DNA of 64,000 nt from Microbispora amethystogenes (GTDB lineage: Bacteria; Actinomycetota; Actinomycetes; Streptosporangiales; Streptosporangiaceae): the NCBI RefSeq assembly GCF_016863015.1, contig NZ_BOOB01000017.1, forward strand, positions 62,001 to 126,000, read 5' to 3'. Below the pieces are notes generated by a model. That model did no database searches and had not been told where the DNA came from. It saw nothing but the letters and a program-made list of their open reading frames with translations. This document shows, one piece after another, positions 1 through 64,000 of the stretch. Both the position numbers and the translations under genes were made by a program. The stretch's first letter is position 1. Each line of letters opens with the position of its first letter.

Positions 1-1188
1 GACCATCGCAAAGTCGAAGCAGTCGTGGTCGGTGAGGATCACGACGGCGTCGGCCGCGGCCGCCTCCCGCGCCGTCGGCTCGGCGATCGCCACCCCCTCC
101 GGCACGAAGGCGAGGTCGACGTGCGGATCCGCCGCGTACACCCGCGCGCCGAGCCTGCGCAGGAGCCTCGCCACCTCCAATGCGGGAGACTCGCGGCAGT
201 CGCCGGTGTTCCTCTTGTACGACAGGCCGAGCAGGAGCACCCGGCTGCCGTTGACGGGCTTGCGCCGCTCGTTCAGCCCCAGCACCAGCCGGTCGACGAC
301 GTGCGCGGGCATGTGCTCGTTGACGTCGTTGGCGAGCTCCACGAACCGGAAACTGTGCCCCAGGCTGCGCTTGACCTTCCAGGACAGGTACGACGGGTCG
401 ATGGGCAGGCAGTGGCCGCCGACGCCGGGCCCCGGAGTGAAGCGCATGTAGCCGAACGGCTTGGTGGACGCCGCGTCGATGGCCTCCCACACGTCGATGC
501 CGAGTTGCCGGGCGAAGACCGACAGCTCATTCACCAGCGCGATGTTGACGTGCCTGAAGGTGTTCTCCAGCAGCTTGCACAACTCGGCCACCTGCGGCGA
601 CGACACCGGGACGACCCGCTCGACGACCGATTCGTAGAAGGCGCGCACCTTCGCGAGGGACGCCTCGTCGACGCCGGAGACGACCTTCGGCGTGTTCTCC
701 AGGCGCCAGCGCGGGTTGCCGGGGTCGATCCGCTCGGGGCTGTAGCCGAGGTGGAAGTCGCCGGGAGCGCGCAGGCCCGAGCCCTCCTCCAGGATCGGCC
801 GCAGATACTCCTCGGTCGTGCCCGGATAGGTGGTCGACTCCAGCACCACGGTCGCGCCGGGCCGCAGGAGCGGGGCGAGCGACCGGCCCGCCGAGGCGAT
901 GTGGGTGAGGTCGGGCACGCCGTCGGTCAGCGGCGTCGGCACGGTGATCACGCAGACGTCGAAGCCATCGGCGTCGGCGTAGTCCGCGCTGGCCCGGTAG
1001 CGGCCCGTCCCGTGGGCGGCGGCGAGCGCGTCGTCGCCGACGTCCTCGACGTACGACTGACCGGCGTTGAGCCGCTTGACCCGCAGCTCGTCGACCTCGA
1101 CGCCCACCACGTCGAACCCGGCCCGCACCGCGCGAACCGCCAGCGGCAGGCCGACGTACCCCTGCCCGACCACGACCAGCTTCTCCAT
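1..1188 (-). CDS. UDP-N-acetylhexosamine-type nucleotide sugar dehydrogenase (3' end outside window)
   Basis: The reading frame is open from an ATG at 1188 to the window edge without a stop, giving at least 396 residues, so only the C-terminus is missing. An NAD-binding GxGxxG (GQGYVG) lies at residues 8-13. The motif GPGVGGHCLPIDP places the catalytic Cys at about residue 260, and GYSPERIDPG resembles the UDP-GlcNAc/UDP-ManNAc dehydrogenase (WecC/WbpA) branch more than UDP-glucose dehydrogenase. Such enzymes oxidise C6 of a UDP-amino sugar to the uronic acid in two NAD+ steps in the cytoplasm. It lies just downstream of rmlB on the same strand, so it probably supplies a uronic acid precursor to the glycan made by this locus. 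Exact substrate is inferred. Confidence 0.88.
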   Translation of the reverse strand, partial: MEKLVVVGQGYVGLPLAVRAVRAGFDVVGVEVDELRVKRLNAGQSYVEDVGDDALAAAHGTGRYRASADYADADGFDVCVITVPTPLTDGVPDLTHIASAGRSLAPLLRPGATVVLESTTYPGTTEEYLRPILEEGSGLRAPGDFHLGYSPERIDPGNPRWRLENTPKVVSGVDEASLAKVRAFYESVVERVVPVSSPQVAELCKLLENTFRHVNIALVNELSVFARQLGIDVWEAIDAASTKPFGYMRFTPGPGVGGHCLPIDPSYLSWKVKRSLGHSFRFVELANDVNEHMPAHVVDRLVLGLNERRKPVNGSRVLLLGLSYKRNTGDCRESPALEVARLLRRLGARVYAADPHVDLAFVPEGVAIAEPTAREAAAADAVVILTDHDCFDFAMV

Positions 1189-1221
1189 GTAGGACCCCCG
1201 TCCCCTGGCAGTCACGATGTC

Positions 1222-2199
1222 TCAGCCGCGGCGGTGCACCAGCGGGCGCCACCAGTCCTGGTGGTCCCGGTACCAGCGCACGACGTCCGCGAGCCCCTCG
1301 TCGAACCCCGTCAGGGGCTCGTGGCCGATGGCCCGGATCTTTCCGCTGTCCAGCGCGTACCGCCGGTCGTGCCCCGGCCGGTCGGGTACGTGCTCGACCA
1401 TCTCCCATCCGACGCCGAAGGCGTCCAGGATGCGGCGGGTGAGGTCGAGGTTGCTCAGCTCGACGCCGCCGCCGATGTTGTAGACCTCGCCGGGCTCCCC
1501 CTTGTCCAGCACGAGCTGGACGCCCCGGCAGTGGTCGTCCACGTGCAGCCACTCCCGCACGTTGCCGCCGTCGCCGTACAACGGCACGGGACGCCCGTCG
1601 ATCAGGTTGGTGACGAACAGCGGGAGGACCTTCTCCGGATACTGGTACGGCCCGTAGTTGTTGGAGCACCTGGTCACCCGGACGTCCATCCCGTACGTGC
1701 GGTGGTAGGCGCGGCAGAGCAGGTCGGCCCCGGCCTTGGCGGCCGAGTAGGGCGAGTTCGGCAGCAGCGGCTCCGCCTCCGTCCACGTCCCCTCGTCGAC
1801 CGAGCCGTACACCTCGTCGGTGGACACCTGGACGAACGTGCGCACGCCCGCCTCCAGGGCGGCCTGCAGCAGCCGCTGCGTGCCCAGCACGTTGGTCGTC
1901 ACGAAGTCGCCCGCGCCGCTGATCGACCGGTCGACGTGGGTCTCGGCGGCGAAGTTCACGACCACGTCGTGCCCGGGGACCAGCTTGCGCAGCAGCGCCG
2001 CGTCGCAGACGTCGCCGCGCGCGAACGTGAAGGCGGGGCTGGTCTCCACCGGGGCGAGGTTGGCCGGGTTGCCGGCGTAGGTGAGCTTGTCCAGCACCGT
2101 GACCCGGGCGTCCTCGTACCCGGGGTAGGCGCCCGACAGCAGCGAGCGGACGTAGTGGGAGCCGATGAAGCCGGCCGCGCCGGCGACGAGGATCTTCAC
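1222..2199 (-). CDS. rmlB: dTDP-glucose 4,6-dehydratase
   Basis: 325-residue extended SDR enzyme converting dTDP-glucose to dTDP-4-keto-6-deoxyglucose. The GxxGxxG NAD motif (GAAGFIG) is at residues 7-13, the catalytic TDE at about 127-129 and the YSAAK Tyr/Lys pair at about 151/155. The GTG start is set by the MKILVxGxxGFIGS-type N-terminus. It shares a 4-bp GTGA overlap with the stop of the upstream thymidylyltransferase gene, so the two are probably translationally coupled. With RmlA it makes the keto-sugar that the WecE-type aminotransferase at 9536-10690 could aminate. Confidence 0.95.
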   Translation of the reverse strand: MKILVAGAAGFIGSHYVRSLLSGAYPGYEDARVTVLDKLTYAGNPANLAPVETSPAFTFARGDVCDAALLRKLVPGHDVVVNFAAETHVDRSISGAGDFVTTNVLGTQRLLQAALEAGVRTFVQVSTDEVYGSVDEGTWTEAEPLLPNSPYSAAKAGADLLCRAYHRTYGMDVRVTRCSNNYGPYQYPEKVLPLFVTNLIDGRPVPLYGDGGNVREWLHVDDHCRGVQLVLDKGEPGEVYNIGGGVELSNLDLTRRILDAFGVGWEMVEHVPDRPGHDRRYALDSGKIRAIGHEPLTGFDEGLADVVRWYRDHQDWWRPLVHRRG

Positions 2200-3263
2200 G
2201 CGCGCACCTGCACCTTGCTGTGGTCTCCGATCATGAGCTGGTAGGCGTTGGGCACCCCGGTCGCCTTCGTGACCTCCGCGCTGCGGCCGATCAGCGAGTG
2301 GGTCATGCCCCGGACGCCCCGGATGGCCGAGTCGGCCAGCACGATGCTGTAGTCCACCTCGGCGTCCTCGATCACGCAACCCTCGCCGATCGAGGTGTAC
2401 GGCCCGACGTACGAACCGATGATCTTGGTGTCGGCGCCGATCACCACCGGGCCGCGGATGACCGAGCCCTCCACCACGGCGCCGGGGGCGATCACCACCC
2501 GCCCGGTCACCTCCGAAAGCCCGTCCACGGTCCCCGCCACGCCGGGCTCGACCGCCTCCAGCACGATGCGGTTGCACTCCAGCATGTCCTGCAGGCGGCC
2601 GGTGTCGCGCCAGTAGCCGGTGACGAAGTGGGACCGCACGCGGTGCCCGGTGTCGATGAGCCACTTGATCGCGTCGGTGATCTCCAGCTCGCCCCGCGCG
2701 GACGGCCCGATCGCGCGTACGGCCTCGTGGATCGCGGGCGAGAACGTGTAGACCCCGACGATCGCGAGGTCGCTGCGCGGGTGCTCGGGCTTTTCCTCCA
2801 GCGCGACGATCTCCCCGTCCGGCCCGAGTTCGGCCACCCCGTAGAACTGCGGCTCGGCCACCCGGGTGAGCAGGATGCGGGCGTCGCACTCCTCGGCGCG
2901 GAAGGCGTCGACCAGGCCGCGGATGCCGCCGACCAGGAAGTTGTCGCCCAGGTACATGACGAACCGCTCGCCGGCCAGGAACTCCCGCGCGACGAGGACG
3001 CAGTGTGCCAGCCCGAGCGGAGCCTCCTGGGGGATGTAGGTGACGTCGAGCCCGAACGCGGATCCGTCGCCGACGGCCGCACGGACCTCCCGGCCCGTGT
3101 CGCCGACGATGATCCCCACGTCGGTGATGCCGGCGCCCCTGATCGCCTCCAGTCCGTAGAAGAGCACGGGCTTGTTGGCGACGGGGACGAGCTGCTTGGC
3201 CGAGGTGTGGGTCAGCGGGCGCAGCCTCGTGCCCTTGCCGCCCGCCAGAACGAGTGCCTTCAC
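2196..3263 (-). CDS. rmlA: glucose-1-phosphate thymidylyltransferase (long form)
   Basis: 355-residue nucleotidyltransferase forming dTDP-glucose from dTTP and glucose-1-phosphate. The signature LAGGKGTRLRPLT begins at residue 6, after a GTG start at 3263 (VKALVLAGG). The length and a C-terminal third rich in hexapeptide-like repeats (VIAPGAVVEGSVIRG, then IGADTKIIGSYVG) match the long actinobacterial RmlA type with a left-handed beta-helix tail, rather than the ~290-residue enterobacterial form. It is the first gene of an rmlA-rmlB-dehydrogenase run and ends in a GTGA overlap with rmlB. Acting nucleotide specificity is inferred from family. Confidence 0.93.
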   Translation of the reverse strand: MKALVLAGGKGTRLRPLTHTSAKQLVPVANKPVLFYGLEAIRGAGITDVGIIVGDTGREVRAAVGDGSAFGLDVTYIPQEAPLGLAHCVLVAREFLAGERFVMYLGDNFLVGGIRGLVDAFRAEECDARILLTRVAEPQFYGVAELGPDGEIVALEEKPEHPRSDLAIVGVYTFSPAIHEAVRAIGPSARGELEITDAIKWLIDTGHRVRSHFVTGYWRDTGRLQDMLECNRIVLEAVEPGVAGTVDGLSEVTGRVVIAPGAVVEGSVIRGPVVIGADTKIIGSYVGPYTSIGEGCVIEDAEVDYSIVLADSAIRGVRGMTHSLIGRSAEVTKATGVPNAYQLMIGDHSKVQVRA

Positions 3264-3300
3264 CGCTGTCCGCGTCCTTCCCCGGCATCCGGTGGGCGGC

Positions 3301-3816
3301 TCACCGCGGCTCACCGCGGAGCAGCGAGTAGAGGACCTGGTCATGCCAGCCGCCGTCACGCCACTGGGCCCGCCGCAGGACGCCCTCACGCACGAATCCG
3401 ATCTTCTCCACCGCGCGCTGCTCGCCGATGTTGGCCACGTCGGCGAAGCACTGGAGGCGCTCGGCCCGGGTGTGCGCGAACAGGTAGTCCGCCAGCAGAC
3501 GCTGTGCCTCGGTGCCGATGCCGCGGTTGCGGAAACCCGTGAAGACGCAGATTCCGATCGTCCAGCACCAGCACGTCGTCTCGGGTCCCCAGGCCGTCTT
3601 CCACCAGGCCACCCATCCGGCGGTGTCCCCGCCGGACTCGACGGCCAGCCGCCCGTAGTCGTCGCCGAGCAGTCCGTCGTCCGCGAACCGGCGGCGCAGC
3701 GCCCCGGAGTGGCGATGTCCGTACCACTGGAATTCGCCCCGCGCCTCGGGCGTCGCCCGTTCCGCTTCGAAAACGTCGAGGTCCGCCTCGCGGACCGGCC
3801 TCAATGTGACGTCCAT
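3301..3816 (-). CDS. GNAT-family N-acetyltransferase
   Basis: 171 residues from the ATG at 3816, chosen because AGGGGAG lies a few bases upstream and the protein then begins MDVTLRPVREADL, the usual RimJ/RimL-type start. The acetyl-CoA pyrophosphate loop RNRGIGTEAQ is near residues 98-107, followed by ADVANIGEQRAVEKIGF, the typical 'N..S..a.ekxGF' helix of the family. The substrate cannot be read from sequence. It could be a resistance or protein acetyltransferase, or it could acetylate an amino sugar made by the neighbouring pathway; the second idea rests only on position, 37 bp from rmlA on the same strand. Confidence 0.85.
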   Translation of the reverse strand: MDVTLRPVREADLDVFEAERATPEARGEFQWYGHRHSGALRRRFADDGLLGDDYGRLAVESGGDTAGWVAWWKTAWGPETTCWCWTIGICVFTGFRNRGIGTEAQRLLADYLFAHTRAERLQCFADVANIGEQRAVEKIGFVREGVLRRAQWRDGGWHDQVLYSLLRGEPR

Positions 3817-4059
3817 GATCTCCCCTCGCATGCGGGAGCCGCGCGGAAGGAACGGAATGTCCGGCGCCTTTTCTCCCGGGCGGGGCCGCGGGAATTCCAT
3901 CCGGCCGCCCGCCAGTCGCCAATGCTATGCGCGGATCCGCGCGAAGCCGGCGGGCCACATTGCGAACAAGCGTGAAAGGTGCGGATCGGGTTTCTCAATA
4001 TCCCGCAAATTCGGATGTGCGGCACGAGGAGGCCGGCAGCCGCTCATCACAATGACGCC

Positions 4060-5034
4060 ATGACCAACGTATCCGTTGTGATTCCCTGCTACCGATCCGC
4101 CCGGACGCTGCCGGCCCTGGTGGAGCGCCTTCTCGCCGTTCTGCCCACCGCCGCGGACCTCTTCGAGGTCGTGCTCGTCGTGGACGGCTCGCCCGACGAC
4201 ACGTGGGAGGTGGCCCAGGGCCTCGCCGAGCGGCACGGCAGCGTCCGCGCCGTGCTGCTGGCCCGCAACTACGGGCAGCACAACGCCCTGGTCGCGGGCA
4301 TCCGCTGCGCGCGCTACGAGGTCATGGTGACGATGGACGACGACCTGCAGCATCCGCCGGAGGAGATCCCCCGGCTCCTGACGGGCCTGGAGCCCGGCCT
4401 CGACATCGTGTACGGCGTGCCGACCGGCGGAACGCACGGACGAATTCGCGATTTCGCCTCCAAATCCCTGAAGTGCGGGCTTTCCGGGCGGTTCGGCGCG
4501 GAAAACGGCGGGGACATCTCCGCGTTCCGCGCCTTCCGGAGTTTTCTGCGGGAGTCGCTGGACGGGGTCGGAGGGCCGCACACACAGATCGACATCGCCT
4601 TCTCCTGGGCGACCACCCGGGTCGGCAGCGTGCAGGTGCGGATGGACAGCCGGCTCGCCGGCCGCTCCAACTACACGCCCGCGATGCTCGTCCGCCACGC
4701 GATCGGCGTGTTCGTCGGGTACAGCACGCTCCCGCTGCGCCTGGTGACCTATTTCGGCCTGCTGACCGGGGCGTTCGGCATCGTCCTGCTGACGGTCTTC
4801 CTCTGGACGTACTGGTCGGGCGACAGCACCGTCAAGGGCTTCACCTCGACCGCGTCGATGATCGCGTTGTTCGCGTCCGCCCAGATGATCGCGCTCGGCA
4901 TCATCGGGGAGTATCTCGGCAGGATCCACGTCGAGAGGATGGGACGCCCCACCTACATCGTCCGCAGCCGGGCCGAGAGCGGTGCGGCGCAGCCGATGAC
5001 GGTGACGGGCGGCCCGGAGGGGTGGAGCGCGTGA
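4060..5034 (+). CDS. GT2 polyprenyl-phosphate sugar transferase (GtrB/ArnC/DPM1-like)
   Basis: 324 residues beginning MTNVSVVIPCYRSA; an upstream in-frame ATG at 3979 is less likely because the conserved GT-A fold starts here. The nucleotide-binding region ends in MDDDLQHPPEEI near residue 93. Two C-terminal hydrophobic helices (about 228-250 and 262-285), ending in IIGEYLGRIHVERMGRPTYIV, are the hallmark of bactoprenol glucosyltransferase and ArnC-type enzymes. These load a sugar on polyprenyl phosphate at the cytoplasmic face. The lipid-linked sugar could feed the GT-C-like proteins at 5714-8137 and 26634-28952. Its stop overlaps the next start by GTGA. Confidence 0.9.
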   Translation: MTNVSVVIPCYRSARTLPALVERLLAVLPTAADLFEVVLVVDGSPDDTWEVAQGLAERHGSVRAVLLARNYGQHNALVAGIRCARYEVMVTMDDDLQHPPEEIPRLLTGLEPGLDIVYGVPTGGTHGRIRDFASKSLKCGLSGRFGAENGGDISAFRAFRSFLRESLDGVGGPHTQIDIAFSWATTRVGSVQVRMDSRLAGRSNYTPAMLVRHAIGVFVGYSTLPLRLVTYFGLLTGAFGIVLLTVFLWTYWSGDSTVKGFTSTASMIALFASAQMIALGIIGEYLGRIHVERMGRPTYIVRSRAESGAAQPMTVTGGPEGWSA

Positions 5035-5747
5035 AGCGGGTCGCCGTCGTGCAGTCGAACTACATCCCCTGGAAGGGGTACTTCGACCTGATCGCGCACG
5101 TCGACGAGTTCATCCTGTTCGACGACGTGCAGTACACCGACAGGGACTGGCGCAACCGCAACCTGGTCAAGACGGCCGCCGGTCCGAAGTGGCTGTCCGT
5201 CCCGGTGCGGCGGGGCCCGCGCGGCCGCCTGATCAACGAGGTGGTCGCGAGCGACCCGGACTGGCCCCGCGCGCACTGGCTGCTGCTCGCGCAGACCTAC
5301 CGTAAGGCCCCCTGCTTCGAGGCGGTCGCGCCGGCGATCGAACGGCTCTACCTCGGCTGCCGCCACGACCGGCTTTCGGACATCAACCGGCACTTCCTCG
5401 AAGGGCTGCTCGACGTGCTCGGCATCCCGGCGCACCTGACCCGCGCCGAGGACTACGCCGCGACGGGCGCCAGGACCGAGCGGCTCGTGGACCTGTGCCG
5501 CAAGGCGGGCGCCGACGAGTACCTCACCGGCCCGGCCGCCCGCGCCTACCTGGACGAGAGCCTTTTCGACCGGGCCGGGATCGCGGTCCGGTGGTTCGAC
5601 TACTCCGGCTATCCGGAGTATCCGCAGGCGCATCCGCCGTTCGACCACCACGTCAGCGTCCTCGACCTGATCTTCAACACCGGGCCGGCCGCCGCCGGAC
5701 ATCTCAAGAGCGCTCAGGGCCGCGCCGCCGGGCCGGCGATCTCGTAG
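5031..5747 (+). CDS. WbqC-family protein
   Basis: 238 residues from a GTG start coupled to the upstream glycosyltransferase by a 4-bp overlap. The N-terminus AVVQSNYIPWKGYFDLI and the following FDDVQYTDRDWRNRN are the diagnostic WbqC-family blocks, and the length is normal. WbqC proteins occur in O-antigen and capsule clusters, often beside aminosugar genes; to my knowledge their chemistry is not settled, with acyl transfer onto amino sugars a common suggestion. Here an rmlA-rmlB-aminotransferase set is nearby, consistent with that idea. The last 34 bp overlap the convergent gene 5714-8137. Confidence 0.88.
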   Translation: MKRVAVVQSNYIPWKGYFDLIAHVDEFILFDDVQYTDRDWRNRNLVKTAAGPKWLSVPVRRGPRGRLINEVVASDPDWPRAHWLLLAQTYRKAPCFEAVAPAIERLYLGCRHDRLSDINRHFLEGLLDVLGIPAHLTRAEDYAATGARTERLVDLCRKAGADEYLTGPAARAYLDESLFDRAGIAVRWFDYSGYPEYPQAHPPFDHHVSVLDLIFNTGPAAAGHLKSAQGRAAGPAIS

Positions 5748-8137
5748 ACGGCGAAGTCCCCGGAGCGCAGGCGCGGGGCGGCCACGCTCCCGAGGTCCGT
5801 GCCTGGGGCCGTCAGCCGCTCGTCCACGAACAGCCAGCGCACCCCGTAACGGTCACGCACCGACCGGACCGCCCGCGCCCAGGGCGCGGCGAACAGCGCC
5901 TCGTTCGCCCGGAGCCGCTCGCGGTCCCAGAACGGCTGGTTCCAGAGCACCCGACCCGGACTCCACCGGTCCAGGTTCGCCGTCGCGTACGCCCATCCCT
6001 CGACGAGCACCCGCCGCTCGGTCAGCGCCGACACCCAGGCCGCGCGGCTGTCGCAGGGGCCGTCGACGCCGAGACGGCAGTGCAGGTTCGTCGCGACGAC
6101 GTCGCCGGGGCGGGAATGGTCGCGCAGCCACCTCGCGGCGGTGACGATGCCCCGCGGCATCGCCTGGGCCCGTACCGCGCGGTCGGCGTCCTCCGCCGCG
6201 ACCACCGGGGCCTTGTACGTCACCGGAAGGACCCGGGTGAACCAGGCGGCCGGCGCGGCGAACGCCGAGGTCACCACGAGCGTGAGAGCGAACGGGGGCA
6301 GCGTGCCGCGCCGCGCGGCGACCAGCGCGACCGCCGTCAGCGCCACGAAGACCAGCAGGGCCGCGTACGGCAGGGCGAGCACGCCGAGCGGCTCGCCGTC
6401 GGGCAGCGGGACCCGCACGTCGCACAGGATCCGGATGCAGTAGGCGGCGACGGCTCCGGCGACGGCGGCGCACACGAGGGACAGCGGCGACGTCCCCGAC
6501 CCGTGCAGGACGGTGACGAGCCCGTAGACCGAGACGATCGCCAGGTAGGGATAGGGCGCCTGGAGAAAGTAGATCTCCGACAGGCCGGGATGCCCGAACC
6601 AGAGCGCCACGCCCAGCCCGGCCAGGCTCATGCCGAGGGTCAGCACGACGGCGGGCCGACCGAGCGCCCGGGGCCGGGTGAGCAGGCCGAGCGTCCCGCA
6701 CCATGCGACGGCTCCGGACAGGACGCACAGGAGGGTGAGCCCGAGGACCGTGGCCACCGGCCCCGCGAGCGGCTTCCCGTCGCCGGTCACGCCGCCCCAC
6801 GTCACGCGCATCAGGGACAGCGGGGCGGCCGTCGTTCCCCCGCGCACCCCGCCGTACAGGACGAACTGGGCGAAGAGCAGGCAGGCCGCGCTCATGCCCA
6901 GCGCGACCAGGGCCGGGCCGTCCGGGCGTCGGCGCCGCACCGTCCCGGCGACGGCCACCGCCACCAGGCCCGCCGTGAGCAGGGGCAGGTATGTCGCCTT
7001 GGCCCCCATGACGGAGGCCAGGAAGATCCCGAGCAGGAGCCACTCGCGCGGGTTCCGCCGCCGGTTCTCCAGCGGCCGCCCGTTCTCCAGCAGATCGCTC
7101 AGCAGGAGGAAGACCGGGACGAACAGCAGCGCGCCGAAGGTCTGCGTGGGGCTCGACCAGGACTGGACCGGTTTCCAGACCAGCGCCCCGCCGACCGGGC
7201 CGATGTAGAGGTTCGGCGCCGCGACGAGGAAGACGGCGGCCAGGGCGGCCAGGGCTCCGGCCCGCGACCCGATCACGCGCCGGGCGGCCATGCCCAGCAG
7301 GACCACGAGCGCGGCGATCATCGGCAGCATGCCGAGGCGGAACAGCAGGACCAGCGGCTCCACGCCGGTCACCCAGCTCGCCGCCGCGTAGTGGGCGTAG
7401 ACGAACCAGTGGTACGGCAGGGGCTCCCCGGCGACGATCGGCATCGTCGGGGGCACGTGGTGCCGCAGCTCGCCGATGAACGCCAGGTGGAGGGGCATGT
7501 CGGGGTACGACGCCCCGAGCGCCGGCCAGGCGAGGGCCTGCGTGCGGAAGAAGTTGACCGCGCTCCAGACCACCAGGTAGGCGACGACGAGGGCCAGCGA
7601 CCAGGACCACCAGATCGGCGACCGGGCCGTGGCGGGGGCGCTTCGCCAGTGCCGCCGCAGGCGGGGCACGAGGAGGAAGGCCGCGTACGTCGTGACCGGC
7701 CAGGCGAGGACGAGCAGCGGCGCCCCCACGGCCCTGGCCGCGATGTAGGCGAACACCTCCAGCGCGTATCCGAGGGCCAGCCCGAGCGCGACCTCCTCGC
7801 CCCGGGAGCGGTCACCCCGGTAGAGGGCGCGGACCAGCAGCGTTCCCGGGATCGCGAGACAGACGAGGACGTAGCCGCAGAAACGGGCCGTGTCGGAGAC
7901 GCGGACACCGTAGCGGCTCAGCGCGGCCGCCGTCAGCGCGAGCACCACGACGGCCGGCACCCATCTCACCGGCATTCGTCTCACCGGCGCGGCCGGCATC
8001 GGTGCCTGCGGGGATTTCACCCGGCTCCGGGTCCGCGGACCTCCCCCGGTCGCGCCCGTGACCGAATCGAACAGTGCTTTCTCATCCGGTCGGGACGGGC
8101 CCGTCGCAGGGATCTCCCGAGGCGAGGTGTCAGCCAT
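5714..8137 (-). CDS. large polytopic membrane protein, GT-C-like, paralogue A
   Basis: 807 residues from ATG 8137; an upstream extension to 8284 is low-complexity and unlikely. The protein has a cytoplasmic basic/Pro-rich N-terminus, about 12 hydrophobic helices, and a soluble C-terminal domain containing LRDHSRPGDVVATNLHCR and YGVRWLFVDERL. The first large outside loop carries DMPLHLAFIGEL (Asp near residue 213) then YHWFVYAHYAAASW, an acidic first-loop pattern seen in GT-C lipid-sugar-dependent glycosyltransferases. It is clearly paralogous to 26634-28952 (shared PLVLLFRLGMLP and WSSPTQTFGALLF-type blocks). No named family is certain; GT-C activity is inferred. Convergent 34-bp overlap with the WbqC gene. 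Confidence 0.88.
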   Translation of the reverse strand: MADTSPREIPATGPSRPDEKALFDSVTGATGGGPRTRSRVKSPQAPMPAAPVRRMPVRWVPAVVVLALTAAALSRYGVRVSDTARFCGYVLVCLAIPGTLLVRALYRGDRSRGEEVALGLALGYALEVFAYIAARAVGAPLLVLAWPVTTYAAFLLVPRLRRHWRSAPATARSPIWWSWSLALVVAYLVVWSAVNFFRTQALAWPALGASYPDMPLHLAFIGELRHHVPPTMPIVAGEPLPYHWFVYAHYAAASWVTGVEPLVLLFRLGMLPMIAALVVLLGMAARRVIGSRAGALAALAAVFLVAAPNLYIGPVGGALVWKPVQSWSSPTQTFGALLFVPVFLLLSDLLENGRPLENRRRNPREWLLLGIFLASVMGAKATYLPLLTAGLVAVAVAGTVRRRRPDGPALVALGMSAACLLFAQFVLYGGVRGGTTAAPLSLMRVTWGGVTGDGKPLAGPVATVLGLTLLCVLSGAVAWCGTLGLLTRPRALGRPAVVLTLGMSLAGLGVALWFGHPGLSEIYFLQAPYPYLAIVSVYGLVTVLHGSGTSPLSLVCAAVAGAVAAYCIRILCDVRVPLPDGEPLGVLALPYAALLVFVALTAVALVAARRGTLPPFALTLVVTSAFAAPAAWFTRVLPVTYKAPVVAAEDADRAVRAQAMPRGIVTAARWLRDHSRPGDVVATNLHCRLGVDGPCDSRAAWVSALTERRVLVEGWAYATANLDRWSPGRVLWNQPFWDRERLRANEALFAAPWARAVRSVRDRYGVRWLFVDERLTAPGTDLGSVAAPRLRSGDFAVYEIAGPAARP

Positions 8138-8190
8138 GCGTGCGATTCTCGCGGCGGCGGCCGCGCGCATTCGCCCGCGACCTCGTTCCG

Positions 8191-8220
8191 GGCGGAGTCC
8201 TTGACATTCTTTTGCGCGGG
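8191..8220. promoter_or_regulatory. conserved upstream block of paralogue A
   Basis: About 55-85 bp upstream of the 807-residue membrane protein start is a 30-bp block beginning GGCGGAGTCCTTG and followed by an AT-richer TTCTTTTG segment. It matches, at roughly 24 of 30 positions by eye, the block 29006-29035 that sits at a similar distance before the paralogue at 26634-28952. The retained similarity in non-coding DNA suggests a shared promoter or operator carried along in the duplication. Exact -35/-10 boxes are not assignable by eye. Confidence 0.4.
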
Positions 8221-8240
8221 ACCCGTTCTCCCGGCAGCCG

Positions 8241-8945
8241 TCACGAAAACACGGGACGGTGCGCCCGCACGACCAGGGTGACACCCGGAAGCGATTTGAC
8301 GGGCAGATATCTCTCCGCCGCGACCACGGCGCCCAGCCCCAGGTTGACCAGGCGCGGCACGTCCGTGACGTCGGAGCCGCCGATGCGCTTCCTGCGCCAG
8401 GCCACGATCGGCCGCATCAGCACGTTCCAGCTCCACATGCGGTCGACGACCAGCCCGGCCCCGCGCAGCAGCGCGGCCAGCTCCTCCCGGGCGTACCGGC
8501 GGAAGTGGAAGGAGGCCACGTCGTGCGCCGACCACAGGGCCATGTCGCACGGGACGGTGATCAGCGCCCGGCCACCCGGCCGCAGCACCCGCACCAGCTC
8601 GCGGGCGGCCGTGTGGTCGTCCTCGATGTGCTCCAGCACGTCGAACGCGAGCACGAGACCGAAGGACTCACCAGGCAGCGGCAGGTCGCACGCGTCGGCG
8701 TGGATCGCCCGCAGTCCCCGCCGCAAGGCCAGCTCGACCGCGGTCTCGGAGTAGTCGGCCGCCAGCGCGTCCCACCCGTGCTCGACCAGCACACGGGTGT
8801 TGCCGCCGCCCGCGGCGCCGATGTCGAGTGCCCTGCCGGGCGGCCCGAGCCGCCGCAGCTCCCGGGCGAGCATGGCGCGCCGCTCCCGATACCACCAGTG
8901 CCGGTCCTCCAGCTCGACCGTACGGCGGATGTCCGTGGCCTCCAT
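8241..8945 (-). CDS. class I SAM-dependent methyltransferase
   Basis: 234 residues. SAM motif I is DIGAAGGGNT at residues 41-50, followed by an acidic beta-2 (ALAADYSETAVELA), LAFDVLEHIEDD and VLRPGGRALITVP, a Methyltransf_11/23-type core. The N-terminal EDRHWWYRERR is typical of methyltransferases found in polysaccharide clusters. It lies 18 bp downstream of the gtrA-like gene and probably belongs to the minus-strand run wecE - gtrA - methyltransferase. The acceptor is unknown; a sugar hydroxyl or a lipid-linked glycan is the contextual guess. Confidence 0.87.
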   Translation of the reverse strand: MEATDIRRTVELEDRHWWYRERRAMLARELRRLGPPGRALDIGAAGGGNTRVLVEHGWDALAADYSETAVELALRRGLRAIHADACDLPLPGESFGLVLAFDVLEHIEDDHTAARELVRVLRPGGRALITVPCDMALWSAHDVASFHFRRYAREELAALLRGAGLVVDRMWSWNVLMRPIVAWRRKRIGGSDVTDVPRLVNLGLGAVVAAERYLPVKSLPGVTLVVRAHRPVFS

Positions 8946-8963
8946 GGCATCCTTCCCTAGTGA

Positions 8964-9539
8964 TCAGTTCTTACGGCGGGACGGAAACGTCCAGAGTCTG
9001 TGCACCACGTAGCCCAGCGGCACGTTCACGACGATGACCAGTGCCTGCGCCACCATGATCGGAATCCCGGCCAGCTCCACCAGGAGTGGAACGCCGGTGA
9101 CCGACGCGGCCAGGAAGCCCAGCCCGACGGTGTAGAACCGCAGGTGGCCCAGCACCCAGGACGATCCGGACACGCGGAAGACCATCAGCCGGTACCACGG
9201 GTAGACGACGACCGAGGCGACGAACTGGCTGGTCACGAGCAGGACGGGGTACGGGACCCGGTGCCCGAGCGCGGCCAGTTGGACGCCGAGGACCGCGTAG
9301 TACACCCCGGCCGACAGCGCGCCGCTGCCCAGGTAGAGCACGCGCCGCCGGTCGAGCGCCGCGGACAGGACCCGCCGCGCGAGGTGACGGCGCCCTGCGG
9401 GCCGGCCGCCTCCGGCGTCCGCGCCGCACCGGTCGGCGGAGGGCGGGACCGGCTGGGGAGCGTGTCCCGGACCTGGACTTCGGGCAGGTCCCCGAGCGGA
9501 TTCCGGCGCGAGCCCGGCCGTGTTCGGGCGCACCGTCAT
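8964..9539 (-). CDS. GtrA-family membrane protein
   Basis: 191 residues from an ATG at 9539 that overlaps the aminotransferase stop by ATGA. The first ~60 residues are Pro/Ala/Arg-rich and probably cytoplasmic; the rest has four membrane helices with the GtrA features YLGSGALSAGVYYAVL, FVASVVVYPWYRLMVF and the C-terminal GYVVHRLWTF. GtrA proteins are thought to help move or flip bactoprenol-linked sugars. Its partner may be the GT2 at 4060-5034. The long N-terminal extension is unusual for the family (normally about 120-140 residues). Confidence 0.88.
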   Translation of the reverse strand: MTVRPNTAGLAPESARGPARSPGPGHAPQPVPPSADRCGADAGGGRPAGRRHLARRVLSAALDRRRVLYLGSGALSAGVYYAVLGVQLAALGHRVPYPVLLVTSQFVASVVVYPWYRLMVFRVSGSSWVLGHLRFYTVGLGFLAASVTGVPLLVELAGIPIMVAQALVIVVNVPLGYVVHRLWTFPSRRKN

Positions 9540-10690
9540 CGCACCTCGTAGCCGCGCACCGCGTCGACGACACGGGCCGCTCCGGCCTCGCCGAGGCCCG
9601 CGAACAGCGGCAGCCGTACGAGCCGGTCGGCGACGTTCTCGGTGACCGGGCAGCCGCCGGGGGCGGTCCTGCCGTGCCGCGGACCGGCCGGGGAGCTGTG
9701 CAGCGGCTGGTAGTGGAACGCCGCCTGCACGCCGTGCGCCGCGAGATGGGCGATGAACGCCTGCCGGTTGCGCAGGTCGGGCAGGAGCAGGTGGTAGAGG
9801 TGGGCGGGGTGCGCGCGGTCGGCGGGGACCGCCGGCTGCGCCACCCCGTTCTCGGCCGCCCAGTCCGCCAGGCCCTCGTGATAGCCGTGCCACACCGCCT
9901 GACGCAGTCGCTGGATCGCGTCGAACGACTCCAGTTGCGCGGTCAGCATGGCCGCGAGGACGTCCGAGGGCAGATAGCTCGACCCGATGTCGACCCACTG
10001 ATACTTGTCGACCTGTCCCCGGAAGAACCGGCTGCGGTCGGTGCCCTTCTCGCGGACGATCTCGGCGCGCGCGGCGAGGACGGCGTCGTTGACGAGCAGG
10101 GCGCCCCCCTCCCCGCACTGCACGTTCTTCGTCGCGTGGAAGCTCTGCGTCGCCATGAGCCCGAACGACCCGAGGGGCCGGTCGCGGTAGAACCCGCCCA
10201 GCCCGTGCGCGTTGTCCTCGATCAGGGCGAGGCCGTGCCGTCGCGCCACCGCGCCGATCGCGTCCATCTCGCAGCCCACCCCGGCGTAGTGGACGACCAC
10301 CACGGCCCTGGTCCGCCCGGTGATCGCGGCCTCGATCAGGCGCTCGTCGATGTTCAGGGTGTCGGGCCGGCAGTCCACGAACACCGGCACCGCCCCGCGC
10401 AGCGCGTAGGCGTTGGCGGTCGACACGAACGTGAACGAGGGCATGAGGACCTCGTCGCCGGGCCGCAGGTCCAGCAGGATCGCCGACATCTCCAGGGCGT
10501 GCGTGCACGAGGTCGTCAGCAGTGCGCGGCCGGCGCCGGTCAGTTCGCACAGGAGCCGGCCGGCCCGCTCGGTGAACGGCCCGTCCCCGCAGGTGAAGCC
10601 TTGGCGCACCGCCTCCGCGAGGTAGGCGAGCTCGTTGTCCGCCACGTGGGTCCGGTTGAAGGGGACGGCCTTCAGGCTCGTTGTGCTCAC
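9536..10690 (-). CDS. wecE: dTDP-4-keto-6-deoxyhexose aminotransferase (WecE/RffA type)
   Basis: 384 residues from GTG 10690 (a TTG at 10705 with better upstream purines is possible). DegT/DnrJ/EryC1 PLP fold: ALLTTSCTHALEMSA, IEDNAHGLGG with the PLP-binding Asp, and SFHATKNVQCGEGGAL with the Schiff-base Lys at about residue 188. The ATKNVQCGEGG string and the PFNRTHVADNELAYL start are characteristic of the WecE/RffA group that makes dTDP-4-amino-4,6-dideoxy-D-galactose. RmlA and RmlB in the same window supply its substrate. First gene of a wecE - gtrA - methyltransferase run. The product epimer (galacto or gluco) is inferred from family only. Confidence 0.9.
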   Translation of the reverse strand: MSTTSLKAVPFNRTHVADNELAYLAEAVRQGFTCGDGPFTERAGRLLCELTGAGRALLTTSCTHALEMSAILLDLRPGDEVLMPSFTFVSTANAYALRGAVPVFVDCRPDTLNIDERLIEAAITGRTRAVVVVHYAGVGCEMDAIGAVARRHGLALIEDNAHGLGGFYRDRPLGSFGLMATQSFHATKNVQCGEGGALLVNDAVLAARAEIVREKGTDRSRFFRGQVDKYQWVDIGSSYLPSDVLAAMLTAQLESFDAIQRLRQAVWHGYHEGLADWAAENGVAQPAVPADRAHPAHLYHLLLPDLRNRQAFIAHLAAHGVQAAFHYQPLHSSPAGPRHGRTAPGGCPVTENVADRLVRLPLFAGLGEAGAARVVDAVRGYEVR

Positions 10691-10801
10691 CGCCGTAGTG
10701 AACAACGCCCCCGCGTCCCCACCCCGCCGCCGCCGCGCGTGGCTGGCGAATCATGGCGCAACCCTTACGGCGGGGGCGGGGGCGGGGCGGGACAGGCCGG
10801 G

Positions 10802-11941
10802 CTATCGCGCGGTGACGACCTGCACCACCTCGTTCGAGGTGCTGGGTGCGAAGCGCACCCACGCCTCGGCCTGCGCCGTGAGACCGCCGAGGTAGACGGC
10901 GGTGATGTGGTGCTCCCCCACCGACAGCGCCGAGGTCGTGAACGTGGCGGGCGTGTCGGCGCCGGTCTGCGTGCCCGAGCCGATGACGACGCCCTCGTCC
11001 TTGAAAACCACCCTCCCGGCGGGCGCCAGCGAGCCGCTGCGGGGGCGGACCCGCGCGGTGAACGTGACCGGGAACTTCGCCCGGGAGGGGTTCGGCGAGG
11101 AGGTCAGCTGAGTCGTGGTGCCGGGGTCGAACGGCAGCGTGACGCGGGTCGGCGGCGGGACGATCGCATCGACCTCGTTCGCGCGGTCGATTCCGTTGTC
11201 CGCCTCGGTGGTGCCCTCGATCGTGACCGTGTTGTCGAGGAGGAGGGTCCGGCCGTCGATGACGGCGCCCTCCGTGACCTTGATCGAGCCGCGGGCCAGG
11301 ACGGTGCCGCGGAAGGTGGAGTACGTCCCGAGGACGGCGCCCTCGGTGGCCTGCCAGAAGACGTTGTCCGCCTGCGCTCCGCCCATCAGCATGATGTTGC
11401 TGACCCTGGCCGTGGTCAGCGTGGCCGCGCGGAAGACGAAGACCGCGTCCGGGTTCCCTCCGGCGTCGACGGTGAGCGTCCCGTCGATGCGGAACGTCCC
11501 GTCCGCCGAGTCGTAGACGCCGGGGGTCCTGCGGGTGCCGCCGAGCTCGGCGGGCACGGTGACGGCGGGGCCCCGAGCCGAGATGTCGTCGTACGCGGCG
11601 GTCGCGTCGGCCATCACCTGCGCCGCCTCGGCGTCGCCGGCGTGGACGTCCCCCTCGATCACGCCCGGCGGGAAACCGGTGACGGCGGTGCCGGGGCTGA
11701 CGTCGACGTCCCCGGTTATCAGAGTCGCGTTCGCGCTGATGACCGTGCCCGCCGCGAGCACCGCGGTGTGCTCGGCGGCGCCGAGGTCCACCGGGGGCTG
11801 GTCGGCGCTCGCGCGGCCGTCCGTCACGACGAGGACGCCCGCTATCAGGGCCGCGACGAGGGCCCCGGCAAGGGCCGCGTACAACCACACCGCGGTGGCG
11901 CCGCGTGGGAGAAACCGGCGGTGACCGGCGACTGCCGCCAT
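10802..11941 (-). CDS. secreted DUF3494 (ice-binding-like) protein with Ig-like domain
   Basis: 379 residues; ATG 11941 is fixed by a strong GGAGGAG site upstream. A signal/anchor helix lies at about residues 15-37. The DUF3494 domain (about 52-250) shows its usual landmarks: AVLAAGTVISANATLITGDV, GTAVTGFPPG, TPGVYDSADGTFRIDGTLTL-type turns, NPDAVFVFRAATL, and DNVFWQATEGAVLGTYSTF. A bacterial Ig-like domain (about 262-379; TSSPNPSRAKFPVTFTA) ends the protein. This family folds as a beta-solenoid; some members bind ice and others act in adhesion. Ice binding is not assumed here. Same strand and architecture start as the larger protein at 12122-14191. Confidence 0.88.
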   Translation of the reverse strand: MAAVAGHRRFLPRGATAVWLYAALAGALVAALIAGVLVVTDGRASADQPPVDLGAAEHTAVLAAGTVISANATLITGDVDVSPGTAVTGFPPGVIEGDVHAGDAEAAQVMADATAAYDDISARGPAVTVPAELGGTRRTPGVYDSADGTFRIDGTLTVDAGGNPDAVFVFRAATLTTARVSNIMLMGGAQADNVFWQATEGAVLGTYSTFRGTVLARGSIKVTEGAVIDGRTLLLDNTVTIEGTTEADNGIDRANEVDAIVPPPTRVTLPFDPGTTTQLTSSPNPSRAKFPVTFTARVRPRSGSLAPAGRVVFKDEGVVIGSGTQTGADTPATFTTSALSVGEHHITAVYLGGLTAQAEAWVRFAPSTSNEVVQVVTAR

Positions 11942-12121
11942 GAGAGGACTCCTCCTTCTCGGGGATCCGGCCCTGCCGCGTGGCCGGCCCGGATGGGACG
12001 ATCGGCGGGTCGCGGTGGCCTGCCCGCGCGTAAGCATTGGGTAAGGGACCGGCAGGGGCACGGCCGGACACCGGGCCGGGGCGTTTCGTTGCCCGTTCTT
12101 TGCCCGGCGCCGGCCGTTCGT

Positions 12122-14191
12122 TCAGCTCTGCTGGAACACGACGTCGACCCAGTAGTTCGACGCGCGGAAGGTGCTGGACGGGAAGGTGTCGGTCGGACTG
12201 TAGGCGTACACCCCGTTGCCGCCCGACGTGCCGTCGGCGGGCGCTGTCAGCGGCCCGTTGGTGTACGCGGAGGTGAAGTACGGCCTGGTCACCGAGTAGC
12301 GCCCCGAGGTGTGGTACGAGACCACGTAGGTGGCGCCCGCGGTGATGGCGACGGGGTTGGGGAAGTCGGCCTGCTGCCATCCGGAGGCGGTCTCGTTCGT
12401 GAAGGTCGCGGTCGCCAGCTGCGTGCCGCCGGAGGTCCACAGGCTGCCGATGTGGGTGCCGGTGTTCAGCGGGCCCTTGTAGAACCGGACGCCGGTGACC
12501 AGGCCGGCGGTCGCGGCGATGAACTTCACGCCGAGCACCGCGTCCTGGGTGTCGGGCTGGTTGGCGACCGCGGGGGTCGCGGTGTTGTCCCAGAGCGTCT
12601 GCGCGGGGGTGAACATCACATCGACCCAGTAGTTCGACGCCCGGTAGCTGCTGGTCGGGAAGGTGTCGGTGGCGCTGTAGGCGTACACGCCGTTGCCGCC
12701 CGAGGGACCGTCGGCGGGCGCGGTGAGCGGGCCGTTGGTGTACGCGGAGGTGAAGTAGGGCCGGTTCAGCGCGTAGAAGCCGGACGTGGTGTGGTACGAG
12801 GCGATGTACGTGGTGCCGGAGCTGATGGCGACGGGGTTGGGGAAGTCCATCCGCTGCCAGCCGGTCGCGGTCTCGTTGGTGAAGGTCACGGTGGCGAGCT
12901 TCTGGCCGTCGGCCGTCCATAAGCTGCCGGTGTGGGTGCCGGTGTTCTGCGGGCCCTTGTAGAACCGGATGCCGGTGACGACGCCGTCCACCGCCGACTG
13001 GAACTTCACGCCGACCACCACGGCCTGCGGGTCGTTGCGCGACGCCTGGTCGGGAGTCGCGCTGTCACTCCACAGGCCGACGCTCGACACGCTCTGCACC
13101 AGCTCGGGTGAGGTGCTCGGGGCGAAGTGGATGACCGCCTCGCCGTCGAAGGTGTCGCCGCCGAGGTAGACGGCCGTGATGCGGTGCTGCCCGGCGGCGA
13201 GGCTCGACGTGGTGAGCCTGGCGGGATGCCCGTCGTCGTGGTAGTCCGTGCCGATGACCGTCGTCCCGTCCTTGAACGCCACGTAGCCCGCGGGGACGAT
13301 CGAACCCGACTGCGCCTGGACGTTGGCCGTGAAGGTCACCGCGTCCCCCGTGTTCGACGGGTTGAGCGAGGAGGTCAGGCTCGTGGTCGTGGGCGGGTTG
13401 TTCGGCACCGTGACGCGGGTGGCCGGAAGGCCCATGGTGCCCTGCAGGCCAATCGTGTTGTTCAGCGAGAACAGCCGTCCGTACACCGCGGCGCCCGAGC
13501 TCACCGACACCGCGCCGGAGGCGAGCACGTTCCCGCGGAAGGTGCAGAACGTGCCCAGCGACGCGGTGCCCGTGAGCTGCCAGTACACGTTGTCCTCCTG
13601 GGCGCCGTTCACCAGGGCGATGTTGCTCACGTTGGCGGCGGTGAGGGTGGTGCCCCGGAAGACGAAGACGGCGTCGGGATCGGCCTGCGCGTCGAGCGTG
13701 AGCGTGCCGTTGATGGTGAAGGGTCCGCCGGTGGAGTCGTAGACCCCGGGGGTCCGGGTCGTCCCGCCGAGGGCGGGTGGGATCGTGGCGTTCGAGGACA
13801 TGGCCGTGATGGCGTTGTACGCGCCGGTCACGTCGGCCTTCGCGCCGGCGGCGGCGGCGCCGGTCCGGATGGAGCCGCTCACGGTGCCCGGCGGGAAGCC
13901 GGTCACCGTGGTCCCGGGGCTGACCCCGAGGTCTCCGGTGATCGAGGTGAGGTTGGTGTTCGTCACCGACGTCCCCGCCAGCACCGCGTAGGTGTCCGCG
14001 TCGCCGATCGTCAGGGACGGGCCGGCGCTCGCGCCGCCGGGGATCGCGACCCCCGGTGCGAGCATGGCGAACAGGGTCGTGAGAAGGGCCGAGAGGCGGC
14101 GCCGGACGGTTCCGCCCGCGCCGGGACGGCGTCCGCGACCCGTCTTCCGTACGGCGGGCTCCCGCCCGCGTTTCATAGCATTTGCATTCAT
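12122..14191 (-). CDS. secreted DUF3494 - Ig-like - DUF4082 x2 protein
   Basis: 689 residues from ATG 14191 (AGGTCAGGA upstream). Order of parts: basic N-terminus and signal helix (about 30-57), DUF3494 beta-solenoid (about 60-260, including PDAVFVFRGTTLTAANVSN), Ig-like domain (about 262-370), then two DUF4082 domains (about 372-529 and 530-689). Both DUF4082 copies carry VKF, GIRFYKGP or GVRFYKGP, NTGTH.GSLWT, FTNETA.GWQ and RASNYWVDV, and are close copies of each other. DUF4082 is a beta-rich domain of secreted proteins with suspected carbohydrate binding. The protein is probably extracellular or wall-associated. Two more DUF4082 copies occur in 16195-19713. Confidence 0.9.
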   Translation of the reverse strand: MNANAMKRGREPAVRKTGRGRRPGAGGTVRRRLSALLTTLFAMLAPGVAIPGGASAGPSLTIGDADTYAVLAGTSVTNTNLTSITGDLGVSPGTTVTGFPPGTVSGSIRTGAAAAGAKADVTGAYNAITAMSSNATIPPALGGTTRTPGVYDSTGGPFTINGTLTLDAQADPDAVFVFRGTTLTAANVSNIALVNGAQEDNVYWQLTGTASLGTFCTFRGNVLASGAVSVSSGAAVYGRLFSLNNTIGLQGTMGLPATRVTVPNNPPTTTSLTSSLNPSNTGDAVTFTANVQAQSGSIVPAGYVAFKDGTTVIGTDYHDDGHPARLTTSSLAAGQHRITAVYLGGDTFDGEAVIHFAPSTSPELVQSVSSVGLWSDSATPDQASRNDPQAVVVGVKFQSAVDGVVTGIRFYKGPQNTGTHTGSLWTADGQKLATVTFTNETATGWQRMDFPNPVAISSGTTYIASYHTTSGFYALNRPYFTSAYTNGPLTAPADGPSGGNGVYAYSATDTFPTSSYRASNYWVDVMFTPAQTLWDNTATPAVANQPDTQDAVLGVKFIAATAGLVTGVRFYKGPLNTGTHIGSLWTSGGTQLATATFTNETASGWQQADFPNPVAITAGATYVVSYHTSGRYSVTRPYFTSAYTNGPLTAPADGTSGGNGVYAYSPTDTFPSSTFRASNYWVDVVFQQS

Positions 14192-14567
14192 TTCCTGACC
14201 TTTCTCGCACAATCGGACGAATGCCACATAATCATGCACGTCGCAGGAGGAATTTCTATGCGAACCGACTCAGGGAGCCGAGAGACGCGACACGCAAACG
14301 ATGACGCGAGGAAGGCCGCCGCGGAATGGATGATTGCCGCGCGGATGAACAGGATCTATACGCGGGCGGAAAAGATCTATGAAATGCCCGCTCGGATTGG
14401 ATGGTACTCCCGGGCCTGCGGAGTTTCCATACGGCCCACTCCTTTTGCTACGCCCGGCTCTTCTTTCATCACATTTCCAGATACGCGAATGACCCTTCTC
14501 GTGTCGGACATTTCCGGCCACGGGTGCGGTGGGCCGGGCGGGACCGCCGCCCGGCCCACCGACACGG
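14192..14567. other. intergenic region between the DUF3494/DUF4082 and collagen-like genes
   Basis: This 376-bp stretch is visibly richer in A and T than its surroundings. Its left end must hold the minus-strand promoter of the 689-residue protein. A perfect AGGAGGAA followed by ATG at 14258 on the plus strand opens a weak small ORF. Its right end holds the terminator hairpin 14528-14560. I see no RNA gene or mobile element. Confidence 0.5.
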
Positions 14568-14584
14568 TCAGGACAGGACGGTGA
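14258..14584 (+). CDS. possible small protein of unknown function
   Basis: 108 residues starting [16 protein letters not shown]. The only positive sign is an excellent ribosome-binding site, AGGAGGAA, seven bases before the ATG. Against it: codon third positions are less GC-rich than in neighbouring genes, the frame runs through a terminator-like hairpin, it overlaps the end of the convergent collagen-like gene by 17 bp, and no domain is recognisable. It may be a short translated leader or simply chance. Unrecognised. Confidence 0.3.
14528..14560 (-). terminator. hairpin downstream of the collagen-like gene
   Basis: A perfect 14-bp inverted repeat (GGTGGGCCGGGCGG and its complement) encloses a 5-nt loop, 7 bp beyond the stop of the collagen-like gene. 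There is no clear T-run, as is common in actinobacteria. Confidence 0.7.
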
Positions 14585-15824
14585 ACGGACGGCAGTTGCC
14601 CGGCCAGGCGGGGACGCCGCCGGTGCCCGGAGCCGGGAAGACCGTGCACCGGGTCTGCGCCACGTCGCCGGCGGTGGCCACGGTCACGTACAGGTCGTCG
14701 CCGGTGCCCGCGAGCTCGGCGTCCACCGAGACGGCCAGCACACCGGCGGGGTAGCCCGCGACGTGGGACAGGTCGTACCAGGTGTTCGTGCGGGGATCCC
14801 GCACCAGCGTCCTGCCGTCACCGGGCACGCGGCCGAGGAACGTCAGGAGCGACCCGGGATTGCCGACGAACGAGCTCGAGTCGACGCTCGTCGTCGGACC
14901 GGCGGGCCCGGGCGGTCCCTGCGGGCCCGCCTTCCCCTCCGGCCCTGGCGGTCCCTGCGGTCCGGCAGGCCCCGCGGGCCCGGGCGGTCCTTCCGGGCCT
15001 GTTTTTCCCTCCGGTCCCGCGGGTCCTTCCGGTCCGGCCGGGCCCTCGGCTCCTTCCGGTCCCGCGGGCCCCCGGGGGCCTTCCGGCCCGGGCGTCCCTT
15101 GCGGTCCCCGCTCGCCGGTCTCCCCCGTGGGTCCGGCCGGGCCCGCGGTTCCCCCCTCGCCGGACGAGCCGGACGGGACGAACGGACCGGCGGGGCCGCC
15201 CGCTCCGGACAGCCAGGGCGGCGCGCTCATGAAAGGCCAGGCGGCGCCTCCCGAGTCGCGGGACCCGCTGTCGTCGTCCCACAGGGGCACGACTCCCGCG
15301 AGACCGACCGGCCGGACCGGCGCGGAGGCCCCCGCCCCGCCCGGAGGCGCGGGCCGCGGGGCGGCCGCGGGGCGGTCTCCTCCGGCCGCGTCGTCCCAGG
15401 GCCACGGCGGCGCGGCGGTCTCGGTGCCGGTCCCTCCCCGCGCGCCCCGGCCCGCACCGTTCGTCGCGTGTGCGCCGCGCGGCGCGCACGGCCGCTTCCT
15501 CGCCTTCTTCACGCCGCGGTCCGCCGGACCGTGCGGGCGCCCGGGGGCGCAAGCGGTGTCCGCCTCCGGCCCTCGGGAGCCGTGGCTCGCGTACGCGGTC
15601 CCACCCGCCGCGACGCGCGCGACGCGCGCGACGTTCTGGGCGGCCAGAGCGGCCGAGGCGGCCGGCGCCATACCTCCGCCGGCGACCATGCCGGCGACCA
15701 TCGTGGCGACCGCCCCGGCTCCCACAGCGGCTCCCACAGCGGCTCCCACGGTGGCTCCCACGGTGGCTCCCACGACGGCGGCGGCACGTCGTAGTGCGCC
15801 CGCCCCGACGGGCGACCGCGACAT
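14568..15824 (-). CDS. collagen-like Gly-X-Y repeat surface protein
   Basis: 418 residues from ATG 15824. An Ala/Gly/Val hydrophobic segment (about 8-72), partly built from a 12-bp DNA repeat, may be a signal or membrane anchor. A Pro/Trp/Gly-rich linker follows, then 29 uninterrupted Gly-X-Y triplets (about 222-310), mostly [12 protein letters not shown], plus GERGPQ, GKTGPE and GKAGPQ. The C-terminal ~108 residues ([16 protein letters not shown] to the end) form a compact unknown domain with two Cys. Bacterial collagen-like proteins form triple helices without hydroxyproline and often serve as surface filaments or adhesins. Divergent from 16195-19713; both may be co-expressed. Confidence 0.85.
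15718..15777. repeat. 12-bp tandem repeat inside the collagen-like gene
   Basis: Five consecutive copies of GGCTCCCAC plus AGC or GGT, with one or two more diverged units, encode the alternating VGAT and VGAA units in the hydrophobic N-terminal segment. Unit length is a multiple of three, so copy-number change would keep the frame. Confidence 0.75.
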
Positions 15825-16194
15825 CGCCCCACTTTCCCGAGGATTCACGCGAACCCGTCCTTCCAGCGAGAAAATCCAGCTTCTGACGCCCGCTCCCGGG
15901 CCGGCGCGAAATCCCGGCGAATTCTTTTCCCGGGCGAACCGCGGCATGGGCGTTCCGATGGCCGCGCGGCCGGGGTGTGCCGATTTCACGCGCATCCCCT
16001 GTCCGGCTTTTTGACGGCGATTTACCCGGCCCCACGCCGGCGGCACCCGCCGGGCGCGCGAAATGCGAAACGGTGTCCGCCCTGCCGGGAACTCGCCGCT
16101 TCCGCGCGTGCCGCCGGGCGATATTCGGTCCCCGCTAGCCTTCGCTGGCCGTCCTCACCTTAAGGCGTTCCGCCGCGCGAACCAGAGGTTGTAC
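15825..16194. other. divergent intergenic region
   Basis: 370 bp between the collagen-like gene (minus) and the DUF4082/DMFase-like gene (plus). It must carry both promoters. I see TTTTTGACGG near 16010 but no well-placed -10 box, and a GCCGGCGG/CCGCCGGC short hairpin near 16034. No gene is convincing in it. Confidence 0.4.
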
Positions 16195-19100
16195 ATGCCA
16201 GGCGAATGGAAAACAATCGGCGCTGCCCGGAAAACAGGATTTCCCGGCGCCGCGCGTATCTTCGGCACCATGCTGACGGCCGCGGCCGTTCTGCTCGCCA
16301 CCGCCTGGGCTCCGGTGCCCGCCGAAGACCTGGGCCGAGGTGACGTGAGGATCGTAAGCACGAGCCCCTCCGGCTCGCCGCAGGGCACGCCCGCCCCCGA
16401 CGCCAAGGTTTCCCCCGGTGCTTCCACAGGCGCCTCCGCAGGTGCCTCCGCGGACGGTCACGCCCCGGCGACCCTCACCCCACCCGGCATGCCCGGCACG
16501 CCCGGCGGCCCCGCCGGACCCGCGGCGCCCGAGCCGCCCGGGACGGTGCAGTCCGCCGACGCGGCCGAGGCGAACCCCACGACGGACCCGCGGGCCTCAC
16601 GCCTCGGCGGCCGGCGGCACCTCCGGAGGGGACAGCGCCGGGCGTCCCGTCAGACCTGCCCGCCGACGTCGATCATCTGCATCGAGAACAGCCTGCCGGG
16701 CAGCCCGCCCTCGGAATGGGACGTGCCCGGTGCGGGCAGCCCGGCGATCACCGGTTACGCCACCCAGATGAGCGTCAACGCGGGGCAGACCCAGCAGTTC
16801 AAGGTGAACGCCCCCTCGGTCACCTCCTACCGGATCGACATCTACCGGGTCGGCTACTACAGCGGCCTGGGCGCGCGGAAGATCGCGACCGTCAACCCCT
16901 CGGTGCCGCTGCCGCAGTCGCAGCCGGCCTGCCTCAACGACGCGACGACGGGACTGGTCGACTGCGGCAACTGGAGCCTCTCGGCCTCCTGGGCGGTGCC
17001 GGCCGACGCCGTCTCCGGCGTCTACCTCGCGAACTTCACCCGCACCGACGGCACCAGCGGCGTCAGCCAGAACATCTTCGTCGTCAGGAACGACGCGCGT
17101 AACTCCGACATCCTCGTGCAGACCTCCGACGCGACCTGGCAGGCGTACAACACGTACGGAGGCAACAGCCTGTACAAGGGCCTTCCGGTGGGCCGCGCCT
17201 TCAAGGTCAGCTACAACCGCCCGGTCATCACCCGCGCCGGATGGCCGGAGACCTACTTCTTCAACGCCGAATACCCGATGATCAGGTGGCTGGAGTCCAA
17301 CAGCTACGACGTGAGCTACAGCAGCAGCGTCGACACGGTGACCAGCGGCGCGCAACTTCTCAACCACAAGGTGTTCTTCTCCTCCGGCCACGACGAGTAC
17401 TGGTCGCAGGAGGCGCGCGACAACGTCGTCAACGCCAAGAACAAGGGCGTCAACATCGCCTTCTTCACCGGCAACGAGATGTTCTGGAAGACGAGGTGGG
17501 AGAGCAGCATCGACCCCTCGGCGACCCCGAACCGGACGATGGTCTGTTACAAGGAGACCGTCGCCAACATGAAGATCGACCCGAGTCCCACCTGGACCGG
17601 GACCTGGCGCGACCCGCGTTTCGCCCAGCCGCCCAACGGCGGCTATCCGGAGAACGCCATGACCGGGACGCTCTTCATGGTCAACGGCAATGTCAACAAC
17701 GCGATCACCGTTCCGGCGGAGTACGCCCCGATGCGCCTGTGGCGCAACACCTCGGTCGCGAACCTGCAGCCCGGGCAGGTCGCCACCTTCCCCAACGGGA
17801 CTCTTGGCTACGAGTGGGACGAGGCGCCGGACAACGCTTTCGCCCCGGCGGGGCTGGTCCTGTTCTCCAGGACCACCGTGGCCACCACCACCAAGTTCCT
17901 GCTCGACTTCGGCGCGACGTACGGCGCCGGGATCGCCACGCACAGCCTCGTCCTCTACCGCGATCCGAGCGGCGCGTACGTCTTCGGCGCGGGGACCATC
18001 CAGTGGTCGTGGGGTCTGGACGCGGTCCACGACCGGCCGGGCACGCCGACGGACATCCGGATGCAGCAGGCCACCGTCAACCTGCTCGCCGACATGCGCA
18101 CGCAGCCGGCCACCCTGCAGCCGGGCCTGGTCCCGGCCACACCGTCGACCGACACCGCTCCCCCGACCTCGACGATCACCACCCCGTCGAGCGGCGCCTC
18201 GGTGCCCGGCGGCACCACCGTGACGATCGCCGGAACCGCCGCCGACACCGGGGGCGGCGTCGTGGCGGGGATCGAGGTGTCGGTCGACGGCGGCACCACG
18301 TGGCACCGGGCGACCGGCCGGACCGCCTGGCAGTACGCCTGGACGACGACGAGCGGCCAGGGCCCGGTCACGATCCTCTCGCGGGCCGTCGACGACATCG
18401 GCAACATCCAGCGGACCCCGGCCAGCAGATCGGTGACCGTCAACGCGGGCTGCCCGTGCTCCATCTGGTCGCCCGACACCGTGCCCGCCAACGTCACCAA
18501 GGACGACAACAAGGCCGTCGAGGTCGGCGTCCGGTTCCGCGTCCGGAGCCCCGGCTACATCTCCGGGATCAGGTTCTACAAGGGCCCGCTGAACACCGGC
18601 ACGCACGTCGGCAGCCTGTGGACCAACACCGGGCAGTTGCTGGCGCAGGCGACCTTCACCAGCGAGACGTCGACGGGCTGGCAGCAGGTGAACTTCTCGA
18701 CGCCCGTGCCGGTGAACAACGACGTCAGCTACGTCGCCTCCTACCACACCAACACCGGGTTCTACTCGGTCAACCGGGACTACTTCGTCACGCAGTACTC
18801 CAACGGCCTCATCACCGGGCTGGCGGACGGCGTGGACGGCGGCAACGGGCTCTACACCTACAGCAAGACGAGCACGTTCCCGACCAGCACCTACCGGGCC
18901 AGCAACGCCTGGGTCGACGTGGTCTACTCGCAGGCGACCACGCTGTGGGACGAGTCGGCGACACCGGACGTCGTCGCCCAGCCCGACACCAAGGCGGTCA
19001 CGCTCGGCGTGAAGTTCCAGTCCTCCGTCTCGGGCGCCATCCGGGGGATCCGGTTCTACAAGAGCACCCAGAACACGGGGGTCCACGTCGGCAGCCTGTG

Positions 19101-19713
19101 GACCGTCGACGGTCAGCTGCTGGCGAACGTGACGTTCACCAACGAGACGCCGTCCGGGTGGCAGCAGGCGCTCTTCTCCACACCCGTGAACATCACGCCG
19201 GGCACCACGTACATCGCGTCGTACTTCACGCCGACCGGGTTCTACGCGCTGGACCGGTTCTACTTCACCACGCAGTACAGCCGCGGCCCGCTCACCGCTC
19301 TGGCCGACGCCGCGTCCGGCGGCAACGGCGTCTACACCTACGCCGGGACGAACACGTTCCCGACCGCCACCTACCGCGCCTCCAACTACTGGGTGGACGT
19401 GCTGTTCGACGCCGCCCAGGCGCAGGCCGCCGCCCGCCGGGCCCCGCGTCACGGAGCCGGCCGGCCGTACGGGAACCCGGTCCCGCATTCGGCGCCGCAG
19501 TCGCTTCCGGGGCGGCGGCGGCCCGCGATGCCGTACGCGCCGGCCCCGCTCGTCCGCGAGACCGGCCGGGCGCGGCGCGACGCCGCGCGGGCGCCGATGC
19601 TGGAGAGGTTCCCCTACCTGGCGCGGCCCCCGCAGTCCGCGGCGTTCCACCACCCAGGAGGCGGCGGGCACGCACGGCGGCCCGGCGGCGGGCGGCCGGG
19701 CTCCCCGTCGTGA
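16195..19713 (+). CDS. secreted N,N-dimethylformamidase-like - Ig-like - DUF4082 x2 protein
   Basis: 1172 residues; ATG 16195 has GAGGT six bases upstream. A signal helix lies at about 20-40, then a Pro/Ala/Gly-rich linker. Residues about 152-640 match the C-terminal domain of N,N-dimethylformamidase large-subunit-like proteins (IDIYRVGYYSGLGAR, NRPVITRAGWPETYF, FFSSGHDEYWSQEARDNV, NIAFFTGNEMFWKTRWE). An Ig-like domain follows (about 655-752), then two DUF4082 domains (about 756-912 and 916-1072) with GIRFYKGPLNTGTH and GIRFYKSTQNTGVH. The C-terminal ~100 residues are basic and Pro-rich. The DMFase-like domain is widespread in secreted proteins without shown amidase activity, so no reaction is claimed. 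Ends 4 bp from a convergent glycosyltransferase gene. Confidence 0.9.
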   Translation: MPGEWKTIGAARKTGFPGAARIFGTMLTAAAVLLATAWAPVPAEDLGRGDVRIVSTSPSGSPQGTPAPDAKVSPGASTGASAGASADGHAPATLTPPGMPGTPGGPAGPAAPEPPGTVQSADAAEANPTTDPRASRLGGRRHLRRGQRRASRQTCPPTSIICIENSLPGSPPSEWDVPGAGSPAITGYATQMSVNAGQTQQFKVNAPSVTSYRIDIYRVGYYSGLGARKIATVNPSVPLPQSQPACLNDATTGLVDCGNWSLSASWAVPADAVSGVYLANFTRTDGTSGVSQNIFVVRNDARNSDILVQTSDATWQAYNTYGGNSLYKGLPVGRAFKVSYNRPVITRAGWPETYFFNAEYPMIRWLESNSYDVSYSSSVDTVTSGAQLLNHKVFFSSGHDEYWSQEARDNVVNAKNKGVNIAFFTGNEMFWKTRWESSIDPSATPNRTMVCYKETVANMKIDPSPTWTGTWRDPRFAQPPNGGYPENAMTGTLFMVNGNVNNAITVPAEYAPMRLWRNTSVANLQPGQVATFPNGTLGYEWDEAPDNAFAPAGLVLFSRTTVATTTKFLLDFGATYGAGIATHSLVLYRDPSGAYVFGAGTIQWSWGLDAVHDRPGTPTDIRMQQATVNLLADMRTQPATLQPGLVPATPSTDTAPPTSTITTPSSGASVPGGTTVTIAGTAADTGGGVVAGIEVSVDGGTTWHRATGRTAWQYAWTTTSGQGPVTILSRAVDDIGNIQRTPASRSVTVNAGCPCSIWSPDTVPANVTKDDNKAVEVGVRFRVRSPGYISGIRFYKGPLNTGTHVGSLWTNTGQLLAQATFTSETSTGWQQVNFSTPVPVNNDVSYVASYHTNTGFYSVNRDYFVTQYSNGLITGLADGVDGGNGLYTYSKTSTFPTSTYRASNAWVDVVYSQATTLWDESATPDVVAQPDTKAVTLGVKFQSSVSGAIRGIRFYKSTQNTGVHVGSLWTVDGQLLANVTFTNETPSGWQQALFSTPVNITPGTTYIASYFTPTGFYALDRFYFTTQYSRGPLTALADAASGGNGVYTYAGTNTFPTATYRASNYWVDVLFDAAQAQAAARRAPRHGAGRPYGNPVPHSAPQSLPGRRRPAMPYAPAPLVRETGRARRDAARAPMLERFPYLARPPQSAAFHHPGGGGHARRPGGGRPGSPS

Positions 19714-19717
19714 GCGG

Positions 19718-20845
19718 TCAGCCGCGCGCGGTCTCGGGGCTGGATCGGGAGTGACGCGCCGGTTCACCGGCACGGGCCGCCTCGTACCAGTCCTCGATGA
19801 CGGCGGCCGTGCGCGGCCAGCCGAGATCGGCGACCGCCCGCCGCCCGCGCTCGGCCATCCGGGCGCGGGCGGCGCCGGCGTCGAGCACCCACCTCAGATG
19901 CGCCAGCAGGTCATCGGCCGACCCGCTGCGGAACACCCGGTAGGCGTCCCGGTCCGCCACCACCGGGCCGAGGGTGGCGTCGGAGGACACGACGACCGCC
20001 GTACCCAGGGCGAGGGCCTCCAGGGCGGCCGTCGGGATCCCCTCACCGATGGACGCGAGCCTGCGGGAGGCGAGCACGAAGACCTCCGCCCGGCCGACCA
20101 GCGCGTGGACGTCGTCGGCCGGGAGCTGCCCGGCGAACTCGACGCCCGCTCCGGCGAGCCGTTCGAGCCGGGCGCGCTCGGGGCCCTCCCCCGCGATGAC
20201 GAGGCGCGCCCCCGGGCGTACGGCCCGCAGCCGGTGGAAGGCCTCGATCGTCAGGGCGTGGTTCTTCACCGGCACGAGGCTGCCCACGCTGACGATCAGA
20301 CCGGGTTCCACGACCGTCCGCGCCCTGATCGCGTCCAGGCGGGGCAGGTCGAGGCCGCTCGACATCGTGCGGATCGCGTCGGCCGGGACACCGGCCCTGC
20401 CCAGGTCGGCCGCCGGCCTGGCGCCGATGGCGACGAACCCGGCGACGTGGCGGAAAGCCCACGGCATCACCGCGCGCTGCCCCATCGCGAGCGCGCCGTG
20501 GACGGTGACCAGCAGCGGGACGCGCAGCCGCCGGACGGCGGGGCCGAGGAAGAGCGCCTCACGGTGGTCGCCGTGCAGGTTGACGACGTCCACCGGCCCC
20601 AGGCCGGGGAGCGCCGCCGCGCACTCCAGGGCGAACGCGACCGGGTCGGACCTGCGGGCGGCGAGGCGGCCGAGGTGGGTCGGCGCCGGCGTCACGGCCT
20701 CCACACCCGGAGGGACGTCGCCGCGCCGCCGGGCGACCAGCACCTCGTGCCCGCGCAGCACCTGCTCGCGCGCCAGCCGCGCGATGTAGCGCTCCTTGCC
20801 CCCGGGGTCCGGGGGCAGCCGATATCCGATGTGCAGGATCCTCAC
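19718..20845 (-). CDS. GT4-family glycosyltransferase
   Basis: 375 residues from GTG 20845 (GGAGG seven bases upstream), overlapping the flippase stop by GTGA. GT-B fold: the acceptor-side PPDPGGKERYIARLA loop at the N-terminus and, in the donor half, IVSVGSLVPVKNH, LVIAGEGPERARLE and the EX7E motif in GEGIPTAALEALALGTAVV. Retaining enzymes of this kind add hexoses from nucleotide sugars at the cytoplasmic membrane. Last gene of a minus-strand run that starts with the methyltransferase/GT4 genes near 26554 and includes a polytopic protein, another GT4 and a flippase. Confidence 0.9.
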   Translation of the reverse strand: MRILHIGYRLPPDPGGKERYIARLAREQVLRGHEVLVARRRGDVPPGVEAVTPAPTHLGRLAARRSDPVAFALECAAALPGLGPVDVVNLHGDHREALFLGPAVRRLRVPLLVTVHGALAMGQRAVMPWAFRHVAGFVAIGARPAADLGRAGVPADAIRTMSSGLDLPRLDAIRARTVVEPGLIVSVGSLVPVKNHALTIEAFHRLRAVRPGARLVIAGEGPERARLERLAGAGVEFAGQLPADDVHALVGRAEVFVLASRRLASIGEGIPTAALEALALGTAVVVSSDATLGPVVADRDAYRVFRSGSADDLLAHLRWVLDAGAARARMAERGRRAVADLGWPRTAAVIEDWYEAARAGEPARHSRSSPETARG

Positions 20846-22161
20846 GTCGTCCTCCCCGAGATCGATCTCTCCGCTCCGCGCGAGGCGTGCCGGGCACCGC
20901 TTCCCCGCAGCACGGCGGCGGCCGCCCATCGGACGTCGCGGGCGCCGGGCAGCAGGTCACGAGCGCCCAGCCCGGCCACCCGGGCGAACCATCCGACCTC
21001 CACCACGGCCATGGCGCCGTAGCTCACGGTGGAGGCCAGCGCCGCCCCGGCCGGTCCCCACAACGGGATGGTCACGGCGTTCAACGCGACGTTCGAGGCG
21101 AGGGCGCCGGCGGCGACGGCGGTCATCGCCATCGGGCGGCCCACCCGCACCAGGTACTGCTCGACCGGCCGCAGCAGGGACCACGCGACGGTCCCCGGGG
21201 CGAGAGCGAGAAGCGGAAGCACACTGCCCGTGAAGGCCGCGCCGTACAGTCCCGGGATCAGCGGCGGCGCGGCGCACGCGAGCACGCCGACGGCGGCCGA
21301 CGAGAGCATCAGGTTGAGCCGGACGGCACGCGCCGTGACCGCCCGGGCGTCGGACTCGTCCCGCACCGCCTGGCGGGACAGCACGATCTGCGCGAGCGCG
21401 TCGGTGGGCACCCTGGACAGCGAGAGGAACGACGTCGCCACCGTGTAGAGGCCGGCCTCGGCCGGCGCCGCCCACGCGTTCAGCAGCAGGACGTCCACGG
21501 TCAGCAGCAGATGGAACGCCACCGTCCCCAGGTGATACCGGCCCGACAGCGCCAGTTGCCTGCGGGCGAGGGCCGCCTCCCCGCGTACGGGCAGCCCGAG
21601 CGGGCGGGCGAACACCACGAACGGCAGGATCGTGGAGACGGCCCAGCAGGCGACCACCGAGGTGAGCGTGAGCCGGCCGGCCACCGCGAGCAGCAGGATC
21701 GGAACATACAGCGCCACGGCGGACAGCACGACCGCCCGGTTGGCCAGCCCGACCCGCGACTCCAGCAGCGCGATCCCCCTGAGGTTGACCGCCGCGACGC
21801 CGAACGGAACGGCGAGCAGCGCCACGACCATCAGGTGGGTGGCGGCGGTCAGGGCCAGGGCGCTCACCGCGCCCAGCGTCAGCAGGGCGGACGCGGCGCC
21901 GAGGACCAGCCCGAGAACGGCGGCGTTGCCGGCCAGGGACCGGTGACGCTCCAGGACCGGCCACAGCGCGATCTGCGACCTCCCGACGGACAGGTGGCCC
22001 GCCACGGTCGCGATCCCGGCCGTGGTGGTGATCGTCGCGTAGACCCCGCGCCCCTCCGGCTGCAGGCAGCGGGCGAGGAACACGCCCGCCACCGCCGCCA
22101 GGACCAGCGGAACCGCCTGGCTGGCCATGGTCTGCAGGAGGGTCCTGACGCCCGTCCTCAT
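20842..22161 (-). CDS. polysaccharide flippase (Wzx/MATE-like)
   Basis: 439 residues from ATG 22161. About 12 hydrophobic helices are visible, with the Wzx-style N-terminus SQAVPLVLAAVAGVFLARCL, EGRGVYATITT, and the second-half AWAAPAEAGLYTVATSFLSL block. Such proteins move undecaprenyl-linked repeat units across the membrane. It sits 5 bp after one GT4 gene and overlaps the next, so it is firmly inside the assembly operon. It is the only Wzx-like protein in the window. Confidence 0.9.
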   Translation of the reverse strand: MRTGVRTLLQTMASQAVPLVLAAVAGVFLARCLQPEGRGVYATITTTAGIATVAGHLSVGRSQIALWPVLERHRSLAGNAAVLGLVLGAASALLTLGAVSALALTAATHLMVVALLAVPFGVAAVNLRGIALLESRVGLANRAVVLSAVALYVPILLLAVAGRLTLTSVVACWAVSTILPFVVFARPLGLPVRGEAALARRQLALSGRYHLGTVAFHLLLTVDVLLLNAWAAPAEAGLYTVATSFLSLSRVPTDALAQIVLSRQAVRDESDARAVTARAVRLNLMLSSAAVGVLACAAPPLIPGLYGAAFTGSVLPLLALAPGTVAWSLLRPVEQYLVRVGRPMAMTAVAAGALASNVALNAVTIPLWGPAGAALASTVSYGAMAVVEVGWFARVAGLGARDLLPGARDVRWAAAAVLRGSGARHASRGAERSISGRTT

Positions 22162-22166
22162 CGGGC

Positions 22167-23348
22167 CTACCTCCCCCGGCGAGCCGCGAGCAGCCGCCGG
22201 TACAGGCCGAGGTGCTCCTCGGTGACGGCCTCCATGTCGAGGTTCTTCCACGCCCACGCCCGCGCGGCCGCGCCCAGTGACGCGGCGAGCGCGGGGTCGT
22301 CGAGCAGCCGGGCGATGCCGTCGGCCAGCGCCTCCGGAGCCGCGGGCGGCACCAGGACGCCGCGGTCCTCAAGCAGCTCCGGGGTGCCGCCCACGGCCGT
22401 GGCGACGACCGGGCGGCCCGCCGCCATCGCCTCCATGACCGCGTTGCTCAGACCCTCCTCCAGCGACGGGAGCGCCACCACGTCGGCGCGGGCCAGCAGT
22501 CCCGCGTTGTCCTGCCGGAAGCCGAGGAACCGCACGTCGACCCCGGCCTCCTCGGCCTGCCGTTCCAGGCTTCCACGCTCGGGGCCGTCCCCGACGAGCA
22601 CGAACGTGCAGGGCCGGCCCCGCCGGGCGAGCAGCGCCGCCGCCTCGACGAGGAACCGCTGCCCCTTGTTCCCGCTCAGCCGGGCCACGCACGCGACCAC
22701 CGGCAGCGCGCCGCCGACCGGCTCGGGCCCGGCCCGGTCGAAGGCCGACGGCGCGAGCCCGTTGTAGACCACGCTCACCTTGCCGGCGGGCACGCCCTCG
22801 ACCGCGCGCGTGCCCTGCGCGATGGCCACGGAGTTGGCGACGACGTGGTCGGTCATCAGGTTCACCAGGTGTTCGAACGCGGCCGTCCAGGGCGCCTTCG
22901 GCCTCAGGTACCCCTGCGTGCGGCGGGCGGTGACGACCACGGGGACCCGGGCCAGCCGGGCGGCGGGCGTGCCCAGCAGGTAGCTCTCATAGAGGAAGCC
23001 GTGCACGACCTCGGGCCGCAGGCGGCGCAGCGATCGCACCAGGCGGGCGAACGCCCGCAGGTTGCCTGCCGGTGACGTGACGCCCCGGGAGAAGCCGAGC
23101 CGGTGCACCGGGATCCCGGCCGCGCGCAGGTCGTCCTCGTGCGGGCCGCCCCTGGACAGGACGAACACGTGGACCTCGACGCCGCGGTCGCGGAGCCGTT
23201 CGGCGAGCAGGCACAGTTGCCGCTGCGCGCCCCCGAGGCCCAGGTGCCCGATGAGGAGCACGACGCGCCGCACCTTGCCCTCACCGCCCATGACCTCGCC
23301 CATGCCCTCGCCCATGCCCTCGCCTGTGCCGTCATCCGCTGTTGCCAT
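22167..23348 (-). CDS. GT4-family glycosyltransferase
   Basis: 393 residues from ATG 23348 (several in-frame ATGs follow at 12-residue scale, so the start could be later). After a Gly/Glu/Met-rich head encoded by a 12-bp repeat, the GT-B protein begins RRVVLLIGHLGLGGAQRQL. Donor-side motifs are VACVARLSGNKGQRFLVEAA, LVGDGPERGSLE and the EX7E motif in LEEGLSNAVMEAMAAGRPVV. It resembles WcaL/RfaB-like enzymes of exopolysaccharide loci. Gene neighbours on both sides are 5-11 bp away. Confidence 0.9.
   Translation of the reverse strand: MATADDGTGEGMGEGMGEVMGGEGKVRRVVLLIGHLGLGGAQRQLCLLAERLRDRGVEVHVFVLSRGGPHEDDLRAAGIPVHRLGFSRGVTSPAGNLRAFARLVRSLRRLRPEVVHGFLYESYLLGTPAARLARVPVVVTARRTQGYLRPKAPWTAAFEHLVNLMTDHVVANSVAIAQGTRAVEGVPAGKVSVVYNGLAPSAFDRAGPEPVGGALPVVACVARLSGNKGQRFLVEAAALLARRGRPCTFVLVGDGPERGSLERQAEEAGVDVRFLGFRQDNAGLLARADVVALPSLEEGLSNAVMEAMAAGRPVVATAVGGTPELLEDRGVLVPPAAPEALADGIARLLDDPALAASLGAAARAWAWKNLDMEAVTEEHLGLYRRLLAARRGR
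23289..23324. repeat. 12-bp tandem repeat at the start of a GT4 gene
   Basis: Three copies of CATGCCCTCGCC (one with a single change), encoding GEGM units in the N-terminal head of the glycosyltransferase. Each unit also supplies a possible ATG start. Confidence 0.7.
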
Positions 23349-23358
23349 TCGAGGGACC

Positions 23359-24621
23359 TCAGGTTCTGTGTACGAGTGAGTCGGAGGGGCCGGGAACGGC
23401 GGACCCGTCGCCCCGCGGCGTCCTGGTCCACGCGACCGCGGCCGGCAGGCTCGCGATCATCACGATCGGCATGCGCTGCCGGAAGATGAGGCCGATGTTC
23501 GACATGGTCGTGGCGTACGCGACGGAGCCGGGGACGACGAACAGCAGGATGATCAGGAGCATCCGCCGGTCCTGCCGCCAGAGCCGGCGCGCCCCGAGCA
23601 CGGCGCAGCACAGCAGCCAGTACCACAGGAGCGTGTCCATCTTCCCGAGCTGGAGCGCGATGCTCCCGCTCATCCACGGGAAGGGGGACAGCAGCGTGTA
23701 GACGAGCTTCGGGCCCAGGGCGTTCCAGGCGTTGCCCTCGTCGTCGAAGGCGACGCCCGAGCCGCCCTCCGCGTTCGCGAGCCGGGTGTGCTCCGCCTGC
23801 CCCCGGTCGAGTTGTTCCTGCACCGTGCCGAACGGCCCGCCCGGGTCGGCGCCCCGCTCGGCGCCCCGGTCGACGCCCTGCAGGAGCAGGAGGACCGGGA
23901 TCAGCAGCGCGGCGAAGACGACCAGGCCGCGACCGGACAGCGCGCGCCTGACCCGGGCGACGCCGACCAGCAGCGGCAGGGCGCACATGAACACCATGTA
24001 CGGCCGCACGTTCCACAGCGCCCACAGCAGCGGCGCCAGGGCGATCACCTTGCGCGGGTCGAAGCGTTGCATGTTCGACGCGGCGAGACCCAGGCAGGCC
24101 ACCACGAGGAACGCGTTGAAGCCGTCCTTGAAGGTGTCGGAGGTGTGCAGCAGGAAGCCGGGCAGGAACGCGGTGATGACCAGCAGCCGGAACGCCGCCC
24201 GGTCGTCGGCGCCGACGACCCGGGCGAACCGGTAGAGAACCACACACGCGGCGCAGGCGACCAGCGCCACCACCGCGGTGCAGGCGAGCGGGGCCGGTCC
24301 CCCGCACAGGTACATGACGAGCGCGAAGACGTGACACGGCACCGCCACCCCGTAGACGGAGCCCAGCTCCTCGGAGGTGACGTAGTGGACCCCGCTGTGC
24401 CGCCACAGTTCGACGATGCCGAGCGCCCTGGCCTCGTAGGAGAGGTTGTCACCGCCGTACCCGAAGCCGCCCGAACGCAGGACGAGGACGTGGACGGCCA
24501 GCCGTAGCCCGAAGGCGGCGAGCAACACGGGCAGCGCGCGCCGCGCCACCGGCGGGGCCAGGGTCGTGTGCACCATCACGACCAGCAGCACGGTGACGGC
24601 GATGACGACGATGTACTCCAC
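23359..24621 (-). CDS. polytopic membrane protein, candidate polysaccharide polymerase
   Basis: 420 residues from GTG 24621. About ten hydrophobic helices with a large outside loop (roughly residues 250-310) rich in charged residues: LLQGVDRGAERGADPGG and VQEQLDRGQAEHTRLA. FGYGGDNLSYEARAL lies in the first outside loop. The topology fits O-antigen polymerase/ligase-like proteins (Wzy) or a small GT-C, but no sequence signature decides. It lies between two GT4 genes of the assembly operon, and no other gene in the locus looks like Wzy, so polymerase is the contextual guess. Confidence 0.7.
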   Translation of the reverse strand: MEYIVVIAVTVLLVVMVHTTLAPPVARRALPVLLAAFGLRLAVHVLVLRSGGFGYGGDNLSYEARALGIVELWRHSGVHYVTSEELGSVYGVAVPCHVFALVMYLCGGPAPLACTAVVALVACAACVVLYRFARVVGADDRAAFRLLVITAFLPGFLLHTSDTFKDGFNAFLVVACLGLAASNMQRFDPRKVIALAPLLWALWNVRPYMVFMCALPLLVGVARVRRALSGRGLVVFAALLIPVLLLLQGVDRGAERGADPGGPFGTVQEQLDRGQAEHTRLANAEGGSGVAFDDEGNAWNALGPKLVYTLLSPFPWMSGSIALQLGKMDTLLWYWLLCCAVLGARRLWRQDRRMLLIILLFVVPGSVAYATTMSNIGLIFRQRMPIVMIASLPAAVAWTRTPRGDGSAVPGPSDSLVHRT

Positions 24622-24627
24622 CCGGAA

Positions 24628-25731
24628 TCACCTGGAGTTCCCGGCGCACGCCTCGGCGTACAGCGCCTCGAACCACTCCGCGGCCCGCCCGATGTCCACC
24701 AGGCCGGCGCTCTCCTCCGCTCCCGCCCGGAGCCGGGCCAGCGTGCCGGGCCGCATCGCCCGCAGGATGCCCTCGGCGAGCGCGCCGGCGCTGCCGGGCG
24801 GGGTGAGGATGCCGTTACGCCCGTTCTCGACGAGATCGGGCACGCCTCCGACGGCGGTGGACACCACGGGCACCCCGGCCGCGAGCGCCTCCATCACGAC
24901 GACCGGCAGCCCTTCGTACGAGGAGCTGAGGACGAGCAGGTCGGCGGCGGCGATCAGCCGTCCCGCGTCGGGCACGTGGCCGGCGATCCGGACGGCGGCG
25001 CCGAGCCCGAGCCCGGCGATGCGGCGGCTCGTCGGCTCCAGTTCCGGGCCGGACCCGGCGAGCAGGAACACGGCACGAGGATCGGCCGCCACGACCCTGG
25101 CGGCGGCGTCGACCAGCAGCGCGTGGTTCTTCTGCGGCCGGAAGTTCGCGACGTTCACGATGAGGAAGGCGTTGCCGGGGACACCCCACTCCCGCCGGGT
25201 GCCCGCGGCCAGCGTGACCCGGTGCCGCTGCTCGGCCACGCGCACCCCGTGGACGCAGGTGTCCGGGGCGCGCCCGCGCCTGCCGGTGCGCGCCCGGGCG
25301 ACCTGGGGCGAGACCGCCACGGTGCGGTTGTCCAGCCACCCGGTGAGCCGGTCCAGCAGCATGGTGAGCGGGCGGTAACGCACGTTGTGCACCGTCGAGA
25401 CCAGGACCGGCCGGGGCCGCCACAGCCGGGACACCGGCCGCAGCAGCGCCCCGGGCAGCGGCGAGTGCAGGTTGACGACGTCCGGCCGCAGCCGCCCGAC
25501 CTCGCGGAGCAGGCGCGCGAGCCGCAGCGGCCGCGGGCAGGCGGTGAGGTCCACGACCTCGATCCCCGCCGACCGGAGCCGACCGGTCAGTTCACCGGTG
25601 GACGCGCTCAGGCACACCACCGTGTAGCGGCTGGCCGGGCGCGACGTGGCCAGCAGCCGTTCGACGAGGAGCACCTCGGCCCCGCCGACGTCGAGCGTCT
25701 TGATCACTTCACAGACATGGACACCGCGCAT
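24628..25731 (-). CDS. GT4-family glycosyltransferase
   Basis: 367 residues from ATG 25731, preceded by GAGGGGA; an ATG at 25761 lacks a ribosome site. The N-terminus VCEVIKTLDVGGAEVLLVE is the classic GT4 acceptor loop. The donor half has IVNVANFRPQKNHALLVDA, FLLAGSGPELE and EX7E in YEGLPVVVMEALAAGVPVV. It is 6 bp upstream of the polytopic protein gene and 37 bp downstream of a methyltransferase gene, all on the minus strand. Confidence 0.9.
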   Translation of the reverse strand: MRGVHVCEVIKTLDVGGAEVLLVERLLATSRPASRYTVVCLSASTGELTGRLRSAGIEVVDLTACPRPLRLARLLREVGRLRPDVVNLHSPLPGALLRPVSRLWRPRPVLVSTVHNVRYRPLTMLLDRLTGWLDNRTVAVSPQVARARTGRRGRAPDTCVHGVRVAEQRHRVTLAAGTRREWGVPGNAFLIVNVANFRPQKNHALLVDAAARVVAADPRAVFLLAGSGPELEPTSRRIAGLGLGAAVRIAGHVPDAGRLIAAADLLVLSSSYEGLPVVVMEALAAGVPVVSTAVGGVPDLVENGRNGILTPPGSAGALAEGILRAMRPGTLARLRAGAEESAGLVDIGRAAEWFEALYAEACAGNSR

Positions 25732-25768
25732 CGCGCTCAATCCCCTCGAAAGGCGTTCCATCGGGGTG

Positions 25769-26554
25769 CTAGCGGCGCTCGACGGCCCGCAGCCCGGAGC
25801 CCGTGACGCCGATGTACTTGCCCTCGTAGGCGAAGACGCGGAAGAGCGACTGCCGCTCCGCGTGCTCCCGGAACACCAGGTTGTCCTGGATGTCGTCCAT
25901 GACCATGACATGCCTGCCGGTCAGATGGGGCCGCACGCGCCGGAGGAAGAACTCCCGCCCGGCTCTGGTCTTGTCCGAGTCGTAGTGGACCAGGTCGACC
26001 ATCGTGTCCGGAGACAGGAATTCCTCGAGATTGCGACGGTCGCCCTTCGTCCTCAGAGACCACCGGCTTCTCAGGTCGTTCGGCACGACATATCCGATGT
26101 AGCGCTCCGGATTGGCGAGCCGGAAGAATGGGAAATCGCTGGACATCAACCGCCCGGTCCCGTTGGCCCGCATCGCGGCGAGCATCGCCGCCGTGGACCA
26201 GCCGGCCGCCACTCCCGTCTCCAGGGCGAGCGCGGGCCGGACGATCCTGGTCAGCAGATAGAGCAGTTCCACGCCGCCACCCCCGCCCAGGTCCACCCCC
26301 ATGGCGGCGAGCGCCTCCATCCGCGGCCGGACGCGGTCCGCGAGGGCCCGGGCGAACTCCCCGCCCTCCCGCCACAGGACCGGGTCGACGGCGTTTCCCC
26401 ACGCGTCCAGATTCTCCGCGTGCTCCGCCGCCCAGGCACGGGCGGCGTTCCGCTCCCGGTCGTGCCCATGGCTCAGCCGCGACCATATTTTCCGCGTCAT
26501 CACGGGGAGATAAGCGGGACGGGCGGCATTCCTGGCGACGACGCGAATATTCAT
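25769..26554 (-). CDS. class I SAM methyltransferase (Methyltransf_24-like)
   Basis: 261 residues. SAM motif I is LALETGVAAGWSTAAMLAAM near residue 110, followed by GRLMSSDFPFF and VDLVHYDSDKT (motif II-like Asp) and VMVMDDIQDNLVF. The pattern ETG..AG.ST is that of the O-methyltransferase-3/Methyltransf_24 branch, which in polysaccharide loci usually methylates sugars. First gene of the minus-strand assembly run; the 79-bp gap upstream (26555-26633) probably holds a promoter. Confidence 0.82.
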   Translation of the reverse strand: MNIRVVARNAARPAYLPVMTRKIWSRLSHGHDRERNAARAWAAEHAENLDAWGNAVDPVLWREGGEFARALADRVRPRMEALAAMGVDLGGGGGVELLYLLTRIVRPALALETGVAAGWSTAAMLAAMRANGTGRLMSSDFPFFRLANPERYIGYVVPNDLRSRWSLRTKGDRRNLEEFLSPDTMVDLVHYDSDKTRAGREFFLRRVRPHLTGRHVMVMDDIQDNLVFREHAERQSLFRVFAYEGKYIGVTGSGLRAVERR

Positions 26555-26633
26555 AGTCGAATGCTACGAGCGCCGTTGATTTGACATCGGGAGCGCAACC
26601 GGAATTTCTCGGAAAACGGAGCGGAGGAAAAAT

Positions 26634-28952
26634 TCACCGAAGCCGGTAGACCGCGTAGCCGCCGGAGCGGTACACCGGTGTCGCGGCGGACGGCGCGTCC
26701 GGATCTCCCGCCCGCCGCTCGGACACCAGCCACCGCACGCCGTACCCGTCCCGCAACAGCCGGGCCGCCGGAGAGGCGGGATCGCGGACCGCGGCGTCGT
26801 TCTCCCGCAGCAGCCGCGGGTCCCGGAACGGGATGTCCTGCACCCGCACGCCGGGGCGCCAGCGCGCCATGTTCGCCGAGGTGTACGTCCAGCCCTCGAC
26901 CAGCACACGCCGTTCGGCCAGCGCCGCCAGCCAGAAGTGCCGGCTGTCGCACGGGCTCTCATGGCCCCATCGGCAGTGGGCGTCGGTCGCGACCAGGTCG
27001 TCCGGGCTCGAATGGGCCCGCAGCCACCTCGCCGCCGCCACCGTCCCCTCAGGGACCGTCTCCTCCTGGACCGTCCCCTCCGAAACCGTCCCGCCGGGCA
27101 CCCCGGCCTCGGCGGCGCCCGCGCCGCCCGGAAGGGCGTCGCCGGACGGAAGCGCCCTGGTGACCCACGCGGCGGGCAGGCCGAGAGCGCCGACCAGGAA
27201 CACCGTCCAGGCCCACAGGCGCGCCCCCCGCCACCCCCTGAGCGCCAGGACGCCCACGACCAGGGCCACGGCCACGGCCAGCACGCCGTACGGCAGATAG
27301 AGGAGCGCCTCCGGCCGCCCTGGCTCCAGGGGGACCCGGACGCCGCACAGCCACCGCACCAGGACCTCGATCAGCACCCCGGCCGCGACCGCGACGCCCG
27401 CGGTGCGGTACGGCAGGCGCGCCCGGGCCCGGGCCGCGGACAGCCCGCGTGCCGCGACGACCATCAGGTAGGGATAGGACCCGGCCAGGAAGTAGATCTG
27501 GCTCATCTGGCAGTGCCCGAGCAGGAGCACCGCGCCGAGGCCTGACCCGCCCATGCCGAGCATGAGGAGCACGCCCGGCGGCGTCCGCGTCCCCGGCCGG
27601 CCCGCGAGCAGCCCGAGGACGCCGAACCAGATCAGCGCCCAGCACACCGCGTACAGGCCGGCGGCCCCGAGCAGCGAGGCGGTCCCCGGACGCGCGTCGC
27701 CCCGGCCGGTCAGCTGGCCCCAGGTGACGCGCACCAGCGAGAGAGGATCCACGACGATGCCGTTGCGCGCGCCGCCGAACAGCACGAACTGCGCGTAGAG
27801 CAGGCACACCCCGGTCATCGCCGCCACGGCGAGCAGCGCCGGGGAGACCCGGCGGCGCCTGACCGCCTCGACCGCGCCGGCCGTCGCCAGCCCGGCGGCG
27901 AGCAGCGGCAACTGGGTGGCCTTGGCGCCCATCACCCCGACGAGGAGGACGCCGAGCATGATCCACCGGCCCGCGCCGCCGCGGCCGTGCAGGAGGTCGG
28001 CCACGAGCAGGACGACGGGCGCGAACAGCAGCGCCCCGAACGTCTGGGACGGGCTCGTCCACGACTCCGCCTTCCAGGTGAACACTCCCGTGCCCGGCCC
28101 GAGGTACAGGTTGGGCGCCACGACGTAGAACGTGCCCGCGACGGCCGCCAGCGCGCCTGCCCGGGAGCCCGCGCCGCGCCTGGCGACCATCCCCAGCAGG
28201 ACGACGAGCGCGGCCAGCACGGGCAGCATGCCGAGCCGGAACAGCAGCACCAGCGGCTCGACGCCGGTGATCCAGCTCGCCGCCGCGAGGTGCGCGTACA
28301 CGAACCAGTGGTACAGCAGCGGCTCCCCCGCGACCATCGGGGTCGCGGGCGGCATGTGGTGCTTCAGCTCCCCCACGAGCGCCAGGTGGTACGGCAGGTC
28401 GACGTTGACCGAGGCCATCCCCGGCCAGGTCAGGGCGGTGTGCCGGAAGAAGGTCACCGCGCTCCAGGCGACCAGGCTCGCGACGGTCAGCGCCAGCGCC
28501 CACGACCACCACAACGGCGCCGGCGTACGGAGCGCCCTCGACCCGCGGCCGCGCAGCCGGGGGACCCCGGCGACGGCCGCGAACGTGGCGACCGGCCACG
28601 CCAGGACGAGCAGCGGCGCCCCGGCGGCCCGGGCGGCGGCGTAGACGACGACCTCCACGGCGTAGCCGAGCGCCACGCCCAGCGCGATCTCCTCGGCCAT
28701 CGTGCGGCGGCCCCGGTAGAGGGCCCGCACCAGAAGCGTCCCCGGCAGCGCCACGCAGACGGCGAGGTACGCCGCGAAGAGGCCGAGATCCCTGGGCGAC
28801 ACGCCGTAGAACAGCGTCACGCCCGCCGTGAACACGGTCACCGACACCGCCGGCAGCCATCTCAGGCGAGGGGCCGGTGCGGATCGGCCGGTCCGGCGGT
28901 GAGGCCTCCGCCCCTCGACCGGTCGCGGTGTGGTGAGTGCTGTCTCGGCCAT
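26634..28952 (-). CDS. large polytopic membrane protein, GT-C-like, paralogue B
   Basis: 772 residues, colinear paralogue of 5714-8137. It has a basic N-terminus, about 12 helices, and the first-loop VDLPYHLALVGELKHH (Asp near residue 185) then YHWFVYAHLAAASW. The C-terminal soluble part has LRAHSSPDDLVATDAHCR and YGVRWLVSERR. A Gly/Glu/Thr/Val-rich insert (EGTVQEETVPEGTV region) separates the last helix from this domain and is absent from paralogue A. GT-C lipid-sugar-dependent transfer is inferred from topology and the acidic loop. Divergent from the GT4 gene at 29233. Confidence 0.88.
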   Translation of the reverse strand: MAETALTTPRPVEGRRPHRRTGRSAPAPRLRWLPAVSVTVFTAGVTLFYGVSPRDLGLFAAYLAVCVALPGTLLVRALYRGRRTMAEEIALGVALGYAVEVVVYAAARAAGAPLLVLAWPVATFAAVAGVPRLRGRGSRALRTPAPLWWSWALALTVASLVAWSAVTFFRHTALTWPGMASVNVDLPYHLALVGELKHHMPPATPMVAGEPLLYHWFVYAHLAAASWITGVEPLVLLFRLGMLPVLAALVVLLGMVARRGAGSRAGALAAVAGTFYVVAPNLYLGPGTGVFTWKAESWTSPSQTFGALLFAPVVLLVADLLHGRGGAGRWIMLGVLLVGVMGAKATQLPLLAAGLATAGAVEAVRRRRVSPALLAVAAMTGVCLLYAQFVLFGGARNGIVVDPLSLVRVTWGQLTGRGDARPGTASLLGAAGLYAVCWALIWFGVLGLLAGRPGTRTPPGVLLMLGMGGSGLGAVLLLGHCQMSQIYFLAGSYPYLMVVAARGLSAARARARLPYRTAGVAVAAGVLIEVLVRWLCGVRVPLEPGRPEALLYLPYGVLAVAVALVVGVLALRGWRGARLWAWTVFLVGALGLPAAWVTRALPSGDALPGGAGAAEAGVPGGTVSEGTVQEETVPEGTVAAARWLRAHSSPDDLVATDAHCRWGHESPCDSRHFWLAALAERRVLVEGWTYTSANMARWRPGVRVQDIPFRDPRLLRENDAAVRDPASPAARLLRDGYGVRWLVSERRAGDPDAPSAATPVYRSGGYAVYRLR

Positions 28953-29232
28953 GCGGCAAGCCTCGCGACCGCCGCCGGTCCGCCCGGGGCACGACGCCTG
29001 CCCCCGGCGGAGTCCTTGCCACTCCTTTGTCCCGGGGGAACGCCCCTGCCACGCCGAAAAGGCCGTGGAGACCGCGCGATCGGCGGTATTCCGCTGCCCG
29101 CCATTGCTTTACCTTTCCGTCCGGCCCGTGCCGATCGGCCTGAATCATGCCTCGGTAGGGAATGCGGAAAGGCTTCGCCGCCGCCGTGACGGTGTCGGCG
29201 AAAAGCTCAAATCGCGGGTTAGCTTCTCCGAC
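28953..29232. promoter_or_regulatory. divergent intergenic region with block shared with paralogue A
   Basis: 280 bp between paralogue B (minus) and a GT4 gene (plus). Positions 29006-29035 repeat the block seen at 8191-8220 upstream of paralogue A, beginning GGCGGAGTCCTTG and followed by CTCCTTTG. The right half (29100-29230) is less GC-rich and probably carries the plus-strand promoter; I cannot place boxes with confidence. Confidence 0.4.
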
Positions 29233-30450
29233 GTGAACAGGCTCATCACCGAAGAGCCCGTGGTGAGACCGGACGGCCGAATTCGGGTCATGGAAATCAT
29301 CGCGCGCATGAACATCGGCGGCCCGGCCACCCAGATCCTGGGGCTGTGCGAACGGCTGAACACCGAGGAGTTCGACCACCGCCTCTACACCGGGCAGGTC
29401 GAGGAGACGGAGGGCGACCGGCTCGGGGACACGGTGGCACGGGTGCACCGCGTCCCCGGTCTGGGCCGTTCGGTCCGGCCCGGCGACGACTGCCGCGCGC
29501 TGCTGCGGCTGGCCGCCGAGATGCGGGCCTTCCGGCCGCACATCGTGCACACCCGTACGGCCAAGGCGGGCGCGCTCGGCCGGGTGGCCGCCCGCCTCGC
29601 CCGGGTCGGCGCGGCGTGGGGCGGGGGGCGGACCGTGCACGTCTTCCACGGCCACCTGCTGCACGGCTACTTCTCGCCCGCGAAACGCCGCCTCTACGTG
29701 GGGGCGGAGCGGCGGCTGGCCGCCATGACCGACCGGCTGGTGACGGTGGGCGCCAACGTGCGCGACGATCTGCTCGCGGCCGGGATCGGCCGTCCCGGGC
29801 AGTACGTCGTGATACCGCCGGGCGTGCGGCTGGGCGGGGTGCCCGGCCGCGAGGCCGCCCGCGCGGAGCTGGGGCTTCCACCGGACGCGCCGGTCGTCGC
29901 CTTCGTCGGCAGGCTCACCAGGGTGAAGCGGCCCGACCGGTTCCTCGCGGCCGCGCGGGCCGTGCTCGCCCGCCTGCCCGCCTGCCGGTTCGTCGTCTGC
30001 GGCGGCGGCGAGCTCACGGACGAGGTGGAGCGGGCCGCCGGCGCCGCACCGGGCGCCTTCCACCTGCTCGGGTGGCGGGCGGACGTCGAGACCGTCTACG
30101 CGGCGGCCGACGTCGTCCTGCTCACCTCCGACAACGAGGGCACGCCGCTGACGTTGATCGAGGCCGGCATGGCGGGGACTCCCGTCGTCGCCACCCGCGT
30201 GGGCAGCGTCGAGGAGGTCGTCAGGCACGGGGTCACCGGCCTGCTGGCCGCCCCGGACGCGGGCGAACTGGCCGAGCACGCCTTCCGGCTGCTGACCGAC
30301 CCGGTGCTCGCCCGCCGCATGGGCGAGTCCGCCCGCCGCTGGACGACGGAGTCCTTCGCGGTCGAGCGCCTGGTGGCCGACACCGAGGCGCTCTACCGGT
30401 CGCTGTACGCCGCGTCCAGCCCGTCGTCGTTCCCAAGGAGCATCGCATGA
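29233..30450 (+). CDS. GT4-family glycosyltransferase
   Basis: 405 residues if the GTG at 29233 is used; ATG 29290 (MEIIARMNIGG) is also possible, and neither has a good ribosome site. The GT-B protein has the acceptor loop ARMNIGGPATQILGL, FHGHLLHGYFSPAKR, donor-side VAFVGRLTRVKRPDRFL and EX7E in NEGTPLTLIEAGMAGTPVV. The family resembles WcaJ-neighbour and PelF/EpsF-type enzymes. It opens a plus-strand operon (GT4 - epimerase - epimerase - WecA-like - Wzz kinase) and overlaps the next gene by ATGA. Confidence 0.88.
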   Translation: MNRLITEEPVVRPDGRIRVMEIIARMNIGGPATQILGLCERLNTEEFDHRLYTGQVEETEGDRLGDTVARVHRVPGLGRSVRPGDDCRALLRLAAEMRAFRPHIVHTRTAKAGALGRVAARLARVGAAWGGGRTVHVFHGHLLHGYFSPAKRRLYVGAERRLAAMTDRLVTVGANVRDDLLAAGIGRPGQYVVIPPGVRLGGVPGREAARAELGLPPDAPVVAFVGRLTRVKRPDRFLAAARAVLARLPACRFVVCGGGELTDEVERAAGAAPGAFHLLGWRADVETVYAAADVVLLTSDNEGTPLTLIEAGMAGTPVVATRVGSVEEVVRHGVTGLLAAPDAGELAEHAFRLLTDPVLARRMGESARRWTTESFAVERLVADTEALYRSLYAASSPSSFPRSIA

Positions 30451-31391
30451 GAGTCCTGGTCACCGGAGGCGCCGGGTTCATCGGCGCCAACCTCTGCCGG
30501 GCGCTGACCGTCCGGCCCGAGGTCGAGAGCGTCACCGTGCTGGACGATCTGAGCAGCGGGGACCCGGCCAACCTCGCCGACGTCGGGGCCGACCTCGTGA
30601 CCGGCAGCATCCTCGACCGGGACCTGCTGGCCGACCTCGTGCCCGGCGCGACGCACGTGATCCACCTGGCCGCGCGGCCCTCGGTGCCCCGGTCGGTGAG
30701 GGACCCGCTCGCCTCGCACGCCGTCAACGCGACGGGGACGCTGCACGTCCTGGAGGCGTGCCGGGCCACCCGCCCGCACGTGATCCTGGCGTCGTCGTCC
30801 TCCGTGTACGGCGACCGCGCCGAGGCGCGCAAGCACGAGGACCTGCCGGCCCGGCCGCTGAGCCCGTACGGCGCGAGCAAGCTCGCCGGCGAGGCGTACG
30901 CGCTGGCGTACGCCTCCAGCTACGGCCTCCCCGTGCTGCCGTTCCGCTTCTTCAACGTGTACGGCCCGCTCCAGCCGGCCGGGCACGCGTACGCCGCGGT
31001 GATCCCGGCGTTCGTCAGCGCCGCGCTGGCGGGCCTGCCGGTCCCGATCCACGGCGACGGGCGGCAGGCGCGTGACTTCACCTACGTGGGCTCGGTGGTG
31101 GACGTCCTCACCGACGCCGCGATCCGCCGGGTCACCAGCGGCACGCCGCTCAACCTGGCCTTCGGCACCCGCGTGTCCCTGCTCCATCTCAAGGACGCCC
31201 TGGCCGCCGTCCTCGGCCGGCCGGTCGGGGCGGAGTTCCGGCCGGCCCGCGCGGGCGACATCCGCGAGTCGCAGGCGTCGGCCCGCCTGCTGCTCGACCG
31301 GTTCCCCGGCGTCCGGCCGGTGCCGCTGGAGGAGGGCCTCCGCCTCACCGTGACCTGGTTCGAGAAGACGTCCGACGCCCGGAACGCCTGA
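30447..31391 (+). CDS. NAD-dependent sugar-nucleotide epimerase (GalE-like)
   Basis: 314 residues, ATG overlapping the preceding stop. Extended SDR motifs: VTGGAGFIGANLCRAL at the N-terminus, HLAARPSVPRS, SSSSVYG and YGASK with catalytic Tyr and Lys, and RFFNVYGPLQ. The AARPSVP loop is common in UDP-GlcNAc/UDP-glucose 4-epimerases of exopolysaccharide loci. Substrate not assignable by eye. Confidence 0.9.
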   Translation: MRVLVTGGAGFIGANLCRALTVRPEVESVTVLDDLSSGDPANLADVGADLVTGSILDRDLLADLVPGATHVIHLAARPSVPRSVRDPLASHAVNATGTLHVLEACRATRPHVILASSSSVYGDRAEARKHEDLPARPLSPYGASKLAGEAYALAYASSYGLPVLPFRFFNVYGPLQPAGHAYAAVIPAFVSAALAGLPVPIHGDGRQARDFTYVGSVVDVLTDAAIRRVTSGTPLNLAFGTRVSLLHLKDALAAVLGRPVGAEFRPARAGDIRESQASARLLLDRFPGVRPVPLEEGLRLTVTWFEKTSDARNA

Positions 31392-31456
31392 CACACCGCC
31401 TTTGCGCACGAAGTCCTATTGCGATCCTGTCCACCTCCACGTGCTGGGAGAAGTCC

Positions 31457-32455
31457 TTGACCACGTCAAGCGGGAACACCTATCTGATCACGGGCGGGAG
31501 CGGCTTCGTCGGATCCCACCTGACCGATGCCCTGCTCGCTCGCGGCGACTCGGTCGTCGTCCTGGACGACATGTCGACCGGCCGTCCGGCCAACCTCGCG
31601 CACCACGCGGGTGACCCGCGGCTGCGCGTGGTCCAGGGCTCGGTCCTGGACGAACTCATGGTGGACGAGCTCGTGCACGCGTGCGACGTGGTGATCCACC
31701 TTGCCGCCGCCGTGGGGGTGAAGCTCATCGTCGAACGACCGCTCCGCTCGCTGACCACCAACATCCGCGGTTCGGAGATCGTCGTCGAGGCGGCGTACCG
31801 CCACCGGCGGAAGACCCTGGTGACCAGCACGAGCGAGATCTACGGGAAGAACTCGGCCGGCCCGCTCCCCGAGGGGTCCGACCGGATCCTGGGCAGTCCG
31901 GACGTCGTCCGCTGGGCCTACAGCACGGCCAAGGCGGTGGAGGAGATCCTGGCCAACGCCTACCACAGCGAGCGCGGCCTGCCGACGGTCGTCGTCCGGC
32001 TGTTCAACACGGTGGGGCCGCGGCAGAGCCCGGCGTACGGCATGGTCATCCCCCGGCTCGTCCGGCAGGCGCTGGCGGGCGTGCCGCTCACCGTGCACGG
32101 CGACGGCACGCAGACCCGCTGCTTCGCGCACGTGCGCGACGTCGTGCGGGCTCTCCTCCTGCTGCTCGACGACGACCGCGCGGTCGGAGGGACGTTCAAC
32201 GTCGGCTCGAGCGACGAGGTGAGCATCCTGGAGCTGGCCAAGCTGATCGTCGAGCTCACCGGGAGCACCTCCGGCGTCGATCTCGTCCCGTACGCCGAGG
32301 CGTACGGCAAGGGCTTCGAGGACATGACGCGCCGGGTTCCCGACACCGGCAGGCTGCGCGCGCTGACCGGGTGGACGCCGGCCCTGTCGCTGGACGACAT
32401 CCTGCTGGAGACCATCGCCGACGCCCGCGCCGAACTCGCGGCCCCGGGCCGGTGA
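31457..32455 (+). CDS. NAD-dependent sugar-nucleotide epimerase/dehydratase
   Basis: 332 residues from a TTG start eight bases after GGGAG; no ATG or GTG fits before the NTYLITGGSGFVGSHL nucleotide-binding start. SDR motifs: HLAAAVGVKLIVERPL, TSTSEIYGKN, YSTAKAVEE and RLFNTVGPRQ. The AAVGVKLI and GKN strings set it apart from the neighbouring epimerase and recall the UDP-glucuronate decarboxylase/GDP-mannose dehydratase side of the family. Ends in a GTGA overlap with the WecA-like gene. Confidence 0.9.
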   Translation: MTTSSGNTYLITGGSGFVGSHLTDALLARGDSVVVLDDMSTGRPANLAHHAGDPRLRVVQGSVLDELMVDELVHACDVVIHLAAAVGVKLIVERPLRSLTTNIRGSEIVVEAAYRHRRKTLVTSTSEIYGKNSAGPLPEGSDRILGSPDVVRWAYSTAKAVEEILANAYHSERGLPTVVVRLFNTVGPRQSPAYGMVIPRLVRQALAGVPLTVHGDGTQTRCFAHVRDVVRALLLLLDDDRAVGGTFNVGSSDEVSILELAKLIVELTGSTSGVDLVPYAEAYGKGFEDMTRRVPDTGRLRALTGWTPALSLDDILLETIADARAELAAPGR

Positions 32456-33480
32456 ACGGCGCGACCGTCCTGGCCACCTCGGCAAGCGCCTTCGCCGGCT
32501 GCGCGGCGGCGACCCCCGTGATGCGGCGCCTCGCGCTGCGCTGGGGACTCACCGACAAGCCCGGGGGGCACAAGTCGCACCGGCGGCCGACACCCTATCT
32601 GGGCGGGATCGCCATCATGCTGTGCACCGTCGTCCCACCGGTGGCGCTCGCCGGCGCGGCCGGCCAGCGGATCGCCGGCATCCTCGTCGGCGCCGTGGCC
32701 ATGACCCTGCTCGGGCTGATCGACGACGTCGCGCCGCTCCCCCCGCCGACCCGGCTGGCCGTACAGGCGCTGGCGGCCGGGGTGGCCGTGACGAGCGGGG
32801 TCGTGGCGCCGGTGACCGGATCCTGGCCGGACGTGCCGATCACCCTGCTGTGGATCGTCGTGGTCACCAACTCGTTCAACCTGCTCGACAACATGGACGG
32901 CGCGCTGGGCGCCGTCGCCGTGGTCAGCACCGCGCTTCTCTCTGCCGCCGCCTTCGTGTCCGGGCGTCCGGAGATCGGCCTGCTCCTGGCCGCCCTGTCC
33001 CCCGCCGTGCTGGGGTTCCTGCTGTACAACTGGGCGCCGGCGCGGATCTTCATGGGGGACGCCGGCTCGCTGTTCATCGGGTTCGTGCTCGCGTCCTCGA
33101 CGGCACTGGTGATCACCGGCACCGGGACCGGTACGGCGGTCGCGGGCCTGCTCCTGCCGACCTTCGTCGCGACCGTCGACACCGGGATCGTGCTGCTGTC
33201 GAGGCGCAGGGCGGGCCGGCCGCTGCTGCAGGGCGGCTCCGACCACCTCTCGCACCGGCTGCACCGGCTCGGTCTCGGCAAGCGGCCCACGGCCCTCGCG
33301 CTCGCCGCGCTCGCCGCCGCCGCCGGCCTGGCCGACCTGGCGATGACGCTGGGCTGGGTCGCGCCGGCCGGCGCGGCGATCGGCGGAGTCGCCGCCGCCT
33401 GCGTCGCCGTCGTGCTGCCGCAGCGCGTCCCGGTCTATCCGCCGATCCGTCCCCGGACCTCTATCCGTGTAAGGGGCTGA
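32452..33480 (+). CDS. MraY/WecA-family polyprenyl-phosphate sugar-1-phosphate transferase
   Basis: 342 residues, GTG start coupled to the upstream gene. Ten or eleven hydrophobic helices with the family motifs LGLIDDV, NSFNLLDNMDGALG and FMGDAGSLFIG, and a His-rich cytoplasmic loop SDHLSHRLHRLG. Such enzymes start glycan assembly by moving a HexNAc-1-phosphate from a UDP-sugar to polyprenyl phosphate. It is the only initiating transferase seen in the locus. RPTPYLGGIAI near residue 44 is the standard substrate-loop entry. Confidence 0.92.
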   Translation: MNGATVLATSASAFAGCAAATPVMRRLALRWGLTDKPGGHKSHRRPTPYLGGIAIMLCTVVPPVALAGAAGQRIAGILVGAVAMTLLGLIDDVAPLPPPTRLAVQALAAGVAVTSGVVAPVTGSWPDVPITLLWIVVVTNSFNLLDNMDGALGAVAVVSTALLSAAAFVSGRPEIGLLLAALSPAVLGFLLYNWAPARIFMGDAGSLFIGFVLASSTALVITGTGTGTAVAGLLLPTFVATVDTGIVLLSRRRAGRPLLQGGSDHLSHRLHRLGLGKRPTALALAALAAAAGLADLAMTLGWVAPAGAAIGGVAAACVAVVLPQRVPVYPPIRPRTSIRVRG

Positions 33481-33485
33481 CACCC

Positions 33486-34886
33486 ATGGAACTGCTCTAT
33501 TACGCGCGGCTGATGCGCAGACACTGGCTGCTTCTGCTGCTCTCGCTGTCGGCGGGAGCGGGAGTGGCCTTCGCCGTGACCACCCACGCCACGCCGCGGT
33601 ACGTCGCCGGGATCACCATGCTGGTCTCGGCGGACGACCGGGAGGGCAGCCTCTCCACCGCTCTCCAGGCGGGGGCGCTGTCCCAGCAGCGGGTGCAGTC
33701 GTACGCCGCCCTGCTGACCAGCCGCCGGGTGGTCGGCCGGGTCGCCGGCGCCGAGGACGTCCGCGAGCTGCGGGACGCCATCTCCGCCAGCGCGATTCCC
33801 AGCACCACTCTGCTCCGGGTCACCGTCGCCGACAGCGACCCCGTGCGCGCCGCCCACCGGGCGGACGCCCTGGGCTCGGCGTTCACCCGGGTGATCGACG
33901 AGATCGAGCGGCCCACACCCAAGAGCCCGCCCACGGTCCGCGTCACCGTGGTCGACCCGGCGGAGGTCCCGCAGACCCCGGAGTCCCCCCGGCCTCCGGT
34001 CGACGTCGCGCTCGGCGCGCTGCTCGCGCTGCTCGCGGCCGTCACGGGCCTCGTCCTGCGCGACCGGCTCGACACCACCGTCAAGACCGCCGAGACGCTG
34101 CAGAAGGTCGCCGGCAGTTCGATCCTCGGGGTCATCGGCTACGAACGCGACGCCCGGCGGCATCCGCTGATCCTGCGCGACCAGGGCCGGTCGTCGCGCG
34201 CCGAGGCGTTCCGGTCGTTGCGGACGAACCTCCAGTTCATCGGTGTGGACAGGCAGCCCAGGTCGCTCGTCGTGACCAGTTGCCTGCCGGGCGAGGGCAA
34301 GTCGTCCACGTCCGCCAACCTCGCGATCACCATGGCCCAGGCGGGCTGGCGGGTGGTCCTGGTCGACGCCGACCTGCGGCGTCCCAGCGTCCCCCGCTAT
34401 CTCGGCATCGAGGGCGGAACCGGGCTCACCGACGTGCTCATCGAGCGGGCGCGGCTGCACGACGTCATCCAGACGTGGGGGCAGCCGGGCCTTGCCGTGC
34501 TGCCCAGCGGCCGGATCCCGCCGAACCCCAGCGAGCTGCTCGGGTCGCGGGGCATGCGCTCGGTGCTGGCCCAGCTCACCGAGGAGTACGACATGGTCAT
34601 CATCGACGCGCCGCCGCTGCTGCCCGTCACCGACGCCGCCGCACTCGGCGCGATCTGCGACGGCGCGCTGCTCGTCGTGCGGCACGGCAAGACCCGGCGC
34701 GAGCAGGTGCTCCGGGCCGGTGAGCTGCTGTCGTCGATCAACGCCCGCCTCGTCGGCACCGTGCTGAACTTCGTGCCCGCCAAGCACGGCTCCTACTACG
34801 GCTACGGATACGGGTACGGATACGACTCGGCGGTCCAGGAGGCCGCGCCGGAGACGCCGCAGCCCCAGGCGCCCATACCGGTGTAG
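33486..34886 (+). CDS. Wzz / bacterial tyrosine kinase chain-length regulator
   Basis: 466 residues, 5 bp after the WecA-like gene. The N-terminal half is a Wzz-type periplasmic segment between two membrane helices (about 15-33 and 175-195). The C-terminal half is a BY-kinase P-loop domain: Walker A in LPGEGKSSTSANLA, Walker A' VVLVDADLRRP and Walker B MVIIDAPPLLP. The tail has a run of alternating Tyr and Gly (YYGYGYGYGY), the expected autophosphorylation cluster. It controls polymer length and export. The phosphatase at 34938-35525 is the likely partner. Confidence 0.92.
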   Translation: MELLYYARLMRRHWLLLLLSLSAGAGVAFAVTTHATPRYVAGITMLVSADDREGSLSTALQAGALSQQRVQSYAALLTSRRVVGRVAGAEDVRELRDAISASAIPSTTLLRVTVADSDPVRAAHRADALGSAFTRVIDEIERPTPKSPPTVRVTVVDPAEVPQTPESPRPPVDVALGALLALLAAVTGLVLRDRLDTTVKTAETLQKVAGSSILGVIGYERDARRHPLILRDQGRSSRAEAFRSLRTNLQFIGVDRQPRSLVVTSCLPGEGKSSTSANLAITMAQAGWRVVLVDADLRRPSVPRYLGIEGGTGLTDVLIERARLHDVIQTWGQPGLAVLPSGRIPPNPSELLGSRGMRSVLAQLTEEYDMVIIDAPPLLPVTDAAALGAICDGALLVVRHGKTRREQVLRAGELLSSINARLVGTVLNFVPAKHGSYYGYGYGYGYDSAVQEAAPETPQPQAPIPV

Positions 34887-34901
34887 CGCCGGCAAAGCAG
34901 G

Positions 34902-34937
34902 GGCGTGGGGCCGCGTCGGGTGACGCGGCCCCACGCC
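34902..34937. terminator. bidirectional terminator hairpin
   Basis: A perfect 16-bp inverted repeat with a 4-nt GGGT loop fills the gap between the convergent kinase (stop 34886) and phosphatase (stop 34938) genes. It can serve both strands and closes the polysaccharide locus. Confidence 0.85.
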
Positions 34938-35525
34938 TCACGTATGCGTCAGCACGCGGATCGGGGCGGCGAGCGCGTCCGCGATGCGGCGAGCCGCGGC
35001 CCGGTAGGCCCTGCGGGAGCCTCCGTAGGGGTCGGCGATGTCGGGGTGCTCCACCCGGACCAGCCCGCGCAGCGCCCCGGTCTCCTCCAGCAGTGCCCGC
35101 GCCCGGCGTACGGGATCTTCGTGGTCCGGCACTCGCCCGGCGGGGAGCGCCCGGGCCAGCGCGCCGAACTCGACGATGGTGAACGCGCGCGCGGCCGCGA
35201 CGGGATGCAGGGCCACCGCCGCGGCGCGATGCTCGGAGGAGGCCGCCAGCACGAGATCGGCGCCGGTCACCGCGTCGGCGGTGAGCGGGCGCGAGGCGAA
35301 CCCCTCGGGATCGCCGCCGAGCCGCCGCAGCACCCCGCACGCCCGCTCGGTCATGGGAAGCCCCGGCCTGGCGTGGGTGCCCGCGCTGCCCACGAGGATC
35401 GGCGAGCCCGGCCCGAGCGCGGCCAGGGTGAGCCGCTCCGCCATGGCCGACCTGCAGATGTTTCCCGTGCACACGAACAGGATGCGGAAGGTCCCCGAAC
35501 CCTCCGGCGGATGCGTACGCTCCAT
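34938..35525 (-). CDS. low-molecular-weight protein-tyrosine phosphatase
   Basis: 195 residues from ATG 35525. The P-loop VCTGNICRSAMAE puts the nucleophile Cys at about residue 19 and the Arg at 25; HPDIADPYGGS supplies the general-acid Asp loop. It should dephosphorylate the Tyr-rich tail of the convergent BY-kinase (Wzb/Wzc pairing), although in most clusters both genes share a strand. The start codon has no obvious ribosome site. Confidence 0.92.
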   Translation of the reverse strand: MERTHPPEGSGTFRILFVCTGNICRSAMAERLTLAALGPGSPILVGSAGTHARPGLPMTERACGVLRRLGGDPEGFASRPLTADAVTGADLVLAASSEHRAAAVALHPVAAARAFTIVEFGALARALPAGRVPDHEDPVRRARALLEETGALRGLVRVEHPDIADPYGGSRRAYRAAARRIADALAAPIRVLTHT

Positions 35526-35626
35526 GGCCGGGACGCTAGGCCGAGCCCGGCGCGCCACCGCTCGCGGCACGCCGGGCTTTACGGTTCCTGTCGGTTCCCT
35601 CGCAGGCGGTTCTCGGGAGGACCGGG

Positions 35627-37393
35627 TCAGGAGGACCGGCAGCCCCTGCCGTCAGCCGTCACCAGTGTGCGCTGCGGGCGGACGAGCGGCTGCACGGGGA
35701 CCGCGGGGGCCGCCGCCGAGTACGGTTCGAGCAGGTCGAACTCCAGCGTCCTCGACTGGCCCGGCGCGAACTCGAGCACCTTGGAGTAGACGGGATGGGA
35801 CCGCTCGGTCTCCGAGTAGAACGAGATCGGCCGGCCGTCGAGCCGGACCGCCGTCGCCTTCGCCCCGAGCCCCGCGTACAACGACACCCACAGCACGTTG
35901 GAACCGGCGGCGTGGGGACGGCGCGGGTCGTCGAGCCGGCCGGTGACGTAGGCGGGCAACGGCCCGCGCGGCACGTCGTTGGTCAGCCGGACCCGCACCC
36001 GCGAGGTGCGCAGCCCGTCCGGGCGGCACGGGCCGAGCTCGTAGGTGAGCGAGCGGTCCAGGTAGTAGTCGAGCTTGGTGCCGGCCGAGTTGTTCACCAC
36101 GAGCCCGGCGTACGGCTCGCGCCGCTCGGGCAGCGCCCCGCCGACCGGGGTCGCGGCGAGACGGCGCTGCTCGTCCTCGGCCCGGCTCCAGACGGTGAGC
36201 CGGCGCTCGCTCACCATGCGCGCGAGGGCGGGCAGCAACCGCGTGGGCTCCCCCAGCCGGCCGGTCAGCGCCTCGCTGACCGCCCCGGCGATCCTGACCA
36301 GGTACTTCTTGCGCTCGCGGGAGTCCGGATAGCGGGCGTAGGCCTCCCGCTCCGTCAGGTCGACCACGTTGCCGGCCGTCACCGTCCCACCGCCGGGAAG
36401 CTTCACCGGCCCGATGGCGCCCAGGATGTAGGAGAGGCCGACCGGGTCGGTCGCGACGGCCCCGTCCAGCTCCTGGCCCGTCTGGCGGCGCCACAGTCCG
36501 GTCCAGGTGGCCGCGGCGTACGGGAAGTGGGGGGACAGGTTGGACACCGACAGCGTCGTGGTCGCCCCCCGCCCGTAACGGGAGGCGAAGGCGGAGCCGA
36601 GGTCGGCGACCGGCTCGGTGCCCGCCGCCATGCCGGTGTCGGCGGACAGCCGGGCGACCGACACCCTGCCGCCGTCGGCCTTCAGGATGCCGAACGCGCC
36701 GACGAGGCCGCCGGTGCCGCGGGCCTCGGCGTTGGTCTCGAACGCCAGGAAGTAGCGACGGGGACCGTCAGCGCCGAGCATGGGCGGGAGGAGCGCGGCG
36801 GCGTCCGCCCCCTGGCTCAGCATGGCGTGCAGCCGGCCCGCCTCACGGAGCGCCGTCGCGCGCGCCCCGTCCAGGGCCGCCAGCCCCGTCGCCGCCGGGG
36901 TGCCCGCCACGCGCGACCTCGCCGCGTCCACGCGGACGGCGCCGTCGCGCAGCACCGGCGCCATCGCGTCGAGGACGGCCAGCGCACGCCGCAGGTCCCC
37001 CGGCGCCCGCGCGCCCGCGGACAGCAACGGCGCGGCCGTACGCTCCACCCGGCCCAGCACATCGGTGATGTCCGCGACGGACGCGGCCAGTCCCCGGGTC
37101 GTCGCCGCGCCGTCGCCCACCACCGGTAGGTGGGTGAGCAGCGCCCAGTAGGGGCCGCCGGTCAGCCGCCGCGCCTCCGCCGCGTGAGCGCGGGCCTCGG
37201 CGAGCGTCGCGGCGACGGAGCGGGCCGGCCCGACGGCGCCCGGCCGCAGCCGGAGCAGGGCGGCCCGCGCCGCCTCCAGATGGTCGCGCGTACTCAGCCC
37301 GAGGTGGGCCGCCCAGCCCCCGGCCAGTACGAGGCCGAGGGCCAGCGACGGCAGGCCGACGACGGCCAGCCTGCGAGTTCTTCCACGTGTCAC
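35627..37393 (-). CDS. DUF4012 membrane-anchored protein
   Basis: 588 residues from GTG 37393; a GTG at 37459 would overlap the upstream gene by 31 bp. One N-terminal helix (about residues 12-32) is followed by an extracellular domain with the DUF4012 blocks YFLAFETNAEARGTGGLVGAFG, TDPVGLSYILGAIGPV and NNSAGTKLDYYLDRSL. DUF4012 proteins are common in actinobacterial surface-glycan regions and are related by context to LytR-CpsA-Psr-type chemistry, but no activity is known to me. It follows the two LPFTG protein genes on the same strand. Confidence 0.85.
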   Translation of the reverse strand: MTRGRTRRLAVVGLPSLALGLVLAGGWAAHLGLSTRDHLEAARAALLRLRPGAVGPARSVAATLAEARAHAAEARRLTGGPYWALLTHLPVVGDGAATTRGLAASVADITDVLGRVERTAAPLLSAGARAPGDLRRALAVLDAMAPVLRDGAVRVDAARSRVAGTPAATGLAALDGARATALREAGRLHAMLSQGADAAALLPPMLGADGPRRYFLAFETNAEARGTGGLVGAFGILKADGGRVSVARLSADTGMAAGTEPVADLGSAFASRYGRGATTTLSVSNLSPHFPYAAATWTGLWRRQTGQELDGAVATDPVGLSYILGAIGPVKLPGGGTVTAGNVVDLTEREAYARYPDSRERKKYLVRIAGAVSEALTGRLGEPTRLLPALARMVSERRLTVWSRAEDEQRRLAATPVGGALPERREPYAGLVVNNSAGTKLDYYLDRSLTYELGPCRPDGLRTSRVRVRLTNDVPRGPLPAYVTGRLDDPRRPHAAGSNVLWVSLYAGLGAKATAVRLDGRPISFYSETERSHPVYSKVLEFAPGQSRTLEFDLLEPYSAAAPAVPVQPLVRPQRTLVTADGRGCRSS

Positions 37394-37428
37394 CGGACTA
37401 CTGCGCCCCGGACCGCCGGGCACCGGTT

Positions 37429-38178
37429 CTATCCGGCATCGCCGGACCGCCGACGCCACGCGGAAAGCAGGGTGTAGCCGAGCGCGACGACCAGCAGACC
37501 CGCCCCGGCGACGGCCACGCCCGCAGGGGCGCCCGTGAAGGGAAGCGGGCCGCCACCGGTTCCGCCGCCCGGCCCGGCCTCCGTGGGAGCCTCACCGGCC
37601 GGCGCGCCCGCCATGGGCGGCCCGGCCTCCTCCTCGGGGAAGCCCTCGGACTCCTCCTCGGCGGGCATGTCCTCTTCCTCGTCGGCCTTCTCGTCGGCGC
37701 GCTCCTCCGGCACCTCCTCGGACTCGGCAGCACCCGCGGGCAGGGCCTCACTCTGCTGCGCGGCGTTCTGCAGGGGTTGTACCGGGCCGGTCCCCTCGCC
37801 ACCCGCACCGCCGAGGGGCGCGACGACCGGCTGGACCGGCGCGTTGCCGTTCTTCGTCTCGTTGGTGGTCCAGACGCCGGGGCCGTTCCCGCCCCAGATC
37901 GGCTGCCCGCCCCACCAGACCGGCTGGTTGTTGTTGCACGCGTTGCCCTGGCAGACGGGCTGCGCCACGGCCGGCTCGTTCTCCTGCACGGCCGGCGTCA
38001 CGATCCCCGGGTCCACCACGTTCTCCACGCTGACGGGCCTGGGGGGGTAGACGCCGTCGCCCGACGGCAGCACCGTGAACCCGACGGACTCCGCGGCCGC
38101 GGCCCCGGGGATCCCGAGGGCCAGGCCGCCTGCGACCACCGTCGCCAGAAAAATTGGTCGTTTATTTTTTCGCGCCAC
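37429..38178 (-). CDS. LPFTG-anchored surface protein, paralogue 1
   Basis: 249 residues from GTG 38178 (GGGAG upstream), starting VARKNKRPIFLATVVAGG, a signal peptide. The middle has CQGNACNNNQPVW and TKNGNAPVQP, then an acidic Glu/Asp/Pro stretch (EEVPEERADEKADEEED). The C-terminus is a full sorting signal: LPFTG, a hydrophobic helix and RRRSGDAG. It is therefore predicted to be joined to the cell wall by the class E sortase encoded at 39442-40212. No catalytic domain is visible. Paralogue 2 shares the signal peptide, the two-Cys motif, the acidic stretch and the tail. Confidence 0.85.
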   Translation of the reverse strand: MARKNKRPIFLATVVAGGLALGIPGAAAAESVGFTVLPSGDGVYPPRPVSVENVVDPGIVTPAVQENEPAVAQPVCQGNACNNNQPVWWGGQPIWGGNGPGVWTTNETKNGNAPVQPVVAPLGGAGGEGTGPVQPLQNAAQQSEALPAGAAESEEVPEERADEKADEEEDMPAEEESEGFPEEEAGPPMAGAPAGEAPTEAGPGGGTGGGPLPFTGAPAGVAVAGAGLLVVALGYTLLSAWRRRSGDAG

Positions 38179-38250
38179 TTGGACTCCCGATAACGGCCAT
38201 TCTGCTGATTGAGCATTTGCCCGGATTGCCAGCGACATGTCGCTGCTCGA

Positions 38251-38336
38251 CTGTTATATGCGTCCGGTGGCCGGCCGCTCCGCCCCGGCGCACGGCGCTT
38301 ACCGAACGATCGCGCAGGGTTCTCGCTTCGTTGACC
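38251..38336 (-). promoter_or_regulatory. duplicated upstream element of LPFTG gene 1
   Basis: Read on the minus strand, a block from 38336 to 38288 (GGTCAACG, CGAGAACCCTG, CGATCGTTCGGTAAG) is followed by TATAACAGTCG at about 38258-38248, then the start 70 bp on. The same parts in the same order precede paralogue 2. TATAAC is a plausible -10 box; the CGATCG-centred piece could be an operator. Confidence 0.55.
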
Positions 38337-38340
38337 GGCC

Positions 38341-39276
38341 CTACCCGGCATCGGTGGAGCGCCGCCGCCGCGCGGCGACGAGGGTGCTGCCGAGCGCGAC
38401 GGCCAGCAGGCCCGCACCCGCGACGGCCACGCTCACCGGGGCGCCCGTGAACGGAAGCCGGGCGCCGCCCGCCGGGCCGGCCGCGGCGGCCGGCGCGGGA
38501 CCGGCCATCTCCCCGGGGGTCATGCCGGCCGGAGCCTCGTCCGCCTCGTCAGCCTCGTCCTCGTCGTCCTCGTCGGCCTCCTCCTCGTCGGAGATGTCCT
38601 TCTCGGGGAACCCCTCCTCGTCCATCTCCTCCCCGGGCTCCTTCCCGGGCTCCTTCTCCGGGAGTCCCTCCGCGCCGGTCGCCTCCTGCCCGGGAAGCTC
38701 CTCCGGCTCTCCCTCGACGGCCGACGCCTTACCGGGGCCCACCGGAGCCTCCGGCCACTGCTCCGCGGTCTGCGTCGCGTTCTGCAGCGGCGCGACCGCG
38801 CCTTCGGGCGCACCGGCACCCGCACCGGTGCCCGGGCCGATGGCCGGGCCGATGCCGGTGACGCCGGGGCCCCCCGTGCTGAGACCCCTGCCGAGACCCG
38901 TGCCCGCGCCCGCGGCGATGGGCTGCGCGTTGCCCGACTTGGTGTCGTTGTAGGTGTAGGCCAGCGGGTAGCTCCAGCCGCCGACGTTCTGGTTCCAGAT
39001 CCCGCCGTTGTTGTTACACGTGTTGCCCGTGCAGACGGGCTGCTGCGCGGCCGTTCCCGGCTCGCTCTCCTGCATGACCGGGCTCACGTCGACGTCCTCG
39101 CCCGGCTCCTCGGCGTTCTCCAGGGTGACGGGCTCCGGCGAGAGGCCCGGCTCGTCCTCCGCCGGGCCGGCCGGTGACATGACGGTCCGCGCGGCCGCGG
39201 CCGCGGGGATCCCGAGCGTCAGGCCACCCGCGACCGTCACCGCCAGAAGAATGGGTAGGGTGTTTTTTCGCGCCAC
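38341..39276 (-). CDS. LPFTG-anchored surface protein, paralogue 2
   Basis: 311 residues from GTG 39276, in the same GGGAG...GTGGCGCGAAA start context as paralogue 1. Signal peptide VARKNTLPILLAVTVAGG; then CTGNTCNNNGGIW and TKSGNAQPIA in place of CQGNACNNN and TKNGNA; a Gly-rich stretch; a long acidic EEADEDDEDEADEADE segment; and the sorting signal LPFTG, a helix and RRRRSTDAG. It is likely to share the anchoring machinery of paralogue 1. The acidic linker probably spans the wall. Function unknown. Confidence 0.85.
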   Translation of the reverse strand: MARKNTLPILLAVTVAGGLTLGIPAAAAARTVMSPAGPAEDEPGLSPEPVTLENAEEPGEDVDVSPVMQESEPGTAAQQPVCTGNTCNNNGGIWNQNVGGWSYPLAYTYNDTKSGNAQPIAAGAGTGLGRGLSTGGPGVTGIGPAIGPGTGAGAGAPEGAVAPLQNATQTAEQWPEAPVGPGKASAVEGEPEELPGQEATGAEGLPEKEPGKEPGEEMDEEGFPEKDISDEEEADEDDEDEADEADEAPAGMTPGEMAGPAPAAAAGPAGGARLPFTGAPVSVAVAGAGLLAVALGSTLVAARRRRSTDAG

Positions 39277-39327
39277 TTTGGACTCCCGATAACGGCGTTC
39301 ACATAAATGAGCATCTGCCCGGCGACT

Positions 39328-39410
39328 GTTATAAGTGGCGCCGAAGATCGGCCCGGTCGCGGCGCACGGCACTTACCGAACGATCGGTCAGGGTTCTCGG
39401 TACGTTGACC
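39328..39410 (-). promoter_or_regulatory. duplicated upstream element of LPFTG gene 2
   Basis: The minus-strand block 39410-39362 (GGTCAACG, CGAGAACCCTG, CGATCGTTCGGTAAG) and the TATAACAGTCG box near 39333 match the element before paralogue 1. The plus-strand sortase gene starts 32 bp to the right, so the region may also influence it. Confidence 0.55.
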
Positions 39411-39441
39411 GCGACTCGCTCACCGCTCCCGCGCCCCTGCC

Positions 39442-40212
39442 GTGACCACCCCTGCCGTGACCGCGCGTGCCAAAGATCGCGTGCCAAAGATTTCGTCAAC
39501 GCCCCCGCGCGACGGCCGCCGATCGGCACCGGAAGGCGATACTCGGTCCGTGCGCGAAGATGGGGGCGGAGAGGGCGGCGGAGCCGTGACGGCGACCGTC
39601 CGGGTGGTCGGCGAGCTGTGCCTGCCCGCCGGGCTGGTCCTGCTGCTGTTCTACGCGTACCTGCTCTGGGGCACCGGCGCGGAGACCGAACGGGAGCAGC
39701 GCGTCCTGCAGTCGCGGCTGGGAGAGGTATTCCTGCGGCACGAGGCGCACGGCTCCCCGGGCGGGGCCCGGATCGGCGACGCCCTGGCGCTGCTGCGCAT
39801 CCCGCGCCTGGGCGCCGGTTACCGGTTCGCCGTCGTCGAGGGCGTCAGCCCCGACGCGCTGCGCAAGGGTCCCGGTCACTACCCCGGCACCGCCCTGCCC
39901 GGCCAGGTGGGCAACTTCGTGCTCTCGGGGCACCGCACCACCTACGCCGCGCCGTTCAACCGCATCGACGAACTGCGGCCCGGCGACGACGTCGTGGTGG
40001 ACGCGCCGGATGCCCGCTACACCTACCAGGTGCGGGGCAAGGAGGTCGTGGACCCCGGCGACCTGGACGTCGTCGATCCCGTTCCGGGCCACCCCGGGCG
40101 GCGGCCCACCACCGCGCTCATGACGATGACCACCTGCAACCCCAAGTTCTCCGCGGCGCAGCGCCTGATCGTCCAGAGCGTGCTCGTCCGCCGCGAGGCA
40201 CGCAATGACTGA
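39442..40212 (+). CDS. class E sortase
   Basis: 256 residues from GTG 39442; later GTGs (39457 and beyond) are possible. After a polar N-terminus a single helix (about 53-78) anchors the protein. The catalytic His is in LSGHRTTY (about 164), the Cys in MTTCNPKFSAAQRL (about 232) and the Arg in the same string (about 241). The TL-T-C and CNPKFSA strings are typical of actinobacterial class E enzymes, which normally prefer LAxTG signals. Here the two neighbours carry LPFTG, so either its preference differs or proline is accepted. Divergent from its predicted substrates. Confidence 0.92.
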   Translation: MTTPAVTARAKDRVPKISSTPPRDGRRSAPEGDTRSVREDGGGEGGGAVTATVRVVGELCLPAGLVLLLFYAYLLWGTGAETEREQRVLQSRLGEVFLRHEAHGSPGGARIGDALALLRIPRLGAGYRFAVVEGVSPDALRKGPGHYPGTALPGQVGNFVLSGHRTTYAAPFNRIDELRPGDDVVVDAPDARYTYQVRGKEVVDPGDLDVVDPVPGHPGRRPTTALMTMTTCNPKFSAAQRLIVQSVLVRREARND

Positions 40213-40226
40213 CCGGGAGATCCCTC

Positions 40227-40367
40227 GTGTACAGACTCCTCTGGCGGCGGCTGCCCGGCGGCACCCCGCTCCGGCTGACGATCACCGTGCTGCTGACCGG
40301 AGCCGTGGTGGCCGCGCTGTGGTACGTCGTGTTCCCCTGGCTGGCACCACGCCTGCCGATGGGATGA
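40227..40367 (+). CDS. small single-helix membrane protein of sortase operon
   Basis: 46 residues starting VYRLLWRRLPGG, with GGGAGA eight bases before the GTG and 14 bp after the sortase stop. A single helix (about residues 18-37) ends in WYVVFPWLAPRLPMG. Small proteins of this shape (basic RLP head, helix, FPW tail) commonly follow class E sortase genes in actinobacteria, from memory of such neighbourhoods. Its role is unknown; sortase partner is the contextual guess. Its last codons and stop are duplicated by a 17-bp repeat. Confidence 0.75.
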   Translation: MYRLLWRRLPGGTPLRLTITVLLTGAVVAALWYVVFPWLAPRLPMG

Positions 40368-40401
40368 GCCTGCCGATGGGATGAGCCTGCAGACGGGGTG
40401 A
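40351..40401. repeat. 17-bp tandem repeat over a stop codon
   Basis: Two perfect copies of GCCTGCCGATGGGATGA and a third diverged copy. The first unit holds the end and stop of the 46-residue gene; the others duplicate that stop outside it. Confidence 0.85.
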
Positions 40402-40404
40402 GCC

Positions 40405-40436
40405 GGCCGCCGGGCTCACGGCACCGCCCGGCGGCC
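40405..40436. terminator. terminator hairpin between sortase operon and mshC
   Basis: Perfect 11-bp stem (GGCCGCCGGGC and its complement) with a 10-nt loop, between the convergent sortase operon and mshC. Confidence 0.7.
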
Positions 40437-40442
40437 ACAGGT

Positions 40443-40475
40443 GGTCAGAGGGCGGTCAGAGGGCGGTCAGAGGGC
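40443..40475. repeat. 11-bp tandem repeat at the mshC stop
   Basis: Three perfect copies of GGTCAGAGGGC. The last contains the mshC stop codon (minus strand). Confidence 0.85.
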
Positions 40476-41678
40476 GATGCCGAGCAGCGCGTCGGCGACG
40501 TCGCGGACCAGCGCGGGTGAGGAGGCGTCGTCACCCTCCCCAGCCGCCCAGGCGTCGATCGCGGCGAGCGCGCCGGGCGCGTCGAGGTCGTCCGCGACCC
40601 GCTCGCGAACCGCCGCGAGCACGGCGTCGCCCGCGGGCCCCGCCGGACGCGCCACCGCCGCGCGCCACCGCGCCAGCCGGGCCTCCGCCTCGGTGAGCTG
40701 GTCCGCCGTCCACTCCCAGTCGGTGCGGTAGTGGTGCGCCAGCAGGGCGAGCCGTACGGCCATGGGGTCCGTCACCGGCCGCAGCCGGGAGACGAACACG
40801 AGGTTGCCCTTGGACTTCGACATCTTCTCGCCGTCGAGGCCGACCATGCCGGCGTGCACGTACGCCCGGGCGAACGGCCACTCGCCGGTCGCCACGTGAC
40901 CCTCGCAGGCGCCCATCTCGTGATGGGGGAAGATCAGGTCGGAGCCGCCGCCGGCGACGTCGAACCCGGTGCCGAGGTTGCGCAGGGCGATGGCCGTGCA
41001 CTCGACGTGCCAGCCCGGCCTGCCCCGGCCGAACGGCGAGTCCCAGGAGGGCTCGCCGGGCCGCTCGGCCCGCCACAGCAGCCAGTCGAGCGGGTGGCGC
41101 TTGCCCTCCCTGCCCGGATCTCCCCCGCGCTCGGCGAACAACGCGAGCATCGTCTCCTCGGAGTATCCCGAGACCGCGCCGAACTTCGGCGCCGCCGTGA
41201 CGGAGAAGTAGACGTCGCCGTCGATGTCGTAGGTCGCGCCGCGCTCGGTCAGCCGGCCGATCACCGCGGTGATCTCGTCGATCGTCTCGGTGACCCCGAC
41301 GTACTCACGGGGCGGCAGGATCCGCAGCGCCTCCATGTCGGAGCGGAACAGCTCGATCTCGCGCTCGCCCAGGGAGCGCCAGTCGGTGCCGGTCGCCGCC
41401 GCCCGCTCCAGCAGCGGGTCGTCCACGTCGGTGGCGTTCTGCGTGTAGTGCACGTCGTGGCCCGCGTCGCGCCAGGCCCGGTTCACGAGGTCGAAGGCGA
41501 GATAGGTGTTGGCGTGCCCGAGATGCGTGGCGTCGTACGGCGTGATGCCGCAGACGTACATCCGGGCCTCTCCTGTGGGGGCCGTCTCCCGCACCTCTCG
41601 GGCGGCGGTGTCGTACAAACGGAGCGGAAGGCCCGGACCAGGCAGCCTGGGGACATTCGGAGCAGACCACGATCGCAT
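40467..41678 (-). CDS. mshC: L-cysteine:1-D-myo-inosityl 2-amino-2-deoxy-alpha-D-glucopyranoside ligase
   Basis: 403 residues, close to the usual MshC length. It is a cysteinyl-tRNA synthetase relative lacking the tRNA-binding tail: [19 protein letters not shown] holds a zinc Cys and the HIGH-type motif, [11 protein letters not shown] the next zinc Cys, [12 protein letters not shown] the distal ligands, and EKMSKSKGN the KMSKS loop. The THLGHA form and YDATHLGH separate MshC from CysS. It adds ATP-activated cysteine to GlcN-inositol in mycothiol synthesis, a marker of actinobacteria. Last gene of a six-gene minus-strand run. Confidence 0.95.
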
Positions 41679-41688
41679 GGTGTGCAGC

Positions 41689-42540
41689 CTATCCGCGCGC
41701 CCGACGACGCCGGCCGGGCGGCCTGCCCCGGGACGTGTCGATCTCGTGCCAGGTGGAGGGGTCGTCCGGCTGGGGGCAGAAGTCGTAGCGCAGCCCCTCC
41801 GGGGCCAGGGCGACCAGCGTCACCGACAGGCTCGCGAAGATCCGCCCGTCCGGGAGGCGCCGCCGCACGATCAGGGCCCGGGGGTCGTCCCAGGCCACCG
41901 CGCCTCCCACGGCGTCCCCCGCCGTGCCCTCTGCCGCGCCCTCTGCCGTGCCGCCCGCCGTGCCCCCCATTCCGGCGCCGGAGGCCGGGTCCAGCCACTC
42001 CCCCCAGAAACGCTCCGTGGAGCCGCCGGCGGTCCACTCCGGCCGGGCGGCGCGGGCGAACCGGGGCCGGAACCAGGCGGTCCGCGGGTCACTGTCGGAC
42101 CGGTCCCAGCCCGTGTTCACGATCATGTGAACGCCCCCGGGCAGCTTCTCCTCGGCGAGTCGTTCGCCGTCCCAGCTCCACAGCCGCACGCCGTCGAGAC
42201 CGCCGAGGACGAGGTGGAAGGGGTCGTAGCGGAACAGGTCGACCGGCGGCAGCTCCCCCGCCTCGGCGGCCAGCAGCGGCAGCTCGCCGCGGGATCGGCG
42301 CCCGGCCGCGGGGGCCGCCGTTCCCTCGCCGTTGAGCAGCGCGGCCACGCGCCGCTCCGCCGGGCCGGCGGCCAGCCAGGTGCCGCCCGCCTCCAGGTCG
42401 CGGCCCCCGACCAGCCCGGGGTGATCGGGCCAGTGCCGGTCGGGCGACATCCACGGCCGCGTGACGAACTCGTCACGCACGCCCACCAGGAGCACCGGTG
42501 TGCCGGCCTCCGGGTCGACGCTCACGATGACCGTACACAA
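41689..42540 (-). CDS. NRDE/TANGO2-family protein
   Basis: 283 residues from TTG 42540, which gives the family's [13 protein letters not shown] start and has GGAGGG nine bases upstream; no ATG is available. Further family marks are [25 protein letters not shown] and LLNGEGT near the N-terminus. The penultimate Cys is a conserved feature of the NRDE group and may be functional after Met removal. A Gly/Thr/Ala/Glu insert near residue 190-208 is encoded by a 12-bp repeat. Function is unsettled in bacteria. 10 bp upstream of mshC. Confidence 0.85.
41921..41968. repeat. 12-bp tandem repeat inside the NRDE-family gene
   Basis: Four units of the form GCCGTGCCCTCT with small changes, encoding the alternating GTA/GAA plus Glu/Gly insert. 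In-frame unit length. Confidence 0.75.
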
Positions 42541-42619
42541 TGCGTGTTCCCTCCAAAAACGGTAGAGACTCCTGCAGAGTGCACAATACGTACGTTCTGC
42601 GCAAGTTCCGGGCGGACCA

Positions 42620-43396
42620 TCAGATCGGCGGCCACGGGATGGCGGGCCAGTCGTCGGAGGGATGCGGGTGGACGCCGGTGGCCAGCAGTCTCTTGACCCG
42701 CTCCCAGGTCGCCTCCACCTCGGCCTGGGTCAGCAGCTCGCGCAGCCGCCGCCCGAGACGGCCCCGCTCGATCTCGCGCTCCAGCCGCTCCAGCACGTTG
42801 ACCGCCTCGCGCGGCAGCGTCCTGCCCCGCCACTGCCACAGCACGGTGCGCAGCTTGTCGTCCACCGAGAAGCACACTCCGTGGTCGACGCCGTACACGT
42901 GGCCGTCCGGCAGCGGCAACAGGTGACCGCCCTTGCGGTCGGCGTTGTTCACCACCGCGTCGAAGACGGCCATGCGGCGCAGGGCGGGGTTGCGGCTGCG
43001 CATCAGGGTCATCAGGTCAGCGTCGGGATCGGCGTCGATCCACAGTTGCACCATGCCCGGGCCGAAGGGGCCGTCCCGGAGGACCGTCGGCGGCACGATG
43101 CGCCAGCCGGTGGCCGCCGCCACCTCGTAGGCGGCCACCTCGCGGGCCGCGAGCGTGCCGTCGGGGAAGTCCCACAGGGGCCGCTCGCCGCGCACCGGCT
43201 TGTACACGCACGCCGCCGCGTGCTCGCCGGTGGCGACGGAGCAGTAGAGCGTCATGTTCGTGGCCTCGACGAGTCGTCCGGCCACTTCTAAGGTGCCCTC
43301 CCGCAGCAGGCGCATCGCCGCCGCGTCATCCAGCCCTGTCCTGTCAGGTCCGGCTCTGTCCACGCCGCCGATGCTCGCCTCGTCCTCAGCCGTCAT
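42620..43396 (-). CDS. SCO1664-family protein (PI3/PI4-kinase-like fold)
   Basis: 258 residues. The sequence has VYKPVRGERPLWDFPDGTLA near residue 66, AAYEVAAATGWRIVPPTVL, then AVFDAVVNNADRKGGHLL and GVDHGVCFSVDDKLRTVLW. The NNADRKGGHLL and VDHGVCF strings are the kinase-like catalytic and metal-binding segments of this actinobacterial family, named for its Streptomyces coelicolor member. No substrate is known to me. It lies between DUF3090 and NRDE genes, an arrangement that is conserved near mshC in actinobacteria as far as I recall. Confidence 0.88.
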   Translation of the reverse strand: MTAEDEASIGGVDRAGPDRTGLDDAAAMRLLREGTLEVAGRLVEATNMTLYCSVATGEHAAACVYKPVRGERPLWDFPDGTLAAREVAAYEVAAATGWRIVPPTVLRDGPFGPGMVQLWIDADPDADLMTLMRSRNPALRRMAVFDAVVNNADRKGGHLLPLPDGHVYGVDHGVCFSVDDKLRTVLWQWRGRTLPREAVNVLERLEREIERGRLGRRLRELLTQAEVEATWERVKRLLATGVHPHPSDDWPAIPWPPI

Positions 43397-43444
43397 CCGG
43401 ATCCCGCCGCGCGTGCGGCCCCGCCTCTCACAAGGACCTGCCTC

Positions 43445-44011
43445 TCACGCGGACAGCCCTCCGGGATGGTGGCCGTTGAGCCGTACGCAGATGTGGCCCT
43501 CCGGGTCGAGGGGCCGGCCGCACAACGGGCACGGAGGCCGGCCCGCGGCCACCACCTCCAGGGCCCTGCGGCTGAACGCGCGGGCGGCGGCGGCGCTGAT
43601 CCGCACCCTGAGGACGGCGGGATCGGGCCGGTCGTCGGCCGGCGGCTCGTCCTCCTCGTCGCCCTCGCCCGCCTCCTGCGCCTCGATGACCACCTGGGAG
43701 GTCTCCGGGTCCCAGGCGAGCGCCATCGTCCCCACCCGGAAGTCCTCGTCGAGCGGCAGTTCGAGCGGCCCCTCGTCGGTCAGATCGGCGGGGGCGACGG
43801 CCGGGACCGGCGCGCGCCCGCCGCTGCGCCGCAGCACCTCGTCGAGCAGCTCGTCGAGACGGTCGGCCAGCACGGCGACCTGGAACTTCTCGAGCGCCAC
43901 GGTGGTGATCCTGCCGTGGCCGCGGGCCTGCAGGAAGAAGGCTCGTGCGCCCGGTTGCCCAACGGCACCGGCCACGAACCTGTCAGGCGGATCGTAATCG
44001 AAGACCGGCAT
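43445..44011 (-). CDS. DUF3090 family protein
   Basis: 188 residues. Family landmarks: FDYDPPDRFVAGAVGQPGAR at the N-terminus, RAFFLQARGHGRITTVALEK, VGTMALAWDPETSQVVIEAQ, and a C-terminal zinc-ribbon-like CPLCGRPLDPEGHICVR. The C-terminal CxxC plus single Cys and His pattern suggests metal binding. It is 9 bp downstream of the phosphatase gene and 48 bp upstream of the SCO1664-like gene. Role unknown; conserved linkage to mshC neighbours. Confidence 0.92.
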   Translation of the reverse strand: MPVFDYDPPDRFVAGAVGQPGARAFFLQARGHGRITTVALEKFQVAVLADRLDELLDEVLRRSGGRAPVPAVAPADLTDEGPLELPLDEDFRVGTMALAWDPETSQVVIEAQEAGEGDEEDEPPADDRPDPAVLRVRISAAAARAFSRRALEVVAAGRPPCPLCGRPLDPEGHICVRLNGHHPGGLSA

Positions 44012-44020
44012 AGCCCGACC

Positions 44021-44722
44021 TTATGTGCTCCCTGCTCCGCCGCCGACGGCGGCGTCGCTTCCGGTGATGGTTTCTCCCCCGTCGTCCCGCGACGGAACCT
44101 CGGGCGGGGGCACCAGGTTGGCCACTCCCCCACCCACGTCGTTGGCCCTCAGCAGGAAGGGACGCAGCGGAGTGTAACGGATCACGGTGACGGAGGCGGG
44201 GTCGGCCGTGACGCGCTGGAACTGGTCCAGGTGCAGCCCCAGCGCGTCGGCCACGATCGCCTTGATGACGTCCCCGTGACTGCAGACGAGGTAGGTGGCC
44301 TTCTCGCCGAGCCGCTCGTTCCAGTCCCGTACGGCCCGCACGGCCCGGCTCTGCACCTCCGCCATGGCCTCTCCGGCGGGGAAGACCGCCGCGCTGGGAT
44401 GGGCCTGCACGACCCGCCAGAGCGGCTCCTCGGCGAGCTCCTTCAGCGGCCTGCCGGTCCAGTCGCCGTAGCCGCACTCGCCGAACCTGTCGTCGTTCTG
44501 CACGGTGACCGGCCGGCCCTCGGCGATGGCGGCGGCCGTCTCGAGGCACCGGTCGAGCGGGCTCGACACGATCGCGTCCAGCTCCAGCGGCGCGAGCCGC
44601 TCGGCCACCGCGCGCGCCTGCTCCCGGCCGCGCTCGTCCAGGTGGACGCCGGGCGTCCAGCCCGCGAGCACCGGGCCGGTCAGGTCGGTCAGGCCGTGCC
44701 GTACGAGAAGGACGGTCGTCAT
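44021..44722 (-). CDS. histidine phosphatase family protein (MSMEG_4193-like)
   Basis: 233 residues from ATG 44722, overlapping the uppP stop by ATGA. The phosphohistidine motif is [12 protein letters not shown] at residues about 5-16; the second catalytic His is in [23 protein letters not shown] and [14 protein letters not shown] are typical phosphoglycerate-mutase-like blocks. The [18 protein letters not shown] head is the mark of the MSMEG_4193 subgroup, usually beside DUF3090. Substrate unknown. Confidence 0.92.
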
Positions 44723-45537
44723 GACTGGAGCACCCCCAGGTAGAGGAGGGTGAGGAGGAACGTTCCGGCGAAGACGCGGTAGACGACGAAGACGATCGTG
44801 GAGTGCCGCGCCACATAACGCAGCAGCCAGGCGATCGAGGCGTACCCGACCACGAACGAGACGACGGTGGCGATCAGCGTCGGCACGAGCGGCGGGCCGC
44901 CGCCGTCCCCGACGTCGCGCAGCTCGAACAGGCCCGACAGCACCACGGCCGGGATGGACAGCAGGAAGGAGTAGCGGGCCGCGGCCTCGCGGGTGTAGCC
45001 GAGGAACATCGCGCCGGTCATCGTGGAGCCCGAGCGGGAGGCGCCCGGGATCAGCGGCGCCATCTGCCACAGCCCCACGATCAGGCCGTCGCGCATGGTG
45101 AGGTCGGCGACCTCCTTCTTCTTCCTGCCGAACTGCTCGGCCGCGAGCAGCAGCAGGCCGAACGCGATCAGCATGGTGGCGTTGAGCCACAGGTTGCGGG
45201 CCGGGCCCTCGATCGCGTCCTTGAACAGCAGGCCGGCCACGCCGATCGGGATCGTGCCGAGCCCGATGTACCACCCCATGCGCGCGTCGAGGTCGCCCCG
45301 CAGCTCCGGCGTCCACAGGCTGCGCAGCCAGGTCCAGAGGATCCGGACGATGTCGCGCCAGAAGTAGAGCAGCACGGCCAGCATGGTGCCGAGCTGGATC
45401 ACCGCGGTGAAGGCGGCGCCGGGGTCGCCCCAGCCGGCCAGCTTGGGCACGATCAGCAGATGGGCGGAGCTGGAGATGGGCAGGAACTCGGTGAGACCCT
45501 GCACGACTCCCAGCACGATGGCCTGTAGTACGTCCAT
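44719..45537 (-). CDS. uppP: undecaprenyl-diphosphatase
   Basis: 272 residues, normal for UppP/BacA. Two signature motifs: [16 protein letters not shown] near the N-terminus and [17 protein letters not shown] in the middle, plus about eight membrane helices. It dephosphorylates undecaprenyl diphosphate to recycle the lipid carrier for peptidoglycan and for the glycans of region 1. First gene of the six-gene minus-strand run ending in mshC; the 35-bp gap to the divergent aldo/keto reductase gene must hold promoters for both. Confidence 0.96.
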
Positions 45538-45572
45538 GGTGCGGACAGCCTATCGGCTAGTCTGTCCGCACA

Positions 45573-46520
45573 ATGGACCAGCGACTTGTCGGGCGCAGCG
45601 GGCTCTCGGTGTCCCGGATCGGGCTCGGCACGATGACCTGGGCCCGCGACACCTCCGCCGAGGAGGCGACCGCCCAGCTCACCGCGTTCGCCGAGGCCGG
45701 CGGCACGCTGATCGACACCGCCGACGTGTACGGCGGGGGCGACGCGGAGCGCCTGATCGGCCGGCTCATCCGCGACGTGGTGCCGCGCTCGGAGCTGGTG
45801 ATCGCGACCAAGGCGGTCCTCACGCCCGGCGGCGAGCGCGACGCCTCCCGCCGTCATCTCATCCGCGCCCTCGACGCGTCCCTGGCCCGGCTCGGGCTGG
45901 AGGAGGTCGACCTCTGGCAGCTCCACGCGTTCGACGACCGGGTGCCGCTCGACGAGACGCTCGCGGCCGTCGACTTCGCCGTCTCGACCGGCCGCACGGC
46001 CTACGCCGGGGTGTGCGACTACACCGGCTGGCAGCTCGCCGCCGCCGCGACCTGGCAACGGTGCGGCGACGCGCGCGCCCCCCTCGTCGCGGCGCAGGCG
46101 GAGTACTCCCTGCTCGCCAGGGAGCCCGAGGAGGAGCTGATCCCCGCCGCCGCGCACGTGGGCGCCGGGCTGCTCGCCTGGTCGCCTCTGGGACGCGGCG
46201 TGCTGACCGGCAAGTACCGCACCGGGATCCCCGCCGACTCGCGCGCCGCCACCCCGCACTTCGCCGAGTTCGTACGGCCCTATCTCGACGAGCGGTGCCG
46301 CCGGATCGTGGAGTCGGTGACCACGGCGGCCGAGGGGCTCGGCGTTTCGCCGCTCGCCGTGGCGCTCGCCTGGGTGCGCGACCGCCCGGGCGTGTCGTCG
46401 GCCATCGTGGGCGCCCGCACCCACGCACAGCTCCTCGGCGTGTTGCAGGCCGAGGAGCTGACCCTGCCGTGGGAGATCAGGGAGGCCCTGGACGACGTGT
46501 CGGACGTCTCCGACCCCTGA
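45573..46520 (+). CDS. aldo/keto reductase
   Basis: 315 residues. AKR landmarks: GRSGLSVSRIGLGTMTWA, DTADVYGGGDAERLIG with the catalytic Asp and Tyr, LVIATKAVLTPGGERDAS with the Lys, and VDLWQLHAFDD with the His. The C-terminal SSAIVGARTHAQL is the NADPH 2'-phosphate region. The substrate is not predictable. Divergent from uppP. Confidence 0.93.
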   Translation: MDQRLVGRSGLSVSRIGLGTMTWARDTSAEEATAQLTAFAEAGGTLIDTADVYGGGDAERLIGRLIRDVVPRSELVIATKAVLTPGGERDASRRHLIRALDASLARLGLEEVDLWQLHAFDDRVPLDETLAAVDFAVSTGRTAYAGVCDYTGWQLAAAATWQRCGDARAPLVAAQAEYSLLAREPEEELIPAAAHVGAGLLAWSPLGRGVLTGKYRTGIPADSRAATPHFAEFVRPYLDERCRRIVESVTTAAEGLGVSPLAVALAWVRDRPGVSSAIVGARTHAQLLGVLQAEELTLPWEIREALDDVSDVSDP

Positions 46521-46661
46521 CCTGCCACGGACCGAACGAGAATCGTCTTCACGTATCACACATCGATACCGAACTGCAACTTTTTACTGCATAACCCCGC
46601 GCTCTGGCGAAGAGTGGCGGGTATGTCGGGAGACGGACCAGACGACCGCGGAAGGGGACAC
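46521..46661. promoter_or_regulatory. AT-richer leader of the secreted protein gene
   Basis: 141 bp with an unusually AT-rich centre (GCAACTTTTTACTGCATAAC near 46575-46595). CATAAC at about 46590 could be a -10 box, with transcription starting some 60 bp before the ATG. No -35 box is clear. Confidence 0.3.
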
Positions 46662-47681
46662 ATGGGCACCGCACGCAAGGCCTCCGCCATTTCCGCCGGG
46701 GCTCTCACGATCGCCCTGGGCGGCGGGCTCCCCCTCGCCGCGTCCCCGGCATGGGCCGACTGCACCACCGGCGGCGGGCTGGTGTCGGGCCTCACCGGCG
46801 GCGTCTGCAACCTGGTGGACGGCGTGAGCCGCGTGGCGGACGGCGTCACCGACGTCGCGGACAAGGCCACCGGAGGGGCGACGAAGCCGGTCACCCAGGC
46901 CGTGGACGACACCGTGCAGACCGTCACCGGCGCCGCAGGCACGGCCGTGGACGACATCGGCAAGACGGTGGACGACACCGTCAAGGACACGGTGAAGGAC
47001 ACCGTGAAGACGGCGGGCGGCGCCGCCGGGGCGGCGTCGGACGCGGTGGGCTCGGCGGGCAGCGGAGTCACCGGTGGCGTGACCGGAGGCGGCTCGGGAG
47101 GCTCGTCGTCCGGGAGCGCCCCCGCTCCCGTGCAGGACCTCACCGACGGGCTGAACCAGACGATCCAGGACACCTGCCTGCCCCTGGTGGCCGGCGAGCG
47201 CTGCGCGGACGGCGGCGAGACGGGCGCCGGGGACGACGAGAACGGCCGGAAGCGCCGCCCTGCCGGGACCGCCGGCCACTCGGCGCGGCCGAAGGCCTCG
47301 CACGCCCCCGAGGGCGCCCTCCCGACGGAGCCGTACCGGCCGGGCCCGGCCGTCGAGGGCGGCCGGACGCCGGTCGCGCCCTCCCGCCCCGTCGTGGACC
47401 CGGACGCGGACGGCCTGATCCCTCTCCTGTGGCCCGGGCAGAAGATGCCCGAGATGCCGTGGCTGCCCGGCAGGGTCACCGGCGCGCCCCTGCGGGACCA
47501 GCGGCCGTACGACGCCGTGGGGACGGCCCTCACGGCGGCGCTGCTGCTGTCGGCGGTGCTCGCCACCCGGGTCGTCTCGGCGCGCCGGGCCCGCGCCGGG
47601 CAGCAGGAGCCGCAGGAGTCGATCCCGTTCGAGGGCGGCCTGCGACTGCCCGACCGGTCGGGCCGCCACCGGCTCGCCTGA
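46662..47681 (+). CDS. secreted protein with amphipathic repeats and C-terminal membrane anchor
   Basis: 339 residues from ATG 46662, preceded by GGAAGGGG. Signal peptide (about 1-33, ending SPAWADC). Then an amphipathic stretch (about 48-125) of repeating VDGVSRVADGVTDVAD and VDDTVKDTVKDTV units, a Gly/Ser hinge, a short two-Cys segment DTCLPLVAGERC, a Pro-rich wall-spanning region, and one C-terminal helix (about 288-305) before a basic tail. Such layouts are common in actinobacterial envelope proteins of unknown role. No LPxTG is present. Ends 15 bp from convergent fabI. Confidence 0.75.
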   Translation: MGTARKASAISAGALTIALGGGLPLAASPAWADCTTGGGLVSGLTGGVCNLVDGVSRVADGVTDVADKATGGATKPVTQAVDDTVQTVTGAAGTAVDDIGKTVDDTVKDTVKDTVKTAGGAAGAASDAVGSAGSGVTGGVTGGGSGGSSSGSAPAPVQDLTDGLNQTIQDTCLPLVAGERCADGGETGAGDDENGRKRRPAGTAGHSARPKASHAPEGALPTEPYRPGPAVEGGRTPVAPSRPVVDPDADGLIPLLWPGQKMPEMPWLPGRVTGAPLRDQRPYDAVGTALTAALLLSAVLATRVVSARRARAGQQEPQESIPFEGGLRLPDRSGRHRLA

Positions 47682-47696
47682 GCGCGCCCTTCGCCG

Positions 47697-48461
47697 TCAG
47701 ACGCCCATCGCGTGGACGCCGCCGTCCACGTGGACGATCTCGCCGGTCGTGGCGGGGAACCAGTCGGACAGCAGCGCGACGCACGCCTTGGCGGCGGGGG
47801 CGGTGTCGGTCAGGTCCCAGCCGAGCGGCGCGCGCTCCGGCCAGGAGTCCTCGAACTCCTGGAACCCGGGGATGCTCTTGGCCGCCATCGTGCGGAGCGG
47901 GCCGGCGGCGACGAGGTTGACCCGGATGCCGTGCCTGGCCAGGTCGCGCGCCAGGTAGCGGGAGCACGACTCCAGACCGGCCTTGGCGACGCCCATCCAG
48001 TCGTAGACCGGCCACGCCTTGGTCGCGTCGAAGTCCAGGCCGACGACCGCGCCGCCCTCCTTCATCAGCGGCAGGCAGGCGACGGCGAGCGACTTGAACG
48101 AGAACGTCGAGACGTGGATCGCCGTGGCGACGTCCTCCCACGAGGTGTTGAGGAAGTTGCCCCCCAGGCAGGACTGCGGGGCGAAGCCGATGGAGTGGAC
48201 GACCCCGTCCAGCCCGTCGAGGTGCTCGCCGACGCGGTCGGCGAGCGTGTCGAGGTGGTCGGTGTCCTGCACGTCGAGTTCGATCACCGGCGGCGGCTCG
48301 GGCAGCCGCTTGGCGATGCGCTCGACCAGGCTGAGGCGGCCGTAGCCGGTCAGCACGACCCGCGCGCCCTCCTCCTGGGCCAGCCTGGCGACGTTGAAGG
48401 CGATCGACGAGTCGGTGAGGACCCCCGTGACCAGCAGCCGCTTACCGTCCAGCAAACCCAT
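47697..48461 (-). CDS. fabI: enoyl-[acyl-carrier-protein] reductase (NADH)
   Basis: 254 residues. SDR of the FabI/InhA type: GKRLLVTGVLTDSSIAFNVA (the SSIA nucleotide loop), VVHSIGFAPQ, and YDWMGVAKAGLES with the YX6K catalytic pair, then AAGPLRTMAAKSIPGF as substrate-binding loop. The length and the MGLLDGKRLLVTG start fit mycobacterial/streptomycete InhA. It completes each round of type II fatty acid elongation. Paired with fabG 79 bp upstream on the same strand. Confidence 0.95.
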   Translation of the reverse strand: MGLLDGKRLLVTGVLTDSSIAFNVARLAQEEGARVVLTGYGRLSLVERIAKRLPEPPPVIELDVQDTDHLDTLADRVGEHLDGLDGVVHSIGFAPQSCLGGNFLNTSWEDVATAIHVSTFSFKSLAVACLPLMKEGGAVVGLDFDATKAWPVYDWMGVAKAGLESCSRYLARDLARHGIRVNLVAAGPLRTMAAKSIPGFQEFEDSWPERAPLGWDLTDTAPAAKACVALLSDWFPATTGEIVHVDGGVHAMGV

Positions 48462-48540
48462 GTCCTGCTCCGCTCAGTTAGTGCTCAGTGACCCGGCGAC
48501 CCAGTGGCCCAGCGCCCCAGTGCCCCAGTGGCTTGACGGC

Positions 48541-49299
<759 letters not shown>

Positions 49300-49321
49300 T
49301 CACAGGGCTAGGATCGTGGAC

Positions 49322-50811
<1,490 letters not shown>

Positions 50812-50815
<4 letters not shown>

Positions 50816-52230
50816 GCGACCATTTGAGCGACGGGGTGAGCAGCGGGGTGACCACACCGCAGGAGACGGTGGAGCGGGCGCTCGCGCTGAGCGAGGCCGA
50901 CGGCTGCGTCGTCATCGTGGACGAGGGGTCGACCGCCAACCTCCGGTTCGCCGGAAACACGCTGACGACCAACGGCGTCGCCCGCTCCTCGCGGCTCACC
51001 GTGATCTCCGTGGTGGGCGCGGGGGTCGGGGTCGTGTCGCGCTCCGCCGTACGGGACGGGCAGCTCGCCGACGTGGTGGCGGCGGCCGACCGCGCCGCCC
51101 GCGAGGCCCGCCCGTCGGAGGACGCGCGGCCCCTGGTGGAAGCGGACGCGGCGGGCTCGGCGGGCGCGGGCTGGGACCGGCCCGTGGAGCCGACGTCCAT
51201 CGACGTCTTCGGCGAGTTCGCCCCCGCGCTCGGCGAGGCGTTCGCCGCCGCCGACGCCTCGGGGCGCAAGCTGTACGGCTTCGCCGAGCACATCGTGACC
51301 TCCACCTTCGTCGGCTCGTCCACCGGCCTGCGGCTGCGCCACGACCAGCCGACCGGCCGGCTGGAGCTGAACGCCAAGTCGGCGGACCTGGCGCGTTCGG
51401 CCTGGACGGGCGTCTCCACCCGCGACTTCGCCGACGTGGACGTGGCCGCGCTCGACGCCACGCTCACCCGGCGGCTCGACTGGGCCAAGCGGCGGATCGA
51501 CCTGGAGCCGGGGCGTTACGAGACGGTCCTGCCGCCGACGGCGGTCTCCGACCTGATGATCTACCTGTACTGGTCGTCCGGCGCGCGCGACGCCGCCGAC
51601 GGGCGGACGGTGTTCTCCCGGCCGGGTGGCGGCACGCGGGTCGGCGAGCGGCTGTCGCCGCACCCGATCTCGCTCTACAGCGACCCGGCCCACGCCGGGA
51701 TCGCGTGCACGCCGTTCGTGGTCGCGCACGCCTCCGGCCGCGAGCAGTCGGTCTTCGACAACGGCATGCCCCTCGGCCGCACCGAGTGGATCAGTGACGG
51801 CACGCTGGCCAACCTGGTGCAGACCCGGCACTCGGCGGAGCTGACCGGCCTGGCCGCGACCCCGCAGATCGACAACCTGGTGATGGAGGGCCCGGCGGGC
51901 GGCCGCTCGCTGGAGGAGATGGTCGCCTCGACCGAGCGGGGACTGCTGCTGACCTGCCTGTGGTACATCCGGGAGGTCGACCCGCAGTCGCTGCTGCTGA
52001 CCGGGCTGACCAGAGACGGGGTGTACCTGGTCGAGAACGGCGAGGTCGTCGGCGAGGTCAACAACTTCCGGTTCAACGAGTCGCCGGTGGACCTGCTCGG
52101 CCGCCTGACCGAGGTCGGCGCGAGCGTGCCCACGCTGCCCCGCGAGTGGGGCGACTGGTTCAACCGCGCCGTCATGCCGCCGGTCCGCGTGCCCGACTTC
52201 AACATGTCGACGGTCAGCCAGGCGAGCTGA
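50812..52230 (+). CDS. tldE: TldE/PmbA-family subunit
   Basis: 472 residues, GTG overlapping the tldD stop. TldE-like: VERALALSEADGCVVIVDEG at the N-terminus, LRFAGNTLTTNG, LPPTAVSDLMIYLYWSSGA, the large FSRPGGGTRVGERL and the C-terminal NFRFNESPVDLLGRL. It lacks the HExxxH zinc site, as expected for the non-catalytic partner that shapes the substrate channel. Convergent with dodecin, gap 49 bp. Confidence 0.92.
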
Positions 52231-52279
52231 GCCCGCCTGCCCTGCCGCTCCGTTCGACTCTGATCGGCGTTGTTCGACG

Positions 52280-52495
52280 CTATTCGGCGTCTTCGAGGCG
52301 GAAGCCCACTTTCATGCCGACCTGGAAGTGGGCCACCTCGCCGTCCACGATGTGGCCGCGTACCTCGGTCACCTCGAACCAGTCCAGGTGCCGCAGCGTC
52401 CGCGCGGCCCGCTTGACGCCGTTGCGGATGGCCTGGTCGACGCTCTCCTCCGAGGTGCCGACTATCTCGGTCACCCGATAGGTGCGATCCGACAT
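52280..52495 (-). CDS. dodecin
   Basis: 71 residues from ATG 52495 (GGAGGACGTG upstream). YRVTEIVGTSEESVDQAI and VGMKVGFRLEDAE are standard dodecin blocks, and DWFEVTEVRGHI carries the Trp that stacks on flavin isoalloxazine. Dodecins form hollow dodecamers that store or buffer FMN, riboflavin or CoA. Single-gene unit, convergent with tldE. Confidence 0.95.
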   Translation of the reverse strand: MSDRTYRVTEIVGTSEESVDQAIRNGVKRAARTLRHLDWFEVTEVRGHIVDGEVAHFQVGMKVGFRLEDAE

Positions 52496-52572
52496 CACGT
52501 CCTCCTGCCTGTGCCTGTCCGCGTGATCGTAACCCCCCCGCGGACGTCCCCCCGCTCCCTTCGGGGTCTACC

Positions 52573-52905
52573 GTGGAAAACGTGAATCCATGGCGCTGGT
52601 TCAGAAAAGACCGCCCGGTCGTTCACCAGGTGACGGACGCGCAGCCCTCCCTGTCCAACGACATCCGCAAGCGTGAGATCAGTTATCTCATCAAGATGGG
52701 CATCCGGATCGTCTGTCTCATCCTGGCCGTCGCGGTCCCCTCCCCCTGGCCTGTCAAGGCCCTCTTCGTCGCCGGGGCGGTTCTTTTGCCGTACGTTGCC
52801 GTTCTCGGGGCCAATCAGAGAGGTCACGAGCCCCCACCGCGCATGGACTTGACCTCGCCTAACCAAAACGAGATACCACGGCATCGACGCGAGATCGGGT
52901 CGTGA
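52573..52905 (+). CDS. DUF3099 membrane protein
   Basis: 110 residues from GTG 52573 (another GTG at 52582). The DUF3099 core is VHQVTDAQPSLSNDIRKREI then two helices (about 41-56 and 61-79) with the strictly typical MGIRIVCLILAV and SPWPVKALFVAGAVLLPY. Function unknown; the family is restricted to actinobacteria. It lies directly upstream of the 6C-like RNA, whose predicted promoter begins about 8 bp after its stop. Confidence 0.92.
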   Translation: MENVNPWRWFRKDRPVVHQVTDAQPSLSNDIRKREISYLIKMGIRIVCLILAVAVPSPWPVKALFVAGAVLLPYVAVLGANQRGHEPPPRMDLTSPNQNEIPRHRREIGS

Positions 52906-52912
52906 CAAAGTC

Positions 52913-52944
52913 TTGACGCAACCCATGGGTTGGAGGTGTACAGT
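52913..52944 (+). promoter_or_regulatory. predicted promoter of the C-loop RNA
   Basis: TTGACG at 52913-52918 and TACAGT at 52939-52944 resemble housekeeping sigma -35 and -10 boxes; the 20-bp gap is longer than ideal (TGTACA at 18 bp is an alternative). Transcription would begin near 52950, just before the first hairpin. Confidence 0.5.
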
Positions 52945-53065
52945 TTAGCCAAGCGCTCTGGTCCCCCGTCGGAGCGCTAGTGCCGGCGTTCCGGGCCCCC
53001 GTCGGAACGCCGATGAAGCGACGCCGGGTGGTTTGCCCCCGTAACCACCCGGCGTCGCCCTTTTC
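52945..53065 (+). ncRNA. 6C-like small RNA with three C-rich hairpin loops
   Basis: Three successive hairpins: stem AGCGCTC/GAGCGCT (52952-52978), loop TGGTCCCCCGTCG; stem of 9 bp around GGCGTTCC (52984-53012), loop GGGCCCCCGTC; and a perfect 16-bp stem (53018-53058), loop TGCCCCCGT, followed by CCTTTTCC. All three loops share CCCCCGT although the stems differ, which no protein-coding or plain terminator explanation gives. This is the plan of the actinobacterial 6C RNA (two C-loop hairpins plus a terminator), whose loops are thought to pair with G-rich ribosome sites. Here loops have five C rather than six and the terminator shares them. Confidence 0.75.
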
Positions 53066-53169
53066 CAGGATCTTTCCCTTTCCGGCTTTCTCCGGCCTGC
53101 GATGTTTGCTATGTGCACCCTTTTCGCCCGGCGACCGGAAAGCGCCCGTTCCCGCGCCACTTACGGGGG

Positions 53170-53424
53170 TCAGTCGCCCAGGGTCTCGGCGGTCTCCTTC
53201 GCCCAGTCCTTCGCCATCCGCGACAGCCGCCCGGCGGCCTCCGGCCCGGCGGTGCCGGCTCCCTGCGCGAGCCCGAGCAGGTAGGCGGTCAGCGGCGCGG
53301 CCGGCCGCGCCACGCCGTGCGCGACATCCCTGGTGAGGTCGAGCACCAGAGTCCGGTCCACCTGGGCGGGGTCGACGCCGAGTTCGCGGCAGACCCGGGC
53401 CGTCCACTCCTCCAGCACGTTCAC
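53170..53424 (-). CDS. DUF6457-type small protein
   Basis: 84 residues, GTG at 53424 overlapping the mobA stop by GTGA. The sequence NVLEEWTARVCRELGVDPAQ through TRDVAHGVARPAAPLTAYLL and GLAQGAGTAGPEAAGRL is a compact all-helical protein found after mobA/moaA-type genes in actinobacteria (DUF6457). The link suggests a role in molybdenum cofactor supply, but no activity is known to me. Confidence 0.8.
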   Translation of the reverse strand: MNVLEEWTARVCRELGVDPAQVDRTLVLDLTRDVAHGVARPAAPLTAYLLGLAQGAGTAGPEAAGRLSRMAKDWAKETAETLGD

Positions 53425-54110
53425 GCGCGCTCCCTTCGTTCGCCGGCCCGGACACGGGCCGCGCGGAGATCCTCGATGCTGTCGCAGTCGAACCACGGCG
53501 GCGCCGCCCCCGCCGCCAGGCGCACCGGCACCGGCGTGAGCGGGCCGAGCAGCCCCCGCAGCGACCGGCCCTCGTACGCGCCCAGCGCGGCCCGCAGCGC
53601 GGCCGTCCGCCAGGCTCCGGCGAGCCACTGCTCCCGGCCCGTGTCGTCGACGAGCACCGCCCCCGCCGCACCGGCCGAACCACCGCCCTCGCGCAGCGCG
53701 GCCAGCAATTCGGCGACGTGGGCGGCCTCGAGGAACGGCAGGTCGGCGGCGAGCAGGACGACCGACGGAGACGTCACCTCGGCGAGCCCGGCGCGCAGCG
53801 CGGGGACCGGCCCGCCGCCCGGCGGGTCCTCCCTGGTGAAGACCACTCCGGGCAGGTCCCTGGGCGGGCCCGCGACGATCACGGCGCGGGCCGCGCGGAC
53901 CGCCGCCACCACCCGCTCGACGAGCGGCACCCCGCCGACCAGCGCGCCCGGTTTGTCCGCGCCGCCGAGCCTCTCGGCCCGGCCGCCCGCGAGGATCACC
54001 GCGTCGTACGGCTGACCGCCGCCGGCCTCGCCTGCGCCGGACTGGCCTGTGCCGGACTCTTCTGTGCCGGACTCTTCTGTGCCGGACTCTTCTGTGCCGG
54101 ATAGCCGCAC
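53421..54110 (-). CDS. mobA: molybdenum cofactor guanylyltransferase-like protein
   Basis: 229 residues from GTG 54110. After a head of repeated SGTEE units encoded by a 15-bp DNA repeat, the Rossmann-like core starts YDAVILAGGRAERLGGADKPGALVGG, the NTP-transferase signature with the LAGGRAxRxGGxDK form of MobA. LLAADLPFLEAAHV contains the metal-binding Asp. It should attach GMP to molybdopterin. 12 bp downstream of moaA and coupled to the DUF6457 gene. The repeat head is absent from usual MobA proteins. Confidence 0.88.
   Translation of the reverse strand: MRLSGTEESGTEESGTEESGTGQSGAGEAGGGQPYDAVILAGGRAERLGGADKPGALVGGVPLVERVVAAVRAARAVIVAGPPRDLPGVVFTREDPPGGGPVPALRAGLAEVTSPSVVLLAADLPFLEAAHVAELLAALREGGGSAGAAGAVLVDDTGREQWLAGAWRTAALRAALGAYEGRSLRGLLGPLTPVPVRLAAGAAPPWFDCDSIEDLRAARVRAGERRERA
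54036..54101. repeat. 15-bp tandem repeat at the mobA start
   Basis: Three perfect copies of GCCGGACTCTTCTGT (54051-54095), one diverged copy before and a part-copy after, encoding SGTEE units. In-frame unit length; copy changes would only lengthen or shorten the N-terminal head. Confidence 0.9.
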
Positions 54111-54122
54111 GGAGACCCCCGG

Positions 54123-55112
54123 TCAGCCGCCGATGGCCGACATCGGCCGGGCCGGCTGGAGGAAGGCGGAGTCGTCGATGCCGTGCCCGGCCTTCTTGCC
54201 CCGCACCGCTGCGACCCAGCGCGCCGCCAGGTCGTCGTCGGAGGCGCCCGAGCGCAGCGCCGTACGCAGGTCGGACTCCTCGGTGGCGAACAGGCAGTTG
54301 CGCACCTGGCCGTCCGCGGTGATCCGCACGCGGTCGCAGGCACCGCAGAACGGGCGGGTGACCGAGCCGATCACGCCGACCCTCCCGGGCCCCCCGTCCA
54401 CCAGGAACAGCTCGGCGGGAGCGCTGCCGCGCTCGCGCGGGTCGTCCTCCGTGAGGTCGAAGGAGTCCTTCAGCAGCCCGAGGATCTCGTCGGCCGTCAC
54501 CATGTCGTCGCGGCGCCAGCCGTGCTGGGCGTCGAGCGGCATCTGCTCGATGAAGCGCAGTTCGTATCCCCGGTCGAGGCAGTGACGCAGCAGCGGCACG
54601 GCGTCGTGCTCGTTGATCCCCCGCATCAGCACCGCGTTGACCTTGACCGGCGTGAGCCCGGCGGCGGCCGCCGCCGCGAGGCCGTCCAGCACGTCGTGCA
54701 GGCGGTCGCGATGGGCGAGCCGGGCGAACACCTCCCGGTCGAGCGTGTCGAGCGAGATGTTGACGCGGTCGAGCCCCGCCTTCGCGAGCGGCTCGGCGAG
54801 CCGGGCGAGGCCGATGCCGTTCGAGGTCAGCGACACCTGCGGACGCGGGCGCAACGCGGCGGCGGCGGTGACGATGTCCACGAGCTCGCGTCTGAGCAGC
54901 GGCTCGCCGCCGGTGAAGCGGACCTCCCGGATGCCCAGCCGCTCCACGCCGATCCGCACCAGGCGGACGACCTCCTCACCGGTGAGCAGGTCGGGCTTGG
55001 GCAGCCAGTCGAGGCCCTCGGGCGGCATGCAGTACGCGCACCGCAGGTTGCACCGGTCGGTCAGCGACACTCGCAGATCGGTCGCGACCCGGCCGAAGGA
55101 GTCAACCAGCAC
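54123..55112 (-). CDS. moaA: GTP 3',8-cyclase
   Basis: 329 residues from GTG 55112 with GGAGGTCC just upstream. Radical SAM cluster CNLRCAYC (CX3CX2C, about residues 21-28), FTGGEPLLRREL, then the C-terminal second cluster in RPFCGACDRVRITADGQVRNC. The final two residues are the conserved GG tail (SAIGG). It turns GTP into 3',8-cyclo-dihydro-GTP, the first molybdenum cofactor step. Heads a moaA - mobA - DUF6457 run. Confidence 0.96.
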   Translation of the reverse strand: MLVDSFGRVATDLRVSLTDRCNLRCAYCMPPEGLDWLPKPDLLTGEEVVRLVRIGVERLGIREVRFTGGEPLLRRELVDIVTAAAALRPRPQVSLTSNGIGLARLAEPLAKAGLDRVNISLDTLDREVFARLAHRDRLHDVLDGLAAAAAAGLTPVKVNAVLMRGINEHDAVPLLRHCLDRGYELRFIEQMPLDAQHGWRRDDMVTADEILGLLKDSFDLTEDDPRERGSAPAELFLVDGGPGRVGVIGSVTRPFCGACDRVRITADGQVRNCLFATEESDLRTALRSGASDDDLAARWVAAVRGKKAGHGIDDSAFLQPARPMSAIGG

Positions 55113-55240
55113 AAAGGACCTCCGTCATCAGAGCCACCAGCCTAAGCCCTGCCGTCACGACGACGACAACCTCCGTTCCGCCGCCGCGATTCCCCGGGAG
55201 GCCGGATACGCCCCGCCGCCGCAGGGGGCAGACTGGGGGG

Positions 55241-55570
55241 ATGGAGACGATCGCTCTCGAAGCACGCGTACGCGAACTGCTGGAACGCGCGCGCGGAACC
55301 TCCGGCGGCCGCGCCGCGGAGACCCTGTACGGCGGCCACGAGCACGCGCTGCGCCAGACGCTGCTCGCTCTCACCGCCGGCGCCGGCCTCGCCGAGCACG
55401 AGAGCCCGGGTGAGGCGACCCTGCTGGTGCTGCACGGTCATGTACGGCTGAGCAGCGGCGACGCCTCCTGGGAAGGGCGGTCCGGTGATCTGCTGGCCAT
55501 CCCCGGCGCCCGGCACGCGCTCGACGCCGTCGAGGACAGCGCGGTCCTCACCGTCGTCAAAGGCCCCTGA
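55241..55570 (+). CDS. cupin-domain protein
   Basis: 109 residues. Single cupin: LTAGAGLAEHESPGEATLLVLHG (motif 1-like, His and Glu) and GDLLAIPGARHALDAVEDSAVL (motif 2 with His). An N-terminal helix (ALEARVRELLERARG) precedes. Small stand-alone cupins may bind a metal or sense a ligand; no function is assignable. Divergent from moaA. Confidence 0.85.
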   Translation: METIALEARVRELLERARGTSGGRAAETLYGGHEHALRQTLLALTAGAGLAEHESPGEATLLVLHGHVRLSSGDASWEGRSGDLLAIPGARHALDAVEDSAVLTVVKGP

Positions 55571-55647
55571 CCGCACTCGTCCGCAGTGCTCCGGCCCTCG
55601 GATCGGGGATCGAAGAGGACCGGAGGTCCACCCCGTCCGGGAGCGCG

Positions 55648-56097
55648 TCAGACGCCCTGGAGGACCCATCCCAGGGCGGCCAGCGACAGGACCTTCACGA
55701 TCTCCAGCGCGACGTACCACAGGTGGGCCCGCGACCGCGTCCGCGCGGGGTCCTCGCCCGCGAGGACCCGGTCGGACCTGCGGTTCAACGGCGGGCGTAC
55801 GAGCACGAGCTGGATCACCAGGACGGCCGCGGCGACGGCGGTGAGCACCACCACGATGGTGGCGGGCGACCCGATCACGACCGCCGCGATCACGACCGTG
55901 CCGATCACGACCGCCGCCAGCACCGCCTCGGCGGCGTTCAGCGCGCGGAAGACGAGGCGGCCGATGCCCAGGCCGATCGGGACCGTCACCCCCGGCGCGC
56001 GGAACTTCAGCGGCGCCTCCAGGAACGAGATCGCCAGCACCATCCCCAGCCAGACGAAGGTGGCGGCCGCGGCCACGGCCGCCGAGGTGTGGTTCAT
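55648..56097 (-). CDS. four-helix membrane protein of unknown function
   Basis: 149 residues from ATG 56097 (GGGAAGG upstream). Four hydrophobic helices; the first begins ATFVWLGMVLAISFLEAPLK and is followed by KFRAPGVTVPIGLGIGRLVF, then a very Val/Ile/Ala-rich pair and a final helix EIVKVLSLAALGWVL. The F...ISFLEAPLKF block and the R-loop RSDRVLAGEDPARTRSRAHL recur in actinobacterial proteins I cannot name. Not recognised. Confidence 0.75.
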   Translation of the reverse strand: MNHTSAAVAAAATFVWLGMVLAISFLEAPLKFRAPGVTVPIGLGIGRLVFRALNAAEAVLAAVVIGTVVIAAVVIGSPATIVVVLTAVAAAVLVIQLVLVRPPLNRRSDRVLAGEDPARTRSRAHLWYVALEIVKVLSLAALGWVLQGV

Positions 56098-56361
56098 CGT
56101 GCGCCTTCCCGTCGTCCGGCCGCGGGGCCGGAATTCGTCGTACCGCGTCGCCTCCCGTGTCGCCCCATCGCGGCATGATCCGGCCTGGAGGGGTAGGGCG
56201 GCAACCGGCTTTCCGCCGCCGGCGATGCCTGACGGCGATGCCGGTGACGACGATGCCGACGACGACCGCCGATAATTCGGTTGGGATTCCCGCATGACGC
56301 CCGGCACAGTGGATCTCGGTACGGATCCCGGTGTGGATCTCGACCGAGGAGGAGAACCACG

Positions 56362-57516
56362 ATGCCGAAGCACATCGCCCCCAAGGTACTGTCCTGGGCG
56401 AGCGAGATCGACGACGGGACGACTGTCCAGGCCGCCCGCGCGGCGCGCCTGCCGTTCGTGCCGGGGCACGTCGCGCTCATGCCGGACGCGCACGTGGGCA
56501 TCGGCGCGACGGTCGGCTCCGTCATCCCCACCGAGGGCGCGATCATTCCGTCCGCCGTCGGGGTGGACATCGGCTGCGGCATGGTCGCGACCGAGACCAC
56601 GCTCACCGCCGCCGACCTGCCCGACTCGCTCGATCCGCTGATGCGGCTGGTGGAGCGGCGCATCCCGGCGGGGGTGGGCAAGGGGCACGCCGACCGCGCG
56701 GTGGACCGCGCCCTCGGCGAGCTGGGCCGGCCGCACACCGGTCTCACGCCCAAGCAGGAGACCACCGTGGCCTGCCAGTTCGGGACCCTCGGGTCGGGCA
56801 ACCACTTCGTGGAGGTCTGCCTCGACGAGCGCGACCGGGTGTGGACGGTCCTCCACTCGGGCTCGCGCGGCATCGGGAACCAGCTCGCGACCGCGCACAT
56901 CAAGGGCGCGAAGCAGCTCATGCGACGCATGGAGATCGGGCTGGAGGACCCCGACCTCGCCTACTTCACCCAGGGCACCCCGGAGTTCACGGCGTACGTC
57001 GAGGACATGCTGTGGGCGCAGCGGTACGCGATGGCGTCGCGGGCGCGAATGGACCGGGTGCTGGGCGAGGCGCTCTTCCGGGTCGTCGGCTCCGGCTCCC
57101 GGGTCCGGACCATCAACTGCCACCACAACTTCACCCAGATGGAGACCCACGAGGGCAGGGATCTGTGGATCACCCGTAAGGGGGCGATCAAGGCGGACAC
57201 CGGGGACGAGGGCGTGATCCCGGGCTCGATGGGCACCCGCTCCTACATCGTCCGCGGGCGCGGCAACCCGCTGTCGTACAACTCGTGCTCCCACGGCGCG
57301 GGGCGCCGGATGTCGCGGTCCCGGGCCAAGCGCGAGCTGTCCGCGGCGTCGCTGCGGGAGGCGATGCGCGGCCGGACCTGGAACGCCGACCGGGCCGCCG
57401 CCCTGGTCGACGAGCACCCCGAGGCGTACAAGCCCATCGACCAGGTGATGGCGGACCAGAAGGACCTCGTCGAGGTCCGGCACACACTGCGCCAGGTGTT
57501 CAACTACAAGGGATGA
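56362..57516 (+). CDS. rtcB: RtcB-family RNA ligase
   Basis: 384 residues from ATG 56362, behind a perfect AGGAGG. Metal and guanylate sites are visible: GVDIGCGMVATET (Asp and Cys), GSGNHFVEV and HSGSRGIGN (His), NCHHNFTQ (His), and NSCSHGAGRRMSRSRA with the GMP-accepting His. This is the shorter bacterial RtcB form. It joins 3'-phosphate or 2',3'-cyclic phosphate to 5'-OH RNA ends. No archease, RtcA or RtcR gene is near. Its last 13 bp overlap the convergent P450 gene. Confidence 0.93.
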   Translation: MPKHIAPKVLSWASEIDDGTTVQAARAARLPFVPGHVALMPDAHVGIGATVGSVIPTEGAIIPSAVGVDIGCGMVATETTLTAADLPDSLDPLMRLVERRIPAGVGKGHADRAVDRALGELGRPHTGLTPKQETTVACQFGTLGSGNHFVEVCLDERDRVWTVLHSGSRGIGNQLATAHIKGAKQLMRRMEIGLEDPDLAYFTQGTPEFTAYVEDMLWAQRYAMASRARMDRVLGEALFRVVGSGSRVRTINCHHNFTQMETHEGRDLWITRKGAIKADTGDEGVIPGSMGTRSYIVRGRGNPLSYNSCSHGAGRRMSRSRAKRELSAASLREAMRGRTWNADRAAALVDEHPEAYKPIDQVMADQKDLVEVRHTLRQVFNYKG

Positions 57517-58820
57517 ACCTGGGGGCGCGACCGTGATACCGACCGTGATACCGACCGTGCGGCCACCGGCTCGCGGGGGACGGCCGCGCCCACGGGCCGC
57601 AGTACGAAGCCGCTGGTCACCCTGGCCGGGATCCGGTACGGCGAGACGGTGAGGTCCTGCGGAGGCAGGGTGTAGTCCAGCCGGGCCAGCCGGGGCGCGA
57701 GCGCCTCCAGCAGGCCCACGGCGACCGGCTCCCCCGGGCACCGGTGCCCGGCCGCCGGATCGCCCCCACCCTGCGGGATCAGGTCGTACGGCCCGATCTC
57801 CCGCCCGACGAACCGCTGCGGGTCGAACGAGCACGGGTTCGGCCAGAGGGCGGGGTCGTGGTTCTGCCCCCAGACGTCCAGCAGCACGAGCCAGTCGGCC
57901 AGGATCGGCTCGCCCTTCCAGGTGAGGTCCTTGACCGCCTTCCCCGCGACGAACGGGACGAAGGGATAGAAGCGCCGCACCTCATGCGCGAACGCCTCGG
58001 CGTAGGTGCCGTCCAGGTCGTCGTTCATGCGGACCCGGGTGACCGGCCAGTAGTGCATGGCGTGCGCGGCGAACGTGAGGAACCAGGCCACGGCGACGGT
58101 GGGACGCACCAGGTTGAGCAGTTCGACCGCCGCGAGCCGGGGCGCGAGCGGCTCCCCGTCGGGCTCCCGGTGGAAGGCGACCGCGCCGAGCGCGTTCGCG
58201 GGCGCCGAGGTGGGTGGCACCCGCGAGCTTCCGCGCCGCACCTCCTCGACGATCTCCGCGAGCCACGCCTCCCGCCGGGCCCGGGCGCCGCGGGCCCGCC
58301 AGTGCCGGGCGCCGGGCGAGCCGAAGCCGTCGACCATCGCGACCAGGTCCGCGGCGAGCGGGCCGGCCTCCTCCTCACCGAGGGGGATGCCCGCCCAGCG
58401 GCACACCCCCGTGGTCAGGACGCGCGCGGCCTCGTCGAAGAGCACGACCTCTCCCCTGCCGGGCCACGTCGCCACCGCCTCGTCCCAGGCCGCGGTGGTC
58501 TCCCGTACGAGGGAGGCGACGCTCTCGGGGGTCATCAGCCCCATGAACAGGGCCTTGCGCGCCCGGTGCGCGGCCTGGTCGAGACTGTGCACGGCTCCGT
58601 GGCCGAACAACGTGCTCTTGATCGGCTCGGGCAGCGCGGGGGCGCGCTGGACGTGGTTGTCGTCGTAGAAGAAGCGGACGGCGTCGGGACCGCGCAGCAC
58701 CACGGCGCGCTGGCCGAGGAGGCGGGTCCGGATCATCTCCCCTTGGGCCTCCCGCCACCGGGCCGGCAGCCAGGAGTAGCCCTCTAGCAGCAGAAGCAGC
58801 GTGGTGTCAAACAGCGCCAT
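57504..58820 (-). CDS. CYP152-type cytochrome P450 (fatty-acid peroxygenase family)
   Basis: 438 residues from ATG 58820 (AGGA upstream). CYP152 marks: LLEGYSWLPARW and RGPDAVRFFYDDNHVQRAPA at the N-terminus, LMTPESVASLVRE, the LVRPTVAVAWFLTF I-helix with Arg-Pro in place of the usual acid-Thr pair, and the heme loop QGGGDPAAGHRCPGEPVAVG with the thiolate Cys. These enzymes use H2O2 instead of a reductase to hydroxylate or decarboxylate fatty acids. No ferredoxin or reductase gene is nearby, as expected. The C-terminal RSVSRSVSRSR tail comes from a DNA repeat and is not part of the fold. Confidence 0.9.
   Translation of the reverse strand: MALFDTTLLLLLEGYSWLPARWREAQGEMIRTRLLGQRAVVLRGPDAVRFFYDDNHVQRAPALPEPIKSTLFGHGAVHSLDQAAHRARKALFMGLMTPESVASLVRETTAAWDEAVATWPGRGEVVLFDEAARVLTTGVCRWAGIPLGEEEAGPLAADLVAMVDGFGSPGARHWRARGARARREAWLAEIVEEVRRGSSRVPPTSAPANALGAVAFHREPDGEPLAPRLAAVELLNLVRPTVAVAWFLTFAAHAMHYWPVTRVRMNDDLDGTYAEAFAHEVRRFYPFVPFVAGKAVKDLTWKGEPILADWLVLLDVWGQNHDPALWPNPCSFDPQRFVGREIGPYDLIPQGGGDPAAGHRCPGEPVAVGLLEALAPRLARLDYTLPPQDLTVSPYRIPARVTSGFVLRPVGAAVPREPVAARSVSRSVSRSRPQVHPL
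57529..57559. repeat. 12-bp tandem repeat at the P450 C-terminus
   Basis: Two copies of GACCGTGATACC and a part-copy, encoding the RSVS repeat near the end of the P450. Confidence 0.7.
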
Positions 58821-58857
58821 ATGTCCTGACTGCCCGCACTCGTCCCGGAGAAACGAT

Positions 58858-58896
58858 CCCGCCGTACGGACCCTGCGACGGGGTCCGTACGGCGGG
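58858..58896. terminator. strong terminator hairpin
   Basis: A perfect 16-bp inverted repeat (CCCGCCGTACGGACCC and its complement) with a 7-nt loop, 10 bp beyond the stop of the CBM2 gene and 37 bp upstream of the P450 start. It should insulate the P450 gene from read-through. Confidence 0.85.
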
Positions 58897-58906
58897 CACG
58901 AGACGA

Positions 58907-59836
58907 TCAGCTCTTCACGCAGGTGCGGTTGTTCAGCGTGAACGCGGCCGGATCGGGGTTGGCCCCCGTCTGCCTGCCTGTGAAGCCGATCAGGACGGAC
59001 TTGCCGGGATCGATCACCTTGTTCCAGCTCAGGTTCACGGCGGTGACGTCCTTGCCCGACTGCGACCAGGTGGCCGAGTAGCCCTGGGCGACCTTCTGTC
59101 CCGCGTCGGGGAAGGCGAAGCGCAGCGTCCAGCCGCTGACGGCGGACGAGCCGGTGTTGGTGATCTTCACACGGGCCGTGAAACCGCCGGGGAAGCTCCA
59201 GGAGCCGTACTCGACCTTGCAGGTGGCCGGGGGCGAAGTCGAGACCGAGGGTGAGGCCGGCGGTGATGCCGGGGGCGAGTTCGTCCCGGGGTAGCCTCCG
59301 GACGCGATCACGTCGATCGGGTCGGAGGGGAGGCTGAGGTTGCCCGCGGCGTCCCTGGCCACGATGACGTAGGTGTACGTCTGGCCGGTGACGAGGTTGC
59401 CCTCGAGGAAGTTCCAGGTGCCCGCGGGCTTGGTGCCCACGAGAATCCAGGCGGTGTCCGTGCGCCGGTAGATGTCGTAGGCGGCGACGCCGACGTCGTC
59501 GGTGGACTCCGACCAGCACAGCGACGTGCCGCGGAAGTCGGGCAGGCAGTTGGCCCGGAGGCCGGCCGGCTTGCTCGGCGGGGTCGTGTCCCCGGCGACG
59601 GGGGTCGGCGACACGGACGTGCCCGTGACCGCCGGGGTGCTGATGGGCGGGGTGACGTCCGTTCCCCCGGTCCCGCTCGCGACCGGCCGCGGAGCCGCGT
59701 GGTCCGCGAACACGGCGGCGTTCACCGGTGGCGCGCTCACCGCGAGGACGGGCGGCGCGGCGACGTTGGCCGCCAGCAGTGCGACGGCTGCGGCGCCCGC
59801 CGCCGTCCACGCGACCGGCCACGAAAGTCTGGGCAC
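58907..59836 (-). CDS. secreted FN3 - CBM2 protein
   Basis: 309 residues from GTG 59836 (GAGGTGAG upstream). Signal peptide (about 1-32); Thr/Pro linker; fibronectin type III domain (about 85-178: VGVAAYDIYRRTDTAW, YVIVARDAAGNLS); Pro/Ser linker; and a family 2 carbohydrate-binding module (about 205-309) with CKVEYGSWSFPGGFTARV, NTGSSAVSGWTLRFAF and the closing Cys in NNRTC. CBM2 usually targets cellulose or chitin. No catalytic domain is present, so it may be an accessory binding protein or a wall ligand. Confidence 0.9.
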   Translation of the reverse strand: MPRLSWPVAWTAAGAAAVALLAANVAAPPVLAVSAPPVNAAVFADHAAPRPVASGTGGTDVTPPISTPAVTGTSVSPTPVAGDTTPPSKPAGLRANCLPDFRGTSLCWSESTDDVGVAAYDIYRRTDTAWILVGTKPAGTWNFLEGNLVTGQTYTYVIVARDAAGNLSLPSDPIDVIASGGYPGTNSPPASPPASPSVSTSPPATCKVEYGSWSFPGGFTARVKITNTGSSAVSGWTLRFAFPDAGQKVAQGYSATWSQSGKDVTAVNLSWNKVIDPGKSVLIGFTGRQTGANPDPAAFTLNNRTCVKS

Positions 59837-59981
59837 GTTCTCACCTCTTCGTCGGCGAAGATCGGCTTATGACATCGCCCGGATCATCCGGCGGCCCGGC
59901 ACGGCCGTCAAAGAATCACTCGCCCGCTCCGCGTTCACCACCGGTCGCACCGGCAGCTAACGTGCAACTTTCACTCCCCTG

Positions 59982-61328
59982 TCACCAGGGCGACCGGACG
60001 AGCCCCTGCAGCAGCAGGCCCGTCAGCGCCTGCGCGGCGAGCAGGCGGCGGTCCCCCACACGACCGGCCGCGGCGGTGAGCCACAGGGCGTAGGGCAGCC
60101 AGATGCGCTCCACCTCGCCCCTGGTGACTCCGCTGAGGTCGAGGGCCAGCACCGCGACGAGCGCGGCCACGGGCAGCACCCGCCCCGCCGACGGCCCTGC
60201 GGACAACCGGGGCGCGGTGAGCCCGGCGGCGGTGGCGGGTCCCGTGACCAGGGCGAGCACGGCCAGGTTGGCGAACAGGAAGTACAGGTACGGCCGGGCC
60301 GCCCCGGGATCGGCCGCCCACTCGGCGTGCGTGGCGGCGACCCCGTCGGGCCACCAGAAGCCTCCGGCGGCGAACAGCGCGCTCACCGCGGCCATCCCGG
60401 CCAGGCAGGCGAGCACCGCCGCCCGCGCCGCCCTCACCCCCGTGCCGCCCAGCACGACGGCTGCCGCGACACACGGGATGAGCAGGTACGGCACCAGGCC
60501 GTAACTCAGGTACGGCAACGCGCCCAGCGCCGTCCCCGCGCCGAGCCCGAGCGCGATCCGGCCCGCCCGCCCGCGCGCCCGGGGTCCGCCAGCCCGGAAT
60601 CCGTCCTCCGGCAGCGCGAGCAGCAGCAGCGCCGTCCCCCACGCCCCCACCCCCGCGAAGAACGCGTCCATCGTCGTCGCGATCCACACCGCCGCCGGAG
60701 ACAGGGCGAGGTACGGCAGCGCGCGCCGGGCCGCCTCCTCTCCCGAGACGCGCCGCACCGCCAGCCCGATCGCGACCGTGGCCGAGCATCCGACGGTGAC
60801 GACGAATACAGCGGCCCAGAACGGTCCCGGCAGCCCGACCGCGTCCAGTGCCCACAGCACCAGCACCGGAAGCGGCGGGTGTCCCCGCACGTGCGTCGGG
60901 TAGGCCGGCAGGTCGCGGGTGAACCCGGCCAGCCAGCCGAGCGGGTCGTCGCCCACCACCCCCAGCACGGCCAGGTACTCCTGGGGATGGGTGAACGGCC
61001 ACGCCAGTCCCTCCCCGGACACCGCCAGCAGGACGGTCCACGCGAGCGACACGCCGAAGGCCGCCGCGAGCGCCGCCCGCAGGGGCAGGTGCGCGGTCAG
61101 CCGGGGCAGCACGGGCACCGCGACGGCGGCGAGCACGGCCGCCGGAACGAGCGCGGCCATGCTCGCCGCCGTGGGCCGCCGGGCGAGCGCGTGCAGCGGC
61201 GGCAGATGGTCGATGGACAGCACCCCGCGCGCGTGCAGCACCCCGCCTGCCGCGAACGCGCCCGCCACCAGACCGGCCCAGGCCACCGGCAGGCCCCGTC
61301 GTGTGATCACGACCCACAGGCTAGGCAC
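59982..61328 (-). CDS. polytopic membrane protein, GT-C-like
   Basis: 448 residues from GTG 61328 (a GTG at 61310 is possible). About 11 hydrophobic helices, with a first outside loop containing THVRGHPPLPVLVLWALDAV and a second half with WIATTMDAFFAGVGAWG and LYFLFANLAVLALVTGP. The His/Pro-rich loop after helix 3 resembles mannosyltransferase-type GT-C proteins. It is divergent from a GT2 - DUF2064 - methyltransferase operon, a grouping seen in actinobacteria. A parallel 448-residue frame at 59971-61317 is not hydrophobic and is a shadow. Confidence 0.82.
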   Translation of the reverse strand: MPSLWVVITRRGLPVAWAGLVAGAFAAGGVLHARGVLSIDHLPPLHALARRPTAASMAALVPAAVLAAVAVPVLPRLTAHLPLRAALAAAFGVSLAWTVLLAVSGEGLAWPFTHPQEYLAVLGVVGDDPLGWLAGFTRDLPAYPTHVRGHPPLPVLVLWALDAVGLPGPFWAAVFVVTVGCSATVAIGLAVRRVSGEEAARRALPYLALSPAAVWIATTMDAFFAGVGAWGTALLLLALPEDGFRAGGPRARGRAGRIALGLGAGTALGALPYLSYGLVPYLLIPCVAAAVVLGGTGVRAARAAVLACLAGMAAVSALFAAGGFWWPDGVAATHAEWAADPGAARPYLYFLFANLAVLALVTGPATAAGLTAPRLSAGPSAGRVLPVAALVAVLALDLSGVTRGEVERIWLPYALWLTAAAGRVGDRRLLAAQALTGLLLQGLVRSPW

Positions 61329-61402
61329 ACCGGAGCGGTGGGCCCCGTCACGTAGTCACTTCGTAAGAACTGAGCGACCCGGGCGGCCCTACCGTCTGCG
61401 GA

Positions 61403-62050
61403 ATGGAGATCGATGTGGTGCTTCCCTGCCTCGACGAGGCGGAGGCCCTGCCCTGGGTTCTCGGTCGGATGCCGGACGGCTGCCGGGCCATCGTGGTCGA
61501 CAACGGGTCCACCGACGGGTCGGCCGAGGTCGCCGCCCGGCACGGCGCGCTCGTCGTGACCGAGTCCGTTCCCGGCTTCGGCTCCGCCTGCCACGCGGGT
61601 CTCGCGGCCGCGACCGCGCCCGTCGTCTGCTTCATGGACGCGGACGCCTCGCTCGACCCGCGACAGTTGCCGTACGTCGCGGAGAGCGTGCTGGACGGCA
61701 CCGCCGACCTGGTGCTGGGCCGCCGCCGGCCCGTCACCCGCGGGGCGTGGCCCGCCCACGCCCGCTTGGGCAACCGGCTGCTGGCCTGGCGGCTGCGCCA
61801 CCGCACCGGCGCGTCGCTGCACGACCTCGGGCCGATGCGCGCGGCCCGCCGTACGGCGCTGCTCGGCCTGGGCCTGCGGGACCGCCGGTTCGGCTATCCC
61901 CTGGAGATGGTGCTCCGGGCGAGCGAGGCGGGCTGGCGCATCGGGGAGGTCGAGGTCGACTACCTGCCGCGCGTGGGCCGGTCCAAGGTCACCGGCACCG
62001 TTCTCGGCACCGCGCGGACGGTGCGCGACATGTGGCGGGCGGCGGCGTGA
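61403..62050 (+). CDS. GT2-family glycosyltransferase
   Basis: 215 residues. GT-A fold: IDVVLPCLDEAEALPWVL at the N-terminus, VVDNGSTDGSAEVA, VVCFMDADASLDP with the metal-binding DAD, and GYPLEMVLRASEAGWRIGEV towards the end. YLPRVGRSKVTGTVLGTART is typical of dolichol-phosphate-mannose-synthase-like enzymes, but C-terminal helices are absent. It could make a polyprenyl-phosphate sugar for the divergent GT-C protein. Coupled to the next gene by GTGA. Confidence 0.9.
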   Translation: MEIDVVLPCLDEAEALPWVLGRMPDGCRAIVVDNGSTDGSAEVAARHGALVVTESVPGFGSACHAGLAAATAPVVCFMDADASLDPRQLPYVAESVLDGTADLVLGRRRPVTRGAWPAHARLGNRLLAWRLRHRTGASLHDLGPMRAARRTALLGLGLRDRRFGYPLEMVLRASEAGWRIGEVEVDYLPRVGRSKVTGTVLGTARTVRDMWRAAA

Positions 62051-62733
62051 CATCCGTCGCGACACAGTTCCCCCCGCAGAGCCCTCCACAGATCTCCCCG
62101 CAGGTCATCGTCATCGCCAAGGAGCCCCGGCCGGGGAGGGTCAAGACGCGGCTGACCCCGCCCTACACGCCCAGCCAGGCCGCCGTGCTCGCGGAGGCGG
62201 CGCTGCGCGACACGCTGGCGGCGGTCGCCGCCGCTCCGGCGGCACGCCGGGTGCTGGCCCTGCTCGGCGAGGCCGGGCCCTGGCTGCCCGCCGGGTACGA
62301 CGTGGTCCCGCAGCGGGGGGACGGCCTCGCGGAGCGGCTGACTCACGCCTTCGACGACGCCCGGAGCGCCTGCCCGGCGCCGGCCGTGCTGATCGGCATG
62401 GACACTCCGCAGGTCACCCCGGGCCTGCTGGCCGAGGCGGGACGGCTGCTGGACGGGCACGACGTCGTGGTCGGCCCGGCCGCGGACGGCGGGTTCTGGC
62501 TGCTCGGGCAGCGCGAACCCGATCCCGCGCTGCTCTCCGGGCTGCCGATGTCGCGCTCCGACACGGGAGCCCTGCTGCTCCGCCGGATCCGGGAGGCGGG
62601 TCTGCGGACCGCCCTGCTGCCCGAGCTGACCGACGTGGACACCGCCGCCGACGCCCGCGCGGTGGCCGAGCGGGCCCCCTCCTCACGGTTCGCGGCGGTG
62701 CTGGCGAGCCTCGGCGCGGGCGTCCCGGCGTGA
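62047..62733 (+). CDS. DUF2064 glycosyltransferase-like protein (TIGR04282 type)
   Basis: 228 residues, GTG start overlapping the previous stop. VIVIAKEPRPGRVKTRLTPP opens the family; GMDTPQVTPGLLAEAG holds the metal Asp; VVGPAADGGFWLLGQREPDP and MSRSDTGALLLRRI follow. The fold is nucleotidyl/glycosyl-transferase-like (GT-A). Function is not known to me, but its position between a GT2 and a methyltransferase gene recurs in actinobacteria. A Pro/Gln head (FPPQSPPQISPQ) is unusual. Confidence 0.9.
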   Translation: MTSVATQFPPQSPPQISPQVIVIAKEPRPGRVKTRLTPPYTPSQAAVLAEAALRDTLAAVAAAPAARRVLALLGEAGPWLPAGYDVVPQRGDGLAERLTHAFDDARSACPAPAVLIGMDTPQVTPGLLAEAGRLLDGHDVVVGPAADGGFWLLGQREPDPALLSGLPMSRSDTGALLLRRIREAGLRTALLPELTDVDTAADARAVAERAPSSRFAAVLASLGAGVPA

Positions 62734-63341
62734 TCGGCCCCCTCTACGCCGAGTCGCTGGACGGCGCACGGATCGACGTCGAGGCGGCCGACGGCAGGAC
62801 GTGGCCGCTGGAGTCGTGGCGCTGGCTCGACGGCGCCGAAGGGGACGAGGCCATGCTGGCCCGCTGCGGCGACCCCACGCTCGACGTGGGCTCCGGCCCC
62901 GGGCGGCTCACAGTGGCGCTGACCCGGCGCGGGGTGGGGGCGCTCGGCATCGACGTCACGCCCCGGGCCGTCCGCCTCACCCGCCTGGCCGGCGGGCGGG
63001 CCCTGTGCCGTGACGTGTTCGGGCACGTGCCGGGCGGCGGGCGCTGGGCGACGGTGCTGCTGGCCGACGGCAACATCGGCATCGGGGGGGACCCCGAGGC
63101 CCTGCTGCGGCGGGCCCGCGAGCTGCTGCGGCCCGGTGGCGAGGTGGTCGCCGAGCTCGGCCCTCCCGGCACCGCCACCCGCTCGGAGCGGGTCAGGCTG
63201 CGCCGGGACGACACGGTCACCGGGTGGTTCGCCTGGGCCCGCGTCGGGGCGGACGGCATCGGCCCGCTCGCCCGGCGTACGGGCTTCGGCCGCGCGGAGG
63301 TGTGGACCGAGGCGGGACGCTGGTTCTGCGTCCTCGGCTGA
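62730..63341 (+). CDS. SAM-dependent methyltransferase
   Basis: 203 residues, GTG overlapping the preceding stop. Motif I is LDVGSGPGRLTVALTRRG near residue 51, then GIDVTPRAVRLTR and VLLADGNIGIGGDPEALLRR, VVAELGPPGT. DGNIGIGGDP is a recurring signature of this small actinobacterial group. Substrate unknown; presumably modifies the product of the GT2 - DUF2064 operon. Confidence 0.88.
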   Translation: MIGPLYAESLDGARIDVEAADGRTWPLESWRWLDGAEGDEAMLARCGDPTLDVGSGPGRLTVALTRRGVGALGIDVTPRAVRLTRLAGGRALCRDVFGHVPGGGRWATVLLADGNIGIGGDPEALLRRARELLRPGGEVVAELGPPGTATRSERVRLRRDDTVTGWFAWARVGADGIGPLARRTGFGRAEVWTEAGRWFCVLG

Positions 63342-63369
63342 GAGTTCCCCCAGAACGCAGGCTCGTGGC

Positions 63370-64000
63370 TCAGGCGGCGACGACGCCGGCGCCCGTGGCG
63401 GCGAGGAGCAGGACGTCGATCCCCGCGGCGGCGATCGCGGCGGCGAAGGGCGCCCTGGGCAGGCGCCGGCCGAGCGCCAGACCGGCCGCCGCGCACCCGG
63501 CCACCCCGGCGAGGGCGAGCCACTCCGCCGGGCCGGGCGGGCCAGGCGGTGCGACGACCAGCAGCAGGGACGCCGCCAGCGGCGGCACCGGCATCAGCGC
63601 CCTGACCCGGGCCTCGCCGAGCCGCTGGGGCCAGCCCCGCACGCCCGTCGCCAGGTCCGTCGCGATGTCGGGCAGCACGTTGCCGAGGTGCGCTCCGCAG
63701 CCGAGCAGCGCCGCCGCGAGCACGGCCCACCACGCGGGCAGGGGCGGGCCGTCATGGTGGGCCGGCATGCCCCCCGCCACGAACACCGGCACGGCGCCGA
63801 ACCCGATCGCGTACGGCGCCCACGACGCGGCCGTGCCCTTCAGCCACAGGTTGTAGGCCCAGGCCGCGGCGACGGCGAGCAGGTGCGCCGCGGCCGGCAG
63901 CGGCCCGCAGGCGAGCGAGAGCGGCACGCACGCCGCCAGCGCCGTGAAGGCCGCGGCGCGCACCGTGCCCGCGGTCACCAGGCCGGCGACGATCGGCTTG
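63370..64000 (-). CDS. UbiA-family prenyltransferase-like membrane protein (5' end outside window)
   Basis: The frame is open past the right edge, so at least 210 residues are visible and the N-terminal part, including the first Asp-rich motif, lies outside. Helices are clear; AWAYNLWLKGTAASWAPYAI and LGNVLPDIATDLATGVRGWP match the second Asp-rich region (N..D...D) of UbiA prenyltransferases, which join polyprenyl diphosphates to aromatic or sugar-phosphate acceptors. Decaprenyl-phosphoribose-synthase-like or menaquinone roles cannot be told apart here. Confidence 0.8.
   Translation of the reverse strand, partial: KPIVAGLVTAGTVRAAAFTALAACVPLSLACGPLPAAAHLLAVAAAWAYNLWLKGTAASWAPYAIGFGAVPVFVAGGMPAHHDGPPLPAWWAVLAAALLGCGAHLGNVLPDIATDLATGVRGWPQRLGEARVRALMPVPPLAASLLLVVAPPGPPGPAEWLALAGVAGCAAAGLALGRRLPRAPFAAAIAAAGIDVLLLAATGAGVVAA

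Follow-up and report, generated by a model that had tools for sequence, protein, structure and literature searches.

The question raised by this locus is whether a short interval carrying C-rich hairpin loops in Microbispora amethystogenes is a form of the known actinobacterial 6C RNA or a different regulatory RNA, and by which means it might act. The interval lies in a 64,000-nt stretch of the genome (contig NZ_BOOB01000017.1, positions 62,001 to 126,000), here called the window, and its features are collected in Table 1. Three hairpins with CCCCCGT loops, the last with a 16-bp terminator stem, had been described there in an earlier note, and this description was borne out by sequence and fold, coordinates included. 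The small-RNA gene occupies window positions 52952-53058 of the forward strand, with stems of 9, 10 and 16 bp that each present the 9-nt loop NNCCCCCGU. The predicted fold of the interval has an energy of -80 kcal/mol and a z-score of -6.14, none of 200 dinucleotide shuffles being equally stable, and the opposite strand of the same interval folds with a z-score of -3.87. The last hairpin has the make-up of an intrinsic terminator, a GC-rich stem (16 bp) and then a T run (CCTTTT); it was absent from the list of a simple terminator scan of 52500-53500, because that scan demands 5 T in 8.

Table 1. Features of the RNA gene and its two flanking genes in window coordinates.
Feature	Position	Strand	Description	Basis
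DUF3099 gene (PF11298)	52573..52905	+	upstream neighbour	Pfam, 83.1 bits
-35-like hexamer TTGACG	52913..52918	+	TTGA(C/T), 21 nt, TANNNT precedes the RNA in 92/92 family loci	
-10-like hexamer TACAGT (TANNNT)	52939..52944	+	position fixed in 92/92 family loci	
Hairpin 1	52952..52978	+	9 bp, stem 52952-52960 / 52970-52978, loop GUCCCCCGU 52961-52969	fold
Hairpin 2	52984..53012	+	10 bp, stem 52984-52993 / 53003-53012, loop GGCCCCCGU 52994-53002	fold
Terminator hairpin	53018..53064	+	16 bp, stem 53018-53033 / 53043-53058, loop UGCCCCCGU 53034-53042, then CCTTTT to 53064	fold
moaA (Radical_SAM + Mob_synth_C)	54123..55112	-	downstream neighbour	Pfam

Upstream of the hairpins, a promoter-like pair, TTGACG and TACAGT separated by 20 nt, ends about 7 nt 5' of hairpin 1, and transcription would be expected to start near 52950-52952. 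Promoter spacing is usually 16-18 nt, and 20 nt is unusually long; a simple promoter scan of 52500-53500 listed no promoter, since it allows only this usual spacing. TANNNT is the form of the -10 motif reported for S. coelicolor (PMC4895711, in excerpt). In this genome the spacer contains a perfect palindrome, CAACCCATGGGTTG, at 52919-52932, and in this it resembles MerR-type promoters, which have overlong spacers with a palindrome. A role for the palindrome was rejected: the spacer has the same length across all 92 loci from the host's family, while the palindromic sequence changes and is lost in more distant relatives.

Within the family of the host, a search with the DUF3099 protein led to 42 loci, all 42 with the RNA, in Microbispora, Planotetraspora, Sphaerimonospora, Acrocarpospora, Herbidospora, Streptosporangium and others; the M. 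triticiradicis protein is 96% identical to that of the host. A DNA search matched the RNA in 96 of 100 genomes of the family, and the other four had no match either with a covariance model of the three-loop family form (model R1), in a search run without a positive control. The family set comprised 92 loci, 42 found by protein, 30 from the best DNA matches and 20 distant ones, some genomes being represented twice. One pattern fits all 92, namely TTGA(C/T), 21 nt, TANNNT, two CCCCCG(T/C) loops and TTGCCCCCGTA, which confirms that three C5G(U/C) loops and the promoter spacing recur beyond chance in related loci.

An alignment of 35 sequences less than 93% alike, taken from 71 distinct ones, was used for the analysis of covariation. 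In it 98.7% of the cells are paired and 20 of the 35 pairs show two-sided changes; none of these measures was reached by any of 500 shuffles, and sliding the partners by 1-3 columns as a control left just 1-5 pairs with two-sided changes. Such changes affect all nine pairs of hairpin 1 (97.5% of cells paired), five of the ten of hairpin 2 (98.0%) and six of the 16 of the terminator hairpin (99.8%), and RNAalifold on the family alignment recovers the same three helices. Each of the three loops keeps C5G unchanged (35/35 sequences), and mean identity is 0.85-0.94 in the stems and 0.64-0.71 in the linkers. For the terminator loop this invariance is partly built in, because the anchor used to select the aligned sequences contains that loop; the loop is nevertheless kept in 92 of 92 loci, including the 42 found by protein only. 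G.U cells number 70 and A.C cells 4, and therefore the RNA is read from the forward strand. The stems thus covary and the loops do not, as foreseen in the earlier note, which had taken the loops to be under selection.

That note had also called the stems unrelated, which holds for the terminator stem, unlike those of both other hairpins, but fails for hairpins 1 and 2. In the Microbispora sequence, 13 of the 16 bases in their eight loop-proximal pairs are equal, with a mean of 5.6 in shuffles of pair order (p 0.007); over 25 distinct forms, picked by pattern from the 92 loci, the agreement averages 10.4 of 16. Because the two stems are alike and other families have a single upstream hairpin (for example GCGCUCCG-CAUCCCCCGU-CGGAGCG), these sequences suggest that hairpins 1 and 2 arose by duplication within the host's family.

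Relatives of the RNA were found well beyond that family. The three-loop model matched 110 of 394 genomes of the class, weakly outside the host's family, and 20 of the non-family loci, on inspection, held a two-hairpin RNA composed of one CCCCCGU hairpin and a C5GU terminator. For this two-hairpin core a second model (R2) was used, whose alignment has two-sided changes in 16 of 26 pairs, a value reached by none of 500 shuffles. It matched 140 of the 394 class genomes, in 16 families including that of the host, and 13 of 396 genomes in a phylum-wide draw, all 13 belonging to the same class. When 20 class genomes lacking a match were searched again with laxer filters, none matched at E <= 0.001, the nine f4 and f33 genomes among them included, and three weak matches appeared, the best at E 0.017. 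From outside or apart from the family locus 40 loci were fetched. Three of these (L141-L143; 32-35 bits with the three-loop model) were rejected, because they lack all six neighbour genes as well as a C5GU loop on the terminator; the count of 110 genomes includes the one in G194. The remaining 37, from 15 families, are part of roughly 99 non-family genomes matched by the core model, and the search models were trained partly on such loops.

The terminator loop of these 37 loci reads C5GU in 23, C6GU in 11, C7GU in two and C4GU in one, so that, with C4-C7-GU in 37 of 37, it is the most constant element, albeit one that the search model favours. In the region of the upstream hairpin, read from several folds, CCCCCGU was found in 22 loci, CCCCCGG in three and a C7 loop in one, and 11 loci are without a C-loop there. 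The loop of L205 and L129 appears only in a longer folded piece, and L132 was read from one fold. The number of C-loops therefore varies from one to three between lineages, and among the loci inspected the three-loop form is limited to the host's family. Upstream of the RNA in some other families (L137 at 984-1015, L189, L192 and L200) lies a block like TGACATCGATYCRTGYAAT, which may mark a promoter or operator of another type than in the family of the host. One of the genome families, f18, would be Streptomyces, because a model of the RNA scr5239 matched three of three f18 genomes tested and none of four others; Streptomyces would then be among the 15 further families.

The plan of the RNA invites comparison with 6C (RF01066; B11 in mycobacteria), to which the earlier note had likened it. 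Both are short actinobacterial RNAs with C-rich loops on stable stems, and the loops of the present RNA would be likely to pair with G-tracts at ribosome sites as those of 6C/B11 do. The 6C gene of the host itself lies on another contig (62.3 bits) and folds as two C-loop hairpins, with CTTTTT immediately after the second; a C-rich loop in the terminator hairpin, which had been seen as a departure from 6C, is therefore a shared trait. This likeness in plan, C-loop hairpins of which the last is the terminator, is what speaks for a diverged copy of 6C, a reading that we regard as very improbable. The 6C model, a search with which had been proposed as a check, gave no match of 47 bits or more in the window and none on 52800-53200 even at E <= 5, and the core model in turn fails to find the 6C gene of the host, its sole match in L001 lying elsewhere, at 10.4 bits. 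Of 128 class genomes searched for the 6C RNA, 72 gave a match, 57 of these above the cut-off, and in the 38 genomes with both 6C and a core-model match the two RNAs, compared by eye, lie at different places. As defined in excerpts of PMC8388888 and PMC4046766, 6C has two stem-loops with about six or more C each, and it is placed near the Ms1 RNA gene with one gene between (PMC6582537, in excerpt), whereas the loops of the present RNA have five C and then GU and number three in the host's family, and its stems and neighbours differ as well. Membership in 6C was rejected on these grounds, namely the lack of a model match, the separate 6C gene in the same genome and the blindness of the core model to 6C. 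Of the 6C-like RNA proposed in the earlier note, the plan stands, a structured RNA of about 105 nt with C-loops, and the identity with 6C does not; the observation is confirmed and its interpretation partly supported. Among the outcomes that the note had named as refuting, the lack of a 6C model hit did occur, and a lack of stem covariation did not. The RNA is a strongly conserved gene of a family distinct from 6C, built like it and, by analogy, probably working like it.

Nor was the family found among catalogued RNAs. At gathering level Rfam 15 gave no match in the window, and none in 19 of 20 non-family loci, 16 of those 19 being accepted relatives; a Streptomyces-type member had weak matches only at E <= 2, the best being FinP with 18.8 of 45 bits. 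On 52800-53200 seven Rfam matches were obtained up to E = 5, and the best sub-threshold scores belong to Burkholderia ncS035 (19.8 bits, E 0.017, the lowest) and alphaproteobacterial ar7 (18.1 bits, E 0.18). Both of these have several hairpins with C-rich loops, an analogy only, but they come from another phylum and the scores are far under the curated cut-offs (79 bits for ncS035, 60 for ar7). The Streptomyces RNAs scr5583 and scr1434 (Moody 2013, PMC3765725, in excerpt) are likewise conserved and expressed and have a predicted C-rich loop; they are named after other genes, and were set against this RNA by description only. A literature search on the locus and on C-loop or conserved RNAs, which extended to excerpts of PMC8269224, PMC9130861, PMC11678152, PMC8079986, PMC3897704, PMC4681348, PMC2864571 and PMC2422843, turned up no description among the papers listed, and no publication was found that pairs DUF3099 with an sRNA. 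With no match in Rfam 15 and no published account found, the family seems to be uncatalogued, though its Streptomyces member may well be listed in some supplementary table.

The genomic setting is shared as well. The RNA is placed between the DUF3099 gene and the convergent moa/mob genes, DUF3099 being near it in 78 of 92 family loci and 31 of the 37 others, and moaA inside the fetched stretch in 56 and 28, respectively; one or other of these two is present in 78 of 92 and 34 of 37. At least one of the six window neighbours named by Pfam (DUF3099, DUF6457, MobA-like, MoaA, Dodecin, PmbA/TldD) occurs in the fetched stretch of 91 of 92 family loci and of all 37 others, and the sole family locus without any, L076, starts near a contig end. 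In S. coelicolor the locus presumably corresponds to SCO1821 to SCO1823. The start of the mobA-like gene contains short tandem repeats (54045-54100) with a unit of about 15 bases, GTEES in the protein, and the sequence directly past moaA varies between related species.

This position between convergent genes, together with the strong terminator at the end of the RNA, would suit hairpins that serve only as the end of the DUF3099 mRNA or as an insulator between it and moaA, with no role in trans. We hold this to be improbable, as in every one of the 92 loci the conserved promoter, at fixed spacing, lies past the DUF3099 stop, and as an invariant C5GU loop and two more covarying hairpins are needless for termination.

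We rather favour, at somewhat better than even confidence, a stand-alone gene for a small regulatory RNA. In this reading the gene is about 105 nt long, carries a promoter and an intrinsic terminator of its own and belongs, as the three-loop form, to an actinobacterial family that acts as antisense through its C5GU loops; transcription, antisense action and the role of loop number are what we infer here. The RNA would be transcribed from its own promoter and end at the intrinsic terminator, and its C5GU loops would serve as single-stranded seeds for ACGGGGG-like stretches at or near the ribosome sites of several mRNAs, blocking translation in trans in the manner of the C-loop pair of 6C/B11. 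The terminator loop, present in every member seen, would be the core seed and the upstream hairpin a second one, and the duplication of that hairpin in the host's family would provide a third, raising avidity. The precedent is B11 of M. abscessus as reported in excerpts of PMC10470900, where ribosome sites complementary to B11 are enriched among the genes whose expression goes up in its absence, one C-loop, whichever of the two, is enough for repression of an eccB4 reporter through the G-tract of its ribosome site, and compensatory changes restore repression. By this analogy the RNA probably silences genes through base pairing with G-rich mRNAs.

Complementarity to the loops was examined in two 400-kb stretches from two other genomes of the host's family, with crude gene calls giving 567-568 starts. 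In 64 of 567 genes the 25 nt 5' of the start contain a loop complement 6 nt long or longer, with 30 and 26 in control windows; loops with a shuffled core gave a mean of 57 genes (sd 20), and 96 of 294 such loops reached 64 or more. Since shuffled loops reach similar counts, the excess is attributed to the ordinary G-richness of ribosome sites, and no loop-specific excess was seen at the 567 starts of these two genomes. The full ACGGGGG lies near three of 568 starts, ranking 38th to 40th of its 42 permutations, and in the two stretches as a whole it is the fifth rarest of the 42. In the window it occurs 18 times against 30.7 expected from dinucleotides (99 of 100 shuffles contain 18 or more), and three of the 18 are the other strand of the RNA gene itself. 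The G-rich ribosome sites of the window, which the earlier note had put forward as partners, were accordingly rejected as general targets. The ribosome site of the neighbouring mobA was also rejected as a conserved target; it contains CGGGGG here, but such a stretch follows the moaA end in three of 51 loci, these being the ones among the 92, some genomes counted twice, where the moaA end pattern was found. Ortholog pairs between the two 400-kb stretches numbered 78, too few for a target test. The scarcity of ACGGGGG would be consistent with a small set of specific targets, with avoidance of an RNA present in large amounts, with codon bias or with a protein partner.

The last of these would make the RNA a sponge, its repeated C5GU loops docking an RNA-binding protein that is thereby titrated, as CsrB does with CsrA. 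An identical loop motif on three hairpins, including the U or C after C5G, a loop number of one to three between lineages and the lack of a loop-specific complement signal in mRNAs would all agree with such a role. We nonetheless judge it unlikely, though less so than a mere transcription end: to our knowledge no C5GU-binding protein is known in these bacteria. In addition, B11/6C, the closest tested relative in plan, works by pairing (PMC10470900, in excerpt).

A broader proposal can be put forward tentatively, at somewhat less than even confidence. Alongside 6C, the RNA would represent another class of C-loop regulators in actinobacteria, with the C5GU loop of the terminator as the ancestral seed; some lineages would have that loop only, most would have added one C-loop hairpin, and the host's family would have duplicated this hairpin to reach three seeds. 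If this is true, a single hairpin serves both termination and target recognition across many genera. The finding adds to the actinobacteria, Streptomyces-type genomes included, a widespread and apparently uncatalogued family of small RNAs, and its lineages, with one, two or three copies of the same seed loop, form a natural series for studying how strongly and how widely an RNA regulates as the number of loops changes.
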